From Oceaniferula marina (GTDB lineage Bacteria > Verrucomicrobiota > Verrucomicrobiia > Verrucomicrobiales > Akkermansiaceae), in assembly GCF_013391475.1 (NCBI RefSeq), contig NZ_JACBAZ010000004.1:1-64000 (forward strand): a DNA stretch of 64,000 nt, written 5' to 3'. The notes beneath the pieces are model-generated. The model had not been told where the DNA came from and ran no database searches. It was given only the letters and a program-made list of their open reading frames with translations. This document shows positions 1-64,000 of the stretch, one piece after another. The first letter of the stretch is position 1, and each line of letters starts with the position of its first letter. The position numbers and the translations under genes are program-made.

Positions 1-1994
1 AGTTCCACCACTTCCTGACGTTCCTGGGCCAGAGTGTTGAACACCACGACAGGGTTCTCCACGCCGCTGGTGTCGACCTTTTCCACAATCCGTGCTGCCG
101 CGGCATCACGCACGGCGGCTGCCACCTTGGCGACGTTCGGGTAATCGATTTTAACATCCTCATACACCCAGTGGATCGATGATCCCGGGATGATGTCGTG
201 GAACTGATTCAAGAGAAGTGTCTTCCACGCACGGTCCATGGCCATCGCTGTGACGTCGCCGTCTTTTTCGGCAATGTGGGCCGGAACATCCCAGACCGGG
301 CGATCATCCGCCGCCACCGGATCCTCGCCGAGCAGGGCACCCGGGTTGACCCGCTGCGCCATCACCTGGAGGAACTCGGCGTCGCGCAGCATCAACTCAC
401 ATTTCCGGTTCATGTACTTGGTGTAAGCCTGGCTGGTCAGCGTGCCACGGTGCAGTTCGAGGTAAAGTTCGCCTCGCCAGACCGGTGGATCCACCGCGTC
501 CTCCTTGCACTTGTCAAAAAAGTCCAGCACGCTGGTCATTTCCACCTGGGGCACCCCTTCAAAATCCTCCCAGCGCCGGGCCAGCTCAATGTGCTCGAGG
601 CTCGGCCCGCCACCGCCGTCGCCATGGCCGAAGGGCACCAACGCACGGGTCGCGCGGTCGTTTTCCTGGAAGTTGTGCTCGGAGCGTTTCATTTCTGCCG
701 CTGTCATCTGGCAGTTGTAGGTATCCACCGGCGGGAAGTGGGTGAAGATCCGGGAGCCGTCCAGCCCCTCCCAGTAAAACGTGTGATGCGGAAATCTGTT
801 TGTATCACTCCAGGAAATTTTCTGGGTGAGGAACCAGTCGATCCCGGACTTCTGCAGGATCTGGGGAAGGGCCGCGGCGTAGCCGAAGACGTCGGGCAGC
901 CACAGGTCCTTGACCTCGATGCCGAACTCCTCCTGGTAAAAGTTTTTCCCATGGATGAACTGGCGCACCAGCGACTCACCGGAGGTGATGTTGCAGTCGG
1001 CCTCGATCCACATACCGCCGACAGTTTCCCACTGGCCTCGTTGGATGGCCACTTTGATGTCCTCGTAGATGCTCGGGTAGTATTGCTTCATCCAGGCATA
1101 CTGCTGCGGCTGGGAGCAAACGAAGCGGTAGTCCGGGTGGGTTTCCATGTAGCGCAAAGCCGTGGTAAACGTGCGGGCGCACTTGCGGATGGTTTCGCGC
1201 AGCGGCCAGACCCAGGCGGTGTCGATGTGGGCGTGTCCCACGGCGGAGATTTTGTGCACGGTGTCTCCATTCTTTTTGGCGAGCACGGGGGCGAGCTCGG
1301 CACGGGCCGGAGCGATACAACCGGGGTCGCCGAGGTCGAGCACGTCACAGGTTTTATTCAGGGCCCGCAGGAGTTGGCCGCGGCGTGCTTCGTTTTCGGG
1401 AAGCTCCATCATCGCCTGGCGGCAGGCCTCGAAGTCCATCTTCAGTTGGAAGGCCTCCGGGTTGTAGGTTGCAAGCTGTGCCTGCTCCAAATGGAACAAG
1501 GGCTCGCTGTCATATTCGGGCATCAAGAGGTCTCCGTCCCCCCAATGCAAGGCACCCACCGGATTGGAGGCAGCCTCCACGTAAAAATCAATTTTCTCAC
1601 CGCCTTCCGCACTGTCCAGCAATGGCACAGCGGCACGGTTGCGGTTGATGGCGATCACCGGTTTACCATCCATATAAACCAACCCTTCACGACCAAACCC
1701 TTCATACTGTGGCCAGCTCAGGTTGATCAAAGCCACTACCGATTGACCATTCCAGCCGGCCGGCACTTCTGCCGTAAAATGAAACCAAACAGTGTCCCAC
1801 TTCGAGCCCCACTTGTCACCTTCGGCAAAAGGCGCAAAGGATCTCTGGACCGCTTCCTCGTAAGGAATGGGCTCACCTCCAACGGCCATCGCCTCGATGT
1901 TCATCGGCGATTTTTCAGGATAGAGAAACGGCTCGATGATGCGTTCACCAGCCACAGCAATACGTTGTTCAAAAACTTTCGGTAACTTTTCCAT
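1..1994 (-). CDS. alpha-mannosidase, glycoside hydrolase family 38 (3' part cut off by window)
   Basis: The minus frame is open from an ATG at 1994 to the window edge, giving 664 residues of a family that usually has about 1000. The zinc-binding GH38 signature HAHIDTAW lies near residues 254-261 and the nucleophile motif WLPDVFGY has its Asp near residue 368. The region before residue 240 is the N-terminal beta domain usual in the large ManC-type enzymes. The family removes alpha-linked mannose from glycans. There is no obvious signal peptide, so it is probably cytoplasmic. The C-terminal beta-sandwich is missing only because the window ends. The open frame on the other strand (198-1985) is its mirror image and has no recognisable motif. 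Confidence 0.93.
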   Translation of the reverse strand, partial: MEKLPKVFEQRIAVAGERIIEPFLYPEKSPMNIEAMAVGGEPIPYEEAVQRSFAPFAEGDKWGSKWDTVWFHFTAEVPAGWNGQSVVALINLSWPQYEGFGREGLVYMDGKPVIAINRNRAAVPLLDSAEGGEKIDFYVEAASNPVGALHWGDGDLLMPEYDSEPLFHLEQAQLATYNPEAFQLKMDFEACRQAMMELPENEARRGQLLRALNKTCDVLDLGDPGCIAPARAELAPVLAKKNGDTVHKISAVGHAHIDTAWVWPLRETIRKCARTFTTALRYMETHPDYRFVCSQPQQYAWMKQYYPSIYEDIKVAIQRGQWETVGGMWIEADCNITSGESLVRQFIHGKNFYQEEFGIEVKDLWLPDVFGYAAALPQILQKSGIDWFLTQKISWSDTNRFPHHTFYWEGLDGSRIFTHFPPVDTYNCQMTAAEMKRSEHNFQENDRATRALVPFGHGDGGGGPSLEHIELARRWEDFEGVPQVEMTSVLDFFDKCKEDAVDPPVWRGELYLELHRGTLTSQAYTKYMNRKCELMLRDAEFLQVMAQRVNPGALLGEDPVAADDRPVWDVPAHIAEKDGDVTAMAMDRAWKTLLLNQFHDIIPGSSIHWVYEDVKIDYPNVAKVAAAVRDAAAARIVEKVDTSGVENPVVVFNTLAQERQEVVE

Positions 1995-2257
1995 GTCAGT
2001 TGAGGCAAATAATGAGGCTGGGGCACACCGATTTCAACGATGAAGCTACCAGTCCCCCGGAGATACAGCTTTGCCTGACAACACCGCGCCGCCGCCCCCC
2101 TTCTTCCAATCTCTCATGAGAGATCTCACTCCTTAAACTGACCCCAACTCCGACGTCCTAAACATCGGACGTTTCCACTTTGAAGGTCCCTCGCGCCACT
2201 CAAAACCCGAAGCCTCAAACAGGCAAATCAAAGACCCATCTCCACAACGATGTGCCG

Positions 2258-3010
2258 CTAACGAGCGAGCAAAGCTTCAACTTTGGCACTGACCTCCTTG
2301 GCCAACAACTCAGAACCTTTCGGTAAAAAATGAACATTCACAGGTCGCTGGTGGGTTTTAAGATGAGGTAAGATCGCAGCATATAAATCGTTCACTTCGA
2401 CCTGATTTGCCTTCATGATCTTCAAAGCGGCAGCATTGTATTTGGCCGCATCTTCAGGGGCCCGATAGGGTGACACCCCGCCGGGGAATGGTGTGGTTGT
2501 TGCAAAAATCAGTTTGGCCTCCGTCTTTTTCAACCGCTTCACCAGCTGTTCCATATTACTGGTGTATGTCTTGAGGTCTGCCTGATACGGGTCATCAGGA
2601 TCATTCGAATTTTGGGCTGTCCCGGCTTTCTTCACCCGCTTCAAATCATGGAGACCAAAATTAAAGTGGATCACATCCCATTGGGTGTCACCAAGCCAGG
2701 CATCGATTTTTGCCAGTCCATTTGTAGTCCCCTGACTGTTCCCAGGATTGTGTAACACGTTGGCTTTCCCCTTGAGTTGGGCTCGAACTTTGCCGGTGTA
2801 ACCAATGGAAATGGAATCCCCGATGATTAAGACCATGGGCAATGCCGGGTCAATCTTTGTCGCCTTCCCGGTTTTCTTTTTTTTACCCTTTTTGTCCAAC
2901 TCCGCGGATCCTTTTTCAGGGACGTAACCCTTATCAGCCATCACGCTGGAGAAAGGAACCAATAAACACAAGATGAATAATACTGACTGCCTCATAATTC
3001 GCTTTGCCAT
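2258..3010 (-). CDS. secreted SGNH/GDSL hydrolase
   Basis: About 250 residues. I chose the Met at 3010 because it places a hydrophobic signal peptide (MRQSVLFILCLLVPF, then SSVMA) at the start; upstream in-frame Mets add a polar stretch that spoils it. SGNH blocks are visible: GDSISIG with the catalytic Ser near residue 66, a Gly block NPGNSQGT, a variant block III FNFGLHD, and VHFLPKG near the C-terminus with the catalytic His near residue 227. Family members are esterases or deacetylases of carbohydrates and lipids; the substrate cannot be read here. A Lys-rich linker (residues about 40-50) follows the signal peptide. Its neighbours are a mannosidase and a PEP-CTERM protein, which suggests extracellular polysaccharide work. 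Confidence 0.85.
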   Translation of the reverse strand: MAKRIMRQSVLFILCLLVPFSSVMADKGYVPEKGSAELDKKGKKKKTGKATKIDPALPMVLIIGDSISIGYTGKVRAQLKGKANVLHNPGNSQGTTNGLAKIDAWLGDTQWDVIHFNFGLHDLKRVKKAGTAQNSNDPDDPYQADLKTYTSNMEQLVKRLKKTEAKLIFATTTPFPGGVSPYRAPEDAAKYNAAALKIMKANQVEVNDLYAAILPHLKTHQRPVNVHFLPKGSELLAKEVSAKVEALLAR

Positions 3011-3299
3011 GTTTGATAGTGCATGACCAGATCGCCCAGCACCAGATACCATACAGCCTCTTTCCCCACCCCCTTTCAAGAAAGGACTCATTACCCACAA
3101 GAGATAAACGGACAGACGTTTATTCCTGACTATTCGCCATCAATCATGCCAGTACCGTCATCAACATTTCAAGATTTTCCCAATAGGCTTGATGCCTTTT
3201 CATCCGATATTCATCTTGCCTTCCGCTAGAGGTTCTCTCTAGCAACCCACAGCGGACTTGCCCCCCGAGTCAAAGCACCCTGCCGAGATCACCATCAAA

Positions 3300-3331
3300 A
3301 AATCCCACCCTGCCGAAGCGGGATGGGATTT
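3300..3331 (-). terminator. rho-independent terminator of the PEP-CTERM gene
   Basis: A hairpin with stem AAATCCCA/TGGGATTT plus further C-G pairs lies 21 bases after the stop at 3353. On the minus strand it is followed by a run of six T. Confidence 0.75.
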
Positions 3332-3352
3332 CATCGAAGAATAGTGTCACCC

Positions 3353-4195
3353 CTACTTGCGGCGACGCAAGATCAAAGCAACGCCACCAAGGCCGAGAAG
3401 GGCTGCCGAGGTGGGTTCTGGAACTGCGGAGATGTTCACCCCACCGGCACCGTCGTCAACAACCTGGAGAAGTGCATTGTTACCATCCATACCAAATACG
3501 ACTCGATCGGTATCCAGGTAATTGGCCGTAGCGTCCGCAATATTGGTGTTGCCAATGTTAAAGACCCCCGCAGCAGTCAGGTTGATCGCGCTGCCAGCCG
3601 TCCCAATGTAGAAACCTCCGCCTGACGATCCATCGTTTAATCGCACCGTGCCGCCTGCAACATCAATCGTCGCAAGGCCAAAGTCGCCCAAGCTGAAAAA
3701 GTTCGCAGACATCGATCCTCCTGAAACGGTGAATGTATTACCGCCGCGAACCGCAACTTCAGAACCCGTGTGAATGAATGAGCCGGACGTCATCACAAAC
3801 TGTGCTGTATCTGTGCCGGATGCTCCGATTTGCACCCGGTCTGCTGCTGAATTGAATGTGCCACCAGCGATGGTGAAGGTGCCAGACCCATCAAATACAG
3901 ACCAATGAGTCGTTGATTGTGTCAATACCCCACCGTTAAGGGTTAAATGAGATGACCCCCAACCTGCGCCGAGATCTCCAAGTGCACCCGCATCATAGCT
4001 AACAGTGCCGCCGTTAATGACGGCATCATCCGTGCCATCCATTGTTGGCGATGTGCCACCGCTCCATCCAGCATCCGCAACCCCTTCGGTATTCCAGTTG
4101 CCGTCTCCGCCACCCCAGGCAATGGTAGATGCCTGTGCCGCACTGATGCCGAGGCTAACCACGGCGAGTGCTGTTATTGTTGCTTTTGTGTTCAT
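3353..4195 (-). CDS. PEP-CTERM sorted surface protein, Gly/Thr-rich beta-repeat type
   Basis: 280 residues. There is a signal peptide (residues 1-22, ending AAQA), then low-complexity Gly/Thr/Asn-rich sequence with recurring short strands of the kind LTLNGGVL, FTIAGGTF and FTVSGGSM, as in passenger-like beta-helical repeats. The C-terminus is a PEP-CTERM sorting signal: VPEPTS, a hydrophobic Leu/Gly helix, then RRRK. Proteins of this class are processed by exosortase and placed on the surface or in exopolysaccharide. No exosortase gene is in the window. A terminator follows. The beta-helix reading is inference from the repeat pattern. Confidence 0.88.
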   Translation of the reverse strand: MNTKATITALAVVSLGISAAQASTIAWGGGDGNWNTEGVADAGWSGGTSPTMDGTDDAVINGGTVSYDAGALGDLGAGWGSSHLTLNGGVLTQSTTHWSVFDGSGTFTIAGGTFNSAADRVQIGASGTDTAQFVMTSGSFIHTGSEVAVRGGNTFTVSGGSMSANFFSLGDFGLATIDVAGGTVRLNDGSSGGGFYIGTAGSAINLTAAGVFNIGNTNIADATANYLDTDRVVFGMDGNNALLQVVDDGAGGVNISAVPEPTSAALLGLGGVALILRRRK

Positions 4196-4356
4196 TCTAT
4201 TTTTATATTTGTTAGTTTGGGGTAGATCCTAATCGCTCCGAACGAGGAACGATTCAGGAAATGGGCATGCCACCTCTCTGATGAGATGAAACATCAGCCG
4301 GGACGTTTCTTTTCATGGCAAACTCAAGACGATTAAATCATGATTTCAGATGACGG

Positions 4357-4380
4357 GAAGAGATGATTGATTGTCTCTTC
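4357..4380. other. short perfect hairpin downstream of POT transporter
   Basis: GAAGAGA and TCTCTTC flank a short loop, with one more G-U pair possible. It lies about 70 bases past the transporter stop. No T-run follows on either strand, so terminator function is uncertain. Confidence 0.3.
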
Positions 4381-4447
4381 GAGTAACAAGTTGATCGAAG
4401 CACCCCCTCCTATGCCGGGTTCGCTCTGACTGATCCCGGACACCCGA

Positions 4448-6235
4448 TCATGCCGCTCCGCCGTCTTCCTGAAGATACGTCCGAGGTTTATAAGCCATCG
4501 CAAAAGGAATAAAGACAAGTGAGGTCCCGAACATCAACTTTGTAAAAAACCAGAAATAGGCAGCCCCCTCAAGACGACTTTGACCACCGGCGAAATAGTG
4601 TTTATTCAAGGTTCCAAAGCCATGGTCGTCCTCGGTCTCGACCACCTCATCAAGCAAGCCCTGATCTTGTTTCTGTCGGTCGAGCCAGGTTTCATCTTTT
4701 TTCTCCTTCTTCGGCTCAATGGTAACCACAACACCCAAATCCCACTTGGTCGTTTGCTCGCTGTCTGGCCCCATGGATGCTACCCGCGCTGATTTGGCAT
4801 GAAGAATCGTATAACTTAAGGGGTTCCCCCACGGGTCTTCCGGTAAGGCATCCAAAGTCGATGGCAGGGTGCCGTGTTGATCAAAATGCCTCTGGATCTC
4901 AGCCAGAGCCTTATCCAGTTGGGGAGTCACTGCGGAGGTCACTTTGTTGTCCTCAAGCACCATATCGTCCACGGTCCCCAACGTTTTATCCATCCCGGCG
5001 TGAGGCGTTCCTTCTTCGAGCTTCGGGCGTCCGGCTTGGTTGTATAAGTTGATGCCTGCCGTAAACAAATTACCCATCATCGCCGAGCAAAGGAACACGC
5101 CCATGACAAAGGACTTCATCTTTTTGGGGGCCTGCGTGTAGGCAAACTCCAGACAAACAATGGACAGCATGATTTCCGCACAGGTAAAAATCGCATACGC
5201 CAGAATCTGCCACCCGATACTGGGGGAACCACCCCGGTCAATCGCTTCTTGAATCAAGGAGATCACCACAAACGAACCCGCCATGGTAAACAGGCCCGCT
5301 CCGATTTTACGTAAGGGTGTTACCTTCACCAACTTCCCAACCATCGGGTAAATCACCCAGGTAAATAAAGGAATGAGGATGAGAATCATCACCGGGTTCA
5401 CCGATTGCATCTGGGCGGCACGAATCTCAACCCCGAACAATTCCCGATCCATTTTATCCGCCTGAAAAACCAGACGGTTGGATGCCTGATCAAATAAACA
5501 CCAGAACATCGCAGCAAAGGCGAAAAGAGGAATCAACTTACCCAGCGCCACGAGCCCTTCCCGGCTTTTTAGCTCATTAAAAAAGGCTTTTCCCTGTGGT
5601 GGCACATGGATGAACTTGTTGCGCCCCATCCAAAAAAACAAAGTCGCTAAAACCATCAAGCCCCCCGGAATGCCAAACGCCCAATGAGGGCCCCATTTAT
5701 CCAAAACAACAGGAATCGCGAGACCCGAAATGGCGGCCCCGATATTAATGGAAAGGTAGAATATGTTGAAAATCTTACTCAGTAAATGAGAGTTCTTCTT
5801 TCCAAACTGGTCGCCCACGTGAGCTGACACACAAGGTTTAATACCGCCGGCCCCCACAGCAATCAAACCAAGCCCCATCACCAACCAGAGCTGCACCACG
5901 CCACCCGTGCCCATAAAGGCGAGGCAAAGGTGCCCCAGACAATAGACCAAGGACAAACGGAGGATGGTATTGTATTTCCCCCAGAAAACATCCGATAAAA
6001 TCGCACCGAGGATGGGTGCAAAATAGACGGCCGAATTAAAAAACGAGGTGTAAGCCGTGGCCTGCTCCTCACTCATGTTCTGTTCGCCCATCACCACCAG
6101 GTGAGTGGTCAGAAAAATAGCGAGAACCGCCTTCATTCCATAAAACGAAAAACGCTCGGCTAGCTCGTTGGAAATAATATAGGGGATCCCCTTCGGGTAA
6201 CCGGTCGTATCAGTAGGAGTGCTTCGGTAGGACAT
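4448..6235 (-). CDS. POT-family proton/peptide symporter with inserted pseudopilin-like domain
   Basis: 595 residues. The N-terminus carries the POT signature (ELAERFSFYG, residues 24-33, containing the ExxER proton-coupling motif) followed by about ten hydrophobic helices to residue 395. Members import di- and tripeptides with protons. Residues 400-555 are a long polar insertion before the last membrane helix (560-580). Within it, residues 436-506 resemble the C-terminal part of type II secretion pseudopilin GspG: an amphipathic helix, HGTLPSTLDAL, DPWGNPLSY, then SMGPDSEQT and WDLGVVV. Such a domain is not part of the standard POT fold. The gene lies 41 bases after the ankyrin gene and is probably the last gene of an operon that starts at 8412. 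Confidence 0.9.
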   Translation of the reverse strand: MSYRSTPTDTTGYPKGIPYIISNELAERFSFYGMKAVLAIFLTTHLVVMGEQNMSEEQATAYTSFFNSAVYFAPILGAILSDVFWGKYNTILRLSLVYCLGHLCLAFMGTGGVVQLWLVMGLGLIAVGAGGIKPCVSAHVGDQFGKKNSHLLSKIFNIFYLSINIGAAISGLAIPVVLDKWGPHWAFGIPGGLMVLATLFFWMGRNKFIHVPPQGKAFFNELKSREGLVALGKLIPLFAFAAMFWCLFDQASNRLVFQADKMDRELFGVEIRAAQMQSVNPVMILILIPLFTWVIYPMVGKLVKVTPLRKIGAGLFTMAGSFVVISLIQEAIDRGGSPSIGWQILAYAIFTCAEIMLSIVCLEFAYTQAPKKMKSFVMGVFLCSAMMGNLFTAGINLYNQAGRPKLEEGTPHAGMDKTLGTVDDMVLEDNKVTSAVTPQLDKALAEIQRHFDQHGTLPSTLDALPEDPWGNPLSYTILHAKSARVASMGPDSEQTTKWDLGVVVTIEPKKEKKDETWLDRQKQDQGLLDEVVETEDDHGFGTLNKHYFAGGQSRLEGAAYFWFFTKLMFGTSLVFIPFAMAYKPRTYLQEDGGAA

Positions 6236-6275
6236 ATCTTGAAGGATCTAGGTATGTTAGATATTCTAGGAAGGC

Positions 6276-6920
6276 TTAATCGTTCAGCAGCTCGATAGTG
6301 CGCAGATACCGCGACTGACGGTTGCCCCCCTTGGCTTGACCTTCCTCGGCGAGGTCGAGAGCCGTTTTCCCGGATTTATTTTCAACCGACTTGTCAGCCC
6401 CGGCCTTAAGTAAAAGTTCAATCACATCATCATTCCCTCGTGACGCCGCAAGCGTTAAGGCGGTATTCCCCTGCCCTCCGGTGAGGCTGATGTCGGCATT
6501 AGCCTTCAGTAATGCCTCGGTCACCAATGGCAACCCACTCCATGAGGCCCACATCAGAGCACTCCAATCGTCTTCATCCACGTGATCAACCGGCGCTCCG
6601 TGGCTCACCAAAAGAGGAATCATCGGAGCCCGCTCTTTATCAGTATCCTTGGTCTTCTCCAGTGAGTTAAAATTGACATACGCCGCACGAATCAGCGACG
6701 TTCTGCCTATGCCGTCCACCTGAGCCAAGTCGTATTCCTTGGACTCAATCTGCTTTTTGAGCTCGTCGAGCTTCCCCTGATTGATTGAAGTTACCAGCGG
6801 GTTATCCTTCACCTCCTTGTCTTTGAGCTGGGAAAAGATGAGGTCCGCCAGCAATACAAACGCCGTCGATGCCGCAAATAAAATGATGCCGTCGATGATA
6901 ATCGTTTTGATTTTATTCAT
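6276..6920 (-). CDS. membrane-anchored ankyrin-repeat protein
   Basis: 214 residues. I chose the ATG at 6920 because a good Shine-Dalgarno (AGGAG) sits seven bases upstream and because it overlaps the end of the preceding MFS gene by eight bases (translational coupling). An N-terminal membrane helix (residues about 5-24) is followed by about four ankyrin repeats (roughly 60-205), recognisable by GRTSLIRAA, DDWSALMWAS, GNTALTLAASRG and GKTALDLAEEG. Ankyrin repeats bind proteins. Lying between two transporter genes, it may partner one of them, but that is inference. The longer in-frame start at 6947 lies inside the MFS gene and has no ribosome site. Confidence 0.85.
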   Translation of the reverse strand: MNKIKTIIIDGIILFAASTAFVLLADLIFSQLKDKEVKDNPLVTSINQGKLDELKKQIESKEYDLAQVDGIGRTSLIRAAYVNFNSLEKTKDTDKERAPMIPLLVSHGAPVDHVDEDDWSALMWASWSGLPLVTEALLKANADISLTGGQGNTALTLAASRGNDDVIELLLKAGADKSVENKSGKTALDLAEEGQAKGGNRQSRYLRTIELLND

Positions 6921-8412
6921 GATCTTCTCCTTTCTCCGAAGCTTCACTTACCTCCTCCGCCACAGAGCGTGAGGACTCGTCAGTGACAAAGTTACGCAGC
7001 AAAATCACCGCCACCGGACTCAACACCGCCAAGCCAAGATAGACTAACCACATAATCTCCGGAGATTCGTAGTAAGTGACATTACCTGTTTCAATCTTGG
7101 GCCGGATGCCATCGTAACAATATCTGGAAATCAGAATACCACTAACAAAACCGTTGATCGGTTTGGAAATAAAGGTCGGCAACTCCGCCAGCACCATATA
7201 GGAGGTCACCCTGTCTTGAGGGGCGACCGAGGCCACATACTCCATAAACCGCGGGCTGAAAATTAACTCACCGAGAGCAAAGATTAATATCTGGGTCAGG
7301 ATGATAAAAATATAGGCTTCATTTAAGTCATCAATCCCCGGGAGTGCCAAAAACCAATGAATCGGCAAGGCCAGTAATATCAAGGAAGATGCGGAAACGG
7401 CCATCCCTACGATGATTAATTTCAAGGTTGAATAGCGGTTGATGACCGGAATCAGGACAATCAAGCCAACCACAATGATCAGGGGGTTGATCGAGTTGAA
7501 CAACCCCAATTCAAAATCATTATACATGGTCCGCAGGTAAAACTTGGGCATCACCAGGTACTGGTGTGTAAAGACCAAGCGCACACCAATCGTCAAGGCC
7601 AGGAAGAGCAACAACTTCTGGAAGGTTTTCTCTTTCCAGACCTCCATAAAAATTGCCAGCGGGCGCCGGGTTTCCTCATCCGTATTCACTCGCTCACTTT
7701 CCTCAGCGTAGTTATTTTCATCCAGCCTCGTCACACAAATGAATGCAAGCACTGACATAGCGAGACCAAAATCGAGGATCGCCAGGTTACCATTGATCGG
7801 GCCGAAGCCGTTGGCAAAAAAGTTCACGACCCTTTCAAAGACAAACGAGGGTAACACCGCTGCAAATGAGGGAAACCCTTTACGGAAGCCGTCAATCACC
7901 AGAGCCGCAGCAATGATCGCTGCAACATTCATCATCAAATAATAAAAGTTAAACCCTGTCGCCCGATTCTTTTTGGTCGTAAAACGCCGAATCGCCGTCT
8001 TGATCACCGGCCCCATAAAGGCACTCCCCAAAGCCATGATGATGATCGCCGTCTTAACAACATACCCAAGGGTATCGCCTGTCACCAACAAGGGGGAAAA
8101 ACCAAGCATGGCCCTCGCCGTTCCAACCAATCCAAACGCAATGTAAAACGATTTTTTAATCCCGATCGTGTCGCAGATCGACCCCACAGCAAAAGCAAAG
8201 GCCGTCACATACAAACTCCAGATTCCGACCCATGCACCCGATGCCACATCGCTGAACCCACAGTTATCCGTAAGGTAAAAGGTCAAAACGGTGATCATTG
8301 AAAAAAACGCCAACCCGTCGAAGAACTGGATCGCATTGGTCAACCAGAAGTCCTTGGACGCAGTCTTCAGGATCTTGAACTCCGCAAAATAATCGGTGAC
8401 AGCTTTAATCAT
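6913..8412 (-). CDS. MFS/POT-like transporter
   Basis: 499 residues with about twelve hydrophobic segments. The start MIKAVTDYFAEF is followed by FWLTNAIQFFDGLAFFSMITVLTFYL cut into the usual first helix, and a cytoplasmic loop motif DTIGIKKSF lies between helices 2 and 3. The general layout resembles peptide/major facilitator carriers, but I cannot assign a substrate. The last residues are acidic and cytoplasmic (EEVSEASEKGEDHE). It is the first gene of the set MFS, ankyrin, POT, and its stop overlaps the ankyrin start. Confidence 0.8.
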   Translation of the reverse strand: MIKAVTDYFAEFKILKTASKDFWLTNAIQFFDGLAFFSMITVLTFYLTDNCGFSDVASGAWVGIWSLYVTAFAFAVGSICDTIGIKKSFYIAFGLVGTARAMLGFSPLLVTGDTLGYVVKTAIIIMALGSAFMGPVIKTAIRRFTTKKNRATGFNFYYLMMNVAAIIAAALVIDGFRKGFPSFAAVLPSFVFERVVNFFANGFGPINGNLAILDFGLAMSVLAFICVTRLDENNYAEESERVNTDEETRRPLAIFMEVWKEKTFQKLLLFLALTIGVRLVFTHQYLVMPKFYLRTMYNDFELGLFNSINPLIIVVGLIVLIPVINRYSTLKLIIVGMAVSASSLILLALPIHWFLALPGIDDLNEAYIFIILTQILIFALGELIFSPRFMEYVASVAPQDRVTSYMVLAELPTFISKPINGFVSGILISRYCYDGIRPKIETGNVTYYESPEIMWLVYLGLAVLSPVAVILLRNFVTDESSRSVAEEVSEASEKGEDHE

Positions 8413-8620
8413 AAATAAGAAGTGGCTCTTTGAGGCCTTGTCATCATCAATCTCGCGACGCTCAAGTCGAGAAATAATCGCAAGGATACACCGGTCACCT
8501 TAGGTGACAGATTATCTCAAACAGATCCAAGTGATCTTCAGTAAAACCAAAAGGTCACACCTCCATCCTAACCAGAATACGTGGCTAGAATCCCTGAAGA
8601 GGACAAGCTTACAGGCATGC

Positions 8621-10192
8621 CTACTTCTTGTTTTTTCTCCATTTTTTACCTCCTGCCCCACCAGTGGTTCTGCCGGCATTCGATTGGTTTTCATTGCCAG
8701 GAACATCACCTCTGCCCAGCGACTCCAACACACCATGCTTTTCTTTCAAATCGGCAACCATGTTTCGCGTTTCCTCATCTACTAACAATTCCCAATCCTT
8801 GCCGTGTGAGACAATGGGAACTCCGGGGATTGATGAACCGGTCGGACGCTGACCGGAACCTCGCTGCAGGTAATCGCCAAGCTCAGCTCGCATTTTCATT
8901 GCCTCCTCGATTAAGGTCTTGCGCACTTCGGGCATGTTCACGCTCTTTCTTGATGTCTCGGATTGCGGCTGCTTCAAATCGACAAGCATGGGAGACTGGA
9001 GAGCCCCAAAAGCTTTGGTCTTTTCCCAAAAAGGAAGTGAGTCGAGCGTGCGAGGTAAATGCAGTTTCCATTGCCCCATCCTCACCGCCTGCAAACTTCC
9101 CGCATTGTAGTAAAAAAATGGAGCACTCGAACTGCGGGCAATAGGTTCGTTTCTAAACAAGGGAGTCAGAGTTACCCCATCATAGACGCGGTCGCTTGGC
9201 ATGCTGGCACCCATGAGTTCGGTCAGTGTTGGAAACAGATCCATCGCAACCACGGGGGTGTCCGACACTTTTGCAGGAACCTTACCCGGCCAGCAGAGAA
9301 TCAAAGGAACCCGATGCCCCCCTTCGAGAGTGGTGTACTTTGTGCCACGGTATGGAGCTGAATATTTCGGTGAAACCGGGCCATTATCCGAGCTAAAAAT
9401 CACAAGTGTGTTATCTGAGATGCCAGCCTCTTCGAGAGCGTGGATCACTTCGCCAATGCCCCAGTCCAACTCTTGCATCACGTCGCCTCTCATTCCGTCT
9501 TTCGATGATCCACGCCACTTTGCCCCAGCCTTATACGGTGTGTGCGGGTAGTTATGTGCTAGATAAAGAAAGAAGGGCTCCTCCTTATTTTCCTTAATCA
9601 CCTTTACAGCGCGTGCTGTGTAGAGTTCGGTCAGTCGATCCAGCGGAGCATCATCAAAGAGCACCTCGTCCTCATCCCAAAAACGGGCATCTAAACGTTT
9701 GCTATAGTTGCAAGGAAGGCCGTAATAGCTATCAAACCCATGCTTTTTCGGATGAAACATCGCTTGGGTGCCAAGGTGCCACTTCCCGATCATAAAGGTC
9801 TTGTATCCCACCGATTTAAATTGCTCAGCAATAGTGATTTCTTCAGGGTTTAGTCCGAGAAACCAATGCGGCATGCGCGTATAGTTGATACCCATATAGG
9901 TCCCGGCACGCTGAGGATATGCACCGGTCAAAAAGGCGGCCCGAGAAGGAGAGCAAATGTTTGCACCGGTGTGAAAGTCAGTGAATCGCATGCCCATTTG
10001 CGCCATCTTGTCTAGATGCGGCGTTTTGACTTTTTTAGCCCCATAGCAACTCAAATCAGAGTAGCCTAGATCATCCGTAAGAATAAAAATAACATTCGGC
10101 TTCCTCGCCTGAAGGCCATCCCCTGCGGCGGAACCAGCAAGGGGCCAGGCACAACAAGCTAACAAAAATAAGAATCGAATCCCTGATCGCAT
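8621..10192 (-). CDS. secreted sulfatase (type I, formylglycine)
   Basis: About 523 residues. The Met at 10192 directly begins a signal peptide (MRSGIRFLFLLACCAWPL); in-frame starts at 10222 (ATG) and 10225 (GTG) lie two to five bases after the previous gene's stop and are possible. The N-terminal DD metal pair (ILTDDLGYSD) is followed by CSPSRAAFLTG, with the Cys that becomes formylglycine near residue 80, and GKWHLG. The C-terminal 70 residues are polar and end in a Lys-rich tail. The enzyme cleaves sulfate esters, probably of algal or animal polysaccharide. It is the last gene of a three-sulfatase operon. No formylglycine-generating enzyme or anSME is present in the window. Confidence 0.93.
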   Translation of the reverse strand: MRSGIRFLFLLACCAWPLAGSAAGDGLQARKPNVIFILTDDLGYSDLSCYGAKKVKTPHLDKMAQMGMRFTDFHTGANICSPSRAAFLTGAYPQRAGTYMGINYTRMPHWFLGLNPEEITIAEQFKSVGYKTFMIGKWHLGTQAMFHPKKHGFDSYYGLPCNYSKRLDARFWDEDEVLFDDAPLDRLTELYTARAVKVIKENKEEPFFLYLAHNYPHTPYKAGAKWRGSSKDGMRGDVMQELDWGIGEVIHALEEAGISDNTLVIFSSDNGPVSPKYSAPYRGTKYTTLEGGHRVPLILCWPGKVPAKVSDTPVVAMDLFPTLTELMGASMPSDRVYDGVTLTPLFRNEPIARSSSAPFFYYNAGSLQAVRMGQWKLHLPRTLDSLPFWEKTKAFGALQSPMLVDLKQPQSETSRKSVNMPEVRKTLIEEAMKMRAELGDYLQRGSGQRPTGSSIPGVPIVSHGKDWELLVDEETRNMVADLKEKHGVLESLGRGDVPGNENQSNAGRTTGGAGGKKWRKNKK

Positions 10193-10227
10193 TGGAATCA
10201 TATAAGTAAGACACCCAGACATCACCT

Positions 10228-11820
10228 CTACTTCTTAACCCTGCTCTTCTTTTTTCGCTGAGGTGCAGCCTTGTTCCCGGGAGCGACCCAGCCCAAGCGA
10301 GGAACGTCGGCAATCTGTTTGCGGTGTCGGTCCACGGTCTGCTGAAGCTGCTTGACGAGCTCGGGGTGCTTTCTCGCCAAATTGGTACTTTGTCCGAGAT
10401 CGTTTTCGAGATCATAAAGCTGCACTCTAGGAGCATCAGCCTTCCACTGCCCCTTTTCGACATTACTATTCGCTTGTTTGGTATGGGCTAAAGCCGCGAC
10501 ACCACCGGTTAAATGATGCCCCCATTTTGCGCTGAATCCACCGGGGCCGGGAGCCGGCAAATAGAGCCATTTTTTGGTTCGCACTGAAATATGATTGGAA
10601 CTATTCGACAGCACGATCAGATCTTTACGAAGCGGCTTTTCATTTCGACCCAGAAATTCATCCAGTTGGCTAATGCTGTCGACCCCCGTTGGGGCCGTCT
10701 GTCCTATGATCTCAGCAAATGTCGCCAGCAGGTCAATCTGACTAACAAGGTTGTTTGTTTCTGATCCAGCAGGAACCTTACCTGGCCATTTCACGATGAA
10801 CGGGACACGGTGACCGCCTTCCCATGCTCCGAACTTATATCCTAGCAGGTCTCCATTGAGTCGGTGCCCAGCTGTCCACGCTTTTTGCCCGGTCATATTG
10901 AGCATCCCTCCGTTGTCGGAGGTAAAAATGACCAGAGTCTCACGCCCATTTGCTTTGCCTCGTGCTTCAGCGGCTTTCACCACTTCTCCCACAATCCAGT
11001 CGAGCTCATGGACAAAGTCTCCATAGGCACCGCACTGACTGGTCCCCTGAAATCGCTCAGCCGGAGTGAAGGGGTGATGGATATTGGTAGTCATCAGACA
11101 GAGAAAAAACGGCTTATCATCCTGCATGTTGATCCACTTGAGTGATTGTTCGGCAAGCTTGGTCCCAATGCGAAAATCATCGTATAGTTCATGCGCCTTT
11201 TTTCCCCCGCTGAATCTTTTATCCCCCCCTTTCTCGGGGAGTTTTTTGGCGTAGTTCGGTTTACCTCCTCGTTTGATCGGATCATTGGGGTCCAAACCGA
11301 CAACCAAGCCATTTTCGGCGAAGACAAAGGGAGGTCCGGAGTTTACCGTCGGAACAATGAAGCTGTAACCAAAACCTACCTCCTTGGGACCGGGGACGAG
11401 CGGCTTGTTGTAATCAGCCACACCTTGAGTCAAGCCTAGGTGCCACTTGCCAATGATCGCCGTCCTGTAACCCGCCTCCTGTAGCAGGCTGCCAATGGTC
11501 GCCTGATCCGTCGGTATGACCAAGTGCTGATCCGAACCAAGCGGCCCCCATAAATTTACTCTGGACGGATAGATTCCGGTCATCAACCCAAACCGCGAGG
11601 GCGAACACACAGCCGAACTCGAGTGAGCATCGGTGAAGCGTCGACCGTCTGCTGCAAGTCGGTCAATATTTGGAGTCTGGATCTTGCTTGCCCCATAACA
11701 AGACACATCACCATAGCCAAGGTCATCGGCATTGATCAGAACAATATTAGGTGCTTGCTTCGCCGATACAGAGACGGCAAAGAAAAAACCAAAGCTGAGT
11801 AGTTGGATAGATTTCATCAT
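10228..11820 (-). CDS. secreted sulfatase (arylsulfatase type)
   Basis: 530 residues. Signal peptide residues 1-20 (MMKSIQLLSFGFFFAVSVSA). The metal site is LINADDLGYGD, the formylglycine motif is CSPSRFGLMTG with Cys72, and GKWHLG follows. The C-terminus is strongly basic (QRKKKSRVKK). It is the second gene of the operon, 62 bases after the third sulfatase and about five bases before the next. The three sulfatases share the fold but differ in the substrate-facing regions, so they probably act on different positions of one polymer; that is inference. Confidence 0.93.
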   Translation of the reverse strand: MMKSIQLLSFGFFFAVSVSAKQAPNIVLINADDLGYGDVSCYGASKIQTPNIDRLAADGRRFTDAHSSSAVCSPSRFGLMTGIYPSRVNLWGPLGSDQHLVIPTDQATIGSLLQEAGYRTAIIGKWHLGLTQGVADYNKPLVPGPKEVGFGYSFIVPTVNSGPPFVFAENGLVVGLDPNDPIKRGGKPNYAKKLPEKGGDKRFSGGKKAHELYDDFRIGTKLAEQSLKWINMQDDKPFFLCLMTTNIHHPFTPAERFQGTSQCGAYGDFVHELDWIVGEVVKAAEARGKANGRETLVIFTSDNGGMLNMTGQKAWTAGHRLNGDLLGYKFGAWEGGHRVPFIVKWPGKVPAGSETNNLVSQIDLLATFAEIIGQTAPTGVDSISQLDEFLGRNEKPLRKDLIVLSNSSNHISVRTKKWLYLPAPGPGGFSAKWGHHLTGGVAALAHTKQANSNVEKGQWKADAPRVQLYDLENDLGQSTNLARKHPELVKQLQQTVDRHRKQIADVPRLGWVAPGNKAAPQRKKKSRVKK

Positions 11821-11882
11821 GTTCTTAATTCTTTTAAAACCCCAGGCTCATGGATTGCTGGGCATTGCGTTTATTGATTCGT

Positions 11883-13358
11883 TTACTTCCCCTCGATCCC
11901 ACGGCCAAAATAATCATCCTTCCCTAGAGCCCGGGCATTCTCACCACGATATCCACCATCACCCAGGTCTTTTCGCATATGGGCAATCCGCTTCATCAGT
12001 CTGGCGACCACTTCGGGATGATCCGAAGCCACATTTTTTGATTCAGCGACATCGCTCTCCAGATCATACAGCGTCACTTCCTCTATAAAAGGGCGGTTCT
12101 CCGGGCGCATATGAACCCTCCATTTTTTTCCTAAACCCTGACGGTGACTTTGAGTATGTGGAACATGAAGTTTCCATTTCCCCACTCGAACCGCACGTAG
12201 AAACTTATGCTGGTAAAAGAAAAAGGATCGATCCTTCTCCTTTGCTTCGCCATGAAGGAATGCACTCATATCCACCCCGTCAATGACCCGGTCTGTTGGC
12301 ACCTCGGCACCGGCCAGAGCGGCAAAGGTTGGCAGCAAATCAATGGTCGCCGCCAACTGGGAGCTTTGTCTACCCGGTTTGATGTTTCCAGGAGCTCGGA
12401 TCACACAGGGGACTCGCAGCCCCCCTTCATAGGTGGTACATTTTTCCCCGCGCAAGGGCTCGGCGTGCCCTCCATGATCTTTCTTGACCCACCATGGGCC
12501 ATTGTCGCTGGTAAAAACCACGTAGGTGTTTTCGTCGAGCCCCGATTTCTTCACGTGATCAAGCACGCGCCCCACATGATGATCGATTTCTTCAATCACA
12601 TCCCCGTAGAGTCCGGCTTTTGATTTCCCCTTAAATTGCGTGGAAACGGCCAGCTTGGTATGAGGCATCGTATGCGCAAGGTAGAGAAAAAAAGGTCCTT
12701 CTTTATGACGATCAATGAACTGGATCGCTTCATTGGTATAACGTCGGGTCAGGGTGGACAGGTCAGCCTTTCGCTCGATCAATTGATCATCACGCAAGAG
12801 ATTGACGAAGGCATCATTACTGCCCGGTGTCCAGAAACTCTCATCGAACCCTTGCTTTCCAGGACGTAGATTCATGTCAAATTTTGTCTGGCTGTGGCCT
12901 GCCAAATCCCACTTCCCAACCATCCCTGTGGCATAACCGGCAGACTTCAACACTTCGGCCATCGTGATTTCCGCGAGTGCTAATTTAGGGTGCGGAACCT
13001 CACCCTTATCCCTGCGGGCGTTACGAAAAGGATAACACCCGGTCATCAGGGCTGCACGTGAAGGCCCACAAACCGTCTGCGCATAGAAATCAGTGAGCAT
13101 CATCCCCTCTTTGGCCATTTGGTCGATTCGAGGGGTCTTGATATCCGGCGAACCAAAACATCCCAAATCCTGGTATCCCTGATCATCAGTAAAGATGATA
13201 ATGAGATTGGGCTTACGCGCATCGTCCCCCTGAGCCGAAACCAAAACCATCGGGAGTATGGTCAAAAGAAAACGAAATAGTCTTAGTGGTGACAACACCA
13301 TCGTTGCATGAGTCATAATCGTGATCAATCTGTAATTCGGTTTGTCATAGTTCGACAT
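11883..13358 (-). CDS. secreted sulfatase with His-to-Asp change in the GKWHLG motif
   Basis: About 491 residues from the ATG at 13358, which has GAGG about nine bases upstream; a TTG at 13388 and an ATG at 13316 are alternatives. A hydrophobic segment ending VLVSAQG is the signal. The metal pair is IFTDDQGYQD and the formylglycine site is CGPSRAALMTG. Where the two neighbouring sulfatases have GKWHLG, this one reads GKWDLAG; I checked this on the bases near 12901-12925. In known sulfatases the Lys and His of this motif touch the sulfate. It is the first gene of the sulfatase operon. Confidence 0.92.
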   Translation of the reverse strand: MSNYDKPNYRLITIMTHATMVLSPLRLFRFLLTILPMVLVSAQGDDARKPNLIIIFTDDQGYQDLGCFGSPDIKTPRIDQMAKEGMMLTDFYAQTVCGPSRAALMTGCYPFRNARRDKGEVPHPKLALAEITMAEVLKSAGYATGMVGKWDLAGHSQTKFDMNLRPGKQGFDESFWTPGSNDAFVNLLRDDQLIERKADLSTLTRRYTNEAIQFIDRHKEGPFFLYLAHTMPHTKLAVSTQFKGKSKAGLYGDVIEEIDHHVGRVLDHVKKSGLDENTYVVFTSDNGPWWVKKDHGGHAEPLRGEKCTTYEGGLRVPCVIRAPGNIKPGRQSSQLAATIDLLPTFAALAGAEVPTDRVIDGVDMSAFLHGEAKEKDRSFFFYQHKFLRAVRVGKWKLHVPHTQSHRQGLGKKWRVHMRPENRPFIEEVTLYDLESDVAESKNVASDHPEVVARLMKRIAHMRKDLGDGGYRGENARALGKDDYFGRGIEGK

Positions 13359-13388
13359 CAATTGAACCTCAATGGTTCCCCTTGTCAA

Positions 13389-13927
13389 ACAATGTTTTAA
13401 TATAATACATCGTATGCGCCCACAAAATAACAGCGATTTTACAAAAAGTGGATCATTGAAGGCTGACGAGCCCGAATCACTTCTATACCAAGTAGCAAAA
13501 CAGACGGGACGATTGCCGAGATAAATTTCTGTTTTGGCAAGGCGCGACGATGGAATGGTGCGGGCACCATGACTGAGGAGAAACGCAGCCAGAACAGAAA
13601 TTTATCCGGAACTCTGGTAGACCACGAAGTGCATTTCCTCACAGCCTTAAAACTTTCAATCGTCTCGTCTGTTTTGCGGAGTGGTATTATACAAAACAGA
13701 GAACCCTTTTGGCATGCCGCTCCCATACCCGCATCTCCGGTTCAACGGTAGATCGCCCTCAATAAGCTTCACCACTGGAATCATCTGCAAAAAATCTCAC
13801 CTTTCATCCCTTGCCACGATCATCACGCAGGGACATATTCCTTAAAACTTCTTTCCTGAAAAAACGCCGATCATTTGCAAGTTTGCGAATGCCCTTAAGG
13901 TAATACATCCACACCATCACCCCACTC
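13389..13927. other. intergenic region between divergent genes, occupied by element copy 1
   Basis: Apart from the 203-bp element the stretch has no supported gene. The AT-rich part near 13395-13420 (TTTTAATATAATAC) is a likely promoter zone for the sulfatase operon, but I cannot place its hexamers with confidence. Confidence 0.5.
13485..13687 (+). mobile_element. 203-bp inverted-repeat element, copy 1 (MITE-like)
   Basis: Starts ATACCAAGTAGCAAAACAG and ends CTGTTTTGCGGAGTGGTAT, so the outer about 29 bases form an imperfect terminal inverted repeat. Inside, a second inverted repeat (GATAAATTTCTGTT and AACAGAAATTTATC) encloses the palindrome ATGGTGC-GG-GCACCAT. It sits between the divergent sulfatase operon and the phosphatase gene. 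It is the most diverged of three copies in the window, all exactly 203 bases between ATACCA and GGTAT. Flanks are CTA and TTA. No transposase is encoded. Confidence 0.8.
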
Positions 13928-15238
13928 ATGAAGACCGTATTTACGCCGCCCCACGACCTACGCCGCCCTTTCTTACTTGCCTGCAGTCTGATCGGATTGA
14001 ACCTGCCCCCATTACTCGCCACCGAAGGAGTCGGAGCCATCAACGAAAACGATTCCAACACCGAGAAATTCAGAGTGGTCTGGGTAGCGGACCCCAGCAC
14101 CGAGGCTATCGTCAGCTGGAAACAAACCCAGGGAGCCCCGGGTATCGTCCACTACGGCAAAACCGATAACCAACGCAAACACCACCTCTACCCGAACTCA
14201 ATCACCCCTCACCGAGCCGAAACCGTCGCAGGTGGCCAAAACTGCTTCGCCCGCCTGAAAAACCTCAGCCCGGACACCCAGTATTTTTTCTGCATCAAGG
14301 ACAAAGCAGGCGTCAGTCGTAGGCTGAAATTCCAAACCGCACCCGCCACGCCCCAAGCCTTCACCTTCATCGCCGGGGGAGACTCCAGAAACAATCGCAA
14401 GGTCCGCACCGAATTGAACACCATTGCCTCACGCCTCAAGCCTCTGTTCATTGCCTTCACCGGAGACATGGTGTCCACCGACAGCGATCAACGCTGGGAC
14501 GCCTGGTTTGACGACTGGCAACATGTCATCTCTGATGACGGCACCATCATCCCCATCATCCCCCACCGCGGAAACCACGAAAGGCAAAAAGACAGCATCC
14601 ACAAAGTCTTTGATTCCCCTAAAGATGTCTATTTTGCCCTCAACATCGGAGGAAACTTACTCCGATACTACACACTCAACAGCATGCTCCCGGCCAACGG
14701 AGAGCAGGGAAAATGGCTGGACAAGGACCTGTCAATCCACACGGCTAAGGTCACGCACACGATTGCCGGATACCACCACCCGATGCGCCCCCATGTCTCC
14801 AAAAAGAAAGAAGGTGACAACCCCTACCACTGGGCCCCCATCTTTTACCGTCACGGGCTGACGCTCGCCATCGAATCCGACTCCCACTGCATGAAGCGCA
14901 CCCTGCCAATCAAGCCGGATGTAAATGGCGACGAGGGCTTCAGCATCGCTCGAAACGACCCCAAGGCTCAAGTCTATATCGGAGAAGGCTGCTGGGGCGC
15001 TCCACTGCGTGGCGCTGACGACGCCAAATCCTGGACGCTCGACTGCGACAAGTTCAATGGTTTCGACTGGATCCACGTCACCCCTGAAAAAATCGAAATC
15101 AAAACCATTCGCAACGCCTCTACCGGAGCACTCAAGGTCAAGCCCATCGACCCCTCAGAGCCGTTCTCCACCCCCGAAGGTCTGGAACTCTGGCAAGCCA
15201 AGGGCGGAGAAGTGCTGACCATTCCGGCGAAACGCTAA
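13928..15238 (+). CDS. secreted metallophosphatase, purple acid phosphatase-like
   Basis: 436 residues. An Arg-containing signal peptide (residues 1-31, ending LLA) is followed by an N-terminal fibronectin/PAP-N-type domain (about 48-140; EAIVSWKQTQG, LSPDTQYFF). The calcineurin-like metal motifs come in order: GGDSR near 153, GDMVST near 178, GNHE near 214, YHHPMRPH near 280 and ESDSHCMKR near 318. The first motif is GDSR where many members have DxH, which fits the purple acid phosphatase branch. It probably hydrolyses phosphate esters outside the cytoplasm. The next gene starts 22 bases later, so the two are likely co-transcribed. Confidence 0.86.
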   Translation: MKTVFTPPHDLRRPFLLACSLIGLNLPPLLATEGVGAINENDSNTEKFRVVWVADPSTEAIVSWKQTQGAPGIVHYGKTDNQRKHHLYPNSITPHRAETVAGGQNCFARLKNLSPDTQYFFCIKDKAGVSRRLKFQTAPATPQAFTFIAGGDSRNNRKVRTELNTIASRLKPLFIAFTGDMVSTDSDQRWDAWFDDWQHVISDDGTIIPIIPHRGNHERQKDSIHKVFDSPKDVYFALNIGGNLLRYYTLNSMLPANGEQGKWLDKDLSIHTAKVTHTIAGYHHPMRPHVSKKKEGDNPYHWAPIFYRHGLTLAIESDSHCMKRTLPIKPDVNGDEGFSIARNDPKAQVYIGEGCWGAPLRGADDAKSWTLDCDKFNGFDWIHVTPEKIEIKTIRNASTGALKVKPIDPSEPFSTPEGLELWQAKGGEVLTIPAKR

Positions 15239-15260
15239 AAAAATCCAAACGCCCCCCCGG

Positions 15261-16208
15261 ATGAGCAAAGCCGTAAACATCACATCCCATCTGCTGCATG
15301 GCCCATGGGCCGGCAAGCATGAAGGATGCTGGAAAAGCCGCTTTCCCAATGTCTGGCTTGCTGTGCTCCAGCTCTGCACCACGCTTACCCTCCTTTCCCG
15401 TGGTTGGCTGATGTTTCGCTGGGACAGCCATATCCGGGGCCTCTGCTGGAACGAAGAGTTGCTGACGCCGTGGATCGAACAATACACGGACTCCAGCTGG
15501 GATGATTATGCCCTTCATTCCGATCCCTATATCACCAGCAGCATCGAATGGCTGGGGATCACACTCATGATCATCAGTGGTCTCTGTCTACTTCTCCGTG
15601 TTCCCAAATTGGCATGGCTGAAATGGAGCCTCGTCCCCGCTTTCCTCATCATGACCCTGGACGCCTTTGGCAATCTTGCAGACAAAGATTACGACGCGGC
15701 GATGGCGATGGAATACGCCTTGCAAGTGGGCACCCCACTGGCCCTGCTCATGGCACTGACACGACACAAGTGGAATAGAACCTGGGGCTGGATCGTCAGC
15801 CTGTTGGCTGCCTCCTGCTTCCTTGGCCACGGACTCTACGCCGCAGGGCACTTCCCGCTCCCTTGGAGTTTCCAGACAATGAGCATGACCATCCTTCGCG
15901 TTGATGAGGAGCAGGCGAAAGCATTCCTCTACCTTGCAGGCGTGCTCGATTTCATCGTAGCCGCAGCCATTCTGATTCCTGCGCTACGGAGACCCGCACT
16001 ATACTACATGATCCTATGGGGAGGTGTGACCAGCCTGGCCAGAGTGCTGGCCCACTATAACCCGGCCCTGAAATACAACGGTCTCGACCCTTGGGTAGCT
16101 GAAATGCTCGTTCGGTCTTCCCACTGGCTCCTCCCACTCCTCATACTCGCCTTGTTACCGTCTTATACCAAGCAGTCAAACAGACGGGACGATAGCCGAG
16201 ATGAATGA
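15261..16208 (+). CDS. integral membrane protein of unknown function, C-terminus supplied by element copy 2
   Basis: 315 residues with about eight hydrophobic helices (for instance around 30-48, 95-113, 118-135, 150-165, 178-195, 220-245, 247-262, 282-300). The start at 15261 lies 22 bases after the phosphatase stop. I do not recognise the family. The last 13 residues (TKQSNRRDDSRDE) and the stop codon are encoded by the first 42 bases of the 203-bp element beginning at 16165, so the original C-terminus has been replaced or extended by the insertion. The membrane part seems complete. Confidence 0.75.
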   Translation: MSKAVNITSHLLHGPWAGKHEGCWKSRFPNVWLAVLQLCTTLTLLSRGWLMFRWDSHIRGLCWNEELLTPWIEQYTDSSWDDYALHSDPYITSSIEWLGITLMIISGLCLLLRVPKLAWLKWSLVPAFLIMTLDAFGNLADKDYDAAMAMEYALQVGTPLALLMALTRHKWNRTWGWIVSLLAASCFLGHGLYAAGHFPLPWSFQTMSMTILRVDEEQAKAFLYLAGVLDFIVAAAILIPALRRPALYYMILWGGVTSLARVLAHYNPALKYNGLDPWVAEMLVRSSHWLLPLLILALLPSYTKQSNRRDDSRDE

Positions 16209-16367
16209 GTTCTTTGGTAAGGCGCGACGAAGGAATGGTGCGGGCACCATGACTAAGGAGAAACAAAGCCAAAGGAGTCATTCATCCGGAACTCTCATGG
16301 ATCACGCAGTGCTTTTCCAAATACCTCAAGAACGATCAATCGTCTCGTCTGTTTTGCGGAGTGGTAT
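16165..16367 (+). mobile_element. 203-bp inverted-repeat element, copy 2
   Basis: Same ends as copy 1 (ATACCAAGCAGTCAAACAG ... CTGTTTTGCGGAGTGGTAT) and the same length. The internal arms read GATGAATGAGTTCTTTGG and CCAAAGGAGTCATTCATC, a sequence different from copy 1 but again self-complementary in 16 of 18 positions. The central palindrome ATGGTGC-GG-GCACCAT is unchanged. It is flanked by TTA on both sides. It begins inside the 3' end of the membrane-protein gene. Confidence 0.82.
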
Positions 16368-16441
16368 TATCAGAGAGAACGCGATCACGACCCATCAACG
16401 CAATAAGTGAGCCCCATCAAGCTGAGCAGCGAACGGCCGAA

Positions 16442-17800
16442 TCATCGACCGTTCCGGGGAGGGACCTGTTCAGTCGCGGGTATTTCATTTCGTAACAGGC
16501 TGCCTACTTTACCTGTGAGCCAAAGGTAGTGATCGCTCGGAAACCCTTGATAGGTCAGAAAACGACTCTCACCCTGCGGTGGCTTGTTGGAACACTTGAA
16601 AATCGCCGTGCCCTCATCGATTTCATCGAACATCGCCACGTAGAGCATCTCTGCGCCCGCCTGTTTGAAAGACCTTGCCTGTGACCACAAAAACTGCCCT
16701 CCAAGCCGTGGAATCTGATCCAGCTTTGCACCTCTGCCTCGGGCCTTCTGCAGGTTCTGCCAACTGAATCCAGGAAAGACCACGGGAAGATAATCGAGCC
16801 GGTTCTTCTTCACCCAATCGATATCGGGCCGAACCATCGATTCCGCATGGAGCTTCGCTTGTTGCGGAGTCCGGTATCTTCCAACCGTCCACGGGCTCAC
16901 AATGTCAGCCTGCGAGAGGATCCGGTGTAGCTTCTCATCCTGAACCGAGTCTCGACTCAAATTTCTCCAATGGGTAGGCACCCCAAGCATGACCGCATTT
17001 CCACCGTATCGTTTGTCGGTTTTGAGAAAATTCACCAACTTCTCACACTCCGACAGGGTGTATTTCCGATCATCACTGAAGCCCACCCCCCAGACAGCAA
17101 CCACGGGCTTCCCCTTATGACGCTGGTACGACTTATCCCCGGTGATCTTCATCCTGTCGATGAGCTGTTTCCAATCTTCAATCACCAACTTGTCGATCTC
17201 CCCGGGCTGAAGCCCCGAGAGATCATACATCATCGCCCAGCTCCTACCATGCAGGTTGGCGCCGGCCTGCACATTCGCCGTGACCACATTCCGGTGATGA
17301 AGACTCTTCGCTTGCCTAAGGGCTGAACCAAAACGCTGCAAAAAAACACCATCGATTTTATACTCCTTCATCCACTTAAAATGCCTCAACACCGTGTTGC
17401 GCTTATACGAGCTAAAAACATAAGCCGTATCTCCATTGGGATGATGAAAGCGGGTTGCAAACTTCTCGTCTGCTGCCAACTCTCGAACATCCGGCCATAG
17501 ATCAATCGTACAATGGCCAGGCTCGAAAACCTTGTGCCCGTTGTGCCCCCTGTGACCTGTCCCATAATGAACCCACCCTCTACCAGAGCCATCTCCCTTG
17601 GCTGAAAACCACCCTTGATAACCACACATCACCTTACCCTTGAGGGTGGTCACATCCACCCCGGCATGATGCTCGCCAGTATACGGCTGCATCCGATCCA
17701 GAACCTCCTGGCGGGTTTCGCCACCCTGCCCCTGAACCACAATCGGAAAAAATCCAAACAACAGCCCAAGTTTGAATACCACTCTCAGCCGATCCTTCAT
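16442..17800 (-). CDS. secreted glycoside hydrolase, GH71/GH99-like
   Basis: 452 residues with a signal peptide (residues 1-24, ending VVQG). The body shows the features of the bacterial GH99/71-like group: KVMCGYQGWFSAKGDG, GRGWVHYG, YKIDGVFLQRFG, KPVVAVWGVGFSDD, DIVSPWTVGRYR, PVVFPGFSW and YVAMFDEIDEGTAIFK. GH99 enzymes are endo-mannosidases and GH71 alpha-glucanases; the substrate here is not known. It follows the large Ig-esterase-PA14 gene by 16 bases on the same strand and is probably in an operon with it, so both likely act on one polymer. Confidence 0.82.
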   Translation of the reverse strand: MKDRLRVVFKLGLLFGFFPIVVQGQGGETRQEVLDRMQPYTGEHHAGVDVTTLKGKVMCGYQGWFSAKGDGSGRGWVHYGTGHRGHNGHKVFEPGHCTIDLWPDVRELAADEKFATRFHHPNGDTAYVFSSYKRNTVLRHFKWMKEYKIDGVFLQRFGSALRQAKSLHHRNVVTANVQAGANLHGRSWAMMYDLSGLQPGEIDKLVIEDWKQLIDRMKITGDKSYQRHKGKPVVAVWGVGFSDDRKYTLSECEKLVNFLKTDKRYGGNAVMLGVPTHWRNLSRDSVQDEKLHRILSQADIVSPWTVGRYRTPQQAKLHAESMVRPDIDWVKKNRLDYLPVVFPGFSWQNLQKARGRGAKLDQIPRLGGQFLWSQARSFKQAGAEMLYVAMFDEIDEGTAIFKCSNKPPQGESRFLTYQGFPSDHYLWLTGKVGSLLRNEIPATEQVPPRNGR

Positions 17801-17816
17801 TTCCCCAACCCCCTCT

Positions 17817-20801
17817 TCATTCAGAGAACCCCTTCATATGCTCAGCCGTGATTGGCTGCCTGGGTTGCCCATTGTATTTCCACGCCACACTGAGGTGATC
17901 ATCCCCGCCTCCTTCTTTATAGAGAATTTCAACATAATACTCCTCACCTTGCTGCAAGCGAATCGTCGCCGATTTTTGAGATGGGTTGGCATCATACGCG
18001 CGTTCAGACGTCCAGCCGTTCACATACGCTATCCGCTGCTTGTTTGCAACACCCGAGTCGGTAGAAAGATAGAGATCCGACATATCATCCGAGGCTATCC
18101 AGAAAGTATAATCTGCGGTTTCTGGAGCAATGATCTTACCCCGGATCCTGACGCCATAATTACTCCCGATGTTTGTCGGAATTTCGGAAACCGACATCGA
18201 GGAAGTGTAGCTTGGCTCCGTTCCTGCTAGAATGACATTTTGCAGGGAGGTAATATCAGTCCCGCTGACCTCCGTCCACACTTCCTTGAACCACTGGTGC
18301 TCAGGCTCAATATAGCTCGCGGGGAGGCAGCGAAGATGTTCAGCTCCAATGATGGTGAAGTCAGTAATGCTTGGTGTTTTCCAAGCCACGGCACAATGGC
18401 CGTCGCCTCCTCCTTCTTTATGCAGAATTTCGACATAATACGCCTTCCCAGCCTCAAGTTGCAAGGACGTCGATGTTTGGTCCCCTGAAGACGAAAAATT
18501 CTGATACCCGGTCCACCCAGCGACAAAGGCAATTTTCTCAGCGTTGAATGGTTGTTCATCACTCGACAGCCACAACTCACATTGGTCATCCCCGGAAATG
18601 GCAAAGGTATGTTCACCACTTTCACTTGGAACAATATACCCCCTGGTCCTCTCCAAGTAATTCGACCCGAGATAATCGTATCGTTCACCCCCAAACCAAA
18701 CAGCCTGACTCGTGGTCATCAGGCGCCTACCATTCGGCGGCTTCTGATCCATGACGGAGCGCGCACCGGCAAGGCTAGAGCCGGAAACCCCCGTCCACAC
18801 CTCATGATACAGATAGCCGTTGTATCCAGCCAGCAAAGGATGGTAACGCAGGGAATATTCAGTCATCCCGGAGTTTTGAAAAATACTGGCAGATGTTAGA
18901 TAGATGAGATAACGGGGAGCGCCTCCGGGAACAAGAGTGTATTCCCTGCTGTCAGGGGAACTCGAATACTCAAAAGGAAAATAGGAAAAACCAGGGGTTT
19001 TCACATCCAAATCCAGAGGTATCCCATCTCCATTGTAATCCATCCATCCTGAATGAACCGTAGCCCCTATTCGTACAAAATGCTGGCCTTCCATAACGGC
19101 ATCCTTTTTTCGGTAAAAGAATTCAGATCTCCCGGACGGAAGTAGATTCGACCAAGTATCGGAATTCGCGATGTCCCAGAACTCCGCCACCGGCTCCTCG
19201 TTACTTATACAATACATCCGAGCACCAGCTAACGTTCGGAGGTCAGGCAACACAACATAGAGATCGTCTCCCCTCACCTCAGTCTCAACAATGGGACGGC
19301 AGTCCGGAGTTAAAGGATCTGAACCAAACACATACTCAGAAAAGTTATAAACCCCATCGGCATCCCAATCACCGAACAAAGGCTTTCCTGGTCGATTATA
19401 AAGCCCTTGATCCAGCACATACCGATCAAATGCCGTTGGAGGAACCCCCTGAACAAGACACATGTCATTGTTCCACATGGTAGCATCCCAGATATCATCT
19501 AGTGCCATAGTCGCCAGGCGCGCCGAATGCTGGCGAGATGGATCATCCCACTGGATATAGCAATAAAGAGCATATAGCAAATGGGCGGAAAGATGGTCCG
19601 CTCTGTCAAAAGCCGAAAACGAAGGTGGCTCTTTCCTCGAAAAAAGATCATAGCGTGAGAACAAATAATCGTTGGCTTGCCATGCTGCGACGGCAAGCGG
19701 GTTCCGTGGGTGGTCAAACTGCTGGGACACCAGCTCTTCGAAAACCAGATTGGTTTCTCCTGCGGTGATACGGGCCATCCATTCGGCTTTTTTTCCCTTG
19801 GCTTGAGCCCGTTCGTCAGCAGTCGAAGGGATGGTTCGAGAAAGAAACCAATCGAAGACCTCCCGCTGAACCCACTCCGGAGAAGCCACATGCCCCCCGG
19901 GAAAGCTCCAATCTTTGATGTCTGCGGTATCCAGCCACCTCTGCATGTAATTTCGGTCGTAATACAACCTGCCATTTGCACCGGCATCCGAGTCCCCGTT
20001 GGCCCGGGCAACCAATAAGCCGGGGACATAAATATCCCTTTGAGGGTCATACTGGTCACCCAGCCAGCCCCCCATCCCAAACACCCCCGCAATCAATGGC
20101 GCATTTTCCTTGGCCGCATTATAGGCAGTCCATGCGCCGCCAGACATCCCGGATGCAAAAATACGGTTAGGGTCATAACGAAGATGTGCCAGAGCATGCT
20201 GATACACCGAATGAAACAAGAAAAGTTCCCCCTGATACCCCTGACCGTTTTTACTCTGCGAAACACCAACCACGATCCATTGTTTTTCTTCCGCGACGTT
20301 TTTGAAATGATTGACCATCCCTCCACCGCTTGGTGAATAGGTAAACAATATGGGAAACACCGCATCAGCAGCACCATAACCGGAAGGTAAATACAGGTCG
20401 TAATACGCCATGGTATTGGGTACCATCACTGTTTTATGTTCCCCCGCCAACACCCCGAGATCAGCCGGAACATCCACTTTCAAGCTCACCGGACGACTTT
20501 CACGTTGTCCCAGCGGATTGGAAACCATGACCCGATAATTTCCAGCATTGCTCACTTCCACATCTTGAAGCAGCAAGGTGTCTGTCACCTGCCCCGGGAG
20601 CGGAGAAGTCCCCAGATACCACTGGTATGAAAGGTCATCACCCTCAGCGACAACATAAGCAGCAAAATCCTCTCCAACAGATACAGGATATGCTCCGGAC
20701 TGGTTGACTATCTTCGGCGGGAAAGAGGGGGCGGCAAAACCGGCACCGAGCGAAATCAACAAACCAACAAAAAGCGTCAGATATTTCACGGTTCCCAACA
20801 T
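17817..20801 (-). CDS. secreted multidomain protein: Ig-like domain, esterase/hydrolase, two PA14 domains
   Basis: 994 residues. Signal peptide 1-24. An Ig-like domain (about 28-108; YQWYLG, NAGNYRVMVSNP) is followed by an alpha/beta hydrolase (about 115-330) with nucleophile motif GMSGGAW near residue 218 and a GGHVASPEW His region, as in feruloyl-esterase or PHB-depolymerase-like enzymes. A middle region of unknown fold contains a calcium-type segment DWDADGVYNFSEYVFGSDP near 495. Two PA14 domains follow (about 680-840 and 855-994), each with DYLGSNY or IGSNYGVRIRGKI, SGDD/SDDMSDLYLS and YYVEILHKEGGGD/YYVEILYKEGGGD. PA14 domains bind carbohydrate. A role in cell-associated polysaccharide breakdown is inference. 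Confidence 0.85.
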   Translation of the reverse strand: MLGTVKYLTLFVGLLISLGAGFAAPSFPPKIVNQSGAYPVSVGEDFAAYVVAEGDDLSYQWYLGTSPLPGQVTDTLLLQDVEVSNAGNYRVMVSNPLGQRESRPVSLKVDVPADLGVLAGEHKTVMVPNTMAYYDLYLPSGYGAADAVFPILFTYSPSGGGMVNHFKNVAEEKQWIVVGVSQSKNGQGYQGELFLFHSVYQHALAHLRYDPNRIFASGMSGGAWTAYNAAKENAPLIAGVFGMGGWLGDQYDPQRDIYVPGLLVARANGDSDAGANGRLYYDRNYMQRWLDTADIKDWSFPGGHVASPEWVQREVFDWFLSRTIPSTADERAQAKGKKAEWMARITAGETNLVFEELVSQQFDHPRNPLAVAAWQANDYLFSRYDLFSRKEPPSFSAFDRADHLSAHLLYALYCYIQWDDPSRQHSARLATMALDDIWDATMWNNDMCLVQGVPPTAFDRYVLDQGLYNRPGKPLFGDWDADGVYNFSEYVFGSDPLTPDCRPIVETEVRGDDLYVVLPDLRTLAGARMYCISNEEPVAEFWDIANSDTWSNLLPSGRSEFFYRKKDAVMEGQHFVRIGATVHSGWMDYNGDGIPLDLDVKTPGFSYFPFEYSSSPDSREYTLVPGGAPRYLIYLTSASIFQNSGMTEYSLRYHPLLAGYNGYLYHEVWTGVSGSSLAGARSVMDQKPPNGRRLMTTSQAVWFGGERYDYLGSNYLERTRGYIVPSESGEHTFAISGDDQCELWLSSDEQPFNAEKIAFVAGWTGYQNFSSSGDQTSTSLQLEAGKAYYVEILHKEGGGDGHCAVAWKTPSITDFTIIGAEHLRCLPASYIEPEHQWFKEVWTEVSGTDITSLQNVILAGTEPSYTSSMSVSEIPTNIGSNYGVRIRGKIIAPETADYTFWIASDDMSDLYLSTDSGVANKQRIAYVNGWTSERAYDANPSQKSATIRLQQGEEYYVEILYKEGGGDDHLSVAWKYNGQPRQPITAEHMKGFSE

Positions 20802-20885
20802 GAATAAGCCATAACAATTAGCAAGTCCAATACTCGAAAGCCTATCCGGGCAGACATAACCGGCGATGCCGCAAGCTCAATGTTC

Positions 20886-21884
20886 TCACCCTCGATGGTT
20901 CCTGACCATTGCTGATGCCTCTTGCCTCACCCATTGCCTGAGCGCCTCCGGAGCCAGCACCTTGGCATGACGCCCCCAACCCAGCACGAGTTGACGCACC
21001 TCCTCGATGTTGCCTAGCTGCATCCGCAACTCCACACGATCACCCAAATCATCGAGCACCTTCGTCTTCTGCGTCGGATGCCACAAGCGCTCCTGCACAA
21101 TCCGGGCCACCCAATCCGTCACTTCCACCACCACTTCAACCTGCCCTTCGTCGTTGTGATCCCAGACGCCGATACTGCCGCCAAGATGTTTTCCTATTTG
21201 AAAATCCACAGGTCGTTCAAAGGTCGACTTCAATACCTTCAGCCCCCTGATCCGCTGAAGGGCGAACGTGCGTAACCCCTCGCGCCCGACATCGTGGCCG
21301 ATCACATACCAGCCGCCACCGATCTCCCCCACATGATACGGTTGGATACGACGCTTACTTGATGTCGCAGCCCCCACCTTGCGATAAGTAAAACTCAACT
21401 CTTGCTCGTTCAGCACCGCTTCGGCAATCTTACCAAACATCGTCAGATCCGTATTGACCACCCCTGGCTCCTTTACAGAAAACGCCCGATCGAGATCCCG
21501 CCAGTTCATACTCACCTTCCCTTCCAACATCCGGGTGAGCTTCTCAAATGCAGGACTCAAGGCCTCCGCCAACTTCGTCCCCGACACACTCCCAATCGCA
21601 TGGCGCGCCAAAAACAAGGCCGCAAGGTCTTCCACCTGTACATCGAACACCGGAAAGGAATCGACATCCCCATCCAGTTCGTAGCCATGCATCGAGGCAT
21701 TGTAGCGGATCGGGATACCCAACTGATCCTGCATATACGTCACATCCCGTTGAATCGTCTTCTGGGTAAATTCCAGCTGTTCAGCCAGCTTCCGGCAATT
21801 CGGAAAATCCCCAGCCTTCAAAGCATCCAGGATCTTATAAATCCGCACCATCTGCACCTTCCCACCACCAGTAAATCCACTCAT
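20886..21884 (-). CDS. WYL-domain transcriptional regulator with N-terminal HTH
   Basis: 332 residues. The N-terminal winged helix-turn-helix (about 12-65; NCRKLAEQLEFTQKTIQRDV) is followed by the WYL domain (about 150-245; RRIQPYHVGEIGGGWYVIGHD, LRTFALQRIRGL) and a C-terminal WCX extension (to 332). WYL regulators sense ligands or nucleic acids and often control stress, repair or defence genes. The gene is divergent from the small gene at 22073, with a minisatellite between them. No target gene is evident from the sequence. Confidence 0.9.
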   Translation of the reverse strand: MSGFTGGGKVQMVRIYKILDALKAGDFPNCRKLAEQLEFTQKTIQRDVTYMQDQLGIPIRYNASMHGYELDGDVDSFPVFDVQVEDLAALFLARHAIGSVSGTKLAEALSPAFEKLTRMLEGKVSMNWRDLDRAFSVKEPGVVNTDLTMFGKIAEAVLNEQELSFTYRKVGAATSSKRRIQPYHVGEIGGGWYVIGHDVGREGLRTFALQRIRGLKVLKSTFERPVDFQIGKHLGGSIGVWDHNDEGQVEVVVEVTDWVARIVQERLWHPTQKTKVLDDLGDRVELRMQLGNIEEVRQLVLGWGRHAKVLAPEALRQWVRQEASAMVRNHRG

Positions 21885-21910
21885 GCTTATCCACTAACAT
21901 AGTCGAGTAA

Positions 21911-22030
21911 AACTTCCAACTTCCAACTTCCAACTTCCAACTTCCAACTTCCCAACTTCCAACTTCCAACTTCCCAACTTCCCAACTTCCCAACTTCCCA
22001 ACTCCCCAACTTCCAACTCCCCAACTTCCC
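21911..22030. repeat. heptamer/octamer minisatellite
   Basis: About 16 tandem units of CAACTTC mixed with CCAACTTC and CCAACTCC, so the period alternates between seven and eight bases. It occupies nearly all the space between the WYL regulator start and the small gene at 22073. It has no spacers and no dyad, so it is not a CRISPR array. Confidence 0.9.
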
Positions 22031-22072
22031 TCCCCCATCTTTTGTCCCACCCCATGCTCTACATTCCAAACC

Positions 22073-22393
22073 ATGAGCACATTCGGCCCCAACGATAAAG
22101 TCATCTACAGCGCGCATCCTCCTCAAAACGACGACATCGCAGATCTCGACCTCTCCTGCCCGAGTGGAGTCATCGAAGAAGGAGAAATCTACTGTGTCCA
22201 ATCGGTTGAGGCCGGGGCCGACGGACTCCCTGCGCTAATCTTAGTGGGCAAACCTCGATTAAGACACAGCCAAGAAGTCGGCTGGAACGCTCGGTATTTT
22301 CGCAAGGTTGCCCCCCGGAAGAACCGCACAGCAGCTCAATCAAAACAACATCTACTTGGCCACCCAGTAAAAACATTGGTTCACAGAATTTAG
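22073..22393 (+). CDS. small protein of unknown function
   Basis: 106 residues, starting at an ATG right after the minisatellite. The sequence MSTFGPNDKVIYS, GVIEEGEIYCVQSVE, ALILVGKPR and GWNARYFRKV looks like a small all-beta (SH3- or KOW-like) fold with a basic C-terminal tail, but I do not recognise a named family. The coding frame is free of stops and has ordinary codon use. The VWA gene follows after 201 bases, so a common role is possible but not shown. Confidence 0.55.
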   Translation: MSTFGPNDKVIYSAHPPQNDDIADLDLSCPSGVIEEGEIYCVQSVEAGADGLPALILVGKPRLRHSQEVGWNARYFRKVAPRKNRTAAQSKQHLLGHPVKTLVHRI

Positions 22394-22491
22394 CTCAGTG
22401 TTCATTCAACATTCAACATTCTTCAACCTCCCCCCTTCCCTGTCCCACCCCGGAACGTAGGATTCGATCAAACATAAGAAAATAACGGCAC

Positions 22492-22513
22492 ATGGCTCCT
22501 CATCTGGAGCCAT
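22492..22513 (+). promoter_or_regulatory. perfect 8-bp hairpin in the leader of the VWA gene
   Basis: ATGGCTCC and GGAGCCAT enclose the loop TCATCT. It is followed by an A-rich, G-poor leader of about 80 bases up to the VWA start codon, without a Shine-Dalgarno. It may be an attenuator or the end of the preceding transcript; no T-run is present. Confidence 0.35.
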
Positions 22514-22594
22514 CGTCGTCTCCAGGCAAAATAAAGAAACATAAACAATCAAGAAACCCAACCAACCAAAAACAATCACAAACAACCAAACATC

Positions 22595-23281
22595 ATGAAC
22601 AAGAAACTTACCGAAATCGCCTATATCCTCGACCGATCTGGCTCAATGGATCCTCTGACTGAAGCGGCCATTACAGGCTTTAACAACTTTCTCAAAGACC
22701 AACAGGAAACAACTGGAGAGGCAAACCTCACGCTGGCCCTGTTTGACTACGAGTATCTGCTTCATGCCGACCGCACACCCATCACCGAAGTCCGACCACT
22801 CGACACCACAACTTATCAACCACGAGGCAGTACCGCCCTGCTCGATGCCATTGGCCGCACCATCGATAACATCGGCAAACAGCTGGCCGAGACACCGGAA
22901 AAAGACCGCCCGGGTAAAGTCATCATCGCCATCTACACCGACGGCTACGAAAACGCTTCGACCGATTACACAGCTCAACAAATCTCAAAAATGATCCGAC
23001 ACCAAACGGACAACTACCAATGGGAGTTCCTCTTCCTCGCTGCCAATGAAGATGCCATTGCTACCGCTGCAGCCTATGGGATCGACCGCAAAAATGCCTC
23101 AGCGGTTTCTTACAGTGTAGAGGGCTTCGACTCTTCCTCAGCAAGCTTCTCCCGCAAGATCAGAAGCTCGCGCAACATCATGCAAAAATGCGCTACCCCG
23201 GAAGACCTGCTCACAGCAGATGCCGACCTATCGTCCATCATCGAAGAAGAATCGAAAAAACAAAGCTCGCATGATAAGTAA
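22595..23281 (+). CDS. von Willebrand factor A domain protein
   Basis: 228 residues, essentially one VWA domain. The metal-ion-dependent adhesion site is complete: DRSGSM at residues 13-18, the Thr region GSTAL near 87, and the Asp of IYTDGYENAS near 115. There is no signal peptide or membrane helix, so it is cytoplasmic. The start MNKKLTEIAYILDRSGS begins directly with the first beta-strand. Such stand-alone VWA proteins usually work with a partner ATPase or phosphatase; none is adjacent. Confidence 0.87.
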   Translation: MNKKLTEIAYILDRSGSMDPLTEAAITGFNNFLKDQQETTGEANLTLALFDYEYLLHADRTPITEVRPLDTTTYQPRGSTALLDAIGRTIDNIGKQLAETPEKDRPGKVIIAIYTDGYENASTDYTAQQISKMIRHQTDNYQWEFLFLAANEDAIATAAAYGIDRKNASAVSYSVEGFDSSSASFSRKIRSSRNIMQKCATPEDLLTADADLSSIIEEESKKQSSHDK

Positions 23282-23293
23282 TCAGCTGGAGCT

Positions 23294-23326
23294 TTAGCCC
23301 GCTCCCACTGATGGGCGCTACTTTTT
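23294..23326 (+). terminator. possible terminator after VWA gene
   Basis: TAGC and CCCA on the left pair with TGGG and GCTA on the right, with an asymmetric internal loop, and CTTTTT follows. It overlaps the stop codon of the convergent RidA gene. Confidence 0.35.
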
Positions 23327-23671
23327 GACAGCGGCAATCACGGAGACCTCCACAAGCAGCTCAGGCCGGGCCATTCGCGCTTCCACACAAGCCCGCGCTG
23401 GAGCATGCCCTTCCGGTACCCAAGCATCCCAAACCTCATTCATGGCTGCAAAATCCTTCATATCCCGCACATAAACGGTAGCCGATAACATATGCTCACG
23501 GTCAGATCCCGCCTGCAGCAGTAAGTCATCCACTTTTTCAAGCATCGTCTCTGTCTGCTCAGCAATCCCCTGGGTCGCGTCTTTACAAACCTGCCCGCAT
23601 AAATAAACGGTGTCGTTGTGAATGACGATACGGCTCATACGCTGCTTGGTTTCCTGTCGCTGAATACTCAT
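23318..23671 (-). CDS. RidA family protein (enamine/imine deaminase)
   Basis: 117 residues from the ATG at 23671; a GTG two codons earlier is an alternative. The RidA/YjgF fold is shown by [19 protein letters not shown], a helix with [19 protein letters not shown], and [19 protein letters not shown]. The C-terminal signature is [22 protein letters not shown], split here as ARACVEARM and [11 protein letters not shown]; it includes the Arg of the active site. It hydrolyses reactive enamines made by PLP enzymes. It is convergent with the VWA gene. Confidence 0.93.
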
Positions 23672-23794
23672 ACCCACGAGTTAGCCTCTATAGCCTCAGG
23701 AGGAAAGCGCAAACTCCTGCAGTGTCAGACAAGCCAGGGAATAGATTGGGGTGGGTGTCACAGGTTAATCTGGCCTTGCTTAGAAGGCATCGTC

Positions 23795-25195
23795 TCATCC
23801 CATGATAAACTCAAGGATCCGAATCAATTCAGCATTCTCCTCAGCATCCACCCTTCGCAGTGTCTGGATTTTATCCTGAATACCTCCGCGTCTTTTTGGC
23901 GGAAGAGATTCACAGATAGAAACCTTGCTTCGCACCGTTTGTCGTATGAAGTCTCTCAAGAGCTCAGACGGAGCCTTTAATAGTTCATCCAAGCCAACAT
24001 CGACAAACGCCCAGAACGATTTCTTTTCGAGTATACGCAAAAAGCTGATGATCCCGTGCTCTGAAGCGCTGTCGAAAACTTCGCGCAATTTCACAATTTC
24101 ATCCGCCGACATGATCCGTGGAAGCACAGGAATAATCACAGCTCTGATCTTCCGGTTTTGCGCAAGCAATACCGGCAGGTCAAGCTCGATCATCCGCTCT
24201 TCCGCACTAAATGCCAGAGCTCTCAAACAATTCAATTGAATCTGCTTAGCGCCCAGCTTCACCCCATCCAGAAAATATTCCGAGTCCTCACTACGGGCAT
24301 AATCGGCGATATAATAAAACCGCTCCCCCTCGCTGGCCTTGTACAGGGCATACGCATCCTCCTGGTAAAACTTCTTGAGGTAATACTGCCCGAATTCCCG
24401 CAAGCTTTTGTTGGTATCCACCGCCAGAGCGAGCAACTCACTCCGCTCAGGCTCTGTTCCAGAGCGAACCAGAGTATAATAATAACGTCGGCGAACAAAA
24501 ATAGAGCCATCACCAGCCAATCTCTCTTTTTCGCTTTCTGCAAGATCACCGACCTCAAACCAGTTCAAAAGCTGCAGCCGGTTAAACGGCTCCGGGTCAT
24601 CCAAGATCCAATGACGAAGTCCGCCGTTGGAATGTATCGACTGCAGAAACAGAAGCCTTCGAAACATCCCCTCAAATTCGAAAAAGCGGGAACGTGGCAT
24701 CGAATCACATCTTTCCAACAGATTGCGAATCATCGCACGTAAGCCCGGATCCTGCATGAGCCGTTGTTTCCGCGACAAATAGAGGATCAAGCGCTGGTTA
24801 GCAAAAACCGCATCCATCGACATCTCGTGGAAATGTTCGAGAATCCACGCCCTTGCAATTGCCTGGAGCTGAGGGACCCAATCGGACAATCGAAGCAAAA
24901 TCCGGTTCTCGTCCCCTGGCTCAAAGTTCTCAATCAACTCACGAAGACACTTCTCACGTGTGCGACCGGAATAATCGACCGATCCCACCCAATTCAACAA
25001 TCGCCGAGCCTCTTTCGACAATGGAGCCTGAATATCGCCGTATTCACATGTCCGCCGATCAAAATCATTCCAGAGCTCCTCCATACTGAACTCGTGCGGA
25101 TCTAGGAGCCTAACTTGCGGTAGTATCTCTCCATGCGGCTCTCGCTTCTCTCTCTGGTGCAGAAAACGTTGAATCATACGATAGATGGCCATCAC
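23795..25195 (-). CDS. helical repeat (HEAT-like) protein of unknown function
   Basis: 466 residues, almost entirely predicted helical and rich in Leu, Arg and Glu. Short helix pairs such as LLRLSDWVPQLQAIARAWILEHF, written here in part, recur through the protein, and ALAFSAEERMIELDLPVLL and IRAVIIPVLPRIM look like HEAT/armadillo units. No catalytic motif is visible and I do not recognise the family. There is no signal peptide. It stands alone on the minus strand, with an AT-rich intergenic region upstream. Confidence 0.7.
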   Translation of the reverse strand: MMAIYRMIQRFLHQREKREPHGEILPQVRLLDPHEFSMEELWNDFDRRTCEYGDIQAPLSKEARRLLNWVGSVDYSGRTREKCLRELIENFEPGDENRILLRLSDWVPQLQAIARAWILEHFHEMSMDAVFANQRLILYLSRKQRLMQDPGLRAMIRNLLERCDSMPRSRFFEFEGMFRRLLFLQSIHSNGGLRHWILDDPEPFNRLQLLNWFEVGDLAESEKERLAGDGSIFVRRRYYYTLVRSGTEPERSELLALAVDTNKSLREFGQYYLKKFYQEDAYALYKASEGERFYYIADYARSEDSEYFLDGVKLGAKQIQLNCLRALAFSAEERMIELDLPVLLAQNRKIRAVIIPVLPRIMSADEIVKLREVFDSASEHGIISFLRILEKKSFWAFVDVGLDELLKAPSELLRDFIRQTVRSKVSICESLPPKRRGGIQDKIQTLRRVDAEENAELIRILEFIMG

Positions 25196-25649
25196 CTTGA
25201 TTAACTCAAATAGAGAACCGGTCTGACAACTTAAAACCTCCAGAAAACATCAATGCCATTTGCCCAGCGAAGAGCCGGCCTCAACGCCTGCCCCGGATAT
25301 TTCATAAAAAGAGTCACGCGATTGTTATCAGCCACTTGTTATAAGGTGCTTAAATCATAAAACATAACCATTCGCTCGACGACAAAATGTGAGCAGACCG
25401 AGCTTGAATTTGCAAGCTGCCAAAGCCGTAAAGTTTCCGTTGATTTCAGAGGGGTAGACATCAGCTCGTAAGGTGGACTTCTGCTACTCCGGGAAGTCGA
25501 GCGCAAGCTCGACGTGCTTGGCCGTGCGGCAAACTCCTCAATGATCAGGCACGAGAAGCTGACCTGGCTAACTGCTGCAGATCAACTTCTGATGTATACC
25601 GCATGTTAAGCATTGAATCAGCGGTCGTGTTAGTCAAGATACAGAAAAG
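25196..25649. other. 454-base intergenic region before the helicase
   Basis: I find no supported gene. It holds a perfect inverted repeat GTCGAGC-GCAA-GCTCGAC at 25496-25513 and a weaker one (AGCTTG/CAAGCT) near 25407. These are the left edge of the accessory island. Confidence 0.4.
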
Positions 25650-28600
25650 ATGGAAAAGCTAAACGAAGGTATTTACGAGAACCTACTCACAGATGAGCTG
25701 AGTCAGAAATTAAAAGCTCTAGATCAGAAGCACCGTATTGCTCGTCTTGAAACGCCCGACAAAGCGCTTACGGCGGACTATTTGACCCGCTCCCTAGCTG
25801 AGCACATCAAACGCTCACTTCATATCGTAGGTAAGGCGAAAAACAACGAGCGGGAACGCTACGAACTGGCAAATCGAATTCTTCAAACCATTAGCGAATA
25901 CGACGAATCATTGGATTTCCTCAGTGATCAGCATTACATGGATGAGGAAAAGAATTTACTCACTGAAATATCTGAGCCTGACACAAAATCAATAGTTCGC
26001 CCATCCACACCACTTGCCTCCCCTTCGCTCTTCACCGGCTCCTCTGGCAGCCCCCAACTCGGCAAAGAACTCGAACTTGAATTAGAAAGTGCTGATCGAG
26101 TCGACATGCTTGTTTCATTTATTAAAACCGCAGGAATCAACCTGCTCTACCCCGCCCTCGAAAAATTCACTCAGCGTGGAGGAAAACTACGTATCATCAC
26201 CACGACGTATCTCGGGGCCTCAGATCCAGCCGCAATCCATAAACTCAAAAGCCTAGCCAACACCGAGATAAAGGTTAGCTACGACACCAAGCATTCACGC
26301 CTGCACGCCAAAGCCTATTTCATTCATAGAAATAGTGGCCTTTCATGTGCCTATATTGGTTCGGCAAACATCTCACATGCGGCGATGACGAGCGGTCTGG
26401 AATGGACAGTGAAGCTCCCGATGCAGGAGCTGCCCGACCTCTTCCGTCGCTGTGAAGCACAATTCGAGAGTTACTGGGAATCCCCATCGTTCAAAGCCTA
26501 CCACAATGATGATTTTGAATATCTTGTCGAGGCGACTCGGCGCGAAAAATACCCCACAGCTAATACAACCACAAAGCTTACGACCTTCACACTGAGACCT
26601 TTCGAGCACCAATCTATTGTGCTCGATGAACTCGAAGAAGCCCGAACCCAAAGAGACCAGTTCAGAAATCTTGTCGTCGCGGCGACAGGCACAGGGAAGA
26701 CCATGATCGCTGCCTTTGATTACCTAAGGCTCTGTGAGGAGGGTAAGCAAAGGCCCAAACTTTTATTTCTAGCCCACCGCAAAGAAATTCTAGAACAAGC
26801 ACAAGATTCATTTCGCCAAGTTCTCATCGATGGCGATTTTGGAGATTCGCTCTACGATGGACGGCAACCGGCAAAACACGACCACCTCTTCTGCTCAGTC
26901 CCTAGTTTTAACTCACGGAGCTTAATCACTGAATTTGGTCCCAACTATTGGGACATCGTCATTCTCGACGAAGCGCATCACGGCAAAGCCGCCAGCTACC
27001 AAAATATTCTACGCAGCCTCAACCCCAAAATCCTTCTAGGACTAACGGCTACCCCTGAACGAACCGACGGCTCCACTATCGCGGAAAATTTCGATTCCCC
27101 CTTAGCTTCAGAAATCCGACTTCCTGATGCACTGGAAAAGAAACTTCTTTGTCCGTTCCATTACTATGCCGTGAGCGACAACGTGGATTTCTCATCACTA
27201 TCATGGAAGCGTGGAAAATATGACCAGACAGAACTTAACAACCTTCTAACGGGAGACGATCTGAGAGTCAGCCTCATCATCAAAAAAATCATCGAGTATT
27301 TACCATCCCCGCTCGATCCTGATACATTTGATCACCTTCATGTCAAAGGCCTAGGATTTTGTGTTTCACAAGATCACGCACACTTCATGGCAGACCGTTT
27401 CAACGCAGCAGGAATACGAGCAACAGCCCTTGACTCAAACACACCAGCTGATGTGCGGCGCTCAGCTAGAAATGACCTTAAGTCTGGGGCAATCAACTTC
27501 GTCTTCACCGTAGACTTATTCAACGAAGGCGTTGATATCCCGTCCGTTAATTGCCTGCTATTTCTACGCCCGACTGAGAGCCATGTTATCTACCTTCAAC
27601 AATTCGGCCGTGGCCTCCGTCATAGTAAAGATAAAGAACAGGTCACCATATTGGACTTCATAGGAAAAGAGCGCAAAGAGTTCCGATACGACCTCAGACT
27701 CAAAGCGCTCCTACCAGGGAAACGAAACGATCTCACCAAAGAAATCGATGTGGGATTTCCCCATCTCCCCGCAGGTTGCTCCATTCAGTTTGAGCGAACC
27801 GCTAAAGAGCGTGTCATCAGGAATATTCGCCGAACCTATAACAACCCAGACATCAGAGTCGACGAAGCATTTTCCGAATGGAAAGGGAATCAAGCACCTA
27901 GTTTTAAAGAGTTCATTCATCGTAGCGAAGAAATACCAACGGAAATTCTTACCCGTAAATCATGGAGCGACTGGAAGGAGGCGTCTCAATTCCAAACAAT
28001 ACCGGAATGCAACGGTCGGGCTCCCGAGCTTCATTCACTCGCACGCGCCAGCATGATCACCTCTCCGCGCTACCTACAACACCTGCATGACTTACTCTAT
28101 GCATCAACCGCCCAGCTTCAAGAGCTCGTCAAAAATCCATACACACCATCCGCATATTACCTGCTCTGGAACAAACCCAGTAAGGTGACCGGATTCACCA
28201 GCTACTTTGAGGCATTTCGCCTACTCAAAGAAAACAAAAGATACACAAGCGACCTCTTAGAAATTCTCGAATATGCCCGAAGCAATCAAACCACGCGAGT
28301 TCAAGTTTCACTTCCCTTCCCCAGCCCGCTCGAACTCCATGGGCAATATACCATGCGTGAGGTTTCATCGGCATTCGGCAAAGCCAGTCTAGAATCATCA
28401 GGCCCTGCAGGAACAGGCGTCATCCCAGTCAAAGAACTCAAGCTCTATCTCCACTTTGTCACTTTTGAAAAAAACGAAAAACTATTCTCCGAAAGCACCA
28501 TGTATCGCGACTACCTCAGCTCTCGCAGCAAACTCCATTGGGAAAGCCAGTCAAATACCAGCCAAGCAACACCAACGGGACAAAACTACATCCATCATCA

Positions 28601-28799
28601 AGAACGAGGCTACACGGTTCTCTTCTTCGCTCGCCTCCGCAAGTCCGAAGGAAGACTCACCAGCCCATTTACCTACCTTGGCCCAGCGCAATTTATCAGC
28701 GCGAAAAGCGATCGCCCCATCGAAATGGTATGGGAACTCAACCATCCAGTCACACATTCATTTTTTCATGAGGCCAAGCTGGCTGCAGGGATTGCTTAA
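25650..28799 (+). CDS. PLD-DEAD/DEAH helicase-DUF3427 protein, probable defence gene
   Basis: 1049 residues. A helical N-terminus (1-130) leads to a phospholipase D-like nuclease domain (about 135-285) with HSRLHAKAYFI and AYIGSANISHAAM. A superfamily 2 helicase follows: Walker A AATGTGKT near 343-350, DEAH near 440, LTATPERTDG near 468, and motif VI QQFGRGLRHS near 650. The C-terminal 330 residues match the DUF3427 region of this known architecture. Such proteins resemble single-chain restriction enzymes and are often found in defence islands. The PLD motif has His and Lys but no downstream Asp. Codon use is more AT-rich than the neighbours, which fits transfer. Confidence 0.88.
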   Translation: MEKLNEGIYENLLTDELSQKLKALDQKHRIARLETPDKALTADYLTRSLAEHIKRSLHIVGKAKNNERERYELANRILQTISEYDESLDFLSDQHYMDEEKNLLTEISEPDTKSIVRPSTPLASPSLFTGSSGSPQLGKELELELESADRVDMLVSFIKTAGINLLYPALEKFTQRGGKLRIITTTYLGASDPAAIHKLKSLANTEIKVSYDTKHSRLHAKAYFIHRNSGLSCAYIGSANISHAAMTSGLEWTVKLPMQELPDLFRRCEAQFESYWESPSFKAYHNDDFEYLVEATRREKYPTANTTTKLTTFTLRPFEHQSIVLDELEEARTQRDQFRNLVVAATGTGKTMIAAFDYLRLCEEGKQRPKLLFLAHRKEILEQAQDSFRQVLIDGDFGDSLYDGRQPAKHDHLFCSVPSFNSRSLITEFGPNYWDIVILDEAHHGKAASYQNILRSLNPKILLGLTATPERTDGSTIAENFDSPLASEIRLPDALEKKLLCPFHYYAVSDNVDFSSLSWKRGKYDQTELNNLLTGDDLRVSLIIKKIIEYLPSPLDPDTFDHLHVKGLGFCVSQDHAHFMADRFNAAGIRATALDSNTPADVRRSARNDLKSGAINFVFTVDLFNEGVDIPSVNCLLFLRPTESHVIYLQQFGRGLRHSKDKEQVTILDFIGKERKEFRYDLRLKALLPGKRNDLTKEIDVGFPHLPAGCSIQFERTAKERVIRNIRRTYNNPDIRVDEAFSEWKGNQAPSFKEFIHRSEEIPTEILTRKSWSDWKEASQFQTIPECNGRAPELHSLARASMITSPRYLQHLHDLLYASTAQLQELVKNPYTPSAYYLLWNKPSKVTGFTSYFEAFRLLKENKRYTSDLLEILEYARSNQTTRVQVSLPFPSPLELHGQYTMREVSSAFGKASLESSGPAGTGVIPVKELKLYLHFVTFEKNEKLFSESTMYRDYLSSRSKLHWESQSNTSQATPTGQNYIHHQERGYTVLFFARLRKSEGRLTSPFTYLGPAQFISAKSDRPIEMVWELNHPVTHSFFHEAKLAAGIA

Positions 28800-28867
28800 A
28801 ATAGCGCCCTGACATCACGGACCATCACTCCAAACATCTATGCGCGGAAACAGAATCAGTGTAGATT

Positions 28868-29160
28868 CCAGTTGTTGCAAATTTTACAACAACTGCGCCG
28901 AAGTAGCGCTCCAAGAAGCTAGCAGCATCCAGTAATTCGGAATTTCCGAATTTCAGTAGCTAGTGGCATGTCGAGATTCCCGACACACCACTCCCCACAG
29001 AGCCACTGAAGGAAAAAACAATGTAAACCCGTCAGACTCTACAACCTGAACGTCATTATTTGCGTCGGCTACCGAGTGTGATCCCAGCGTGATCTGAGCC
29101 ACCAAACGCCTACATGAATACCTGCTCAAAAATTTTCCCATGGCTGACCATGCGACTCAA
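28868..29160 (+). pseudogene. decayed RhuM-family fragment A
   Basis: Three pieces in three different frames match the order of a RhuM (virulence protein) core: VVANFTTTAPK at 28871, RLYNLNVIICVGYRV at 29034-29078 (family: YNLDVIISVGYRV), then TKRLHEYLLKNFPMAD from 29101. Frameshifts and stops separate them. It lies directly downstream of the helicase on the same strand. Confidence 0.6.
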
Positions 29161-29343
29161 AGAAGCTGGAAACTCAGAATTACTACATACCAGCACACTA
29201 AAGAGATATTTTCAGAAGGTGCACTCGAAGAAATCTCAACTGTTGCACAATATACAACAGTTCAAAATGAGGACGATCGAGAGGTAACATGATCCTCAGG
29301 GCTCTAGAATGTGGACGTTATTATCTCCGTAGGCTACCGCCTC
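29161..29343 (+). pseudogene. decayed RhuM-family fragment B, tandem to A
   Basis: In the frame of the last piece of fragment A, the reading goes on as HTKEIFSEGALEEISTVAQ, then TTVQNEDDREV, two in-frame stops, and VDVIISVGYRL at 29311-29343. This repeats a part of the RhuM core already present in fragment A, so it is a second copy or a tandem duplication, also dead. Confidence 0.6.
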
Positions 29344-29360
29344 TTGCCAAGACCCAGTAA

Positions 29361-29567
29361 AAAGAATCCGGAATCAGCTGGAAACTTGAACCTGGAAAAT
29401 TCAAACCCAGCTCAGTCGCCCACTACCTTCTTTTTGAATTTGCCGAGCACGCCAATATTACGCCATTGTCTCTAGACTCTGTGCACCGCAAACACAGATC
29501 CGGCTCGAAATACATGGCAGTCTCCTGCCCCTGGAGTGAAATCCTCAACAATCAACCTGCAGTGTAA
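29361..29567 (+). pseudogene. open frame without start codon, unrecognised gene remnant
   Basis: A 68-residue frame begins after a stop and has no start codon near its beginning. It reads sensibly (ISWKLEPGKFKPSSVAHYL, LFEFAEHANITPL, then CPWSEIL), unlike random sequence. It may be the C-terminal remnant of an island gene. I do not recognise a family. Confidence 0.35.
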
Positions 29568-29632
29568 CCGCTCACGCTGACTCAGTTCCTCTCTTCCGTG
29601 TATTCAGTGTTTTCCGAGGTAAAGAGCCCCTC

Positions 29633-30115
29633 TCACGCCAGCCCATATTCCACATCCTCCTCGGCGGCAAAGTGATACTCCATCGACCGACGCTCGATCA
29701 GGTAGGGCAACCGTGCTGTGAGAGCCTCGATCTTGGCCACATTGGATAGCTCACATTCCCACACAACCACGACATTCCACCCCTGCTTCCGGAGATCATG
29801 GACATTGGCCTTGTCGCGCACTTGATTCTTCCCCAGCTTCTCCCTCCACCACTCGGTCCGAGTCTTTGGCAGCCGAAAAGCAGCACACCCTTCATGCGCA
29901 TGCCAAAAGCAGCCGTGCACAAAAACCAAGGTCTTCCACTTCGGCAACACGATGTCAGGTTTTCCAGGCAGCCGTTTGTTATTCTGAGCATTGACCGTAA
30001 ACCGATACCCCAAGCTATGCAGTATTGATCGCACAAGCATCTCCGGCTTGGTATCCTTGCCACGTATCCGAGACATCACCCAGCTACGCTTCTCCTTTGT
30101 GAAAACATCAGTCAC
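29633..30115 (-). CDS. vsr: very short patch repair endonuclease Vsr
   Basis: 160 residues, slightly longer than the usual 135-150. The Vsr fold is shown by MSRIRGKDTKPEMLVRSILH, LPGKPDIVLPKWKTLVFVHG (catalytic Asp in PDIV), CFWHAHEGC (zinc and active-site His) and WREKLGKNQVRDK. Vsr nicks T:G mismatches left by deamination of 5-methylcytosine and normally accompanies a Dcm-type methylase; none is in this window. It closes the accessory island next to tRNA-Thr. The ribosome site is weak. Confidence 0.95.
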   Translation of the reverse strand: MTDVFTKEKRSWVMSRIRGKDTKPEMLVRSILHSLGYRFTVNAQNNKRLPGKPDIVLPKWKTLVFVHGCFWHAHEGCAAFRLPKTRTEWWREKLGKNQVRDKANVHDLRKQGWNVVVVWECELSNVAKIEALTARLPYLIERRSMEYHFAAEEDVEYGLA

Positions 30116-30339
30116 ACCACCACCCTAGACCATAGCCAATATTATCCAAGCTGAACATGGCTCACCGAAGCACCTTCACATAACACCACAATGTCTCATC
30201 ATACGGCACATCACTATTTCGAGCACCTTCATTTCAATCTTGAAGCAAGCGCTGAGCTTACATCATAAATATCGGCATTTTTGGTCTAGTTTTTGGTCAC
30301 ACACTCCAAGCAAACAGACTCAAAATAAGCATAAAAAAG

Positions 30340-30364
30340 CCCCCAATCCCTTATGGAATGGAGG
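30340..30364 (-). terminator. terminator of tRNA-Thr(CGU)
   Basis: On the minus strand CCTCCATTCC and GGGATTGGGGG form an imperfect stem with an ATAA loop, followed by TTTTTT. It begins four bases after the tRNA 3' end. Confidence 0.6.
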
Positions 30365-30368
30365 ATGG

Positions 30369-30440
30369 AGCCACTGGCCGGAATTGAACCGGCGACCTAT
30401 TCATTACGAGTGAATTGCTCTACCCCTGAGCTACAGTGGC
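30369..30440 (-). tRNA. tRNA-Thr (anticodon CGU)
   Basis: Full cloverleaf: acceptor GCCACTG/CAGTGGC, D arm GCTC/GAGC, anticodon stem ATTCA/TGAAT with loop CTCGTAA, T arm GCCGG-TTCAATT-CCGGC. CCA is not encoded. It borders the helicase/Vsr island. Confidence 0.95.
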
Positions 30441-30521
30441 CTTAAAAGGATGCGAGCCTGGTTTGACGGCGCGCGGCCATGTATTTAGCACAGAAAATGT
30501 ATGAGGCAAGCCCAAGATCGC

Positions 30522-30767
30522 TCAATCCTCGGATTCAAGCATCTTATCAATTTTGGTCACCAGTTTGTGCGGACAGCGGCCACGCTGGTACTTGTTCCAA
30601 ATCACCTGACGTAATTTTTCCAGCAACTCACGGGGAATGGGGTCATAGCGACTCCACCCCTCGTCACCTTTCAACTGGGACGCCAAACTCCAGCATCCTG
30701 CATGATATGTCGCCCGGAACAGCACCTGGCCATCTTCAGAATCTTCACGCCACTGATGTTTTTGCAT
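30522..30767 (-). CDS. small basic protein of unknown function
   Basis: 81 residues from the ATG at 30767 (MQKHQWREDSEDGQVLFRA). The longer frame upstream overlaps the lipoprotein gene in another frame and is not supported. The body (YHAGCWSLASQLKGDEGWSR, split: AGCWSLASQ, EGWSRYDPI) and the C-terminal helical LLEKLRQVIWNKYQRGRCPH look like a real protein; I do not recognise it. It starts 20 bases after the stop of the lipoprotein gene and is probably co-transcribed with it. Confidence 0.5.
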   Translation of the reverse strand: MQKHQWREDSEDGQVLFRATYHAGCWSLASQLKGDEGWSRYDPIPRELLEKLRQVIWNKYQRGRCPHKLVTKIDKMLESED

Positions 30768-30786
30768 GCCGTTCTTATAGCCCGTT

Positions 30787-31290
30787 TCACCCCTCTTGCC
30801 TACCGGAATCAGCCTGATCTTTCCACAAATACGAGTGCTCCTCAGCCAGAACCTTCGCACCCCGACGCAGTTGCACCCGCCAAGCCAAGACCCGACCACC
30901 AACACGGTAATCCTCACCGGCGATTTTAAACTCCACCCTGCCCGACTCCTCCTCACCCGGAACCGTCCGACTCATGCGGATGATCTTGGATGCGGTAGCG
31001 GCTTGCTGATAATCCATCACGACTTCGAGATCGCCACCACCCACCTGGTCGTTCTGCCAACTGACGGTGTAATAATGCCCCAAACGGGCTTTGCGCTCCT
31101 CCATCGTCACTGCGCCTCTCAACCGATAAAGCTGATCACCTCTGGCCATCTCCGACTTATCGTCCACAGGATCCACATCCTGCAAATGAAAATGTCTGAC
31201 CGTCAACAGGTCCGGTTCTTGGTTTGAGCATGAGCTCAGGACAAACGCCCCGACAGCCAAAACCTTAAAAGTATTACTCAACTTACGCAC
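30787..31290 (-). CDS. putative lipoprotein of unknown function
   Basis: About 167 residues from a GTG at 31290; the ATG at 31347 is possible but leaves only a few bases to the divergent Fur gene. A hydrophobic stretch TFKVLAVGAFVL is followed by SSCSNQ, a lipobox with Cys as the likely lipidated residue. The rest is a mixed beta domain (YTVSWQNDQVGGGDLEVV, RVEFKIAGEDYRVGGRV) with no catalytic motif. I do not recognise the family. It is divergent from the Fur gene, so it may be under its control. Confidence 0.6.
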   Translation of the reverse strand: MRKLSNTFKVLAVGAFVLSSCSNQEPDLLTVRHFHLQDVDPVDDKSEMARGDQLYRLRGAVTMEERKARLGHYYTVSWQNDQVGGGDLEVVMDYQQAATASKIIRMSRTVPGEEESGRVEFKIAGEDYRVGGRVLAWRVQLRRGAKVLAEEHSYLWKDQADSGRQEG

Positions 31291-31376
31291 ACGCCCAGTT
31301 AAAGCTGATTCACAAAAAAACCAATATCGAAATTTCCAAATCGCCATCTGCAGAGAATTTGTCTATCATCTTTCGC

Positions 31377-31874
31377 ATGGATTCCACCGTCGCCACCCGT
31401 CTCCAACAATTTATTCAAACCAAAGGGCTGCGCAATACCCCCCAACGCGACGCCATCGTGGAAGCCATCTTTTCCTCGGACGAACATTTTACCGCGGATG
31501 AACTGTGGGACCGCATCCGAAAAACCCAGTCAAAATCATCAAGGGCGACGGTCTACCGCACCATCTCACTCTTGGTCGAGGCTGGACTCCTGCATGAAAT
31601 CGACCTCGGGGACGATCAGAAAACCTACGACCCCAACTTTATCGACAGCCCGGCACACAACCATCTGGTCTGTATCGATTGTGGTAAGGTGATCGAGTTT
31701 GAAGACGACAACATCCGCCTGCTCAACGACTGCGCCGCTCGTCGACTCGGGTTCCGAGCCTCCAAGCAATCGCTCAAAATTGAGGCCTGCTGCGAAGCAT
31801 TACGCCTCCACGGGCGCTGCGACAACCTGATCGAAGCCCGCATCCAAGGCAAGCGCCTGCCAAAACACCGGTAG
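31377..31874 (+). CDS. Fur-family metal-responsive repressor
   Basis: 165 residues from the ATG at 31377 (MDSTVATRLQ). The winged helix (about 10-85) contains RNTPQRDAIVEAIF and SSRATVYRTISLLVEAGLL. The metal-binding dimerisation domain has HNHLVCIDCGKVIEFEDD (first CxxC and His cluster) and a second Cys pair near the C-terminus (CCEALRLHGRC). Sequence balance favours Fur over Zur, but members of this family cannot be told apart reliably by eye. The gene is divergent from the lipoprotein gene; element copy 3 lies downstream. Confidence 0.92.
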   Translation: MDSTVATRLQQFIQTKGLRNTPQRDAIVEAIFSSDEHFTADELWDRIRKTQSKSSRATVYRTISLLVEAGLLHEIDLGDDQKTYDPNFIDSPAHNHLVCIDCGKVIEFEDDNIRLLNDCAARRLGFRASKQSLKIEACCEALRLHGRCDNLIEARIQGKRLPKHR

Positions 31875-32002
31875 AGGGCATCACCGCCATGCGGCTGTCT
31901 TGCGACCCCTTGCTCAACTGGCACCTCCCCTGCCCAACTGGCACCCTTTCACCTCAAACATCTTGGAAGCCGCTCCTCCAAAATAGCCGTTCAAATGGCG
32001 TT

Positions 32003-32205
32003 ATACCACTCCGCAAAACAGACGAGACGATTGATCGTTGTTGAGATATTTGGAAAAGCACTGCGTGATCCATGAGAGTTCCGGATGAATGACTCCTTTG
32101 GCTTTGTTTCTCCTTAGTCATGGTGCCCGCACCATTCCTTCGTCGCGCCTTACCAAAGAACTCATTCATCTCGGCTATCGTCCCGTCTGTTTTACTACTT
32201 GGTAT
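32003..32205 (-). mobile_element. 203-bp inverted-repeat element, copy 3 (reverse orientation)
   Basis: Read on the minus strand it is almost identical to copy 2: ATACCAAGTAGTAAAACAG at one end and CTGTTTTGCGGAGTGGTAT at the other, with the same internal arms and central palindrome. It is flanked by TTA on both sides. It starts five bases beyond the stop of the DUF3820 gene, so like copy 2 it sits at a gene's 3' end. Confidence 0.82.
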
Positions 32206-32210
32206 TACGT

Positions 32211-32537
32211 TTAAAACCGTTCGCTATCACCTCTGCGATTTTTTCGTTTACGCACGGAACGGCGCCCACCCTGTGCGCCCCTCAGAGGATCAAATACGGA
32301 ATCCATCCCAACGGATTTAATTTCCCATGCTGTCTGCATCAGCTCTCCCAAACGTCCATTGGGAAAGCCACGCTCAGAGAACCACTGCAGGTATTCTATA
32401 GGCAAATCCATGATCGGGATGCCACGCGGTGGAAACTCCCCGGGGCCAAAACGGCCAAAGGGCATCGACACCTTGCCGATTTCCTCCAGCAGCTCACGGA
32501 AGTCTTCACGTTCACCGTCGGAAAACTCCATCACCAC
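32211..32537 (-). CDS. DUF3820 family protein
   Basis: 108 residues. The DUF3820 core is plain: SMPFGRFGPGEFPPRGIPI followed by MDLPIEYLQWFSERGFPNG and KLGELM-type RLGELMQTAW. Members are small proteins of unknown role, sometimes attached to exonucleases. The C-terminal tail is strongly basic (RRSVRKRKNRRGDSERF) and ends five bases from element copy 3, so part of the tail may have been altered by that insertion. It starts eight bases after the stop of folE2 and is likely in one operon with it. Confidence 0.8.
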   Translation of the reverse strand: MVMEFSDGEREDFRELLEEIGKVSMPFGRFGPGEFPPRGIPIMDLPIEYLQWFSERGFPNGRLGELMQTAWEIKSVGMDSVFDPLRGAQGGRRSVRKRKNRRGDSERF

Positions 32538-32545
32538 TAAGCGCC

Positions 32546-33334
32546 TTACGCATTGCTTGCCTTTTCAATCACTGCGTAAGCGTTGTGATTATGAATCGAC
32601 TCAAAATTCTCAGCCTCTACACGATACCAGGTGATATTCTCCTGGGCATCAGAACGAGCGGCAATGTTACGAACCAGATCCTCGACAAAGACCGGATTTT
32701 CATACGCCCGCTCTGTCACGGCCTTCTCATCAGGGCGTTTCAGAAGACTGTAGAGTTCACAGCTTGCCGATGCCTCCACGAGGTCAATCAGATCTTCAAT
32801 CCAGATCGGGTCCTTTGAACGCACCGTGTACGTCACCTTCCCCCGCTGGTTATGCGCACCATATTCACTAATCGCCTTCGAACATGGGCAGAGCGTCGCA
32901 ACCGGGACTTCCACCGTCAGGGCGAAATCCGCACTTCCTTCAACATCAACCTCAATTTCAAAAACGACTTCATAGTCCATAACCCCGGGCATACGGGTAA
33001 CCGGGGCCTCCTTAGTCCGGAAAAAGGGAAAGCGGAATTCCACATGCGCCTTACGCGCATCCAGCCTACCCAGCAATTCATTTGGGATTGCGGTGATTTC
33101 CCTGACATCGAGGCAGTTTCCGTGTGAATTCAGCACCTCGACAAAGCGACTCATGTGCGTGCCCTTGAAATGGTGGGGCAAATCCACAGCCAAGGCCGTT
33201 GTTGCGATGGTGCGCTGCGTGCTGCCGTCTTTATTGCGAACCTCCAGAGGAAATCGCAGCGCCTTCACGCCCACGCGATCAATCGCGATATTCCGATCAT
33301 CAAACTCGTTCTGTGTATCCTTTAGCTCCTGCAT
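32546..33334 (-). CDS. folE2: GTP cyclohydrolase FolE2 (type IB)
   Basis: 262 residues. FolE2/MptA family features: GVKALRFPLEVRNKDGST, HHFKGTHMSRFVE, the Cys of CPCSKAISEYGAHNQRG (metal site) and the C-terminal YRVEAENFESIHNHNAYA, in part. It makes dihydroneopterin triphosphate for folate or pterin synthesis. FolE2 works with metals other than zinc, and in several bacteria it replaces the zinc enzyme FolE under zinc limitation. It forms an operon with the DUF3820 gene and lies between the Fur gene and the S18/L33 genes. Confidence 0.95.
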   Translation of the reverse strand: MQELKDTQNEFDDRNIAIDRVGVKALRFPLEVRNKDGSTQRTIATTALAVDLPHHFKGTHMSRFVEVLNSHGNCLDVREITAIPNELLGRLDARKAHVEFRFPFFRTKEAPVTRMPGVMDYEVVFEIEVDVEGSADFALTVEVPVATLCPCSKAISEYGAHNQRGKVTYTVRSKDPIWIEDLIDLVEASASCELYSLLKRPDEKAVTERAYENPVFVEDLVRNIAARSDAQENITWYRVEAENFESIHNHNAYAVIEKASNA

Positions 33335-33381
33335 GGTCTTTCCAGCTCTCTCGTTCGCCTTCTCTTTAAAAATGATTCGAC

Positions 33382-33415
33382 AAAAAAAGCCTGCCCGGAA
33401 TCATCGGACAGGCTT
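33382..33415 (-). terminator. terminator of the rpmG-rpsR operon
   Basis: AAGCCTG and CAGGCTT plus inner CCG/CGG form a strong stem with one mismatch and loop GAATCAT. On the minus strand a run of T (33382-33386) follows. Confidence 0.85.
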
Positions 33416-33445
33416 GAAAATGATCTAGATCACTTCACCTACAAA

Positions 33446-33697
33446 TTAACCGATGAGGTTGCAAGCGCGGGCGCGTTTGATCTCACGGGTGATCTTACGG
33501 TGAAGCTTGGCAGATACGCCGGTCACACGACGAGGAAGGATCTTCCCGGTCTCGGTGGTGAACTGCTTCAAAAGCTCAAAGTTCTTGTAGTTGATCTCAG
33601 CTTCAGGAATGTCGTGACGACGGTGTGGCATCGGACGGTTTGCCTTCCAGTAAGCAATACGACGTTCCTTGTTCTTTGGAGTAGATATCGAGGACAT
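33446..33697 (-). CDS. rpsR: 30S ribosomal protein bS18
   Basis: 83 residues. The S18 signature [20 protein letters not shown] is followed by [20 protein letters not shown]. No CxxC pair is present in the N-terminal arm, so this is the zinc-free form. It binds 16S rRNA with S6 in the small subunit platform. It follows rpmG by 40 bases on the same strand and ends in a clear terminator. The usual neighbours S6, SSB and L9 are absent. Confidence 0.95.
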
Positions 33698-33737
33698 GAT
33701 AAATGATTGGGTAAATAATTGAATCAGAGCAAACGGA

Positions 33738-33911
33738 CTATCGAAGCTCGCGGTGCAGAGTGCGACGACGCAGGAAAGGGTTGTATTTAACCTTCTCCAA
33801 GCGGCCCGGTGTGTTCAGGCTCTTCTTGTTACGGGTAGACGTGTAGCGGGAAGTCGGCTTTCCTTCAGCCTTGGCTTCCGTGCATTCGAGAATGATAATG
33901 TCGCGTGGCAT
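33738..33911 (-). CDS. rpmG: 50S ribosomal protein bL33
   Basis: 57 residues from the ATG at 33911 ([17 protein letters not shown]). The upstream Met at 33959 adds a non-homologous stretch and is rejected. The family ending [19 protein letters not shown] is intact. Only one Cys is present, where zinc-ribbon forms have two CxxC pairs, so this is a zinc-free L33. First gene of the rpmG-rpsR operon. Confidence 0.95.
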
Positions 33912-34109
33912 GGTTCTGTAGTGGTAAAGTGTCTGGATAAATAGCTGTGAGGCGTTCAAGTGGCAGGCGGTTCAGCGCCTGGCCATCTCTGGAAAAAACC
34001 GAACGGATCACTCGGCTTTAGCCCTCGCAGAAGGCGGGGACGCGCAAACTACGCATTTTGGGGCGTTGGTCAAGCAGAGAATCTGAGGAATTGCGATTTT
34101 TCTCCTCAT

Positions 34110-34700
34110 TTAGCGCATGGCTCCGCTTGAAAATGTGAAATCCGAACGTGTGCTCTGGGCGCTCTGGTTGTTCTCCTGCTCCCATTTCATCTGGCATTGC
34201 ACGGTAAAACGGGCAAAAGGAATAGCCTCCAGGCGCTCTTTCGGGATCTTTTCACCGGACATTTCACAGACTCCGTAGACTCCACGGTTACAGCGGTCGA
34301 TCGCCTGCTCGATCTCATTCAGAGCATCCTGCTCCTTGGCGAGCAGATTCAGGGCAAAATCACGGTCATAGGAATCACTACCAGCATCACCGGTGTGTTG
34401 TCCTCCCGCTCCGGTTTCCATGCCGTCCGTGTTCTTCAATGTGTCATGGGTCACCCCATACATGGCATCAAGCAATCCATCACGCAGGTCAAGCAAGCGC
34501 TGATGCTGCTTTTTGGCAAATCCCTTGAGTTCGACAGGCTTGACGGGTTCAGCAGGCTTGGCCTCAGTCTTCTTAGCCGCAGCTTTTTTAGCTACGGTTT
34601 TTTTCGCTGTCTTTTTGGCTGCAGCCTTTTTCACGGTTTTTTTCGCAGCTTTTTTAGCGGGAGATGTCGTTTTTTCAGTTGTTTTTTTCTTAGCAGCCAT
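34110..34700 (-). CDS. DksA/TraR-family protein with histone H1-like N-terminal tail
   Basis: 196 residues. Residues 1-55 are a Lys/Ala/Pro-rich tail (AKKTAKKTVAKK-type repeats) like the C-terminal tail of histone H1 and of bacterial H1-like proteins. The DksA/TraR domain (about 60-180) has a coiled-coil pair (LLDLRDGLLDAM and EIEQAIDRCNRG) and the zinc-finger site YGVCEMSGEKIPKERL ... FTVQCQ. Only two of the four zinc Cys positions keep Cys (C-x-x-S and T-x-x-C). DksA binds the RNA polymerase secondary channel; the tail could bind DNA or RNA. It is a monocistronic gene upstream of rpmG. Confidence 0.85.
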   Translation of the reverse strand: MAAKKKTTEKTTSPAKKAAKKTVKKAAAKKTAKKTVAKKAAAKKTEAKPAEPVKPVELKGFAKKQHQRLLDLRDGLLDAMYGVTHDTLKNTDGMETGAGGQHTGDAGSDSYDRDFALNLLAKEQDALNEIEQAIDRCNRGVYGVCEMSGEKIPKERLEAIPFARFTVQCQMKWEQENNQSAQSTRSDFTFSSGAMR

Positions 34701-34883
34701 GGTTTTGAGAGAATGGAATGATCATTATTCCAGAGGGGATGGATACCCGGCAACAGTCGTTATCCACGTTGAAGGGCGGCAATCGCTAATCGTTATCGAC
34801 TCCGACTGCAAGCGAAAATTCCAAGATTTATCGACGCCCAATACTCAGCCCAGCCCCTGGCCTCATTCAGGACCCTTTGAAGC

Positions 34884-35786
34884 TCAGTGCTTTTTGCGAG
34901 CCTCATACTTCTTCTTCTCTAACATAACCCACGACTGATCCTGATCGGACAGCTTGCGGAAAGAGGTGGACCCGCGGTTACCATCGGGATCGATCAAGGT
35001 AACTTTCCCCGGCTGAAAGCGGTATAATTTGGCAAAGGTTTTGCGACCATCCCGACTGGTCCACATCCGGTAGCCTTTTTTTTCCAATTTTTCTCTCCAG
35101 GCACCGTAGTCGTCGGCGGCTTTATTGACATCCCCCTTCATTCGGCCCCAGTAGTAATCGGCATATCCTGGTTTGAAACCACGGTATCTGGCTTCCACAG
35201 CCCCCCTCGGAGATAGGATCAAGACCGTTGGGTGACCTTTGACCTTGTAACGTTTTTTAAGGTTCTCAATGTACTTAAGCTTGCGCACCCCAATGTCCCT
35301 CCCCCGTTCTTTCGAGGGGATCGAACTGTCCACCCGCAATCGGACCACACTCATCGAAGCCCAACCATCAAAATCCCCATGGGAGAATAATTCATTGCTC
35401 AGCTTGCGACACAATGGACTGTGCTGGGTGTCGGTAAACCAGATCAACAAGGGCTGCCCGGTATGACGAGATTGCTTACTGGCTTCCACGTAACTCTCGT
35501 GCCAAGACTTGTTTTCCGGCTTTTTCCACAGCTCCTCCAAACCGCCGGGCATAGGAACCGAATCATCTTCCGGAGCCCAAACAATATCATCATCCGATAC
35601 TACTCCGGCAGCAGACACAGAAACGTTTACGTCAGCACCAACTGGTAATACGTCATGCCCCCGAACTTTACCACCAGCTTGTTTATAGGCATCCAAACCC
35701 GCCAAGGGGTCATCCTCGGGAGCTGTGGAAGAGCAAGAAACCACCAAACAGGCAAGCAGTAGACTCAGACAAAAGCGCCAGCACAT
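34884..35786 (-). CDS. lipoprotein with thioredoxin-like and SHD1 domains
   Basis: 300 residues from the ATG at 35786 (MCWRFCLSLLLACLVVSCSS): a lipoprotein signal with lipobox VVSC. A linker (to about 85) is followed by a thioredoxin-like domain (about 95-225) with QPLLIWFTDTQHSPLCRKL and VKGHPTVLILSPRG. The usual CxxC is replaced by a single Cys (HSPLC). The C-terminus (about 250-295; YRMWTSRDGRKTFAKL, VTLIDPDGNRG, RKLSDQDQSWV) is an SHD1 domain, frequent in planctomycetes and verrucomicrobia. A hairpin lies just before the start codon. Function unknown; a periplasmic redox or binding role is inference. Confidence 0.82.
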   Translation of the reverse strand: MCWRFCLSLLLACLVVSCSSTAPEDDPLAGLDAYKQAGGKVRGHDVLPVGADVNVSVSAAGVVSDDDIVWAPEDDSVPMPGGLEELWKKPENKSWHESYVEASKQSRHTGQPLLIWFTDTQHSPLCRKLSNELFSHGDFDGWASMSVVRLRVDSSIPSKERGRDIGVRKLKYIENLKKRYKVKGHPTVLILSPRGAVEARYRGFKPGYADYYWGRMKGDVNKAADDYGAWREKLEKKGYRMWTSRDGRKTFAKLYRFQPGKVTLIDPDGNRGSTSFRKLSDQDQSWVMLEKKKYEARKKH

Positions 35787-35796
35787 AAAGAAAGAA

Positions 35797-35820
35797 TGCC
35801 AAGGAGAACAGACCTTGGCA
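35797..35820 (-). promoter_or_regulatory. perfect 8-bp hairpin ten bases before the lipoprotein start
   Basis: TGCCAAGG and CCTTGGCA with an 8-base loop. It ends ten bases before the chosen ATG and would include or mask any ribosome site. Confidence 0.45.
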
Positions 35821-35828
35821 ATCCGCAA

Positions 35829-36201
35829 TTTCCACGCCGTCTATGCAAAACCGAAGAGACTCACCAACTCAATACGAACAAAATCCACCCAAGCACCAGA
35901 TATCGAAAAGGAACCCACCAACCATGAATAGAGAAGATGACGGAATGACGGGCAGCAGGAAGCGCTGTGCATTTTCAGAATACAGAAATCAGAAAGCGAC
36001 GTCAGCCCCCTGCCCTATGCTCACAGGTGTAGAAACCATCCCCCCCAGTTAAATGGTCGGACCCAAACGATGTAGGCGGCAATGCCCCCGGAGCGGGTCT
36101 CGGGCTAAAAAAACATCACTTTCTTGTGGCAGCGTTCTCGATCCCAACGTATCTCTCAAGGAGCAAATCCGTCACTGCTCAATCCGCAATCCCACACGAC
36201 A
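35829..36201. other. 373-base intergenic region
   Basis: No supported gene. Frames here are short, proline-rich and lack homologous motifs. It must contain the promoters of the divergent lipoprotein and yqgE genes; I cannot place them with confidence. Confidence 0.4.
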
Positions 36202-36756
36202 ATGTCCAACGCCCCAGACAGCCCGATTCAACTGGATGGTCAGCTTTTACTCGCCGACCCATCGCTGCGTGATGGCATCTTCCACAAGAGTGTGGTCTTT
36301 CTTTCCGAGCACAATCTCGAAGATGGAGCTTACGGCTTGATCCTGAATCACCCCACCGAACAAACCGTGGGTGATCTCCTCCCCTCAAACGAATTTCAAG
36401 AGCTGAATAACATCCGGGTCTACCTCGGAGGGCCGATTGGTCAGGAGCACCTCACCTTTGCCGCATTCACCTCCACTCAGAAGCAGGTCAGACTCAAAAC
36501 CAGGATCCCGGCCAGTGAAGCCATCAAACGCTCACAGCAACCCGGAACCCTGATTCGGGCATTCGCCGGCTACTCCGGCTGGTCATCTGGACAACTCGAA
36601 AACGAACTGCGCCACAATTCCTGGATTTCGACCAACGCCAATCAGGAACTGCTTTCACTGGACCATGATAAAAACCTCTGGGGCCGCCTCCTGCGAGGCA
36701 TCTCCCCCTACCACCAGATTCTGGCGGAAGCCCCTGACGATATTTTCTCCAACTAG
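36202..36756 (+). CDS. yqgE: YqgE/AlgH family protein
   Basis: 184 residues from the ATG at 36202 (MSNAPDSPIQLDGQLLLADP). The family motifs are complete: DPSLRDGIFHKSVVFLSEHN, GLILNHPTEQTVGDLL, VYLGGPIGQEHL, FAGYSGWSSGQLENEL and the C-terminal LWGRLLRGI. The biochemical role of the family is not settled. Its stop codon lies inside a perfect hairpin. Confidence 0.92.
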   Translation: MSNAPDSPIQLDGQLLLADPSLRDGIFHKSVVFLSEHNLEDGAYGLILNHPTEQTVGDLLPSNEFQELNNIRVYLGGPIGQEHLTFAAFTSTQKQVRLKTRIPASEAIKRSQQPGTLIRAFAGYSGWSSGQLENELRHNSWISTNANQELLSLDHDKNLWGRLLRGISPYHQILAEAPDDIFSN

Positions 36757-36770
36757 CCCCCCCGGGCTAG
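36753..36770 (+). terminator. hairpin at the yqgE stop codon
   Basis: CTAGCCC-CCCC-GGGCTAG, a perfect 7-bp stem containing the stop TAG. No T-run follows, so it may terminate weakly or protect the mRNA end. Confidence 0.45.
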
Positions 36771-36828
36771 AAACTTCTTGAGCCCACCTCATGCCGGGTT
36801 GCCCGCCCTTCAGGACAAAAGCAACCTC

Positions 36829-38310
36829 TTAATAACGCTTCCAAACCGAAGGCATAAACAACACCAGCATCGCATAAAGCTCCAGACGTCCTAGGATCAT
36901 CAGCAGGGAGAGAAAAACCTTGGTCACCGGCAGTAAATGGCCAAAGTTCTCCGCAGGCCCCACCTCTCCAAACCCGGGACCAATATTGGCCAAGGTAGCC
37001 ACTACGGCACCAAAAGCGGTGATCATGTCCATCTCGTTCGACGCCTCAACCAAGGCCACCAAAAAACACGAGATCAATATAATAAAAGCGTAGAGGGAAA
37101 CAAATACCATCGTCTGAGCCCGGTCATTCGCCCCCAAGGCATTGCCATTGACATGCATCCGGAAAATCCGATTCGGACGGAATGCTTTCACAATCTCAAA
37201 CCGGGCCGTTTTGAGAAACACGATCAGGCGACTAACCTTTAAGCCACCGGCCGTCGACCCCGAACAGCCACCTAGCAACATCAACCCAGCCAGCAGGATA
37301 AGTGCAAACCCCGGCCAGGAGGCATAATCCACGGTTCCGTAACCCGTCGTCGAGGCAATGGATGTCACCGTAAACCAGGAGTGCCGAAGAGCCGTCAAAG
37401 GATGCATTCCTTGGGAAGCAGCCACCCCACTACCGATCACCACCGCTGAAGCAAAACAAAGGACGATAAAAAACAAACCCTCCTCGTCATCCTTGAGACG
37501 CTTCCACCGCTTGCGAAGCAGCACCACCCAGAATAGGAAGCTGATACTGCAGATCACCATAAACAAGCTCAGCCACAACTCAATCAACCACCCGTTCGTC
37601 CAGTGCGAATAGTGGGCAATACTCGCATTATGCGGACTGAACCCACCGGTCGAAACCACCGTAAAGGCATGGCTGATCGCATTGTATGTCGTCAGGCCCA
37701 TGAGTTTGAGCCCCACCGCGCAGACTGCCGTAATACAGACATAGATATACCATAGCGTCATCGCTGTGTCGCGAATCCTCGCCGTTGTTGCCTCACCAGT
37801 TTGAAACGAAGATTCATTGCGAAACAGGGACTTTGACCCCATTCCCAAATAAGAAAGAATGGCAACGAACAAGACCAGAATCCCCATCCCTCCCATCCAC
37901 TGTGTGACAGATCGCCACATCAAGATCCCCCGCGGCCAGGAAGCAATATCCGTCATCACCGTCGATCCGGTAGTCGTAAACCCCGAAACAGACTCAAACA
38001 AGGCATCTGCTGGCGGCAGGCTGGGATCACCGAGCATGTAAGGCAAACTTCCGAACACCCCGCACAACACCCAGCCGAGACCAACCACCACAATCCCCTC
38101 ACGCCGAGGAATACGATCAATCTTCACAATCCCCCCCAACATCAGCATCGCACCTCCCGCAGCGGTAATCATCGCCGCTAGGAACAAGGGATAGGGGTCA
38201 TCATCATGCGACAACGAGTCAATCCAGGCAAACAAACCACACGCCGCCATGGCAATGCTTTCCAGCAAGAGCAAGGCACCTAGAAACCGACCTAAAATAC
38301 GAAAATTCAT
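36829..38310 (-). CDS. trkH: Trk-type potassium uptake protein, membrane subunit TrkH
   Basis: 493 residues with about ten membrane helices in the repeated helix-pore-helix pattern. Selectivity-filter loops are visible: [35 protein letters not shown], and [11 protein letters not shown]. It moves potassium into the cell with a regulatory TrkA subunit. trkA lies 16 bases upstream on the same strand, so the two form an operon in the order trkA-trkH. Confidence 0.96.
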
Positions 38311-38326
38311 CTCTCTGATCCGCGCA

Positions 38327-39673
38327 TCAACGCACTAATTTCAGGAATTTCTTCCGCACCTTCGGAGCCACCATCGCATAGATCGTGTCTCCAGGGTGCA
38401 GCACATCATCCGGTCCGGGAACGGTGGCATGTAACCCCCGCATGCGGGCGACCAGAATACAGCCCTCGGGCCACTCGACCTCGGACACCATATGTTCTGC
38501 GGCCAGAGACCCACTGGTCACCTGAGTTTCGATCACCTCACCGGCTCCCATTTTTTTCACCGTATGGAAATTATCAGAGGTCAGGAAGCGTTCAATTTCT
38601 CTCCGAGCCGCATCACGCGGACTCACTGCAGCCAAAACCCCGAAATGACGGCCGCTGCCGCTGATCGCCTTGGCGTAGTCCGCCCGGTGAATCAGAGTCA
38701 GACAGTTTTTGGTTCCCAAATCATGCGCCTGTAAACACGACATCACGTTATCCTCGTCACTACCACAAGCTGCCACAAAAAAGTCAGCATCTCCGACCTG
38801 TTCCTCTTCCAGCTCAGACAGCACCGTTCCATCCACATTGATCACCGTGGTGTTGGATAACAAACCGGTCAGCTCCTCGGCTCGCTCAGGGTCCCGCTCG
38901 AGGATTCTCACCTTGCACTGGAAGCTCTCCAGCATCTGGGCCAAGGAAAACCCATACTCACCACCACCAAAAATCACCACCCGCAAGGCATCCTGGGACC
39001 CCTCACCTTTCTGAAGCCGCTGAGCCAACTTCCTCAGCTTATTCGGGTCGCCAAAAATCGTAACCACATCACCCGCCTGCAACGAATCGCTGGCCGTCGG
39101 CACAAAATGCTCACCGCCACGGGTGATCGATGCCACCCGGGTCCGCTCAGGAGCTTTGAGCTCGACCAAGCGCTTTCCTACCGCGTCACTGCGCTGACCG
39201 ATACGAACCTGCTGCAACTCAATCCGACCGCGCGCAACCTCCTCGACGAGCAGGGAGTTCGGGTTCCGGATAAACTTGGAAAGCTCAATCGCCGTCAATC
39301 GCTCCGAGCTAAAGGTATGATCCACCCCGAAATGCCCACGGTAATCAAAAAGCCATTCTTCCCGCTGTAGGCCCGGATGCACCCGGGCAATCACTTTCTT
39401 AGCATCCAGCTTTTTCGCCATGGATGCCGCCATCAGGTTCACCGGCGTGTCACTGGTCAATGCCAGAAACAAATCACACTCCGCCACGCCGGCTTCCACC
39501 AAAAGCGTTGCTCCCGATCCAGAGCCGGTCAGCACCCGGGCATCGATCTGTTGTTCAAGCTCCGCTGCCACCTGTGAATCCCGCTCAATCACCACAATAC
39601 TATGTGCTTCACGAGACAAGGACAGAGCCAGATGGCGTCCAATTTCTCCAGCTCCTACAATGATAATATTCAT
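38327..39673 (-). CDS. trkA: Trk potassium uptake regulatory subunit TrkA
   Basis: 448 residues from the ATG at 39673 (MNIIIVGAGEIGRHLALSL). Two RCK units: NAD-binding motifs IIIVGAGEIGRHLA near residue 3 and VVIFGGGEYGFSLAQ near 232, each followed by an acidic NAD-ribose residue (IERD, LERD). Each unit has a TrkA-C domain. The longer in-frame start at 39757 adds non-homologous sequence. It gates TrkH in response to NAD(H) or ATP. Upstream is the phased 9-mer array shared with dnaB. Confidence 0.96.
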   Translation of the reverse strand: MNIIIVGAGEIGRHLALSLSREAHSIVVIERDSQVAAELEQQIDARVLTGSGSGATLLVEAGVAECDLFLALTSDTPVNLMAASMAKKLDAKKVIARVHPGLQREEWLFDYRGHFGVDHTFSSERLTAIELSKFIRNPNSLLVEEVARGRIELQQVRIGQRSDAVGKRLVELKAPERTRVASITRGGEHFVPTASDSLQAGDVVTIFGDPNKLRKLAQRLQKGEGSQDALRVVIFGGGEYGFSLAQMLESFQCKVRILERDPERAEELTGLLSNTTVINVDGTVLSELEEEQVGDADFFVAACGSDEDNVMSCLQAHDLGTKNCLTLIHRADYAKAISGSGRHFGVLAAVSPRDAARREIERFLTSDNFHTVKKMGAGEVIETQVTSGSLAAEHMVSEVEWPEGCILVARMRGLHATVPGPDDVLHPGDTIYAMVAPKVRKKFLKLVR

Positions 39674-39912
39674 ACGTGCAGCCTCGGCCGCAGAGCCGTT
39701 TTGCCACCCTCTAGCATAAATTGCAAGGATGATCACACCGCCCCCCCAGCACCCCATACAGACTCACCGCACCACCACACTCGTCCTATTACCCAAAGCA
39801 ATGCATCGACTCCACACCAAGAAAACAACCCCGTCTACATCCACGAAATCTTCCTCCACCTCGCTGCCCCATCGACGACCATTCCGGCCTCTCTAGCCCC
39901 TCAATTTTCAAC

Positions 39913-40087
39913 TTATTCACAACTTACTCACGACTTGTTCAGACTCAGCAGGCTCGCATTTTCAACCTAAAAAAAAGCGATTGATTCCATCGCATGTAAA
40001 GTTATTCATATCTTACTCATAGTTTATTCACAAAAATGTCCAATAGCTCCGGATTTCCACTTCAAACTTCTCCCCAACTTATTCCCA
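39913..40087 (+). promoter_or_regulatory. phased DnaA-box-like array between trkA and dnaB
   Basis: Nine-mers close to the DnaA box TTATNCACA, all in one direction: TTATTCACA 39913, TTACTCACG 39924, TTGTTCAGA 39935; TTATTCATA 40002, TTACTCATA 40013, TTATTCACA 40024; TTATTCCCA 40079. Within each cluster the spacing is exactly 11 bases. The stretch between is AT-rich with an A8 run. Two of the seven match the consensus fully. Confidence 0.6.
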
Positions 40088-40148
40088 TTCATTTCTTACA
40101 TTCCCCAGATTGACCTTGCCGGATTTTCCGTTACAAGGGGCTGCACCC

Positions 40149-41618
40149 ATGGCTACCCAGACAGCAGAACCATTCAAAAAACAAAAAAAGGAAGGCCCCG
40201 CACTTCAGAAAGCTCCTGAAAACGAGGAACATCAAAGTGCCGCCCGGGCCCTGCCGCATGCAATCGGACCGGAAAAAAGCCTGCTGTCCTCGATGTTCCA
40301 GGATCCTCAGGAATACATCGCCCAAGCGATTGAAAACAAGCTCACCGAGGAGCACTTCTACCTACCCGCCCACGGATCCCTGTTTCGTGTGATGCTGGAG
40401 TTTTTCGAAAAAAGCCTCCCCATCGAGCTCGTCTCCCTGTCCCAGACACTGATGGACCGAGACCTGATGACCGCGGTCGGAGGCCCCGCCGCCATCACGG
40501 AAATCTACACCTACGCCCCCACCCACGCCCACTTCTCCCACCACCTCGAGATCGTCAAAGACAAGTACGTGCTGCGCTCGATCATCAGCCACTGCACCGA
40601 AGCCATCTCCCGAGCATACGAAGAACAGGAAGAAGTCGAATCCCTGCTCGACAACGTGGAACAGCAGGTGCTGGCAATCCGGGAAGGCGCGGAAAAGCAA
40701 GAAGGGCTCTCGATGGAAATTACGGTCAAACAAGTGCTCGAAACCTTCGAAGACCTAATCTCAGGCCGAGGACAAGGCAACGGATTATCCACCGGCTACA
40801 TAAAGATCGACGAGATGTCCAGCGGCCTGAAAGCCGGTGAAATGTTCATTATCGCAGCCCGCCCCTCGATGGGAAAAACCTCCTTCGCCATGAACCTGGT
40901 CGAGCACATCTGCCTCGACCAAGGAAACCCCGCCATGGTCTTCTCTCTGGAAATGAGCTCCGCCCAGCTCGTCGAGCGTTTACTCTACGCCCGGGCCCGC
41001 TTTGCCAAATCCAACATCACCAAAGGATTCAACCCATCCAAAGCCGACCTACTCAACGTCAAAAAGGCAGCGGAAACCATCAAGGACTGTAAACTCTTCA
41101 TCGATGATACCCCCTCGATCTCCATCAACGAACTTCGGGCCAAGGCCAGACGGAAGAAAAAAGAGGCCGATATCCAGGTCATCGCCATCGATTACCTCCA
41201 GCTGATGCGTTCGAACTCCAAACAGGCCCAGAATTCACGGGAACGGGAGGTGGCTGAGATCTCAGCCGGACTCAAAGCCCTCGCCAAAGAACTCGAAATC
41301 CCGGTCATCGTGCTTGCCCAGCTCAACCGGGGACCGGAAGGCCGGGTCGGAACAACCGGCGGAGGTGGCAAACCCCGTATGTCCGACCTCCGTGAATCCG
41401 GATCCATCGAGCAGGACGCCGACATGGTTGGCCTGCTCTACCGCTCAGCCTATTATGCCGACAACGAAGCCGACCGCAACGAGCGCGACGGCGAAGCCGT
41501 CCTCGTGATTGCCAAAAACCGGAACGGCCCGACTGGTGACGTCCCTCTCAGCTTCATCAAAGAAATCATGCGTTTCGAAACTCGTGAGTGGCGCGACGGC
41601 GAACTCGAAGGAGAGTAA
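40149..41618 (+). CDS. dnaB: replicative DNA helicase DnaB
   Basis: 489 residues from the ATG at 40149, which has AAGGGG about nine bases upstream; an in-frame TTG at 40110 is rejected. The N-terminal domain (about 40-160; GPEKSLLSSMFQDP) is joined by a linker helix to the RecA-like motor: STGYIKIDEMSSGLKAGE, Walker A AARPSMGKTSFA, IDYLQLM, SREREVAEISAGLKALAKEL in part, and the C-terminal KNRNGPTGDVPLSF. It unwinds DNA at the replication fork. A Lys-rich first 25 residues are not part of the usual fold. Confidence 0.97.
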   Translation: MATQTAEPFKKQKKEGPALQKAPENEEHQSAARALPHAIGPEKSLLSSMFQDPQEYIAQAIENKLTEEHFYLPAHGSLFRVMLEFFEKSLPIELVSLSQTLMDRDLMTAVGGPAAITEIYTYAPTHAHFSHHLEIVKDKYVLRSIISHCTEAISRAYEEQEEVESLLDNVEQQVLAIREGAEKQEGLSMEITVKQVLETFEDLISGRGQGNGLSTGYIKIDEMSSGLKAGEMFIIAARPSMGKTSFAMNLVEHICLDQGNPAMVFSLEMSSAQLVERLLYARARFAKSNITKGFNPSKADLLNVKKAAETIKDCKLFIDDTPSISINELRAKARRKKKEADIQVIAIDYLQLMRSNSKQAQNSREREVAEISAGLKALAKELEIPVIVLAQLNRGPEGRVGTTGGGGKPRMSDLRESGSIEQDADMVGLLYRSAYYADNEADRNERDGEAVLVIAKNRNGPTGDVPLSFIKEIMRFETREWRDGELEGE

Positions 41619-41718
41619 CATCCCGCCTGAAAAGCCGTGCCTCAAGATGTAAAAAAACCGTGTTCAAATCATTTCAGCTGTGATTTAATCGGCCAGCCAC
41701 GCTCTAGCCATCATTTTT

Positions 41719-41997
41719 ATGGAACTTGATCTCACAGACTCTTCCCTCGATCTCAAGGCCACCACTCCCCGCGAGTTGGAGGAAATCCTCGAAGATCCCT
41801 TTGCCATACGCTTCCTTCCCGACTTGGAACGCGAAGATGGAGAGGCCCGCTACTACACCCTTGGGCGCACGGTTCAAGACCGACACCTTTTTCTCGCCTT
41901 CTGGACCAACGGTAAAACGGCCCGCATCATTGCCGCTCGGGACATGACCGATGCCGAAATCCGTTTCTACCAGCGCAACTACGGCGAAATCAACTAA
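41719..41997 (+). CDS. BrnT-family toxin
   Basis: 92 residues. The C-terminal two thirds match the BrnT (DUF497) RNase fold: ILEDPFAIRFLPDLE, ARYYTLGRTVQDRHLFLAF, RIIAARDMTDAEIRFYQ. The typical FxWDxxK start is missing, as in some shorter members. The antitoxin gene begins 11 bases later. BrnT cleaves RNA and is neutralised by its BrnA partner, which also represses the operon. Confidence 0.75.
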   Translation: MELDLTDSSLDLKATTPRELEEILEDPFAIRFLPDLEREDGEARYYTLGRTVQDRHLFLAFWTNGKTARIIAARDMTDAEIRFYQRNYGEIN

Positions 41998-42008
41998 TCC
42001 ATCCCAAC

Positions 42009-42290
42009 ATGAATACCGTTAGTTCTTGGAAAGACATTCCCACCTTTGAATCCGAAGCTGAGGAGGCCACCTACTGGATGGACCACGAGCTCGACCCGAA
42101 ACTCATGGTCAGCTCCACCCACAAGCCGGACTCCCGCGAGTCCACCACCATCACCCTGCGCTTCGACCCCCGCATGCTGGCCCGCATCAAACGCCTGGCC
42201 CGCTCACGTTTCCTCAACTACCAATCGATGATGAAACAATGGCTGGCAGAACGCATCGAGGAGGAAAACAAAAACCTCCCCAACGGCTGA
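42009..42290 (+). CDS. BrnA-like CopG/RHH antitoxin
   Basis: 93 residues. An N-terminal toxin-binding part (IPTFESEAEEATYWMDHEL) is followed by a ribbon-helix-helix DNA-binding domain (about 42-85; TITLRFDPRMLARIKRLARS and LNYQSMMKQWLAERI). Together with the preceding BrnT gene it makes a type II toxin-antitoxin pair in the order toxin then antitoxin. The pair lies directly upstream of tRNA-Arg. Confidence 0.75.
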   Translation: MNTVSSWKDIPTFESEAEEATYWMDHELDPKLMVSSTHKPDSRESTTITLRFDPRMLARIKRLARSRFLNYQSMMKQWLAERIEEENKNLPNG

Positions 42291-42462
42291 CCCTGCCGTC
42301 CGGGAATCGAGGTCACACAATGCCCCCTTTAACAGGCCTGATGCTCACAAGCACAGAACCGGACCAAAGGACCACGTCTCGATCAAAGATTCCTGACTTG
42401 ACGAAATCGCGACTCTCTTTTACATCCGCGCCGCACGGAAACCGTGCCCACCATTTTTCAAA

Positions 42463-42536
42463 GCGCCCGTAGCTCAGTTGGATAGAGCACCGGATTTCTA
42501 ATCCGTAGGTCACAGGTTCGAATCCTGTCGGGCGTG
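42463..42536 (+). tRNA. tRNA-Arg (anticodon UCU)
   Basis: Cloverleaf: acceptor GCGCCCG/CGGGCGT, D arm GCTC/GAGC, anticodon loop TTTCTAA, T arm ACAGG-TTCGAAT-CCTGT. CCA is not encoded. Its last 16 bases are repeated 150 bases downstream. Confidence 0.96.
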
Positions 42537-42604
42537 CTTCCTTAAAAGCACGACAGGATGAGAACCATGGTTCGAGCGCACACGCAGTGCGTGCATCACG
42601 CATT
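42521..42604 (+). repeat. 84-bp direct repeat, copy 1 (includes the tRNA-Arg 3' end)
   Basis: Begins AATCCTGTCGGGCGTGCTT in the tRNA and continues with a complementary arm (AAGCACGACAGGAT), the palindrome GAACCATGGTTC, and a CGCAC/GTGCG hairpin. The second copy starts exactly 150 bases later. Confidence 0.85.
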
Positions 42605-42670
42605 TTCCATCCATCAGAAATCCGGAGGAGGATTTCTGCATCCCCGCACAGACTGCAGCGGAGCCAGGTC

Positions 42671-42754
42671 AATCCTGTCGGGCGTGCTTTTTTAAAAAGC
42701 ACGACAGGATGAGAACCATGGTTCGTGCGCACACGTAGCGCGTGTATCACGCAT
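42671..42754 (+). repeat. 84-bp direct repeat, copy 2
   Basis: Starts with the same AATCCTGTCGGGCGTGCTT and forms a perfect hairpin CGTGCTTTTT/AAAAAGCACG; the rest matches copy 1 with a few changes. Between the copies lies another perfect hairpin AGAAATCC/GGATTTCT (near 42612-42635). Confidence 0.85.
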
Positions 42755-42964
42755 CTCCCCGAAAATACATCCAGAAGACTTACACCAGTTTCTAGGAAGC
42801 CCTTCCCAACACGTCTCAACGTCACCTCAAGTCCGAGTTGCGAATTAAAAAACGACTTATGAAAGGAGGGGAAACAAGGTTGACGACCCGACAACAACCA
42901 ATAGCCGCTAAAGCTCTGAGCCAAAACCAATTGAAAATTGGCTGACGAATAAAACAACATTTAA

Positions 42965-43130
42965 ATCGTCATAAATAACGAATAAGTTGAATTATAGCAG
43001 TTAATTCGTCATAAAATACGAATTCAATCAAAACAAAACACACCTCTTCCATCATTTATCATGAATAATTAATTCGTCATATATTACGAATAAAATAAAT
43101 AAAAACTGAAAATTCGTCTTATATTACGAC
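42965..43130 (+). promoter_or_regulatory. four hipBA operators of the form TTCGT-N8-ACGAA
   Basis: Sites at 42965-42982 (ATCGT...ACGAA), 43005-43022 (perfect, extended to AATTCGT...ACGAATT), 43073-43090 (perfect) and 43113-43130 (TTCGT...ACGAC). Sites 1-2 and 3-4 are each 40 bases apart. Site 4 covers a TATATT (43120-43125) and ends 35 bases before the hipB start. Confidence 0.75.
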
Positions 43131-43164
43131 TTGCAAATGATATTAAACCAACCATGATAAAGGC

Positions 43165-43515
43165 ATGAAATTTCAAGAGTTACATCATGACGCTGCCACT
43201 CTGCAAGAGTTAGGGCGAAGGCTGGCCAGGCTCCGCATCGACATGAATTTGACTCAGGCAGATCTGGCCCGACGAGCGGGTGTGGGAAAACGAACCCTCG
43301 AGAGGCTTGAGGCTGGAGAGACAACCCAGACCCGCACCTTGTTCCGCATCTTTCGTGAACTCGACCTGTTCGAAAAGTTAGAGCTCTTACTTCCTGAACC
43401 CGGCACCCGCCCGCTGCACGCCGTCAAACAGCGAGACAATCCTCCGAAAAGAGCGTCGAAGAAAAAAACGAATCGTACCACAATGAAAAACTGGAAATGG
43501 GGAGATGAGGCATGA
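43165..43515 (+). CDS. HipB-like antitoxin/repressor
   Basis: 116 residues. An XRE helix-turn-helix (about 14-72) is plain: LGRRLARLRIDMNLTQADLA, then RRAGVGKRTLERLEAGETT. The C-terminal 45 residues are basic and probably disordered (PPKRASKKKTNRTTMK). It should bind the four inverted repeats upstream and neutralise HipA. Its stop overlaps the hipA start by four bases (ATGA), so translation is coupled. Confidence 0.88.
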   Translation: MKFQELHHDAATLQELGRRLARLRIDMNLTQADLARRAGVGKRTLERLEAGETTQTRTLFRIFRELDLFEKLELLLPEPGTRPLHAVKQRDNPPKRASKKKTNRTTMKNWKWGDEA

Positions 43516-44816
43516 GCACACAGGCAATCGTCAGACTTTGGGGGACGGACGTCGGCTACCTCAACCTTGAAGAAAATCAGGAAATTGCCGATTTTGAGTA
43601 TGACCGCGACTTCCTCCGCAGCGGCATCGAAATCGCACCTCTTAGCCTCCCCTTAGCATCACGCGTCTACCGTTTTCCAGAACTTCCATTCGGGTCTTTT
43701 CATGGACTTCCAGGATTATTGGCAGACTCATTACCCGACAAATTCGGCAACGCTATCATTGATATCTGGTTGGCAACCATGGGTCGAAAACCGGAAACGT
43801 TCAACGCAGTGGAGCGACTATGCTACATCGGAACAAGAGGAATGGGAGCACTGGAATTCAAACCCGCAAAACCGCTGGGCAGACCGAGCAAAACACAAAT
43901 CCATGTAGGCCGACTGGTTGAGCTCGCTTCAGAAATTCTATCCCACCGATCATCACTCTCTACCGTGTTTGCGGATCGCAAAAAAGACCAAGCTGTCCGA
44001 GAAATTCTACGTGTAGGCACATCAGCTGGCGGGGCAAGAGCCAAGGCCCTCATCGCCTGGAACCCACAAACCAACGAAGTGAGATCGGGACAAGTCACTG
44101 CCGATCCGGGCTATGAGTACTGGCTTATGAAGTTTGACGGAGTCAAAAGCAACCGCGATAAGGAACTGGCAGATCCGGAAGGCTTTGGAGCGATTGAATA
44201 CGCTTACTACAGCATGGCAAAGGATGCCGGAATATCCATGACGCCTTGTCGGTTGTTTGAGGAAAACGGAAGACGCCACTTCATGACGAAGCGATTTGAC
44301 CGGACAGACAAGGGGGCCAAGCTCCATATGCAATCATTGGCCGCACTTGCTCACTTCGACTTCAACATGGCTGGTGCTTATGGGTATGAGCAGGCAATAA
44401 TGGCTATTCAGGAGCTCAAGCTAGGCCCCGATGCCATCGAACAACAATTTCGACGTATGGTCTTCAATATCGTAGCTAGAAATCAAGATGATCACGTCAA
44501 GAACATCGCTTTTCTCATGGACAGACAAGGCCATTGGTCTCTGTCTCCTGCATTCGATGTCACCTACAGCTATAACCCGGCAGGTGACTGGACATCGGCA
44601 CATCAAATGACCCTGAACCAAAAACGAGACAACTTCGCAATGCGCGATTTTGAGTCTTGCGGTCAACTTGCCCGCCTGAAACAGGGAGAAGCAAAGTCCA
44701 TGCTTACTGACATTCAGACAGTTGTATCTAAATGGCGAGACTATGCCGATGAAGCAGGGGTTCGCCCTGATCAACGCGATGAAATACACGGTAATCTACG
44801 CCTTGATTCATTCTGA
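43512..44816 (+). CDS. HipA-family serine/threonine kinase toxin
   Basis: 434 residues. The N-terminal subdomain (FEYDRDFLRSGIEIAPLSLP; FHGLPGLLADSLPDKFGN) is followed by the kinase-like core. GTSAGGARAKALIAW is the P-loop-like/phosphorylation loop, YWLMKFDG the lysine strand, TKRFDR, then the catalytic RNQDDHVKNIAFLMD near residue 322 and the metal-binding SPAFDVTYSY. HipA toxins phosphorylate aminoacyl-tRNA synthetases such as GltX. All key residues are present, so the toxin should be active when free of HipB. Confidence 0.92.
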   Translation: MSTQAIVRLWGTDVGYLNLEENQEIADFEYDRDFLRSGIEIAPLSLPLASRVYRFPELPFGSFHGLPGLLADSLPDKFGNAIIDIWLATMGRKPETFNAVERLCYIGTRGMGALEFKPAKPLGRPSKTQIHVGRLVELASEILSHRSSLSTVFADRKKDQAVREILRVGTSAGGARAKALIAWNPQTNEVRSGQVTADPGYEYWLMKFDGVKSNRDKELADPEGFGAIEYAYYSMAKDAGISMTPCRLFEENGRRHFMTKRFDRTDKGAKLHMQSLAALAHFDFNMAGAYGYEQAIMAIQELKLGPDAIEQQFRRMVFNIVARNQDDHVKNIAFLMDRQGHWSLSPAFDVTYSYNPAGDWTSAHQMTLNQKRDNFAMRDFESCGQLARLKQGEAKSMLTDIQTVVSKWRDYADEAGVRPDQRDEIHGNLRLDSF

Positions 44817-44871
44817 TACCCCCCCGAGGAGCGCATCATCAATAGGTGCAGAATATCATAAAGCAGAGCAT

Positions 44872-45630
44872 TCAAACTCCCTTTCTTACCTTGGCGTATA
44901 TCAGATAGCCAGCCCCCAGAGTAGCTATCAACAGGCAAGCGATAGGCCAAGCTCCACCGAATGAATCGACAAGCCCCTGCTCTTCTCCCTTGGATCGAGC
45001 CCCCGATCCACGCTCATACTCCTCAAGCATTCGCTTCCTCTCAGGAGCCTTCTTGCCGGCAGCCCCTCTCTTGATCATTTCTCCGAAACCCTTGAATGAA
45101 TGACGCTCACGATCATCCATTCTAGCCCAGATACGATTCCACAGCCCCACATCAGACGCATCGCCATAAACAACCAGCACCCGCAACTGATTCCGAATAT
45201 CGTAATCGAGGTGAACGCCAGCTTCCCAGTCCCTGGCTCGCAGAGCCTCCCTAGCATAATCTAGCATCAAGCCATTATTAAGCTCTGTCTTGAAAAAGAT
45301 ACTATAGGCATATCGGCGTAATAAGGAGTGCCCATTTGTCGATACCACCTCCAGAAAGTATCCCTCAGCCGTATCCGGATAATCATTGATGATCTGATCT
45401 ACTATTATAGTTTGAGCCTCCCGTTTCTCCTCTTCTAGGCCAGGATACGGGACATCGTTACTGGAAACCTCTACATAACTGGAAATCAACCCCATGAACT
45501 CCCTCGGAACCCCAGAAACCTCAAGATGATCCAACATCGAAGTGCTTTTCTTGAGATTACTCCCCGCCCCCTCGACTAACGCCCCCATCAGGACGAAAGA
45601 AGCAAACAAACAGAAAACAACCTGCTTCAT
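44872..45630 (-). CDS. secreted/membrane-anchored protein of unknown function
   Basis: 252 residues. Signal peptide residues 1-22 (LFASFVLMGALVEGAG) and one C-terminal membrane helix (about 225-245; WPIACLLIATLGAGYLIYAK) followed by KVRKGV. The middle is helical (ARDWEAGVHLDYDIRNQL) without recognisable motifs; possibly TPR-like. It is convergent with hipA. I do not recognise the family. Confidence 0.7.
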   Translation of the reverse strand: MKQVVFCLFASFVLMGALVEGAGSNLKKSTSMLDHLEVSGVPREFMGLISSYVEVSSNDVPYPGLEEEKREAQTIIVDQIINDYPDTAEGYFLEVVSTNGHSLLRRYAYSIFFKTELNNGLMLDYAREALRARDWEAGVHLDYDIRNQLRVLVVYGDASDVGLWNRIWARMDDRERHSFKGFGEMIKRGAAGKKAPERKRMLEEYERGSGARSKGEEQGLVDSFGGAWPIACLLIATLGAGYLIYAKVRKGV

Positions 45631-45739
45631 GGATACATTTCTAACCTAACCTAATCAAACATCAAGACCAACATCCGCTGGGCAAGCGCCGTCCGCTCAT
45701 ACTTCACGGCAGCAACAAATTACAAGATCTACGATTTGT

Positions 45740-45745
45740 TATAAT
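45740..45745 (+). promoter_or_regulatory. TATAAT, likely -10 box of the next small gene
   Basis: A perfect TATAAT lies 38 bases before the start codon at 45783. The -35 is not convincing. Confidence 0.35.
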
Positions 45746-45782
45746 AGCGGATCAACAACTGACGGCTTAGCACAGCACCATT

Positions 45783-46133
45783 ATGAATGAAAAATTCGAG
45801 GATCTCATGAGACCCGACCAGACAAGGAGGCGTCTCGTGTCTTGGGATGAAGATATGCCAGATGTAGTCCAGTGGATCAACCTACTCAGCGCCTTATGTT
45901 TCACCTCCATGTGCACGATTCTGGGAGAGCACGAATCATGGGAGGATGTTGTATTTGTATTTGTCTTTTTCGGTATGATTCTCGGTTCTGTGATTTTTCT
46001 TATGGGTCACGGGTTTTGTATCATGTGCGGTGGTAAAAGTGCTTTTTGGCTTAGCACGGGTTTGTTCTCAGTGCTCTTTCTGATACTGCTCTATACCGCA
46101 TACTCGGTCTACGATCTCAGTTGGTTGATTTAG
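45783..46133 (+). CDS. small membrane protein of unknown function
   Basis: 116 residues with three hydrophobic helices (about 28-46, 55-80, 88-112). The N-terminus is charged and cytoplasmic. A HGFCIMCGGKS turn between helices 2 and 3 holds a CxxC pair that might bind metal or form a disulfide. Not recognised. It is preceded by a TATAAT box. Confidence 0.55.
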   Translation: MNEKFEDLMRPDQTRRRLVSWDEDMPDVVQWINLLSALCFTSMCTILGEHESWEDVVFVFVFFGMILGSVIFLMGHGFCIMCGGKSAFWLSTGLFSVLFLILLYTAYSVYDLSWLI

Positions 46134-46147
46134 AAACTTGGAGCACA

Positions 46148-46201
46148 TGAAATCCGTGACACATGGCGCTACGCGGTGCGCTCGAACTGCGTTCTCATCC
46201 A
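46148..46201 (-). repeat. third copy of the tRNA-downstream repeat
   Basis: On the minus strand it reads GGATGAGAAC, a 3-base spacer, GTTCGAGCGCAC and later GTCACG, matching the last two thirds of the 84-bp repeats at 42521 and 42671. It lies downstream of tRNA-Thr(UGU), past its terminator. Confidence 0.6.
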
Positions 46202-46213
46202 TCACCCGCCCAC

Positions 46214-46237
46214 AAAAAAACCCTCCTTTAGGGAGGG
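46214..46237 (-). terminator. rho-independent terminator of tRNA-Thr(UGU)
   Basis: CCCTCC-CTAAA-GGAGGG followed by TTTTTTT on the minus strand. Confidence 0.9.
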
Positions 46238-46250
46238 CTTCTTGAAGAAA

Positions 46251-46326
46251 TGGAGCCGGTTGACGGATTCGAACCGACGACCTACTGATTACAAATCAGT
46301 TGCTCTACCAACTGAGCTAAACCGGC
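46251..46326 (-). tRNA. tRNA-Thr (anticodon UGU)
   Basis: Cloverleaf: acceptor GCCGGTT/AACCGGC, anticodon stem ACTGA/TCAGT with loop TTTGTAA, T arm GTCGG-TTCGAAT-CCGTC. The CCA end is encoded, unlike in the other two tRNAs here. Confidence 0.96.
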
Positions 46327-46464
46327 TTTTTCTTGATGGGTTTTTGTTTTGGCCTGCGGCGATGTGCCGAAAGCGGCGCGAGTATTTCCAATTTTGCCTG
46401 TTTGGCAAGTTTTTTTGACAGAAATGCTCTGGAATATTTATCGGCTAGGATTAGTCTGCCATTC

Positions 46465-47577
46465 ATGACCGTAGGCATACCCAAAGAAATCAAAACCCAA
46501 GAGCATCGAGTGTCCATGATCCCTTCATCTGTAGGGGAATTAACCCGCCGGGGACACCGCGTTCTAGTCCAGACCCAGGCAGGTGCTGGAGCCAGTTATC
46601 CGGATGAAAGCTATCTGGCCCAAGGAGCTGAAATCGTCGGCACCGCCGAGGAGGTCTTTGCCCAGAGCGAACTCATCGTCAAGGTGAAGGAACCCCAGGC
46701 GTCCGAGGTCGCCATGCTCAATGAACAACACACTTTATTCACCTACCTGCACCTCGCTGCGGACAAACATCTCACCGAAACCTTGGTCGCCTCTGGCTGC
46801 ACAGCCATTGCGTATGAAACCATCGAGGTCAATAACCGCCTTCCGCTGCTCGAACCCATGAGTGAGATCGCTGGCCGGATGTCATCGATCGTCGGCAGCT
46901 ACCATCTCGCAAAACATCGTGGCGGGCGGGGCACCCTACTCGGCGGTGTTCCGGGTGTGGCCCCGGGACGCGTGGTGGTCATTGGTGGTGGAACCGCCGG
47001 GGTGAATGCAGCCCGCGTAGCCACTGGCATCGGAGCAGATGTCAGCATTCTGGAAGTGGATTTCGACCGGATGCGCTTTCTCGACATCACGATGGAGGGG
47101 GCTCACACGGTATTTTCGAATGAAGCCAATTTATCGGACCTTCTCCCTCGGGTTGATTTGGTGATTGGAGCGGTTCTGGTTCCCGGAGCGGCAGCGCCGA
47201 AACTCATCACCCGCGAGATGCTCAAAATGATGCAGCCCGGTAGTGTCTTTGTGGATATTGCTGTGGACCAAGGTGGTTGTGCCGAAACCACCCGCCCGAC
47301 AACCCACGACGAGCCGACGTATTACGAAGAAGACGTCCTGCACTACTGCGTGGCCAACATGCCTGGTGCTTACTCCCGCACCTCGACTCAGGCCCTGAAT
47401 AATTGCACCCAGCGCTGGACCACACTGATCGCTGATGAAGGTGTGGCAGCCGCTTGCAAAATCCGTCCCGAACTGCTGGGCGGTATTAATTGCACCGGAG
47501 GAAAACTCACCTGTCCCCCGGTGGGAGAGGCCCATGATCTGGCATCCGTCGATCCGGCTGAACTGATTACGGGCTAA
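46465..47577 (+). CDS. ald: alanine dehydrogenase
   Basis: 370 residues from the ATG at 46465 ([20 protein letters not shown]); the upstream in-frame sequence overlaps the tRNA and is not coding. Family motifs: KVKEPQASE (active-site Lys), [10 protein letters not shown] (active-site His), IAYETIEV, the NAD-binding [19 protein letters not shown] and [20 protein letters not shown] in part. It interconverts alanine and pyruvate plus ammonia with NAD. It is convergent with ctaA across a large palindrome. Confidence 0.97.
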
Positions 47578-47601
47578 AGCTTTAACCGCGGTAATAACAG
47601 C

Positions 47602-47623
47602 GGAGGATTGGGGACAATCCTCC
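47602..47623. repeat. REP-like palindrome with CCTAC tail, ald/ctaA junction
   Basis: GGAGGATTG-GGGA-CAATCCTCC followed by CTACTGTTAC; the outer GTAA-ACAG/CTGTTAC can lengthen the stem. It lies between convergent genes and is related in layout to the repeats at 50083 and 53351. Confidence 0.6.
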
Positions 47624-47679
47624 CTACTGTTACGGCTGCAATCAGAGAACGACGTGTTGCGGTGGATTAGCGCAATCCA

Positions 47680-48735
47680 TCAAGCTTTGTGCGGTCTCGC
47701 TGCCAGTAGCCAGAGCAGTAAGGCACTGACGAGAATGGAGGACAGCCCGATGTGCAAGACCTGCGCAATGGGTAAAATTCCGACCTGGGACAAGACCAAT
47801 CCCAGCACCATCTGGGCCAAGACCATACCGAGCACCACACGCTCGAGCCACGCGGCTCCCGACTGCACCCTGAGACCCCGCAAAAAGAACATACCGGCAA
47901 CCAGCAAGATCAGCCACGACCCGCTGCGGTGCACCAAGTAGACCGAGCTTTGTTCAAGCTCCGCCACCCATTCCGAGCGCGGTGCCATTTCATGGCTTTG
48001 CTTCAAGGCATCGGTTTTCTCCCGGATCTGGGACCCCAGCACCCCTTCCGCAAGGACAAGGGCAAAAAGCACATAGCCAAGCTGCCGCATTGCCTTGAGT
48101 CCACGAGCCCGGGGAAACCGCCACGGCTGATCACAACCACGCCAGGCCACATACACCAGCAGACAGAGCTGGAGAATGGCTAGCGCCATGTGCAGTGTGA
48201 TGATTCCGGGTTTCAATCCACTAAACACAATCTGGGCCCCCATCCAGGCGTTTACGCCAAGCAACACCATGGCCGATGTCGCCACCAGGACTACTCGTTT
48301 GCGCTTTTTCCACTGCCACCAGGACCCAATAAACGTCCCCAAGGTAAGCAAACCCACTGGTAGGGACGTCAGACGGTTGATGTATTCCACCCAGACGTGC
48401 GTCGCATTAAATTGCGCAATCACCGACTCCCGGGTGATGGTTTCCGGAGCGATACCGTGCCGGGCCGCTCGACGGCGGTATTTTTCAATGTCGAGTTTTT
48501 CCGGGTCGATCTGATCCGCACTGGTGGGGGGAATCAGGCAGCCCCAGCATGTAGGCCAATCCGGACACCCCATCCCCGAGCCGGTGGCCCGGACGATGGC
48601 ACCGACAAAGATCAGCACCATCACCGCTAAACAGGCCGCCATGGCCACTTTTTGGAATCGACTCACGCTCTGGTGATAATGGATCGACCGCCCCCCCGCA
48701 AGTATTCCTCGTATCATCGGATGATTTATTTCCAT
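47680..48735 (-). CDS. ctaA: heme A synthase CtaA/Cox15
   Basis: 351 residues from the ATG at 48735; a GTG at 48762 is an alternative. Eight membrane helices. Signatures: GAIVRATGSGMGCPDWPTCW, cut at ATGSGMGCPDWPTCWG; FNATHVWVEYINRL (heme-ligand His), TLHMALAILQL, YLVHRSGSWL and VLHIGLSSIL with the other heme-binding His residues. It oxidises heme O to heme A for cytochrome oxidase. No other oxidase assembly gene is nearby. Divergent from rsmB, 44 bases apart. Confidence 0.95.
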   Translation of the reverse strand: MEINHPMIRGILAGGRSIHYHQSVSRFQKVAMAACLAVMVLIFVGAIVRATGSGMGCPDWPTCWGCLIPPTSADQIDPEKLDIEKYRRRAARHGIAPETITRESVIAQFNATHVWVEYINRLTSLPVGLLTLGTFIGSWWQWKKRKRVVLVATSAMVLLGVNAWMGAQIVFSGLKPGIITLHMALAILQLCLLVYVAWRGCDQPWRFPRARGLKAMRQLGYVLFALVLAEGVLGSQIREKTDALKQSHEMAPRSEWVAELEQSSVYLVHRSGSWLILLVAGMFFLRGLRVQSGAAWLERVVLGMVLAQMVLGLVLSQVGILPIAQVLHIGLSSILVSALLLWLLAARPHKA

Positions 48736-48779
48736 TTTTACTTGGTTTTCCGATCGATCCACCTCTAGGTTCCGGCATC

Positions 48780-50039
48780 ATGTCGTCACAAGCCACCAAC
48801 GTCCGCAGAGCGGCGGTTTCAGCCCTCCGAGCATGGGCCAAAGGCCACGCCTATATGGACTCATTGATTGAGCGCCATGCCACCCGCAACCACCTGAGTC
48901 GGCAAGACCGGGCTCTCCTGCAATCCATCGTCTCCTCCGTGTTACGCAACCGGAGACTACTCGATCACTGGATCGGCAAACTCAGACGGGGAAAACTCGA
49001 CCACGAAACCCGCGACATCCTCCGCGTGGGTGTAGCCCAACTCCTACTGCTCGGCATCGCCGACCATGCCGCCGTCAATGAAACCGTCAATTGCGGCAAA
49101 GCCCCGGTCCGAGGACTGATCAATGCGGTCCTACGTCAGGCAATCACCAGGCGCAAGCGACTGATGGAAGAGCTCGACGACCTTCCTCCCGCGGTCCGAC
49201 TATCCCACCCTGACTGGTTATATAAACGCTGGAGTAAAACCTATGGCAAAAAGGAAGCCGACTCCCTGATGGCGTGGAACAACCTGCCAGCCCCGACACT
49301 GGCACGGGTCAACCCACTCAAAGAGGGTGCCCGTGAAGCGGTCGAATCCTACGATCATGCCAAGCCGGTTGATGGATTGGAAAACTATTTCGAAATTGAC
49401 GGCCCACCGCCGGGAGACTGGATGAAAGAAGGGTACGTTTACATTCAAGACCCGGCCACCCGCCACTGTGTGGACCTGCTGAACCCGCAAGCGGGAGAAT
49501 CCATTCTGGATGCCTGCGCCGCGCCCGGCGGAAAATCCGCCCTGATCGCTGCTGCCATGCACAACCAAGGAGAACTTCTCTGCACCGACAGCAACTCCAA
49601 ACGCCTCCCCCGATTGGAAACCAATCTGGAACGGCTCGGGATTGATATTGCTGCCGTGCAGGCACACGACTGGACCCAGACAGCCCCTGAGGAGTGGCTG
49701 GGGAAATTCGATGCCATCCTGCTCGATGTCCCCTGCTCCAACAGCGGCGTGATGCGTCGGCGACTTGATGCCCGATGGCGACTACGCGGTGAGAACATCG
49801 TTGAACTCACCGGTATTCAGTCACAGATTCTGGCCAATGCCCTGCCCTGTCTCAAACCAGGCGGACGGTTGGTGTATTCCACCTGTTCCATCGAACCGGA
49901 AGAAAATAGCGATCTGATCAGAACATTCCTCACCTCTCACCCCGAGTGGCAAATCGAAGAAGAACATCAAGCCCTCCCATTCCGGGACGGTAGTGACGGC
50001 GCCTATGCGGCGAGAATCTCACGGATACCATCCTATTAA
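48780..50039 (+). CDS. rsmB: 16S rRNA m5C967 methyltransferase RsmB
   Basis: 419 residues. The N-terminal NusB-like RNA-binding domain (about 5-135; SRQDRALLQSIVSSVLRNRR) is followed by the SAM-dependent methyltransferase: ILDACAAPGGKSALIAAAM, LLDVPCSNSGVMRRRLDAR with the first catalytic Cys, and VYSTCSIEPEENSDLI with the second. It methylates C967 of 16S rRNA. Three tandem palindromic repeats follow its stop. Confidence 0.95.
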   Translation: MSSQATNVRRAAVSALRAWAKGHAYMDSLIERHATRNHLSRQDRALLQSIVSSVLRNRRLLDHWIGKLRRGKLDHETRDILRVGVAQLLLLGIADHAAVNETVNCGKAPVRGLINAVLRQAITRRKRLMEELDDLPPAVRLSHPDWLYKRWSKTYGKKEADSLMAWNNLPAPTLARVNPLKEGAREAVESYDHAKPVDGLENYFEIDGPPPGDWMKEGYVYIQDPATRHCVDLLNPQAGESILDACAAPGGKSALIAAAMHNQGELLCTDSNSKRLPRLETNLERLGIDIAAVQAHDWTQTAPEEWLGKFDAILLDVPCSNSGVMRRRLDARWRLRGENIVELTGIQSQILANALPCLKPGGRLVYSTCSIEPEENSDLIRTFLTSHPEWQIEEEHQALPFRDGSDGAYAARISRIPSY

Positions 50040-50082
50040 GCTCTGGACAGCCATGAGGGATACCCGATCCCGCTCGCTCATC

Positions 50083-50211
50083 GGCGGCTGATTGAGGCCA
50101 ATCAGCCCTACCGAACATCATACCTCAGGCGGCTGATTGAGCCAATCAGCCCTACCGAACATCATATCTCAGGCGGCTGATTGAGGCCAATCAGCCCTAC
50201 CGTGCATCATG
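50083..50211 (+). repeat. three tandem 45-bp palindromic repeats
   Basis: Units start at 50083, 50128 and 50172. Each holds GGCTGATT and AATCAGCC around GAGGC or GAG, followed by CCTACCGAACATCAT. There are no unique spacers, so this is not a CRISPR. It lies just downstream of rsmB. Confidence 0.85.
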
Positions 50212-50287
50212 TTCCAGTTAGCATTGCACAATCTTCCGAAGGATAATCTGGACGTCCTAAATCATTCCCTCTAGTCTCTGCCGCAAG

Positions 50288-50428
50288 ATGAAATCCTGTC
50301 TCAGCCTGATACTCGCCCTGGTCATTGTTATTGGCTTTGTCGGCACTGCCATATTCCTTTGGTATGGAAGTTCAACCACCGAGTTCAGCGAAGGTCCGTT
50401 CACTGACACTCCCGTCGAAAAGAAATAG
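50288..50428 (+). CDS. 46-residue single-pass membrane protein
   Basis: MKSCLSLILALVIVIGFVG followed by TAIFLWYGSSTTEF and an acidic/Lys end (DTPVEKK). One membrane helix (about 4-28) with a short extracytoplasmic tail. The frame is short but complete, with 27 bases to nadD, so it may be co-transcribed. It has the look of a conserved small membrane protein, but I can name no family. Confidence 0.55.
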   Translation: MKSCLSLILALVIVIGFVGTAIFLWYGSSTTEFSEGPFTDTPVEKK

Positions 50429-50455
50429 ATTGCGGTAAAAGGCAACTCTCCGACT

Positions 50456-51082
50456 ATGGCCGGGCACGATTCGCAAACGGGCTCTCCGTTCAAAACACTC
50501 TGCTTGTTCGGAGGAACCTTTGATCCGATTCATCTCGGCCACACCCACATTGCCCAGGCCGCGGTCGACAGCCTTGGGCTGGATCGCGTTCTTTTTCTAC
50601 CGTGCGGGCAGTCACCGCACAAAGCAGGCCAAAAACATGCCGATGCACACCATCGCTTGAAGATGTGCCAACTGGCTACCAGAGATATCGAATGGGCTGA
50701 AGTTGACGACCACGACCTGACAGCACCGCCCCCGTCGTATTCGCACCGGCTCGCCGGGACCATGGCCAAACGCTACCCCGGAGCCCGCTTGTTCTGGCTG
50801 ATGGGGACCGATCAATGGAAGGCGTTCCCCCACTGGCACCGCCCGGACGAACTCGCTCAACTCGTTGAATTTATTGTTTTCAGCCGTGGTGAGCCCGCCA
50901 AGCCTCTAAAAAACTATCGCCTGCACACCATCCACGGGGATCATCCGGCAGCGGCAACTCAAATCAGGAATACTCCGAAGGCGGCAAAATCCTGGCTTCA
51001 CCCTGCGGTTTACGATTATATTCAGGAGAACCGGCTCTACCAGCATGGGAATGAGCAAAAAGCTGGTGAAGCCGATGATTGA
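50456..51082 (+). CDS. nadD: nicotinate-nucleotide adenylyltransferase NadD
   Basis: 208 residues. The nucleotidyltransferase signature LFGGTFDPIHLGHTHIA is near residue 17, followed by PHKAGQ and MGTDQWKAFPHWHRPDEL. The usual ISSTxIR motif near the C-terminus is replaced by AAATQIRNT, which keeps the Arg region. It transfers AMP to nicotinate mononucleotide in NAD synthesis. It follows the 46-residue membrane-protein gene. Confidence 0.93.
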   Translation: MAGHDSQTGSPFKTLCLFGGTFDPIHLGHTHIAQAAVDSLGLDRVLFLPCGQSPHKAGQKHADAHHRLKMCQLATRDIEWAEVDDHDLTAPPPSYSHRLAGTMAKRYPGARLFWLMGTDQWKAFPHWHRPDELAQLVEFIVFSRGEPAKPLKNYRLHTIHGDHPAAATQIRNTPKAAKSWLHPAVYDYIQENRLYQHGNEQKAGEADD

Positions 51083-51154
51083 CGTATAATAAAATTAACG
51101 CTTATATGCTTTCAGCCCGTGATCATCAGGATCACGACAGTTCACTCCACCATT

Positions 51155-51919
51155 ATGAAACCAAGCATCACCGCCCTTCTTCTCACCCTCGGCCTGGCAT
51201 CTCCCATGTTTGTGCATGCCCAGGACGCACCTGCAAAAAAACCGGCCAGCCTTGAGGAAATCAACCAGGAGTTCAGCAACCTCCCGAAAAAGACACGTGA
51301 GGAATACGCTCAGAAAATCATCAAGGTGCAAAACCTCTTCAACCAGAAACGCATCTTTGATGCTCTGGAAAAAATCGACGAACTCGACAAAATCTACCCA
51401 AACCACCCGGCAGCGCTCAACATCAAGGGAGCCTGCTATGTTGAAATCCGAGCTTTTGACAAAGCCAATGCCATTTTCAGCGAAATTCTCAGAGTCTCGC
51501 CAAACAATACCAACGTCCTCTTCAACCTGGCCGAAGTCGACTTCGTCACCAAAAATTGGGAGTCCGCGGAGAAGCGGTTCGAAAAAATCATTCCTCTGCT
51601 ACCAAAACAGAACAAGGCCATGATCCGCCTGTGCGAATTCAAACTCCTCCTCTGTAAACTCAAACTGGACAAAAAAGAAGAAGCCCTGGCACTCAAAAAC
51701 AAACACGACGCCTGGGACGATTCCCCATTCTACTATTTCTCACGAGCCGCCATCGCCTACGATGCCGATGATAAAATCGGTGCCGAAAAAGAACTGCGCA
51801 ACGCCCGCTACGTCTGGAAAAACGATGCCGCCCTGGCCGCTTGGCAGGACACGCTGATTGAATTCGGCTACATCCGGAGCTTTTACGGTGGCGACACCGA
51901 AGAGTCCCAGGAAGACTAG
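51155..51919 (+). CDS. secreted TPR protein
   Basis: 254 residues from the ATG at 51155 (MKPSITALLLTLGLASPMFV, cleaved after VHA). Four to five TPR-like helix pairs (about 55-215): FNQKRIFDALEKIDELDKIY, HPAALNIKGACYVEIRAFDK, in part, and NVLFNLAEVDFVTKNWESAE. Acidic C-terminus (GDTEESQED). TPRs mediate protein contacts; partner unknown. It stands alone between nadD and the convergent deaminase gene. Confidence 0.85.
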   Translation: MKPSITALLLTLGLASPMFVHAQDAPAKKPASLEEINQEFSNLPKKTREEYAQKIIKVQNLFNQKRIFDALEKIDELDKIYPNHPAALNIKGACYVEIRAFDKANAIFSEILRVSPNNTNVLFNLAEVDFVTKNWESAEKRFEKIIPLLPKQNKAMIRLCEFKLLLCKLKLDKKEEALALKNKHDAWDDSPFYYFSRAAIAYDADDKIGAEKELRNARYVWKNDAALAAWQDTLIEFGYIRSFYGGDTEESQED

Positions 51920-51953
51920 AGCGTAGAGGCCAGCAAAATCGGCCAGAGGTCGA

Positions 51954-52406
51954 TTACGCTGGGTTGAGTGGGTAATCAGTGACCCGCTCAAATCCAATGC
52001 CGTAGGTTTTGGCAATCTCAGGCGCGTCCGATGCCTGATAAACGTCACGGTAATAGATTTCCTTCACGCCATAGGCGCAAAGCGTCTGCATGCAGGCAGT
52101 ACAGGGCATCGTGGTTGAGGCAATGATTTTCACCTCGCCGCGTTTGAACAAACTGCAAAGGTTGACTTCCGCGTGCAGCATGAATTTCTGGCGGCCTTCA
52201 CGGTCGTCCCAAAACCCTTCCGGAGCTTGAAACCCCGGGGCGAGACCATTATAAGCCGTCCCAATCACCCGGTTGTCAAAGTCCAACGCGGCGGCCCCCA
52301 CTTTGCGAAAGGGATCCTCGGACCTCAGGCTCGCGACGTGGGCCAGCGCCATCGCATACTGGGGAATGGTGATGCGGTCATTTTCTACAGCGAGGTCTAT
52401 CTGCAT
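51954..52406 (-). CDS. cytidine/deoxycytidylate deaminase family protein
   Basis: 150 residues from the ATG at 52406. The zinc-dependent deaminase motifs are HAEVN (His ligand and catalytic Glu) and PCTACMQTLCAYGV (two Cys ligands). The N-terminal RSEDPFRKVGAAALDFDNRV and GTAYNGLAPGF are typical of dCMP deaminases. It probably turns dCMP into dUMP for dTTP synthesis. The start region is divergent from the phosphoesterase gene. Confidence 0.9.
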   Translation of the reverse strand: MQIDLAVENDRITIPQYAMALAHVASLRSEDPFRKVGAAALDFDNRVIGTAYNGLAPGFQAPEGFWDDREGRQKFMLHAEVNLCSLFKRGEVKIIASTTMPCTACMQTLCAYGVKEIYYRDVYQASDAPEIAKTYGIGFERVTDYPLNPA

Positions 52407-52453
52407 AGACAAGGTCTGGCATAACTGGCATTATCTTGTCGAGCGCATTTGCC

Positions 52454-53311
52454 ATGGATGACCAAAAACGATCACGATTCAACCGCCGGAACTTCATCCG
52501 CGTTACCGGCATGGGTGCGATCGGGGCCTTCTCCTACGCCCGGTGGGTAGAACCGCGGCTGCTGACCGTGACCGAGCGGGACATCCATATCCCCCGTCTG
52601 CCGTCGGCCTTGGACGGCTTGCGTATTGCCCAACTCACCGACTTCCATTACCAGCCCGAGCATCAAGACCAGCTCATGGCCGATGCTGTCGCCACAGTCA
52701 ACGCAGCCAACCCCGACCTGATCTGCCTAACCGGAGATTTTATCACCCAGTCTCCCGACGCCCTCGCGCCATTGATGGAGCACCTCTCCAGACTCAGATC
52801 CAAACATGGGATTTATGGCATCATGGGAAACCACGACGGCTGGAGCGCCTCGCCTTCACTTTTCCAAAATCACTTCCGCAAGGCTGGTCTCGAATTCCTA
52901 CTCAATCAGGGAAGCCGGATCAACATTGGCGGAGCTCCCTTATTCATCTATGGCACCGATTCGATTTGGTCCGGGCGTGTCCATCTCCCGTCATGCTACG
53001 GTGGACACAGCCCGTGCGATCCGGTTCTGGCACTGGTTCACGAACCGGACGTCTTTGACATCATCAAGCGAGACCACCGTGTCGACCTGCAGCTATCCGG
53101 GCACACCCACGGTGGTCAGTGCCGGGTGCCCTTACTCGGCTACGCACCGGTGAAAGTGAGATACGGAAGAAATTACATCTACGGGGACTACCAGGTCGGG
53201 GACTCGAGCATCTTTGTCAGCCGTGGCCTGGGAACCGTCGGCACAACCGTGCGCTTTGCCTGCGCACCGGAAGTTGCCATCCTTACCCTACGCTCCGAGG
53301 AGATCTCGTGA
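52454..53311 (+). CDS. metallophosphoesterase with Tat signal (YaeI/YkuE-like)
   Basis: 285 residues from the ATG at 52454. The N-terminus has a twin-Arg motif (NRRNFIRVTGMGAIGAFSY), so export by Tat is likely. Metal-site motifs: LTDFHYQ, LTGDFITQ, MGNHDGW, LVHEPD, LSGHTHGGQCRVP. Related proteins cleave UDP-diacylglucosamine or other phosphodiesters at the membrane. It is convergent with the archaemetzincin gene across a REP-like palindrome. Confidence 0.92.
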   Translation: MDDQKRSRFNRRNFIRVTGMGAIGAFSYARWVEPRLLTVTERDIHIPRLPSALDGLRIAQLTDFHYQPEHQDQLMADAVATVNAANPDLICLTGDFITQSPDALAPLMEHLSRLRSKHGIYGIMGNHDGWSASPSLFQNHFRKAGLEFLLNQGSRINIGGAPLFIYGTDSIWSGRVHLPSCYGGHSPCDPVLALVHEPDVFDIIKRDHRVDLQLSGHTHGGQCRVPLLGYAPVKVRYGRNYIYGDYQVGDSSIFVSRGLGTVGTTVRFACAPEVAILTLRSEEIS

Positions 53312-53350
53312 GGGCCCCATGAATACCCCCACCCCCAGGAACTTGACAGC

Positions 53351-53373
53351 GGTGGATTGAGGTCCACCCTACC
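53351..53373. repeat. REP-like palindrome with CCTACC tail
   Basis: GGTGGA-TTGAGG-TCCACC followed by CTACCAATCG, between convergent genes. Same layout as the repeats at 47602 and 50083 but a different stem. Confidence 0.5.
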
Positions 53374-53378
53374 AATCG

Positions 53379-54353
53379 TCATTGCTTTTTCTTCATTTGT
53401 TCCAGACGGGATTGAACCCAACGGGCATCCTCTGTCATCCCGTGTTTCACGTAAAAGGCATTCAACTTTTTGTAACGACTCAGTGGAGAAAAGCCAATCA
53501 CCCGATGGAGCTTGCGCAAACAGACCGGGCACAGATGCATCGGTGCAGCATCTGCCTCCTGCAAGTGATTGGCCCCATTCATATTACAATGATAGTAAAT
53601 ACAGTGCCTCACTCCGAACATATGACCGGTCTCATGAGTGAGCACCTTGGCAGCCCGTTTAAGAAGCACGCGGTTTTGTTCCTCTCCCATCACCGAACCC
53701 TCGTCACCACTCTGCGGTAGATAACGGGCGAAGCTAAACACCCCGACTCTGGCACGGTAGCGGGCCTGACCAAACACAAAGTTCCAGCTTTCATCCGGAT
53801 AGAGATCCGTCATCGTCACACCTAACAACGAGTATGCATTATTTGGTATTCGGGCTTGTAAATCATCCAGCACATCTCCGGTCAGCCACTGCTTAAAGTC
53901 TCCGTTCTGCCGGCTAGTCACTTTCCCCGGTAATCTCGCAGGCAGCACTACCACCTTCATCGGGTAATAATACGCCGCTGTAAAATCACGCAAGGCCTCC
54001 AGCGATGGCGAGAGCCTCTCGTCAAACTCTCCGAGCGGTTGGATATAGAGAACCCGCCTTTGCTGGTTAATTTTGTTATATCTCGAGCCACTGTATTGCC
54101 GGTAGGTCTGCCCTTTTTCCGGATGCTGGGACACCCAGTCATTAAAGCCAGGCTCAGGAAAAGAGGCGAAGCTACGATCATCGCCAAACGCAACCCGCAT
54201 CTCATGGTCCAAGCCACGAAGAGAGCCTACGGCCGCCTTGCGAGTTGAGGCATCGGGCACTTGGAACTCAGCTGCCACCATACTGGTAAAAACGATGACC
54301 AGCAGTGAGCACAACACTGCCAACCCGAGGATTCCGATATTTGTCCGATTCAT
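53379..54353 (-). CDS. membrane-anchored archaemetzincin-like metalloprotease
   Basis: 324 residues from the ATG at 54353 (MNRTNIGILGLAVLCSLLV, a membrane anchor or signal). The zinc site is of archaemetzincin type: HETGHMFGVRHC, then CNM four residues later and CPVC about 17 residues on, all spacing as in the M54 family. The N-terminal half carries the family's beta-strand region (VLYIQPLGEFDERLSPSLEA). It probably cleaves peptides in the periplasm. M54 enzymes are best known from archaea and vertebrates. Its start lies near that of the divergent glnD. Confidence 0.88.
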   Translation of the reverse strand: MNRTNIGILGLAVLCSLLVIVFTSMVAAEFQVPDASTRKAAVGSLRGLDHEMRVAFGDDRSFASFPEPGFNDWVSQHPEKGQTYRQYSGSRYNKINQQRRVLYIQPLGEFDERLSPSLEALRDFTAAYYYPMKVVVLPARLPGKVTSRQNGDFKQWLTGDVLDDLQARIPNNAYSLLGVTMTDLYPDESWNFVFGQARYRARVGVFSFARYLPQSGDEGSVMGEEQNRVLLKRAAKVLTHETGHMFGVRHCIYYHCNMNGANHLQEADAAPMHLCPVCLRKLHRVIGFSPLSRYKKLNAFYVKHGMTEDARWVQSRLEQMKKKQ

Positions 54354-54508
54354 TTCGATACAGATATAACGCATTTCATCATGACTTTCTAAGCTAAAAT
54401 TTGACTGTCTATCATTTTGCTCCACCGTTATACCCATGGCTGTCAGCCTCATCGGGTCACTGATTGTCACCCGATCCTGTTATTCTTTCACCCACATTGT
54501 GCCATCCC

Positions 54509-57271
54509 GTGTCTGAGCAAGAAATATCCGTTAACGCGCAACATGCGCTCCATGCCATCCTCGATGGTCAGCTCACTGCTCAGGAAACCGCCACACTGGC
54601 GATGCAGTACATCAAAAATCAGGAAGAGGAAATCCAGGAACTCCACCAGCACGGCGCCGGCGGTCTGGAGATAGCCGAAGCCCGGTCAAACCTACTCGAC
54701 TACGTCCTGGATATTCTTTTTCGTGCGGCCATTCGCAGGCAGGAAGGGAAAACACCGACGGTCAGTCTGGTCGCACAGGGTGGCTACGGCCGGCGACAAC
54801 TCAATCCATCCTCAGACCTCGATCTTCTGTTTCTGCTGCCAAAGGCATCACACAAACTGCCCAAACCCATATCCACCTTGATTGAGGAAGTTCTCTACAC
54901 CTTGTGGGACTGTGGGTTTAAAGTTGGCCACGCCTGCCGCTCGATCGGTGAATGCATCAGTGAGGCCAAAGCTGACCAACAAAGTAAAACCGCTCAGATG
55001 GACGCCCGCCTGATTTCGGGGGATGACAAACTCTTCGATGACTTCACCCGGAAGTTTGAGAAAGAATGTGTGCAAAAAGGCCAGGAAGATTTTTTTAACC
55101 TGAGACGTGAAGACCTCAGGCGGCGCCATAGCAAGTACTCCCACACGGTGTTCCTTCAAGAACCGCATGTCAAAGAAAGCTGCGGAGGTTTGAGGGATTA
55201 TCAAAACGTCCTCTGGGTTGCCCGTGTCAAGCGCGGCTTCAAATCGCTCGAAGAACTGGTCGAGGCAAAAATCATCACCAATAGCACCTGCCAGCAACTT
55301 CAGGCGGGGTTCGACTTTCTACACCGAGTTCGCAACGAACTGCACTATGAAAACGGGCGCTGCACCGACACCCTGACGCTACGCCTGCAAGGAGTGGTGG
55401 CAAACCGCTTTGCCTACCCCCAAAAAACCATCTTACGCCGCTGTGAGTTTTTCATGCGCGACTACTACCGGCACACCCGGGCCATCTACACCCACAGCAC
55501 CTCGCTGATGGAATACTTCGAGATCGAAAGACAGGAACGCAAACCCCAAGGGCTGCTCAGCATCCTCCCGTTTCGAACCAAACAAGCGAAAGCCGAAAAG
55601 TTCGATGGATTCATTGCCCGCAACGGCCGAATCTCCCTCGCCTACAAAGAGGCATTGGAAGAAGACCCCAACCGCTTGATGCGCCTCTTCCAACATTGCC
55701 AGCTAAAATCACTCGAGCTCAGCCCTCAAGCCCGGCGCTACATCCACCGCGCAGCAAAAAAAATCGACCGCTCGTTCCGCTACAAACAAGCCAACCGCGA
55801 AACATTCCGCGCCATTCTCGAACGCAAGGGAGAGGTCGGACGTATCCTTAGGCTGATGCACCGAACCACCGTGCTCGACAAATACCTTCCCGAATTCGGA
55901 GCTCTCGACTGCTTGGTCCAACACGAATTCTTCCACCGCTACACCGCAGACGAACACACGCTTCGCTGCATTGACCAATTAGACAGCTTGGTCGATTCTC
56001 CGGATGAAACCGACCGTGGGCGCAAACTCTACCGCAGACTCTTACACAACATCCAGGATCCCTACGCACTCTATCTGGCACTCATCCTGCACGACACCGG
56101 TCGGGCTGAAAATGTTCGCGAGCACATTGACGGCTCAACCATTCTCGCGGATAAAGTCTGCCGCAGGCTCAGAATCTCAGGAGGGCGCCGAAGCCTGATT
56201 ATGTTTCTCGTCGACCACCATCTCACTTTTTGGCGCTATGCCACCAGCCGGGATTTATCCGACATCACCGTGATCGAAGAGTTTGCCAACATCATGAAAG
56301 ACAAGGCCAATCTGGATGCACTGCTGCTGTTCACCTGGGCCGACTCTAACGGAACCAATGAAGAGGCCTGGTCGCCATGGAAAGAATCCCTGATGCTTCA
56401 ACTCTATGAGGCAACCCGCCTCTGGCTGAGAAAAGGTAAGGAGCACTTCAAAAACACCCTCACCGACAATAAAGACGAACTGCGAACCCGCTGCCGTAAA
56501 ATTCTATCCAAGTCCTATCACGAAGAGATGGAGCGGCACTTCGAGCTGATGCCCAATGCCTATTTCCGGTTCAGGGAACCGCGCAATATCTCCATTCACA
56601 TCAAGTCCGTTTACCAATTTTTCAAACGCAACGCAAAATCCAATGGGGCCTTTGAATGTGACATGCGTTGGATCGACCGCTCGGACCGATCCCACACCGA
56701 GCTTGTGGTCACCGCTTGGAACCGTCCATTGTTCCTCGAAAAAGTTTGCTGTGCGCTGGCATCCCAGGAAATCAACATCATCGGCGCGGATGTTTACACC
56801 CGGCTCGACGGCGTGGTCTGCGATATTTTCCAGGTGTGCACCGTCGACCACGAACCGGTGACATTGGAACGTGATCAAAAGCGTGTTCTGGAAACATTCC
56901 GGGCCATCAATCAGGATCCGGATCCTCAGACACATTACGACCCAAACCAATACCTCAAACGTAAAACCAATTTCCTCCGGACCGATGTCTCTGAAGGTGG
57001 GATCCCCTTCCCCACCCGTGTGCATATCAGCAATGATTTGAGTGACACCTGCACCGCCATTGAAATCCAAGCTCTGGACAGGATCGCCTTACTCCACGAT
57101 TTGTTTTATGCCGTCGACCAGTTAGGGCTAGCCACCGTACACGCACGTATTTGCACAGAAAAAGGAGCCGCGATGAATACCATCTACGTCACCTGGCCGG
57201 ATGGCAGCAAAATCATCAATGAAGAAAAGCACGAGGAGATCACAGAAAAACTCGGTAAGCTCATCAGCTAA
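54509..57271 (+). CDS. glnD: PII uridylyltransferase / uridylyl-removing enzyme GlnD
   Basis: 920 residues from a GTG at 54509; a TTG at 54464 is the alternative. Nucleotidyltransferase domain with GGYGRRQLNPSSDLDLLFLL near residue 90, GGLRDYQNVLW near 225, HD domain (about 470-600; FHRYTADEHTLRCI, LILHDTGRA), and two C-terminal ACT domains (about 735-805 and 840-915; LVVTAWNRPLFLEKVCCAL, IEIQALDRIALLHDLFYAV). It controls nitrogen assimilation by modifying PII in response to glutamine. No PII gene is in the window. Confidence 0.95.
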   Translation: MSEQEISVNAQHALHAILDGQLTAQETATLAMQYIKNQEEEIQELHQHGAGGLEIAEARSNLLDYVLDILFRAAIRRQEGKTPTVSLVAQGGYGRRQLNPSSDLDLLFLLPKASHKLPKPISTLIEEVLYTLWDCGFKVGHACRSIGECISEAKADQQSKTAQMDARLISGDDKLFDDFTRKFEKECVQKGQEDFFNLRREDLRRRHSKYSHTVFLQEPHVKESCGGLRDYQNVLWVARVKRGFKSLEELVEAKIITNSTCQQLQAGFDFLHRVRNELHYENGRCTDTLTLRLQGVVANRFAYPQKTILRRCEFFMRDYYRHTRAIYTHSTSLMEYFEIERQERKPQGLLSILPFRTKQAKAEKFDGFIARNGRISLAYKEALEEDPNRLMRLFQHCQLKSLELSPQARRYIHRAAKKIDRSFRYKQANRETFRAILERKGEVGRILRLMHRTTVLDKYLPEFGALDCLVQHEFFHRYTADEHTLRCIDQLDSLVDSPDETDRGRKLYRRLLHNIQDPYALYLALILHDTGRAENVREHIDGSTILADKVCRRLRISGGRRSLIMFLVDHHLTFWRYATSRDLSDITVIEEFANIMKDKANLDALLLFTWADSNGTNEEAWSPWKESLMLQLYEATRLWLRKGKEHFKNTLTDNKDELRTRCRKILSKSYHEEMERHFELMPNAYFRFREPRNISIHIKSVYQFFKRNAKSNGAFECDMRWIDRSDRSHTELVVTAWNRPLFLEKVCCALASQEINIIGADVYTRLDGVVCDIFQVCTVDHEPVTLERDQKRVLETFRAINQDPDPQTHYDPNQYLKRKTNFLRTDVSEGGIPFPTRVHISNDLSDTCTAIEIQALDRIALLHDLFYAVDQLGLATVHARICTEKGAAMNTIYVTWPDGSKIINEEKHEEITEKLGKLIS

Positions 57272-57313
57272 TCACGTATGCTCGCATAAGAAAGATTCAG
57301 GAACCCGTCGCCC

Positions 57314-57865
57314 ATGAACATTTCAGTCTATATTGCCATCTCAACCGACGGTTTTATTGCGCGCGATGATGGAGACGTCAGTTGGCTTGATTCCTTCAAT
57401 CAGGATCCTGAAAGCGACTACGGGTTCGGCACCTTTTTTGCATCGGTGGACTGCCTTGTCATGGGTCGAAAAACCTTCGAGAAAGTACTTTCATTCAACG
57501 ACTGGCCTTACGCAAACAAACAGGTAGCCGTTCTTAGTCAGCGAGGCACAAGCATCCCTGACACATTATCCGACACCGTGGAGTGCATGCATGGAGAACC
57601 GGAAGAAATCGTCAACGATCTTGCCAAACGGGGATTCAAACACCTCTACATCGATGGCGGTGAAACCATCAGGAGGTTCCTGGCCTCTCATCTGATTGAC
57701 GATCTTATCTTAACCAGAGCCCCCCTGCTGCTCGGGTCGGGCATCTCACTCTTCAACAGACTTGAAAAAGAAATCCCGCTCAAGCATCTCGACTCAAAGT
57801 CATTTTCCAACGGACTTGTTCAGGATCATTACCGAATCCAAAAAACAAAGGTAAAGATCACCTAG
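57314..57865 (+). CDS. dihydrofolate reductase-like (RibD C-terminal domain) protein
   Basis: 183 residues. The DHFR/RibD-C fold is shown by SVYIAISTDGFIARDDG, VDCLVMGRKTFEKVL, HLYIDGGETIRRFL and LTRAPLLLGSGISLF. Members are stand-alone NADPH reductases of uncertain substrate, not the classical folA. The start ATG lies 42 bases after glnD on the same strand, so they may be co-transcribed. Confidence 0.92.
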   Translation: MNISVYIAISTDGFIARDDGDVSWLDSFNQDPESDYGFGTFFASVDCLVMGRKTFEKVLSFNDWPYANKQVAVLSQRGTSIPDTLSDTVECMHGEPEEIVNDLAKRGFKHLYIDGGETIRRFLASHLIDDLILTRAPLLLGSGISLFNRLEKEIPLKHLDSKSFSNGLVQDHYRIQKTKVKIT

Positions 57866-57952
57866 CATACATACCTTTCGGCTTGAATCTTGAGGGAACA
57901 AGCAAGAACGATCAATCCTTAGCTCAGCGAAAAGTTAGAAACCGGTCCGATT

Positions 57953-60157
57953 TCAGACTTCGCCCTTTAACAGTCGCTGATGTTTGGCATTCAGCTCACG
58001 AAGAGATTTTTTATTTGCAGGTTTCGCTTTCAAACTTTTTGTTAGTTCAGCCAACACGGTTCCGTAAAACTTATCCAACTGTTTGCCTTTTTTCTTACTG
58101 ACCACCACTTTCCGGTCATCGGAAAAGGCATCCAACAAGCTTCTCAACCATGTTTCCCGAGCATCTCTCGGACCAGGAAACGATGCCACGGTGGCAATCC
58201 GTTGACTGAGTCTAGCTTGCGCGCGTTTCATATTCTTCCGCCCTTTGGGTGGCTTTGCCAAAAACCGTGTTAGTTCAGCAGAGATATCAGACTGCACCGT
58301 TGCCACGCCCTCGATCCGGCAACGACAACGGTCAAGCATCGCAGTGAGATGCACATCTCCGGATTCGATCAATCTATTGAGTCGTGAGGATACAAGTTGT
58401 AAATCTTGCTTGGAGAAACGATCGAGATCACGCAGTGCGATCACGGCCATTTGCTCCTGCCCGATATGCCGTAAGGTAGCGATTTTACTCTCGGTAGACG
58501 ACTTGGGGTTGATCTTGTCCTCTCCCAAGTCTGCTGATGCATCCCGGTCTTCCTGACGCTCCCTCTCAGCTTTCACACTGAGCTCTCGGTTGAAGGAGTC
58601 GAACAGAGCCACGAGTTCGGCACCGGATCTTGAATCCTCCGCCAACACGTACCAGGCTTCGATATTATATGGGTTGCGTTTTAGCGCACTCAGTAGCAGA
58701 GCACGACCAGTTTTCAGCCGCAGGGGTTCAGGCATGGCTCGATACATGTGCAGTGCAATACGCGTATCAAGGAAAGAATCCAGTCCGGCGTTCATCGCCT
58801 GGGCAAGGGCAAAATGGTACTCCGAGTATACGGAAAATTTCCCGCGACTTCTCACCTTCGGTTGATCGGCAAAAAGCCAAGGAGCCGTGGTTTTATCAGG
58901 TCCACCTGTGGCGGCCTGACCAACCGCCGCCAAATATTCACGCCGCTCATTCATATCGTAACGGACAATACACGAGTGACCAGGCTGCCCCGCTTTCACA
59001 ATCGGCACACCAAGGGAAGTCAAGGTTCCGTTGGCAATCGAGCTCATGGTGCCGCAAACGCCCCCCGTGGTGATCGTGGACGGCCAGGAGCTCCAATGCC
59101 ATGGGCTCGGTTCCAAGGAGCGATCCACACCAACAGGGAAGCGGTTATATGGCCCGTATGTGTGGAGCCGCTTTCCTCCGTGTTTCCCTTGGTATTTTTC
59201 CCAAATGTGTTCGGCTTCATCCAGAGGCCAGGTCATACTCAAGGGCATGAGTATCGGCCATGGCGACTCTTTGACCGGATAGAGCGGCCAACGTTGCCCA
59301 TCCTCCAAGCTGAGTTGCGACGCCGGAGTTTGGTATATTTTATCCAAGAAAACCAGATACTCGGACACCCGTGGGTAGTCACTCCGCTTCGCCGGACGCA
59401 GCTCCTGAGCCAGCATGATACTGCGCAGAACTCCAGGTAGTGCCCGCTCCGCCTTTTTCACTCCTGCTTCGGTCAAGATGGCTTCCATTGCCTTGCGGTG
59501 GGAATCCTGAACGTAGGCATCCTTCAAAGGCAATGCGTGCTGCTTGAGATACGCTGATATTTTATCCGTTGCGGCATACTTCTCAATCCCACCTGCCTTT
59601 CTGGTCCCGGCAAGGTAGGCTTCAGGCTCCACGCCCTTCGCTCTGGCTTCGTCCCCCCACTCGTAAAGCTTGGCAAATTTCAAATTCACGGCAGCACCGG
59701 CAATCGCCCCCACTCCGATACTACGGCGAGCCACAGCGGCCCCCAAACAAAACTGTCGGTAGCGCTGGAACATCTCATCCCCGAGTTCTGTGCGCAGCTG
59801 GTCCAGATTTATCAAAATCCGGGGATCAGCAGGTGAAACCGATGCGTAAACAGCCAATCGAGCATCCTCATGCGCATCCACCCAGGCCACGGTTTCAGCT
59901 GAAACGCTCTTCCCCGAGGCCTTCAATGCGGAAAGCATCTCGGTTCTGGCTTGGGCTATAAAAGCATCGCGGATTTGATCGCTCCACTTCCCCTTGGCCG
60001 CCAACACCTCCACTTCCAAGCTCTGGCTCATTGCTGGCTTGTTCTTTACTGAATCCGCGGCCGACAAGTCACCTTGCCCCAACAAAACTAGACAAGAAAC
60101 TCGCAAACATTTCAAAAAAAGCTGCTGTTTCTTTGGCCCTTGTAAATTGTCCATCAC
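57953..60157 (-). CDS. secreted protein with transglutaminase-like Cys/His core
   Basis: 734 residues with a signal peptide (residues 1-34). Around residues 360-400 lies TTGGVCGTMSSIANGTLTSL, with Cys near 367, then VPIVKAGQPGHSCIVRYD with His near 392. Cys followed by His after a GxPGH loop is the arrangement of transglutaminase-like thiol enzymes. The rest is helical; the C-terminal 200 residues are Lys/Arg-rich (SKKKGKQLDKFYG). The family is unknown to me; a peptidase, amidase or cross-linker are all possible. It is divergent from the phosphatase gene at 60286. Confidence 0.7.
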   Translation of the reverse strand: MMDNLQGPKKQQLFLKCLRVSCLVLLGQGDLSAADSVKNKPAMSQSLEVEVLAAKGKWSDQIRDAFIAQARTEMLSALKASGKSVSAETVAWVDAHEDARLAVYASVSPADPRILINLDQLRTELGDEMFQRYRQFCLGAAVARRSIGVGAIAGAAVNLKFAKLYEWGDEARAKGVEPEAYLAGTRKAGGIEKYAATDKISAYLKQHALPLKDAYVQDSHRKAMEAILTEAGVKKAERALPGVLRSIMLAQELRPAKRSDYPRVSEYLVFLDKIYQTPASQLSLEDGQRWPLYPVKESPWPILMPLSMTWPLDEAEHIWEKYQGKHGGKRLHTYGPYNRFPVGVDRSLEPSPWHWSSWPSTITTGGVCGTMSSIANGTLTSLGVPIVKAGQPGHSCIVRYDMNERREYLAAVGQAATGGPDKTTAPWLFADQPKVRSRGKFSVYSEYHFALAQAMNAGLDSFLDTRIALHMYRAMPEPLRLKTGRALLLSALKRNPYNIEAWYVLAEDSRSGAELVALFDSFNRELSVKAERERQEDRDASADLGEDKINPKSSTESKIATLRHIGQEQMAVIALRDLDRFSKQDLQLVSSRLNRLIESGDVHLTAMLDRCRCRIEGVATVQSDISAELTRFLAKPPKGRKNMKRAQARLSQRIATVASFPGPRDARETWLRSLLDAFSDDRKVVVSKKKGKQLDKFYGTVLAELTKSLKAKPANKKSLRELNAKHQRLLKGEV

Positions 60158-60285
60158 CCAGTGTGAACGCCGGAGACGAGGTGATTCTTACATCGATTCA
60201 TCGTCAATTTTCCTATCTCAGCCGAGTGAGTGAACTGTCACATGCTTGCTGTGTCTTGGTATGCCACATGCTATTGATGCCGTGT

Positions 60286-61083
60286 ATGTCTCAATCTACA
60301 CTCAAGAAAGTCGGATTCCTTCTCGACATGGATGGTGTCATTTACCGTGGAAATGAACTCATTCCAGGGTCTGACACCTTCCTAAAAAAGCTCAAGTCCC
60401 TCGAAATCCCCTACATGTTTCTCACCAACAACAGCCAGCGAACGCGCCGGGATGTTGCATTGAAACTCACCCGGATGGGGATCGAAGCCAAACCAGAGGA
60501 AATTTTCACCTGCGCCATGGCTACCGCTCGCTACTTGGCACTCAAAAAACCAAACGGAACCGCCTATGTCATCGGAGAGAATGGCCTGACCGCGGCCCTC
60601 CACCAAAACGGCTACACGGTCGTCGATGACGAACCCGATTTTGTTGTCGTCGGGGAGGGACGGACCATCAACTTCGAAATGATTGAAAAAGCCGTCCGCC
60701 TCGTGGCCAAGGGAGCCTCCCTGATTGCCACCAACCTCGATGCCGTCTGCCCCACGGAACAAGGTATTCGCCCGGGCTGTGGTGCCATTGTCGCCATGAT
60801 CGAAAGCGCCACAGGAAAAAAAGCGTTCTCCGTAGGAAAACCAAGTCCAGTGATGATGCGTATGGCTCGAAAAGAGTTGGGGCTCAGCACGGATGAAACC
60901 ATCATGGTTGGGGACACCATGTACACCGACGTGCTCGGAGCCGTGCAGATGGGATACCGATCCGTGCTCGTCCTGAGTGGCCACACCGAAGAAAAAAGCA
61001 TCAGCAACTACGCCTACGCACCCGACCTTGTGGCCTCCTGTCTCAACGAGATCCCGGAAACGTTTTATCTCACCCACGGGTAG
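60286..61083 (+). CDS. HAD-family (NagD-like, subclass IIA) phosphatase
   Basis: 265 residues from the ATG at 60286 (MSQSTLKKVGFLLDMDG); a longer frame from 60031 overlaps the divergent gene and is rejected. HAD motifs: DMDGVIYRG (nucleophile and acid Asp), FLTNNSQRTR, KPSPVMMRMA with the Lys, and MVGDTMYTDVLGAVQMGY. NagD-type enzymes dephosphorylate sugar or nucleotide phosphates. Monocistronic. Confidence 0.94.
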   Translation: MSQSTLKKVGFLLDMDGVIYRGNELIPGSDTFLKKLKSLEIPYMFLTNNSQRTRRDVALKLTRMGIEAKPEEIFTCAMATARYLALKKPNGTAYVIGENGLTAALHQNGYTVVDDEPDFVVVGEGRTINFEMIEKAVRLVAKGASLIATNLDAVCPTEQGIRPGCGAIVAMIESATGKKAFSVGKPSPVMMRMARKELGLSTDETIMVGDTMYTDVLGAVQMGYRSVLVLSGHTEEKSISNYAYAPDLVASCLNEIPETFYLTHG

Positions 61084-61101
61084 TGAGCCGCAAAAGATCC
61101 A

Positions 61102-61506
61102 TCACACGGCCCGGGGGCCGGGTCTCTCATCCACCAATCCCATCTCCCTGGCGCGATCCATGGGGATGGGTTTGGCTTGGCACTGCTCCTGCCACCCCGG
61201 GAAATTCCAGTAATTGGGAAAGCCCTTACACTGCTCCGGCTTGACCGGGTTGATCCGGCAGTTTTTGCCATCTAGCATGATGCACTCGTGGTTCTCCTTT
61301 TCGATCAGGGACAATCCGCTGCGATTGGTCCGCAAACGAGTAAACCGGTCGATGAATGCCTGCGTCTCCATACCGAGAAATGCCGCAATCTTCTCGATTT
61401 CCCCGGGTTCGACCCGAACATCACCAGGCCACTTGCAACAGACCGTACATCGGTCACATTGGTACCACACTTCGGGTTCCTTTGATACCTCGGATTCCAT
61501 CGTCAT
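61102..61506 (-). CDS. YkgJ-family cysteine-cluster protein
   Basis: 134 residues. Cys pattern CDRCTVCCKWPGDV, later ECIMLDGKNCRINPVKPEQC and FPNYWNFPGWQEQC, as in the zinc/iron-chelating (YkgJ, CxxCxxCC) family. The cluster probably binds an Fe-S centre or zinc; the function is not settled. It is convergent with the NagD-like gene. Confidence 0.9.
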   Translation of the reverse strand: MTMESEVSKEPEVWYQCDRCTVCCKWPGDVRVEPGEIEKIAAFLGMETQAFIDRFTRLRTNRSGLSLIEKENHECIMLDGKNCRINPVKPEQCKGFPNYWNFPGWQEQCQAKPIPMDRAREMGLVDERPGPRAV

Positions 61507-61562
61507 ACGATCCTGAGATCAGCCGCGGAGCTTTTTTCAATCACCCGACAAGCATCCAAACG

Positions 61563-62666
61563 CTACGATGCTGGGATTTTCAGTTTTTTGCCAATACCGA
61601 TCATCGTCCCACTCATCCCATTGGCGCGTTGGATGGCGCTGACCGAGGTTTTGTAGCGACGTGACAAACCATACAAGGTGTCCCCTTTCTTCACCGTGTG
61701 ATAACGGGAAGACGAGCGGGAGCTGGAAGAACTGCGCGTGCTGACAGTCTTGGGCTTCGAGCTTGTGCGAGTGACTCCTTTGGGCAGGGACTGCGATGTA
61801 TGAGAAGCTGTGCTCCGAGAGGTCGTTGGACTGGTCGATGAGGATGGCCGAGGCACGGTTTTTACCACTGAGCTACTGGTCGTGCGAGGAGCGGCAACGG
61901 GAGTTCCCCCTGTAATCGATTTATGGTATTTATTGATCTTTGCCAGATACGCCTGCCACTTGGCTCCCGGATGTCCGTTATCGAGAAGAAAATGCGGGCA
62001 ATTTTTGTGCTCGACGGCAAGCCCTTTGCGGCGCCAGTGGTAATGTGGAACCACCTTGCGCAGTGGGATGTTGTGTTTATACATCAACCAGGCCGTCAGT
62101 TTGGCCGTGCGCTCCAAGGTTGCCCGGCGGCTATTCCCCCGGTTTTCGCACATTTCAATCCCGATACTGTAGTTGTTCCCGGGTCCGTCAAAATCAGCGT
62201 GCTCACCTTGTTCGTTGGTTGGCAGATGCTGCACACAACGGTACTGGTCCACTGAATAGTGCCAGGTGAGGTACCCGATGCGGTTTCCACCGCGGCGCTT
62301 ACGGGCTCTGAGCTTCCCATTGTTCAAGGCCAGCGAGTGGCGCCAGGCATCGGCGCTAGGAGAATAGTTCTGGGTACTGTGAATCGTAATGTAACGAGGA
62401 TTCATCCGTCGCGTCACCTTCCGTCCGTGACGCCCTTTCGGGATATACGACTTTTTGACATTCGCCTCGGCATACAGCTTCGTCGGGCTTTTTTTGGGTT
62501 TGGAGGGAACAAACATCCCGCCGGTCGAGGCCGTCGCTCCGTAATCCGACCCTGCCCCCGACCTGTCTTTCTTTGTCAGGGACGGTTGGGATGAGCAAGC
62601 CGACCAGGTCAACGCAGCCAAAACCGCGCCAACACTCCAGAGCCAAGTACAATTACCCCATTTCAT
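61563..62666 (-). CDS. lipoprotein N-acetylmuramoyl-L-alanine amidase with LysM
   Basis: 367 residues. Lipoprotein signal with lipobox TWSAC. The Amidase_2 domain (about 85-255) shows zinc ligands in ITIHSTQNYS, VPHYHWRRKG and the NCPHFLLDNG motif, plus GYLTWHYSVDQ. A Ser/Thr/Pro-rich linker (about 255-320) leads to a C-terminal LysM domain (YHTVKKGDTLYGLSRRYKTS). It should cut peptidoglycan at the outer membrane or periplasm. A TATACT six bases before the ATG suggests a leaderless or nearly leaderless mRNA. Confidence 0.92.
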   Translation of the reverse strand: MKWGNCTWLWSVGAVLAALTWSACSSQPSLTKKDRSGAGSDYGATASTGGMFVPSKPKKSPTKLYAEANVKKSYIPKGRHGRKVTRRMNPRYITIHSTQNYSPSADAWRHSLALNNGKLRARKRRGGNRIGYLTWHYSVDQYRCVQHLPTNEQGEHADFDGPGNNYSIGIEMCENRGNSRRATLERTAKLTAWLMYKHNIPLRKVVPHYHWRRKGLAVEHKNCPHFLLDNGHPGAKWQAYLAKINKYHKSITGGTPVAAPRTTSSSVVKTVPRPSSSTSPTTSRSTASHTSQSLPKGVTRTSSKPKTVSTRSSSSSRSSSRYHTVKKGDTLYGLSRRYKTSVSAIQRANGMSGTMIGIGKKLKIPAS

Positions 62667-62672
62667 GCCGGT

Positions 62673-62678
62673 AGTATA
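62673..62678 (-). promoter_or_regulatory. TATACT -10 box directly before the amidase start
   Basis: Six bases separate TATACT from the start ATG at 62666, so transcription would begin at or beside the A of the start codon. The -35 is weak. Confidence 0.45.
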
Positions 62679-62805
62679 CCGTAAACTTAACTTAACTAAA
62701 GAAATGTTTTAAAAAAATTTGTCATCGTCCGGGCCGCAAGGAATTGCGATGATTAACACCACCCCCCAACATAAAGGCAGGTCAAAAATACCGCCCGAAA
62801 GGACA

Positions 62806-63927
62806 TCATTTACCAGCCAGCTGGTATGATGAAATGGCTTCAACCACTTCATTTTCATCATCGGTGCAGAGCAGGTAATCTGCGTATTTTTTCCCCTCTG
62901 CCAATTGCGAGATACAATCAAAAAGCATGGTGTCTTGCTGATAGCGCTGCTTACCCAGGAAAACCATCGGGCTCACGTAATCGAAGGTAACGTAGTGGTT
63001 TTGGGTGGCATCCATGAAGATCTCCTGAGTGGTGCCGGCACTTCCAGGGGCATAGATGATCCCGTAATGGGAAATGGCGAGTAAGCCATCTTCCCGAATA
63101 CTATTGGAAAAGTACTTCGCGATTCGGAGTGAAAACAAATTCGTGGGTTCATGCCCGTAAAACCAGGTGGGAACCGCCAGACTTGAGCACCCATGTGGAT
63201 GCATTTCCAGCACTTGCTGGGCTCGCTGCACATAATGTTCATCGGTATAGACTGGAGCTTCACAAAGAATTTCCAGAGCTTCATCCAATGCCTCCACGGA
63301 TGAGTTCCCCATCCATGCTCCCAGATTGGCGGCCTCCATGATCCCGGGACCACCGCCGGAAGCGATATAATAACCTCTCTGGGTCAACGCTCGGGCAATC
63401 AGAGCGACCTTGCGGAAATACGGATCGGTCCGAGGCGTGCTGTGCCCCCCCATGATGCCGACCACTTTCTTTTTACCGTCATTTTCAACCCTCCCTTCAA
63501 GCAAATCGCCCAAGGCGTCATCGATTGCGTGGTCATGGATTCGCTGGGCCATTAATTCAAGCACATCGGCCTGGGTTCTCCCTTGCTCGTGGAAATGATC
63601 GTAAATCCGTTTATCCCGGCTGAGGTCCTCCTCGTGGGTCCAGCCCTCCATCAATTCCTCACGAGAATACAAGGCGTGTCGATGAGGGTGGTAGGGCAAA
63701 CCCGGAATGGTCGGAAAAATCAAAGCTCCTTTTTTCCGCAAACTCTCGAGATCCACGCCATCGGGGAAGCCACAACCAAGGAACACCGCTCCCTCACAAT
63801 CAACTTCGGACCAATCCAAATCCTGGAGCCTAAGGTCCAGGCCCTGAACCACCGCTCCCTTGAGCTTCCCATGCTGACGACGAAATGCAGCAATACTATC
63901 GATCTCTCTCAATACCTGACGTCCCAT
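62806..63927 (-). CDS. LOG-family (lysine decarboxylase-like) protein
   Basis: 373 residues. The Rossmann-like LOG domain (about 155-345) shows IMGGHSTPRTDPYFRKVALI, ASGGGPGIMEAANLGAWMG and APGSAGTTQEIFMDA (family PGGxGTxxE; here Ser replaces the second Gly). The N-terminal 150 residues include GLDLRLQDLDWSEVDCEGAV, a pentapeptide-like stretch, and are not part of minimal LOG proteins. LOG enzymes release nucleobases or ribose phosphates from nucleotides; the larger bacterial forms act as nucleosidases. The start ATG is at 63927. Confidence 0.9.
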   Translation of the reverse strand: MGRQVLREIDSIAAFRRQHGKLKGAVVQGLDLRLQDLDWSEVDCEGAVFLGCGFPDGVDLESLRKKGALIFPTIPGLPYHPHRHALYSREELMEGWTHEEDLSRDKRIYDHFHEQGRTQADVLELMAQRIHDHAIDDALGDLLEGRVENDGKKKVVGIMGGHSTPRTDPYFRKVALIARALTQRGYYIASGGGPGIMEAANLGAWMGNSSVEALDEALEILCEAPVYTDEHYVQRAQQVLEMHPHGCSSLAVPTWFYGHEPTNLFSLRIAKYFSNSIREDGLLAISHYGIIYAPGSAGTTQEIFMDATQNHYVTFDYVSPMVFLGKQRYQQDTMLFDCISQLAEGKKYADYLLCTDDENEVVEAISSYQLAGK

Positions 63928-64000
63928 AATGTTTCTCCCGTTTTCTCTTTTAAGATGAAATCACCTCTTCTTTCAAAATCCCGACATAGGGAAGATTGCG

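Follow-up and report, generated by a model that had tools for sequence, protein, structure and literature searches.

Three repeats in the 64,000-nucleotide stretch of Oceaniferula marina DNA analysed here (the window) are copies of a non-autonomous transposon that is present in about 70 copies in the genome. By our reading they represent a new MITE family with a previously undescribed structured module, a 94-nt hairpin whose role we infer from its pattern of conservation. We consider it likely that the family is built in two layers, an IS5-type shell moved in trans and, within it, a fold of the + strand that is maintained by selection.

Copies and boundaries of the element

All three copies reported by the first-pass annotation are present where it placed them (Table 1). 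They are equal in length, as it had claimed, but the length is 201 bp (TACCA...TGGTA) rather than 203 bp (ATACCA to GGTAT): the outer A and T are part of the duplicated target, so the earlier ends have to be moved inwards by one base each. The shell ends are terminal inverted repeats of the form TACCA(N5-6)AAAACAGACG..., and the flanks noted at that stage, TTA on both sides of copies 2 and 3 and CTA/TTA at copy 1, were read correctly; the duplication has the general form TNA.

Table 1 Features of the three copies in the window (positions numbered from its first letter) and of elements at other loci
Feature	Position	Strand	Evidence or remark
MITE copy 1 (minor subfamily), TACCA...TGGTA, 201 bp	13486..13686	+	sequence, ends, subfamily comparison
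MITE copy 2 (major subfamily), 201 bp	16166..16366	+	sequence, ends, subfamily comparison
MITE copy 3 (major subfamily), 201 bp	32004..32204	-	sequence, ends, subfamily comparison
CTA, left flank of copy 1	13483..13485	.	decayed target duplication, TTA on right side
TTA, right flank of copy 1	13687..13689	.	
Target duplication TTA, left of copy 2	16163..16165	.	
Target duplication TTA, right of copy 2	16367..16369	.	
Target duplication TTA, left of copy 3	32001..32003	.	+ strand letters
Target duplication TTA, right of copy 3	32205..32207	.	+ strand letters
Structured module of copy 1	13516..13609	+	model R1, 110 bits; covariation
Structured module of copy 2	16196..16289	+	model R1, 105 bits
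Structured module of copy 3	32081..32174	-	model R1, 105 bits
Mini-hairpin CAC-GAA-GTG of copy 1	13623..13631	+	
Mini-hairpin CAC-GCA-GTG of copy 2	16303..16311	+	
Mini-hairpin CAC-GCA-GTG of copy 3	32059..32067	-	
IS4-family IS	L147:1757-3162 (G000:C1 about 391.56-392.96 kb)		ends CATTGGCGTCAAAATAAG..., 430-aa transposase, ~10-bp duplication
Chimeric elements	L217:2710-2794; L223:1057-1152; L229:2318-2411		

The genome examined comprises 5.07 Mb in 88 contigs, with the window on contig C4; the Akkermansiaceae MAG JARFRT01 is a relative from the same genus. A core pattern of the element matched 68 genomic sites and a right-end pattern 81, against none for the reversed control of either. TACCA...TGGTA ends are present in 65 deduplicated copies, and identical 3-bp TNA sequences flank 49 of the 63 that could be scored (TTA 24, TAA 19, TCA 4 and TGA 2), the ends having been assigned by script and by eye and being uncertain for several decayed copies. 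Because one copy is nested in a 205-bp repeat, F2, at locus L022, an exact empty site is available: removal of 201 bp together with one TTA leaves F2 intact, which fixes the insertion boundary by the kind of comparison that the first-pass annotation had proposed. Tandem and nested copies are both seen in the genome. Copies lie most often between convergent genes (28, versus 9 between divergent ones), as expected of tolerated insertions.

As had been noted, no transposase ORF lies within the 201 bp. Identity is 98% between copies 2 and 3 and about 84% between either of these and copy 1, in line with the earlier description of copies 2 and 3 as near-identical and of copy 1 as diverged. The accompanying suggestion that spread was both old and recent fits two subfamilies, one of about 11 copies resembling copy 1 and one of about 55 resembling copies 2 and 3, which are each about 97-99% identical internally and 84% identical to each other. 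Terminal inverted repeats, a 3-bp duplication, the lack of a transposase gene and the many copies together bear out the assignment to a MITE family. The family had also been called possibly undescribed; this holds to the extent that Rfam, plasmid and phage collections and open-licence papers gave no match, and the covarying inner module had been overlooked.

Several rearranged forms accompany the complete copies. Half-elements in which the tip hairpin (ATGGT...ACCAT) is used as if it were a terminal end occur at three loci (L041:1707-1828, L097:723-797 and L032:1708-1780), the L041 example being flanked by a matching TGA duplication. Other TACCA-ended MITEs lie at an identical TAA (TNA) within the conserved core of the element (L121:3260-3475, L128:1585-1805 and L130:1548 onward), and chimaeras combine the left half of a fourth family (TACCAATGAGGAAAAG...) with the right half of repeat family F3 or of the TACCA family, the joint lying at the conserved core. 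Derivatives of about 100 bp without the inner hairpin (L039:1714-1810, L114, L134:2075-2171, L136-L137, L139-L140 and L049) probably arose by slippage across the hairpin. We considered and rejected the idea that they form a propagating subfamily, because their several different junctions make deletion in place likelier; if they also transpose, the module would be dispensable in cis.

Contigs end within or beside the module in this genome (G000 C4, C13, C16 and C21) and in G048 and G098, so copy numbers from draft genomes are probably underestimates. Many matches 14-20 nt from contig ends had raised the suspicion of a longer autonomous element; the complete copies proved to be MITEs of 205-216 bp, which suggests that assembly breaks inside the hairpin. 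Solo right ends, considered as termini of a larger transposon, were left-truncated or short and had no ORF.

A covarying fold kept on one strand

Inside the terminal repeats, the module forms a 94-nt hairpin that consists of a 22-bp covarying stem, an asymmetric and near-invariant internal loop (CAAGGCGCGACGAAGGA ... GACTGAGGAGCAACGCMG) and a 6-bp tip hairpin. Fold z-scores are -6.6 and -10.1, and RNAalifold predicts the same stem unaided. Among sequences from this and related genomes selected with BLAST only, an alignment that is gapless once a tip insertion in G043 and one base in G006a are removed, two-sided changes occur at 14 pairs, in 34 cells versus 14.4 in shuffled and 5-16 in slid controls. 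A larger set of 73 distinct sequences has 635 two-sided changed cells, versus 174 ± 11 when shuffled and at most 182 when slid, with compensated changes at 28 of the 29 module pairs; this set was gathered with the covariance model R1 and its count leans towards the model, a bias from which the BLAST-selected set is free. Unpaired module positions are more conserved than paired ones (mean 1.35 versus 0.68 bits), and AAC and other loop bases are invariant in all 74 module sequences. No Rfam 15 family reached threshold for the module or the element, permissive searches included.

The pairs also indicate which strand folds. With three weak pairs set aside, well-paired positions contain 121 G-T cells versus 16 A-C cells, and at one position of the module U-G or G-U outnumbers every other pair. 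A G-T cell read on the opposite strand becomes A-C, so it is the element's + strand that has been kept foldable. A second, short hairpin follows the module on its right; a C(GNA)G triloop with a stem of at least 4 bp is present in 21 of 64 elements, versus 0.1 in shuffles.

Copies are also oriented non-randomly in the genome. In 50 of the 65 copies, the element's + strand is aligned with negative GC skew (p = 1.6e-5; 49 of 64 on recount), and among copies in other genomes this orientation prevails by 44 to 23 (p = 0.02, from short flanks). Gene direction was rejected as the cause, as tandem contexts divide 13 to 11. A general tendency of ISs to be oriented with respect to replication is reported by Gomez et al. 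(2014), cited in PMC4549789, and the bias alone does not therefore point to the module.

One module in several shells

Model R1 finds 87 places in the O. marina genome, including the repeat families F2 and F3, which were outside its training set. Within the Verrucomicrobiales, 93 of 387 genomes, from 27 of 50 genera, contain the module; four genomes outside the order match more weakly, and in three of these the module is recognizable on reading. It sits in MITEs with at least five terminal types other than TACCA, the shell that duplicates TNA. The sister shells are GAGACTGTTGAAAA/CAGCCTGTTGAAAA, with duplications TTAA, CTAG and TTAG; GGAAGCGCTGATTA, with CTAG (L197 and L206); TGTGGTGATCGGCA and TGTCCCGCGCGGCA, both with CTAG; ACCGCTTCTCAAAA, with CTAG; and AACCTGTTTGGATA, with (C)TTAG. 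All these duplications, TNA included, are targets of the IS5-superfamily type. Other phyla were covered through plasmid, phage and viral collections and one exact-pattern genome scan, and the collections held no credible match to the element or module. A similar motif in Proteobacteria was considered and not borne out, as the matches on Sphingobium plasmids cover 29 bases at E=3.

For one of these shells an IS5 partner is present. Locus L301 holds an intact 1.2-kb IS5-family IS that has the same two slightly different ends as the GGAAGCGCTGATTA shell, CTAG flanks and a 339-aa transposase (IS5_4 model score 326 bits, cut-off 140). This IS carries no module, and the module is thus not merely a remnant of it.

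The enzyme that moves the TACCA shell is most likely an IS1031-like member of the IS5 superfamily, an assignment that we base on the target and the sister shells. Within the IS5 family, the IS1031 group is characterized by duplicating a 3-bp TNA target (PMC12016507), and the TACCA MITE makes such a duplication; the ends quoted for the group in that paper (GAACCTGTC... and GAACCTGT) are unlike TACCA ends. No IS1031-group IS with matching ends was found among the loci examined, nor any IS or transposase with TACCA ends in the O. marina genome or in the examined loci of 14 related genomes. The O. marina genome has no PF13340 transposase; it contains a relic IS5-family transposase (L155; NCBIfam IS5_3) and one intact IS4-family IS. 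The relic (L155:1400-1815) and an IS5_3-type IS at L299:1132-2018, which is flanked by TAA, have GAGGCTGTCTTAAAAA ends and are candidate relatives of the mobilizing enzymes. The IS4-family IS interrupts the left end of three MITE copies at an identical spot (L147, L011 and L037), and thus seems to target the MITE end; it had been considered as a partner because it lies next to copies, and we regard it as an intruder.

What the module may be and why it matters

In the two-layer reading, a transposase supplied in trans would cut the terminal repeats of the TACCA shell and join them into a TNA target, generating the 3-bp duplication, and each of the other shells would likewise be moved in trans by an IS5-superfamily transposase. 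Selection would keep the module able to fold as a specific single strand, namely the element's + strand. As it occurs in unrelated IS5-type shells, its benefit should be independent of the mobilizing transposase; our guess is that the folded strand may bind a conserved host factor and that the element thereby spreads or persists better. The folded molecule may be RNA from read-through transcription, which we place slightly ahead of single-stranded DNA at the replication fork. More tentatively, and with somewhat less than even confidence, we propose that the 94-nt module, as structured RNA or single-stranded DNA, could itself be a mobile unit that is passed between unrelated IS5-type shells across the Verrucomicrobiales and beyond, acting through a common host or trans factor.

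MITEs are often palindromic and fold well, and the hairpin deletions, core-joined chimaeras and nested copies are ordinary rearrangements. The element could accordingly be an ordinary MITE with a functionless inner palindrome, a by-product of long inverted repeats whose arms were homogenized by template switching. We think this unlikely, because homogenization of the arms would leave unexplained the invariant unpaired loop bases, the reproducible non-canonical pairs, the excess of G-T over A-C and the recurrence of the same module in shells with unrelated ends. Structured RNAs in transposon shells are known from HEARO/IscB and TnpB, and the conservation of the internal loop is RNA-like; it is nevertheless very unlikely, given the empty Rfam searches and the lack of an associated ORF, that the module belongs to a known class of guide-type or regulatory RNA (HEARO or omega RNA, riboswitch or ribozyme) missed by the Rfam models.

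Single-stranded DNA enters two further readings. Y1 transposases make no target duplications, and the 3-4 bp duplications, together with ends that are inverted repeats, a short hairpin with no GTAG tag and a main hairpin of 94 nt, render it extremely improbable that the element is REP/RAYT-like or otherwise moved as single-stranded DNA by an HUH transposase through hairpin recognition, even though short palindromic hairpins are present here and REP dimers occur in palindromic shells in other bacteria (PMC3733652). It is possible, if rather doubtful, that the folded molecule is single-stranded DNA and that + strand hairpins at forks or in a transposition intermediate recruit replication or priming proteins, which would set the orientation of insertion. 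The orientation of copies against GC skew, with no bias in tandem gene contexts, agrees with such a role, and the C(GNA)G triloop is that of d(GCGNAGC), an extraordinarily stable DNA mini-hairpin (PMC4686876), which leans towards DNA and against RNA. Against it, the frequent U-G or G-U pair and the tolerance of G-T elsewhere are typical of RNA, the usual rule of a G-rich leading strand does not make the + strand the exposed template of the lagging strand, and ordinary ISs are orientation-biased as well, according to the citation above.

Among the closest known systems are the MITEs of the IS5 superfamily (IS1031 group, TNA; IS5 group, YTAR), which are likewise short, intergenic and multicopy, with inverted-repeat ends and no ORF, and which share the duplication, TNA for the TACCA shell and CTAG, TTAG or TTAA for the sister shells. 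Correia/NEMIS, ERIC, RUP and QMITE2 elements resemble the TACCA MITE in their 100-200 bp size class, strong hairpin folding and terminal repeats, and differ from it in ends and targets, the target of ERIC, Correia and RUP being TA. To our knowledge, none of these structured bacterial MITEs has been described with one covarying module common to differently ended shells. REP elements (GTAG and CGTC families) are also multicopy hairpins nested in larger palindromes (PMC3733652), but they measure 20-40 bp and have a terminal tetranucleotide tag, whereas the TACCA MITE has a 94-nt hairpin with an asymmetric internal loop and a shell that duplicates its target. HEARO/IscB and TnpB omega RNAs are further cases of structured nucleic acids on transposons, and differ in structure and insertion chemistry from the module, which has neither an Rfam match nor an associated ORF.

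MITEs are usually viewed as empty shells that keep only what the transposase needs. A covarying, strand-specific fold that is kept while the shell changes implies selection on something besides the ends, and poses a testable question: what benefit does a non-coding module bring to a non-autonomous transposon? For the annotation of Verrucomicrobiota, model R1 provides a new family of structured nucleic acids, carried by about one in four of the genomes sampled from the order.

Follow-up and report, generated by a model that had tools for sequence, protein, structure and literature searches.

The repeat that occurs three times in the window (the whole 64,000-nt stretch of Oceaniferula marina DNA analysed here) is a non-coding mobile element of about 200 bp, a MITE, and its target duplications show that it has moved. 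Inside the element sits a module whose bases covary and which folds on one strand only. We propose, with a probability of about 0.5 and on the basis of sequence comparison, that the folded module is under selection when the element is mobilised or replicated, that the folded strand is probably DNA and that it would be bound in trans by a putative protein. Most likely, the element is one of a superfamily of MITEs that share a folded, conserved core; that the fold would matter for mobilisation, that the strand would be DNA and that a protein would bind it in trans are steps that we infer beyond this. MITEs are usually viewed as transposons stripped to their ends, whereas here the ends vary between families and an internal ~70-nt fold containing non-Watson-Crick pairs is kept across phyla.

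A sequence-only reading had described three copies, and all three were recovered, at 13484-13690, 16164-16370 and 31999-32205 (minus strand) (Table 1). The element that it described at 16182-16290 lies inside copy 2 but is only part of it, the full element spanning 16166-16366. Copies 2 and 3 are 98% identical, while copy 1 shares 82-83% identity with them. The reading also stated that the arms differ between types and that each pair is self-complementary. This is exact for copy 1, where 19/19 positions of the inner arms pair, but copies 2 and 3 are imperfect (copy 2, 18/19 counting G.T). Pairing within a type yields -25.8 and -25.2 kcal/mol, and is far weaker when an A arm is paired with a B arm (-12.4 and -10.4 kcal/mol). 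Against 200 shuffles, the fold z-scores are -7.3 for copy 1 and -4.0 for copy 2, with 0/200 shuffles folding equally well, and the exact central palindrome occurs 3 times where 0.19 occurrences are expected. An open frame of 315 aa without a Pfam family (window 15261-16208) enters copy 2, which supplies its stop codon.

Table 1 MITE copies in the window and their parts
Feature	Position	Strand	Remarks
Copy 1, type A MITE, 201 bp	13486..13686	+	Ends TACCAAGTAG...GAGTGGTA; flanks CTA left, TTA right, an imperfect TSD
Copy 2, type B MITE, 201 bp	16166..16366	+	TSD TTA on both sides
Copy 3, type B MITE, 201 bp	32004..32204	-	TSD TAA on both sides (minus-strand reading)
Copy 1 inner arm, 5' side	13520..13538	+	Partner 13588-13606
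Copy 1 inner arm, 3' side	13588..13606	+	
Copy 2 inner arm, 5' side	16200..16218	+	Partner 16268-16286
Copy 2 inner arm, 3' side	16268..16286	+	
Copy 1 conserved core	13539..13587	+	Putative G.A-rich helix and 7-bp apical hairpin
Copy 2 conserved core	16219..16267	+	
Copy 3 conserved core	32103..32151	-	
Copy 1 apical hairpin ATGGTGC-GG-GCACCAT	13555..13570	+	
Copy 2 apical hairpin	16235..16250	+	
Copy 3 apical hairpin	32120..32135	-	
Copy 1 mini-hairpin CAC-GAA-GTG (C-GNA-G triloop)	13623..13631	+	
Copy 2 mini-hairpin CAC-GCA-GTG	16303..16311	+	From sequence

The O. marina genome holds at least 68 core copies, 52 of them exact to the search pattern, which fall into two subfamilies with about 11 copies of type A and the rest of type B. 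Full copies are 201 bp long in 50/62 cases and 200 bp in 9/62, begin with TACCAAGTAG and end with GAGTGGTA (TACCAAG.../...GTGGTA). Identical TNA 3-mers flank 49 of the 62 (TTA 24, TAA 19, TCA 4 and TGA 2). The elements are thus short, non-coding and multi-copy with terminal inverted repeats, as MITEs are, and carry the 3-bp TNA target duplication (49/62) characteristic of the IS1031 group of IS5 (PMC12016507). Ends and duplications together fit a non-autonomous DNA transposon of this group of the IS5 family. The same architecture recurs in types C (216 bp) and E (205 bp), with different arms and a different central palindrome. The first covariance model was built from types A, B, C, D and E, and covariance-model search assigns no fewer than 116 loci of this genome to the superfamily (types A, B, C, E and chimeras).

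Compensatory change between the arms had been taken as a sign of selection on the folded form, and the larger alignment bears this out with strong covariation and with pairing well above both shuffled and slid controls, as expected of a structure-conserved nucleic acid. Across 45 diverse copies, 90.4% of cells are paired. Shuffling lowers this share to 62.9% and sliding the partner to 32-41%, and double-change cells number 317 against 100 in shuffles, a count that 0/500 shuffles reach. The R1 set of 35 sequences, which was gathered by covariance model and not selected by the search pattern, agrees with this result. In the 45 copies the covariation extends from the arms to the supposedly constant palindrome: the latter is indeed constant within types A and B, but reads ATGTAGC-GA-GCTACAT in type C and GCATAGC-GG-GCTATGC in type E, and therefore covaries too. 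Pairs within the supposed loops, left free by the search pattern, do the same: position 20-51 shows all four Watson-Crick types in 40/44 copies (GC16/CG12/AT7/TA5), position 16-55 is C-G or T-A (CG29/TA8) and position 23-48 is G-C or A-T (GC24/AT13). These data show that arms and core stem drift through compensatory change. An element's own 19-nt arms pair better than at least 90% of foreign arms in 42/53 elements, and the arm sequence would be free so long as it is paired, so that the arms change together. Intermediates between the two window types exist as well; in three relatives (L125, L145 and L173) the arms are B-like and the loops A-like, which means that neither type stands isolated.

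The supposed loops on either side of the palindrome can be fitted to a helix in which covarying base pairs separate G.A pairs; some of the G.A bases were fixed by the search pattern, and the same bases also prevail in the R1 set. Beside the apical stem there is non-canonical covariation, in which A.G swaps with C.A (27 and 13 of 44). G.T is far more frequent than A.C (82 vs 15), which indicates that a single strand folds, the purine-rich one. The module of ~70 nt would consist of a variable inner stem, a G.A helix and the 7-bp apical hairpin, and its helix may be built of three tandem G.A pair sets with single or double Watson-Crick pairs between.

Across phyla, and in MITEs whose ends are unlike one another, the structure of the module has been conserved. 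It was matched in 20/39 genomes, own genome counted (covariance model, E <= 0.01; many E < 1e-10), and was found in Verrucomicrobiota, Bacteroidota, Myxococcota and Proteobacteria within MITEs whose terminal repeats differ. A phylum census with a second model finds it in 27/387 genomes, which is a minimum, since scoring was confined to 12 candidates in each genome. A 47-base pattern of ~23 specified base equivalents, for which we estimate < 0.01 chance matches in 257 Gb, occurs in at least 119 stretches among 84,980 genomes. These come from Verrucomicrobiota (among them the isolates Verrucomicrobium sp. BvORR034 and Haloferula rosea), Saprospiraceae, Chitinophagales, Myxococcota, an Acidobacteria MAG, Thiomicrorhabdus and Massilia, with MAG contamination possible for some of the matches. 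A phage or plasmid origin was rejected: plasmid matches were to a neighbouring tRNA alone or insignificant (one plasmid search was queried with a composed consensus sequence), phage matches were insignificant, and the module is absent from the viral contigs searched. No protein neighbour is common across loci apart from two syntenic Myxococcales (L165 2774 and L220 2451), in which the module occupies the same site between tatC and a convergent outer-membrane-type gene. In Thiomicrorhabdus (L181 3290-3550) the module adjoins a tRNA-Glu-like gene and has another, decayed module as its neighbour.

How could a fold be kept so widely? In our model, selection would act on the folded single strand at the moment of the element's mobilisation or replication, because fixed copies show little constraint in place. 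Fixed B copies carry 0.21 singletons per site in the core and 0.35 in the spacer, a difference small enough to suggest selection during spread rather than in place. The single strand would probably be DNA that becomes exposed either during replication or as an intermediate of transposition, and a putative trans-acting protein would bind it. It is tempting to go further and regard the folded single-stranded DNA (or RNA) module as a working part common to many MITE families whose ends differ, a structural cis-signal that one conserved protein would recognise and that would allow non-autonomous elements to spread under different transposases; we offer this wider version only tentatively, with the odds somewhat against it. 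Should the fold prove to be a working part, bacterial transposition or replication would have a cis-signal of a new kind, a hypothesis that can be tested with the help of the consensus and covariance model. No description of the motif turned up in the open-licence literature searched.

Downstream of the core, a C-GNA-G mini-hairpin is present in 15/41 elements; simple shuffles give 1.1, and upstream of the core there are 2. Triloops of this kind confer high stability on DNA hairpins and far less on RNA ones. Published work found in our literature search uses d(GCGAAGC) as an extra-stable DNA mini-hairpin. In a post hoc test on sampled 20-kb windows, the folded strand of A/B copies lies opposite the G-rich leading strand in 39/50 cases (39:11, p ~9e-5), or 31/40 once weak-skew windows are dropped. 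Because of the DNA-type triloops and the A/B replication orientation, we favour a folded strand that would be single-stranded DNA acting in mobilisation or replication. Counting against our best explanation, types E and C show no replication bias, the tolerance of G.T fits RNA too, and the A/B bias sets the folded strand opposite the exposed lagging template; in IS200/IS605 the orientation to the lagging template is the reverse of the A/B case (PMC5371812). One alternative, which we consider less likely, is that the module is a transcribed structured RNA carried by MITEs and acting in cis or in trans, for example by binding a protein, where it protects, terminates or regulates. G.U-type wobble is common (16/45 at one core pair), tandem G.A helices are frequent in RNA, the two Myxococcales carry the module next to a convergent gene, and 44 elements lie between convergent genes against 5 between divergent ones (crude gene calls). 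However, sense and antisense placements beside tandem genes are unbiased at 14:14 (crude gene calls), the triloops are of DNA type, fixed copies are little constrained, and the module has no match in Rfam 15 at gathering score, where only tRNAs matched in the window. At E up to 5, elements in L103, L115 and L117 gave weak sub-threshold chance matches in Rfam, none centred on the module. The convergent excess of 44:5, crude as the gene calls are, could also point to a module that benefits the host and is retained because it terminates transcription from both sides where genes converge. We regard this as highly improbable: promoter avoidance accounts for the excess equally well, any long hairpin would suffice for termination, and the cross-phylum G.A core and the strand asymmetry would be left unexplained.

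The sequence-only reading had offered exchange of the arms as a unit as another source of their matching. A chimera at L338 (7777) is of type B on the left and of type E on the right, with the junction at the GCGGGC loop, and further chimeras switch near the core at L117 and L119 (D/C) and at L120 (D/B). The L338 chimera has non-matching inner arms and no matching TSD, so these half-exchanges look like later recombination that breaks pairing, and arm exchange was rejected as the origin of matched arms. Three derivatives (L333 2669, L335 2985 and L338 3100) have lost the inner arm and core and retain both ends, with matching TSDs in one or two cases. This too counts against our best explanation, as the core may be dispensable for movement, unless it was lost after insertion. 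Chimeras and deletions attest to breaks at the hairpin and offer no mechanism by which arms would stay matched. Palindromes are known to undergo correction by template switching or gene conversion, and such quasi-palindrome correction might keep the arms complementary while the core is conserved by descent alone and folding is unselected; the chimeras and the deletions ending at the hairpin do speak for local recombination. This account nevertheless predicts loss of G.A pairs and similar treatment of G.T and A.C, whereas G.A is kept across phyla, A.G swaps with C.A and G.T:A.C is 82:15. It is largely refuted, and we give it very little weight. Our results support selection on the folded single strand as the explanation of the covariation, which neither palindrome correction nor arm swapping provides. 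There is also scarcely any likelihood of a REP/TIR-type repeat that a Y1 HUH transposase (RAYT/TIRYT) would move in the form of folded single-stranded DNA. TIR repeat families around RAYT/TIRYT-type genes are described (PMC3733652), the element folds on one strand, and Y1 genes are present in its own genome and in most relatives. Yet target duplications are unexpected from Y1 chemistry, 0/30 Y1 loci carry the module (one match, E = 0.36), and genomes G003 and G006 have modules without a Y1 match, the reverse also being found. The element is mobile, with TIR and TSD, but kinship of the IS200/IS605 or REP/RAYT type is not supported, given the duplications and the lack of an associated Y1 transposase.

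The element shares 3-bp TNA duplication, terminal inverted repeats and absence of coding capacity with IS5-family MITEs of the IS1031 group, and the start of the BvORR034 family, GAACCTGT, resembles ISLrh (PMC12016507). Unlike those MITEs, it has a structured core that crosses phyla, CTAG duplications occur in other families with the same core, and no full-length matching element was found. ERIC, Correia/NEMIS, RUP and similar MITEs (PMC2229807) are likewise 100-200 bp, intergenic, foldable and of high copy number, but here one internal fold with a conserved non-Watson-Crick core spans phyla and differing ends. REP/REPIN and TIR repeats with RAYT/TIRYT (PMC3733652) are also extragenic palindromes of many phyla that possibly act as single-stranded DNA, whereas our element has 200 bp and a TSD, no GTAG/CGTC tag was noticed and there is no Y1 association. 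STAXI and other candidate structured motifs (PMC2864571) are conserved in structure, with RNA versus single-stranded DNA debated, but the present structure is different, has DNA-type GNA loops as opposed to RNA-type UUCG and is located inside MITEs.

In a free search for TIRs and duplications around the core, at least six TIR sequences accompany TNA duplications, and several other TIRs accompany CTAG duplications. CTAG duplication is known for IS5 itself. In Verrucomicrobium BvORR034, in one complete relative and likewise in O. marina, the ends are present almost exclusively in pairs ~200 bp apart. A search of these three genomes yielded no full-length IS or transposase whose ends match, which counts against our proposed mechanism. 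A PF01609 profile search of the O. marina genome gave one IS4-like match and one fragment; the match was rejected as partner transposase, the IS4-like element having inserted into MITE ends. This element (430-aa transposase, ends CATTGGCGTCAAAATAAG) inserted three times at one spot in the MITE end (L350 2442 region, L048, L035 (C15:190) and L008 (C14:28322)), with a 10-bp duplication, ACTACTTGAT, in the sole complete case. A type E MITE is inserted at the identical position, just past the core hairpin, in two B copies (L103 1893-2099 and L084 3266-3472). Elsewhere in the window, a pair of 65-nt repeats with 91% identity lies directly downstream of a tRNA-Arg gene (42544-42759), and a 44-nt repeat is present three times head-to-tail at 50097-50229, its third copy diverged.
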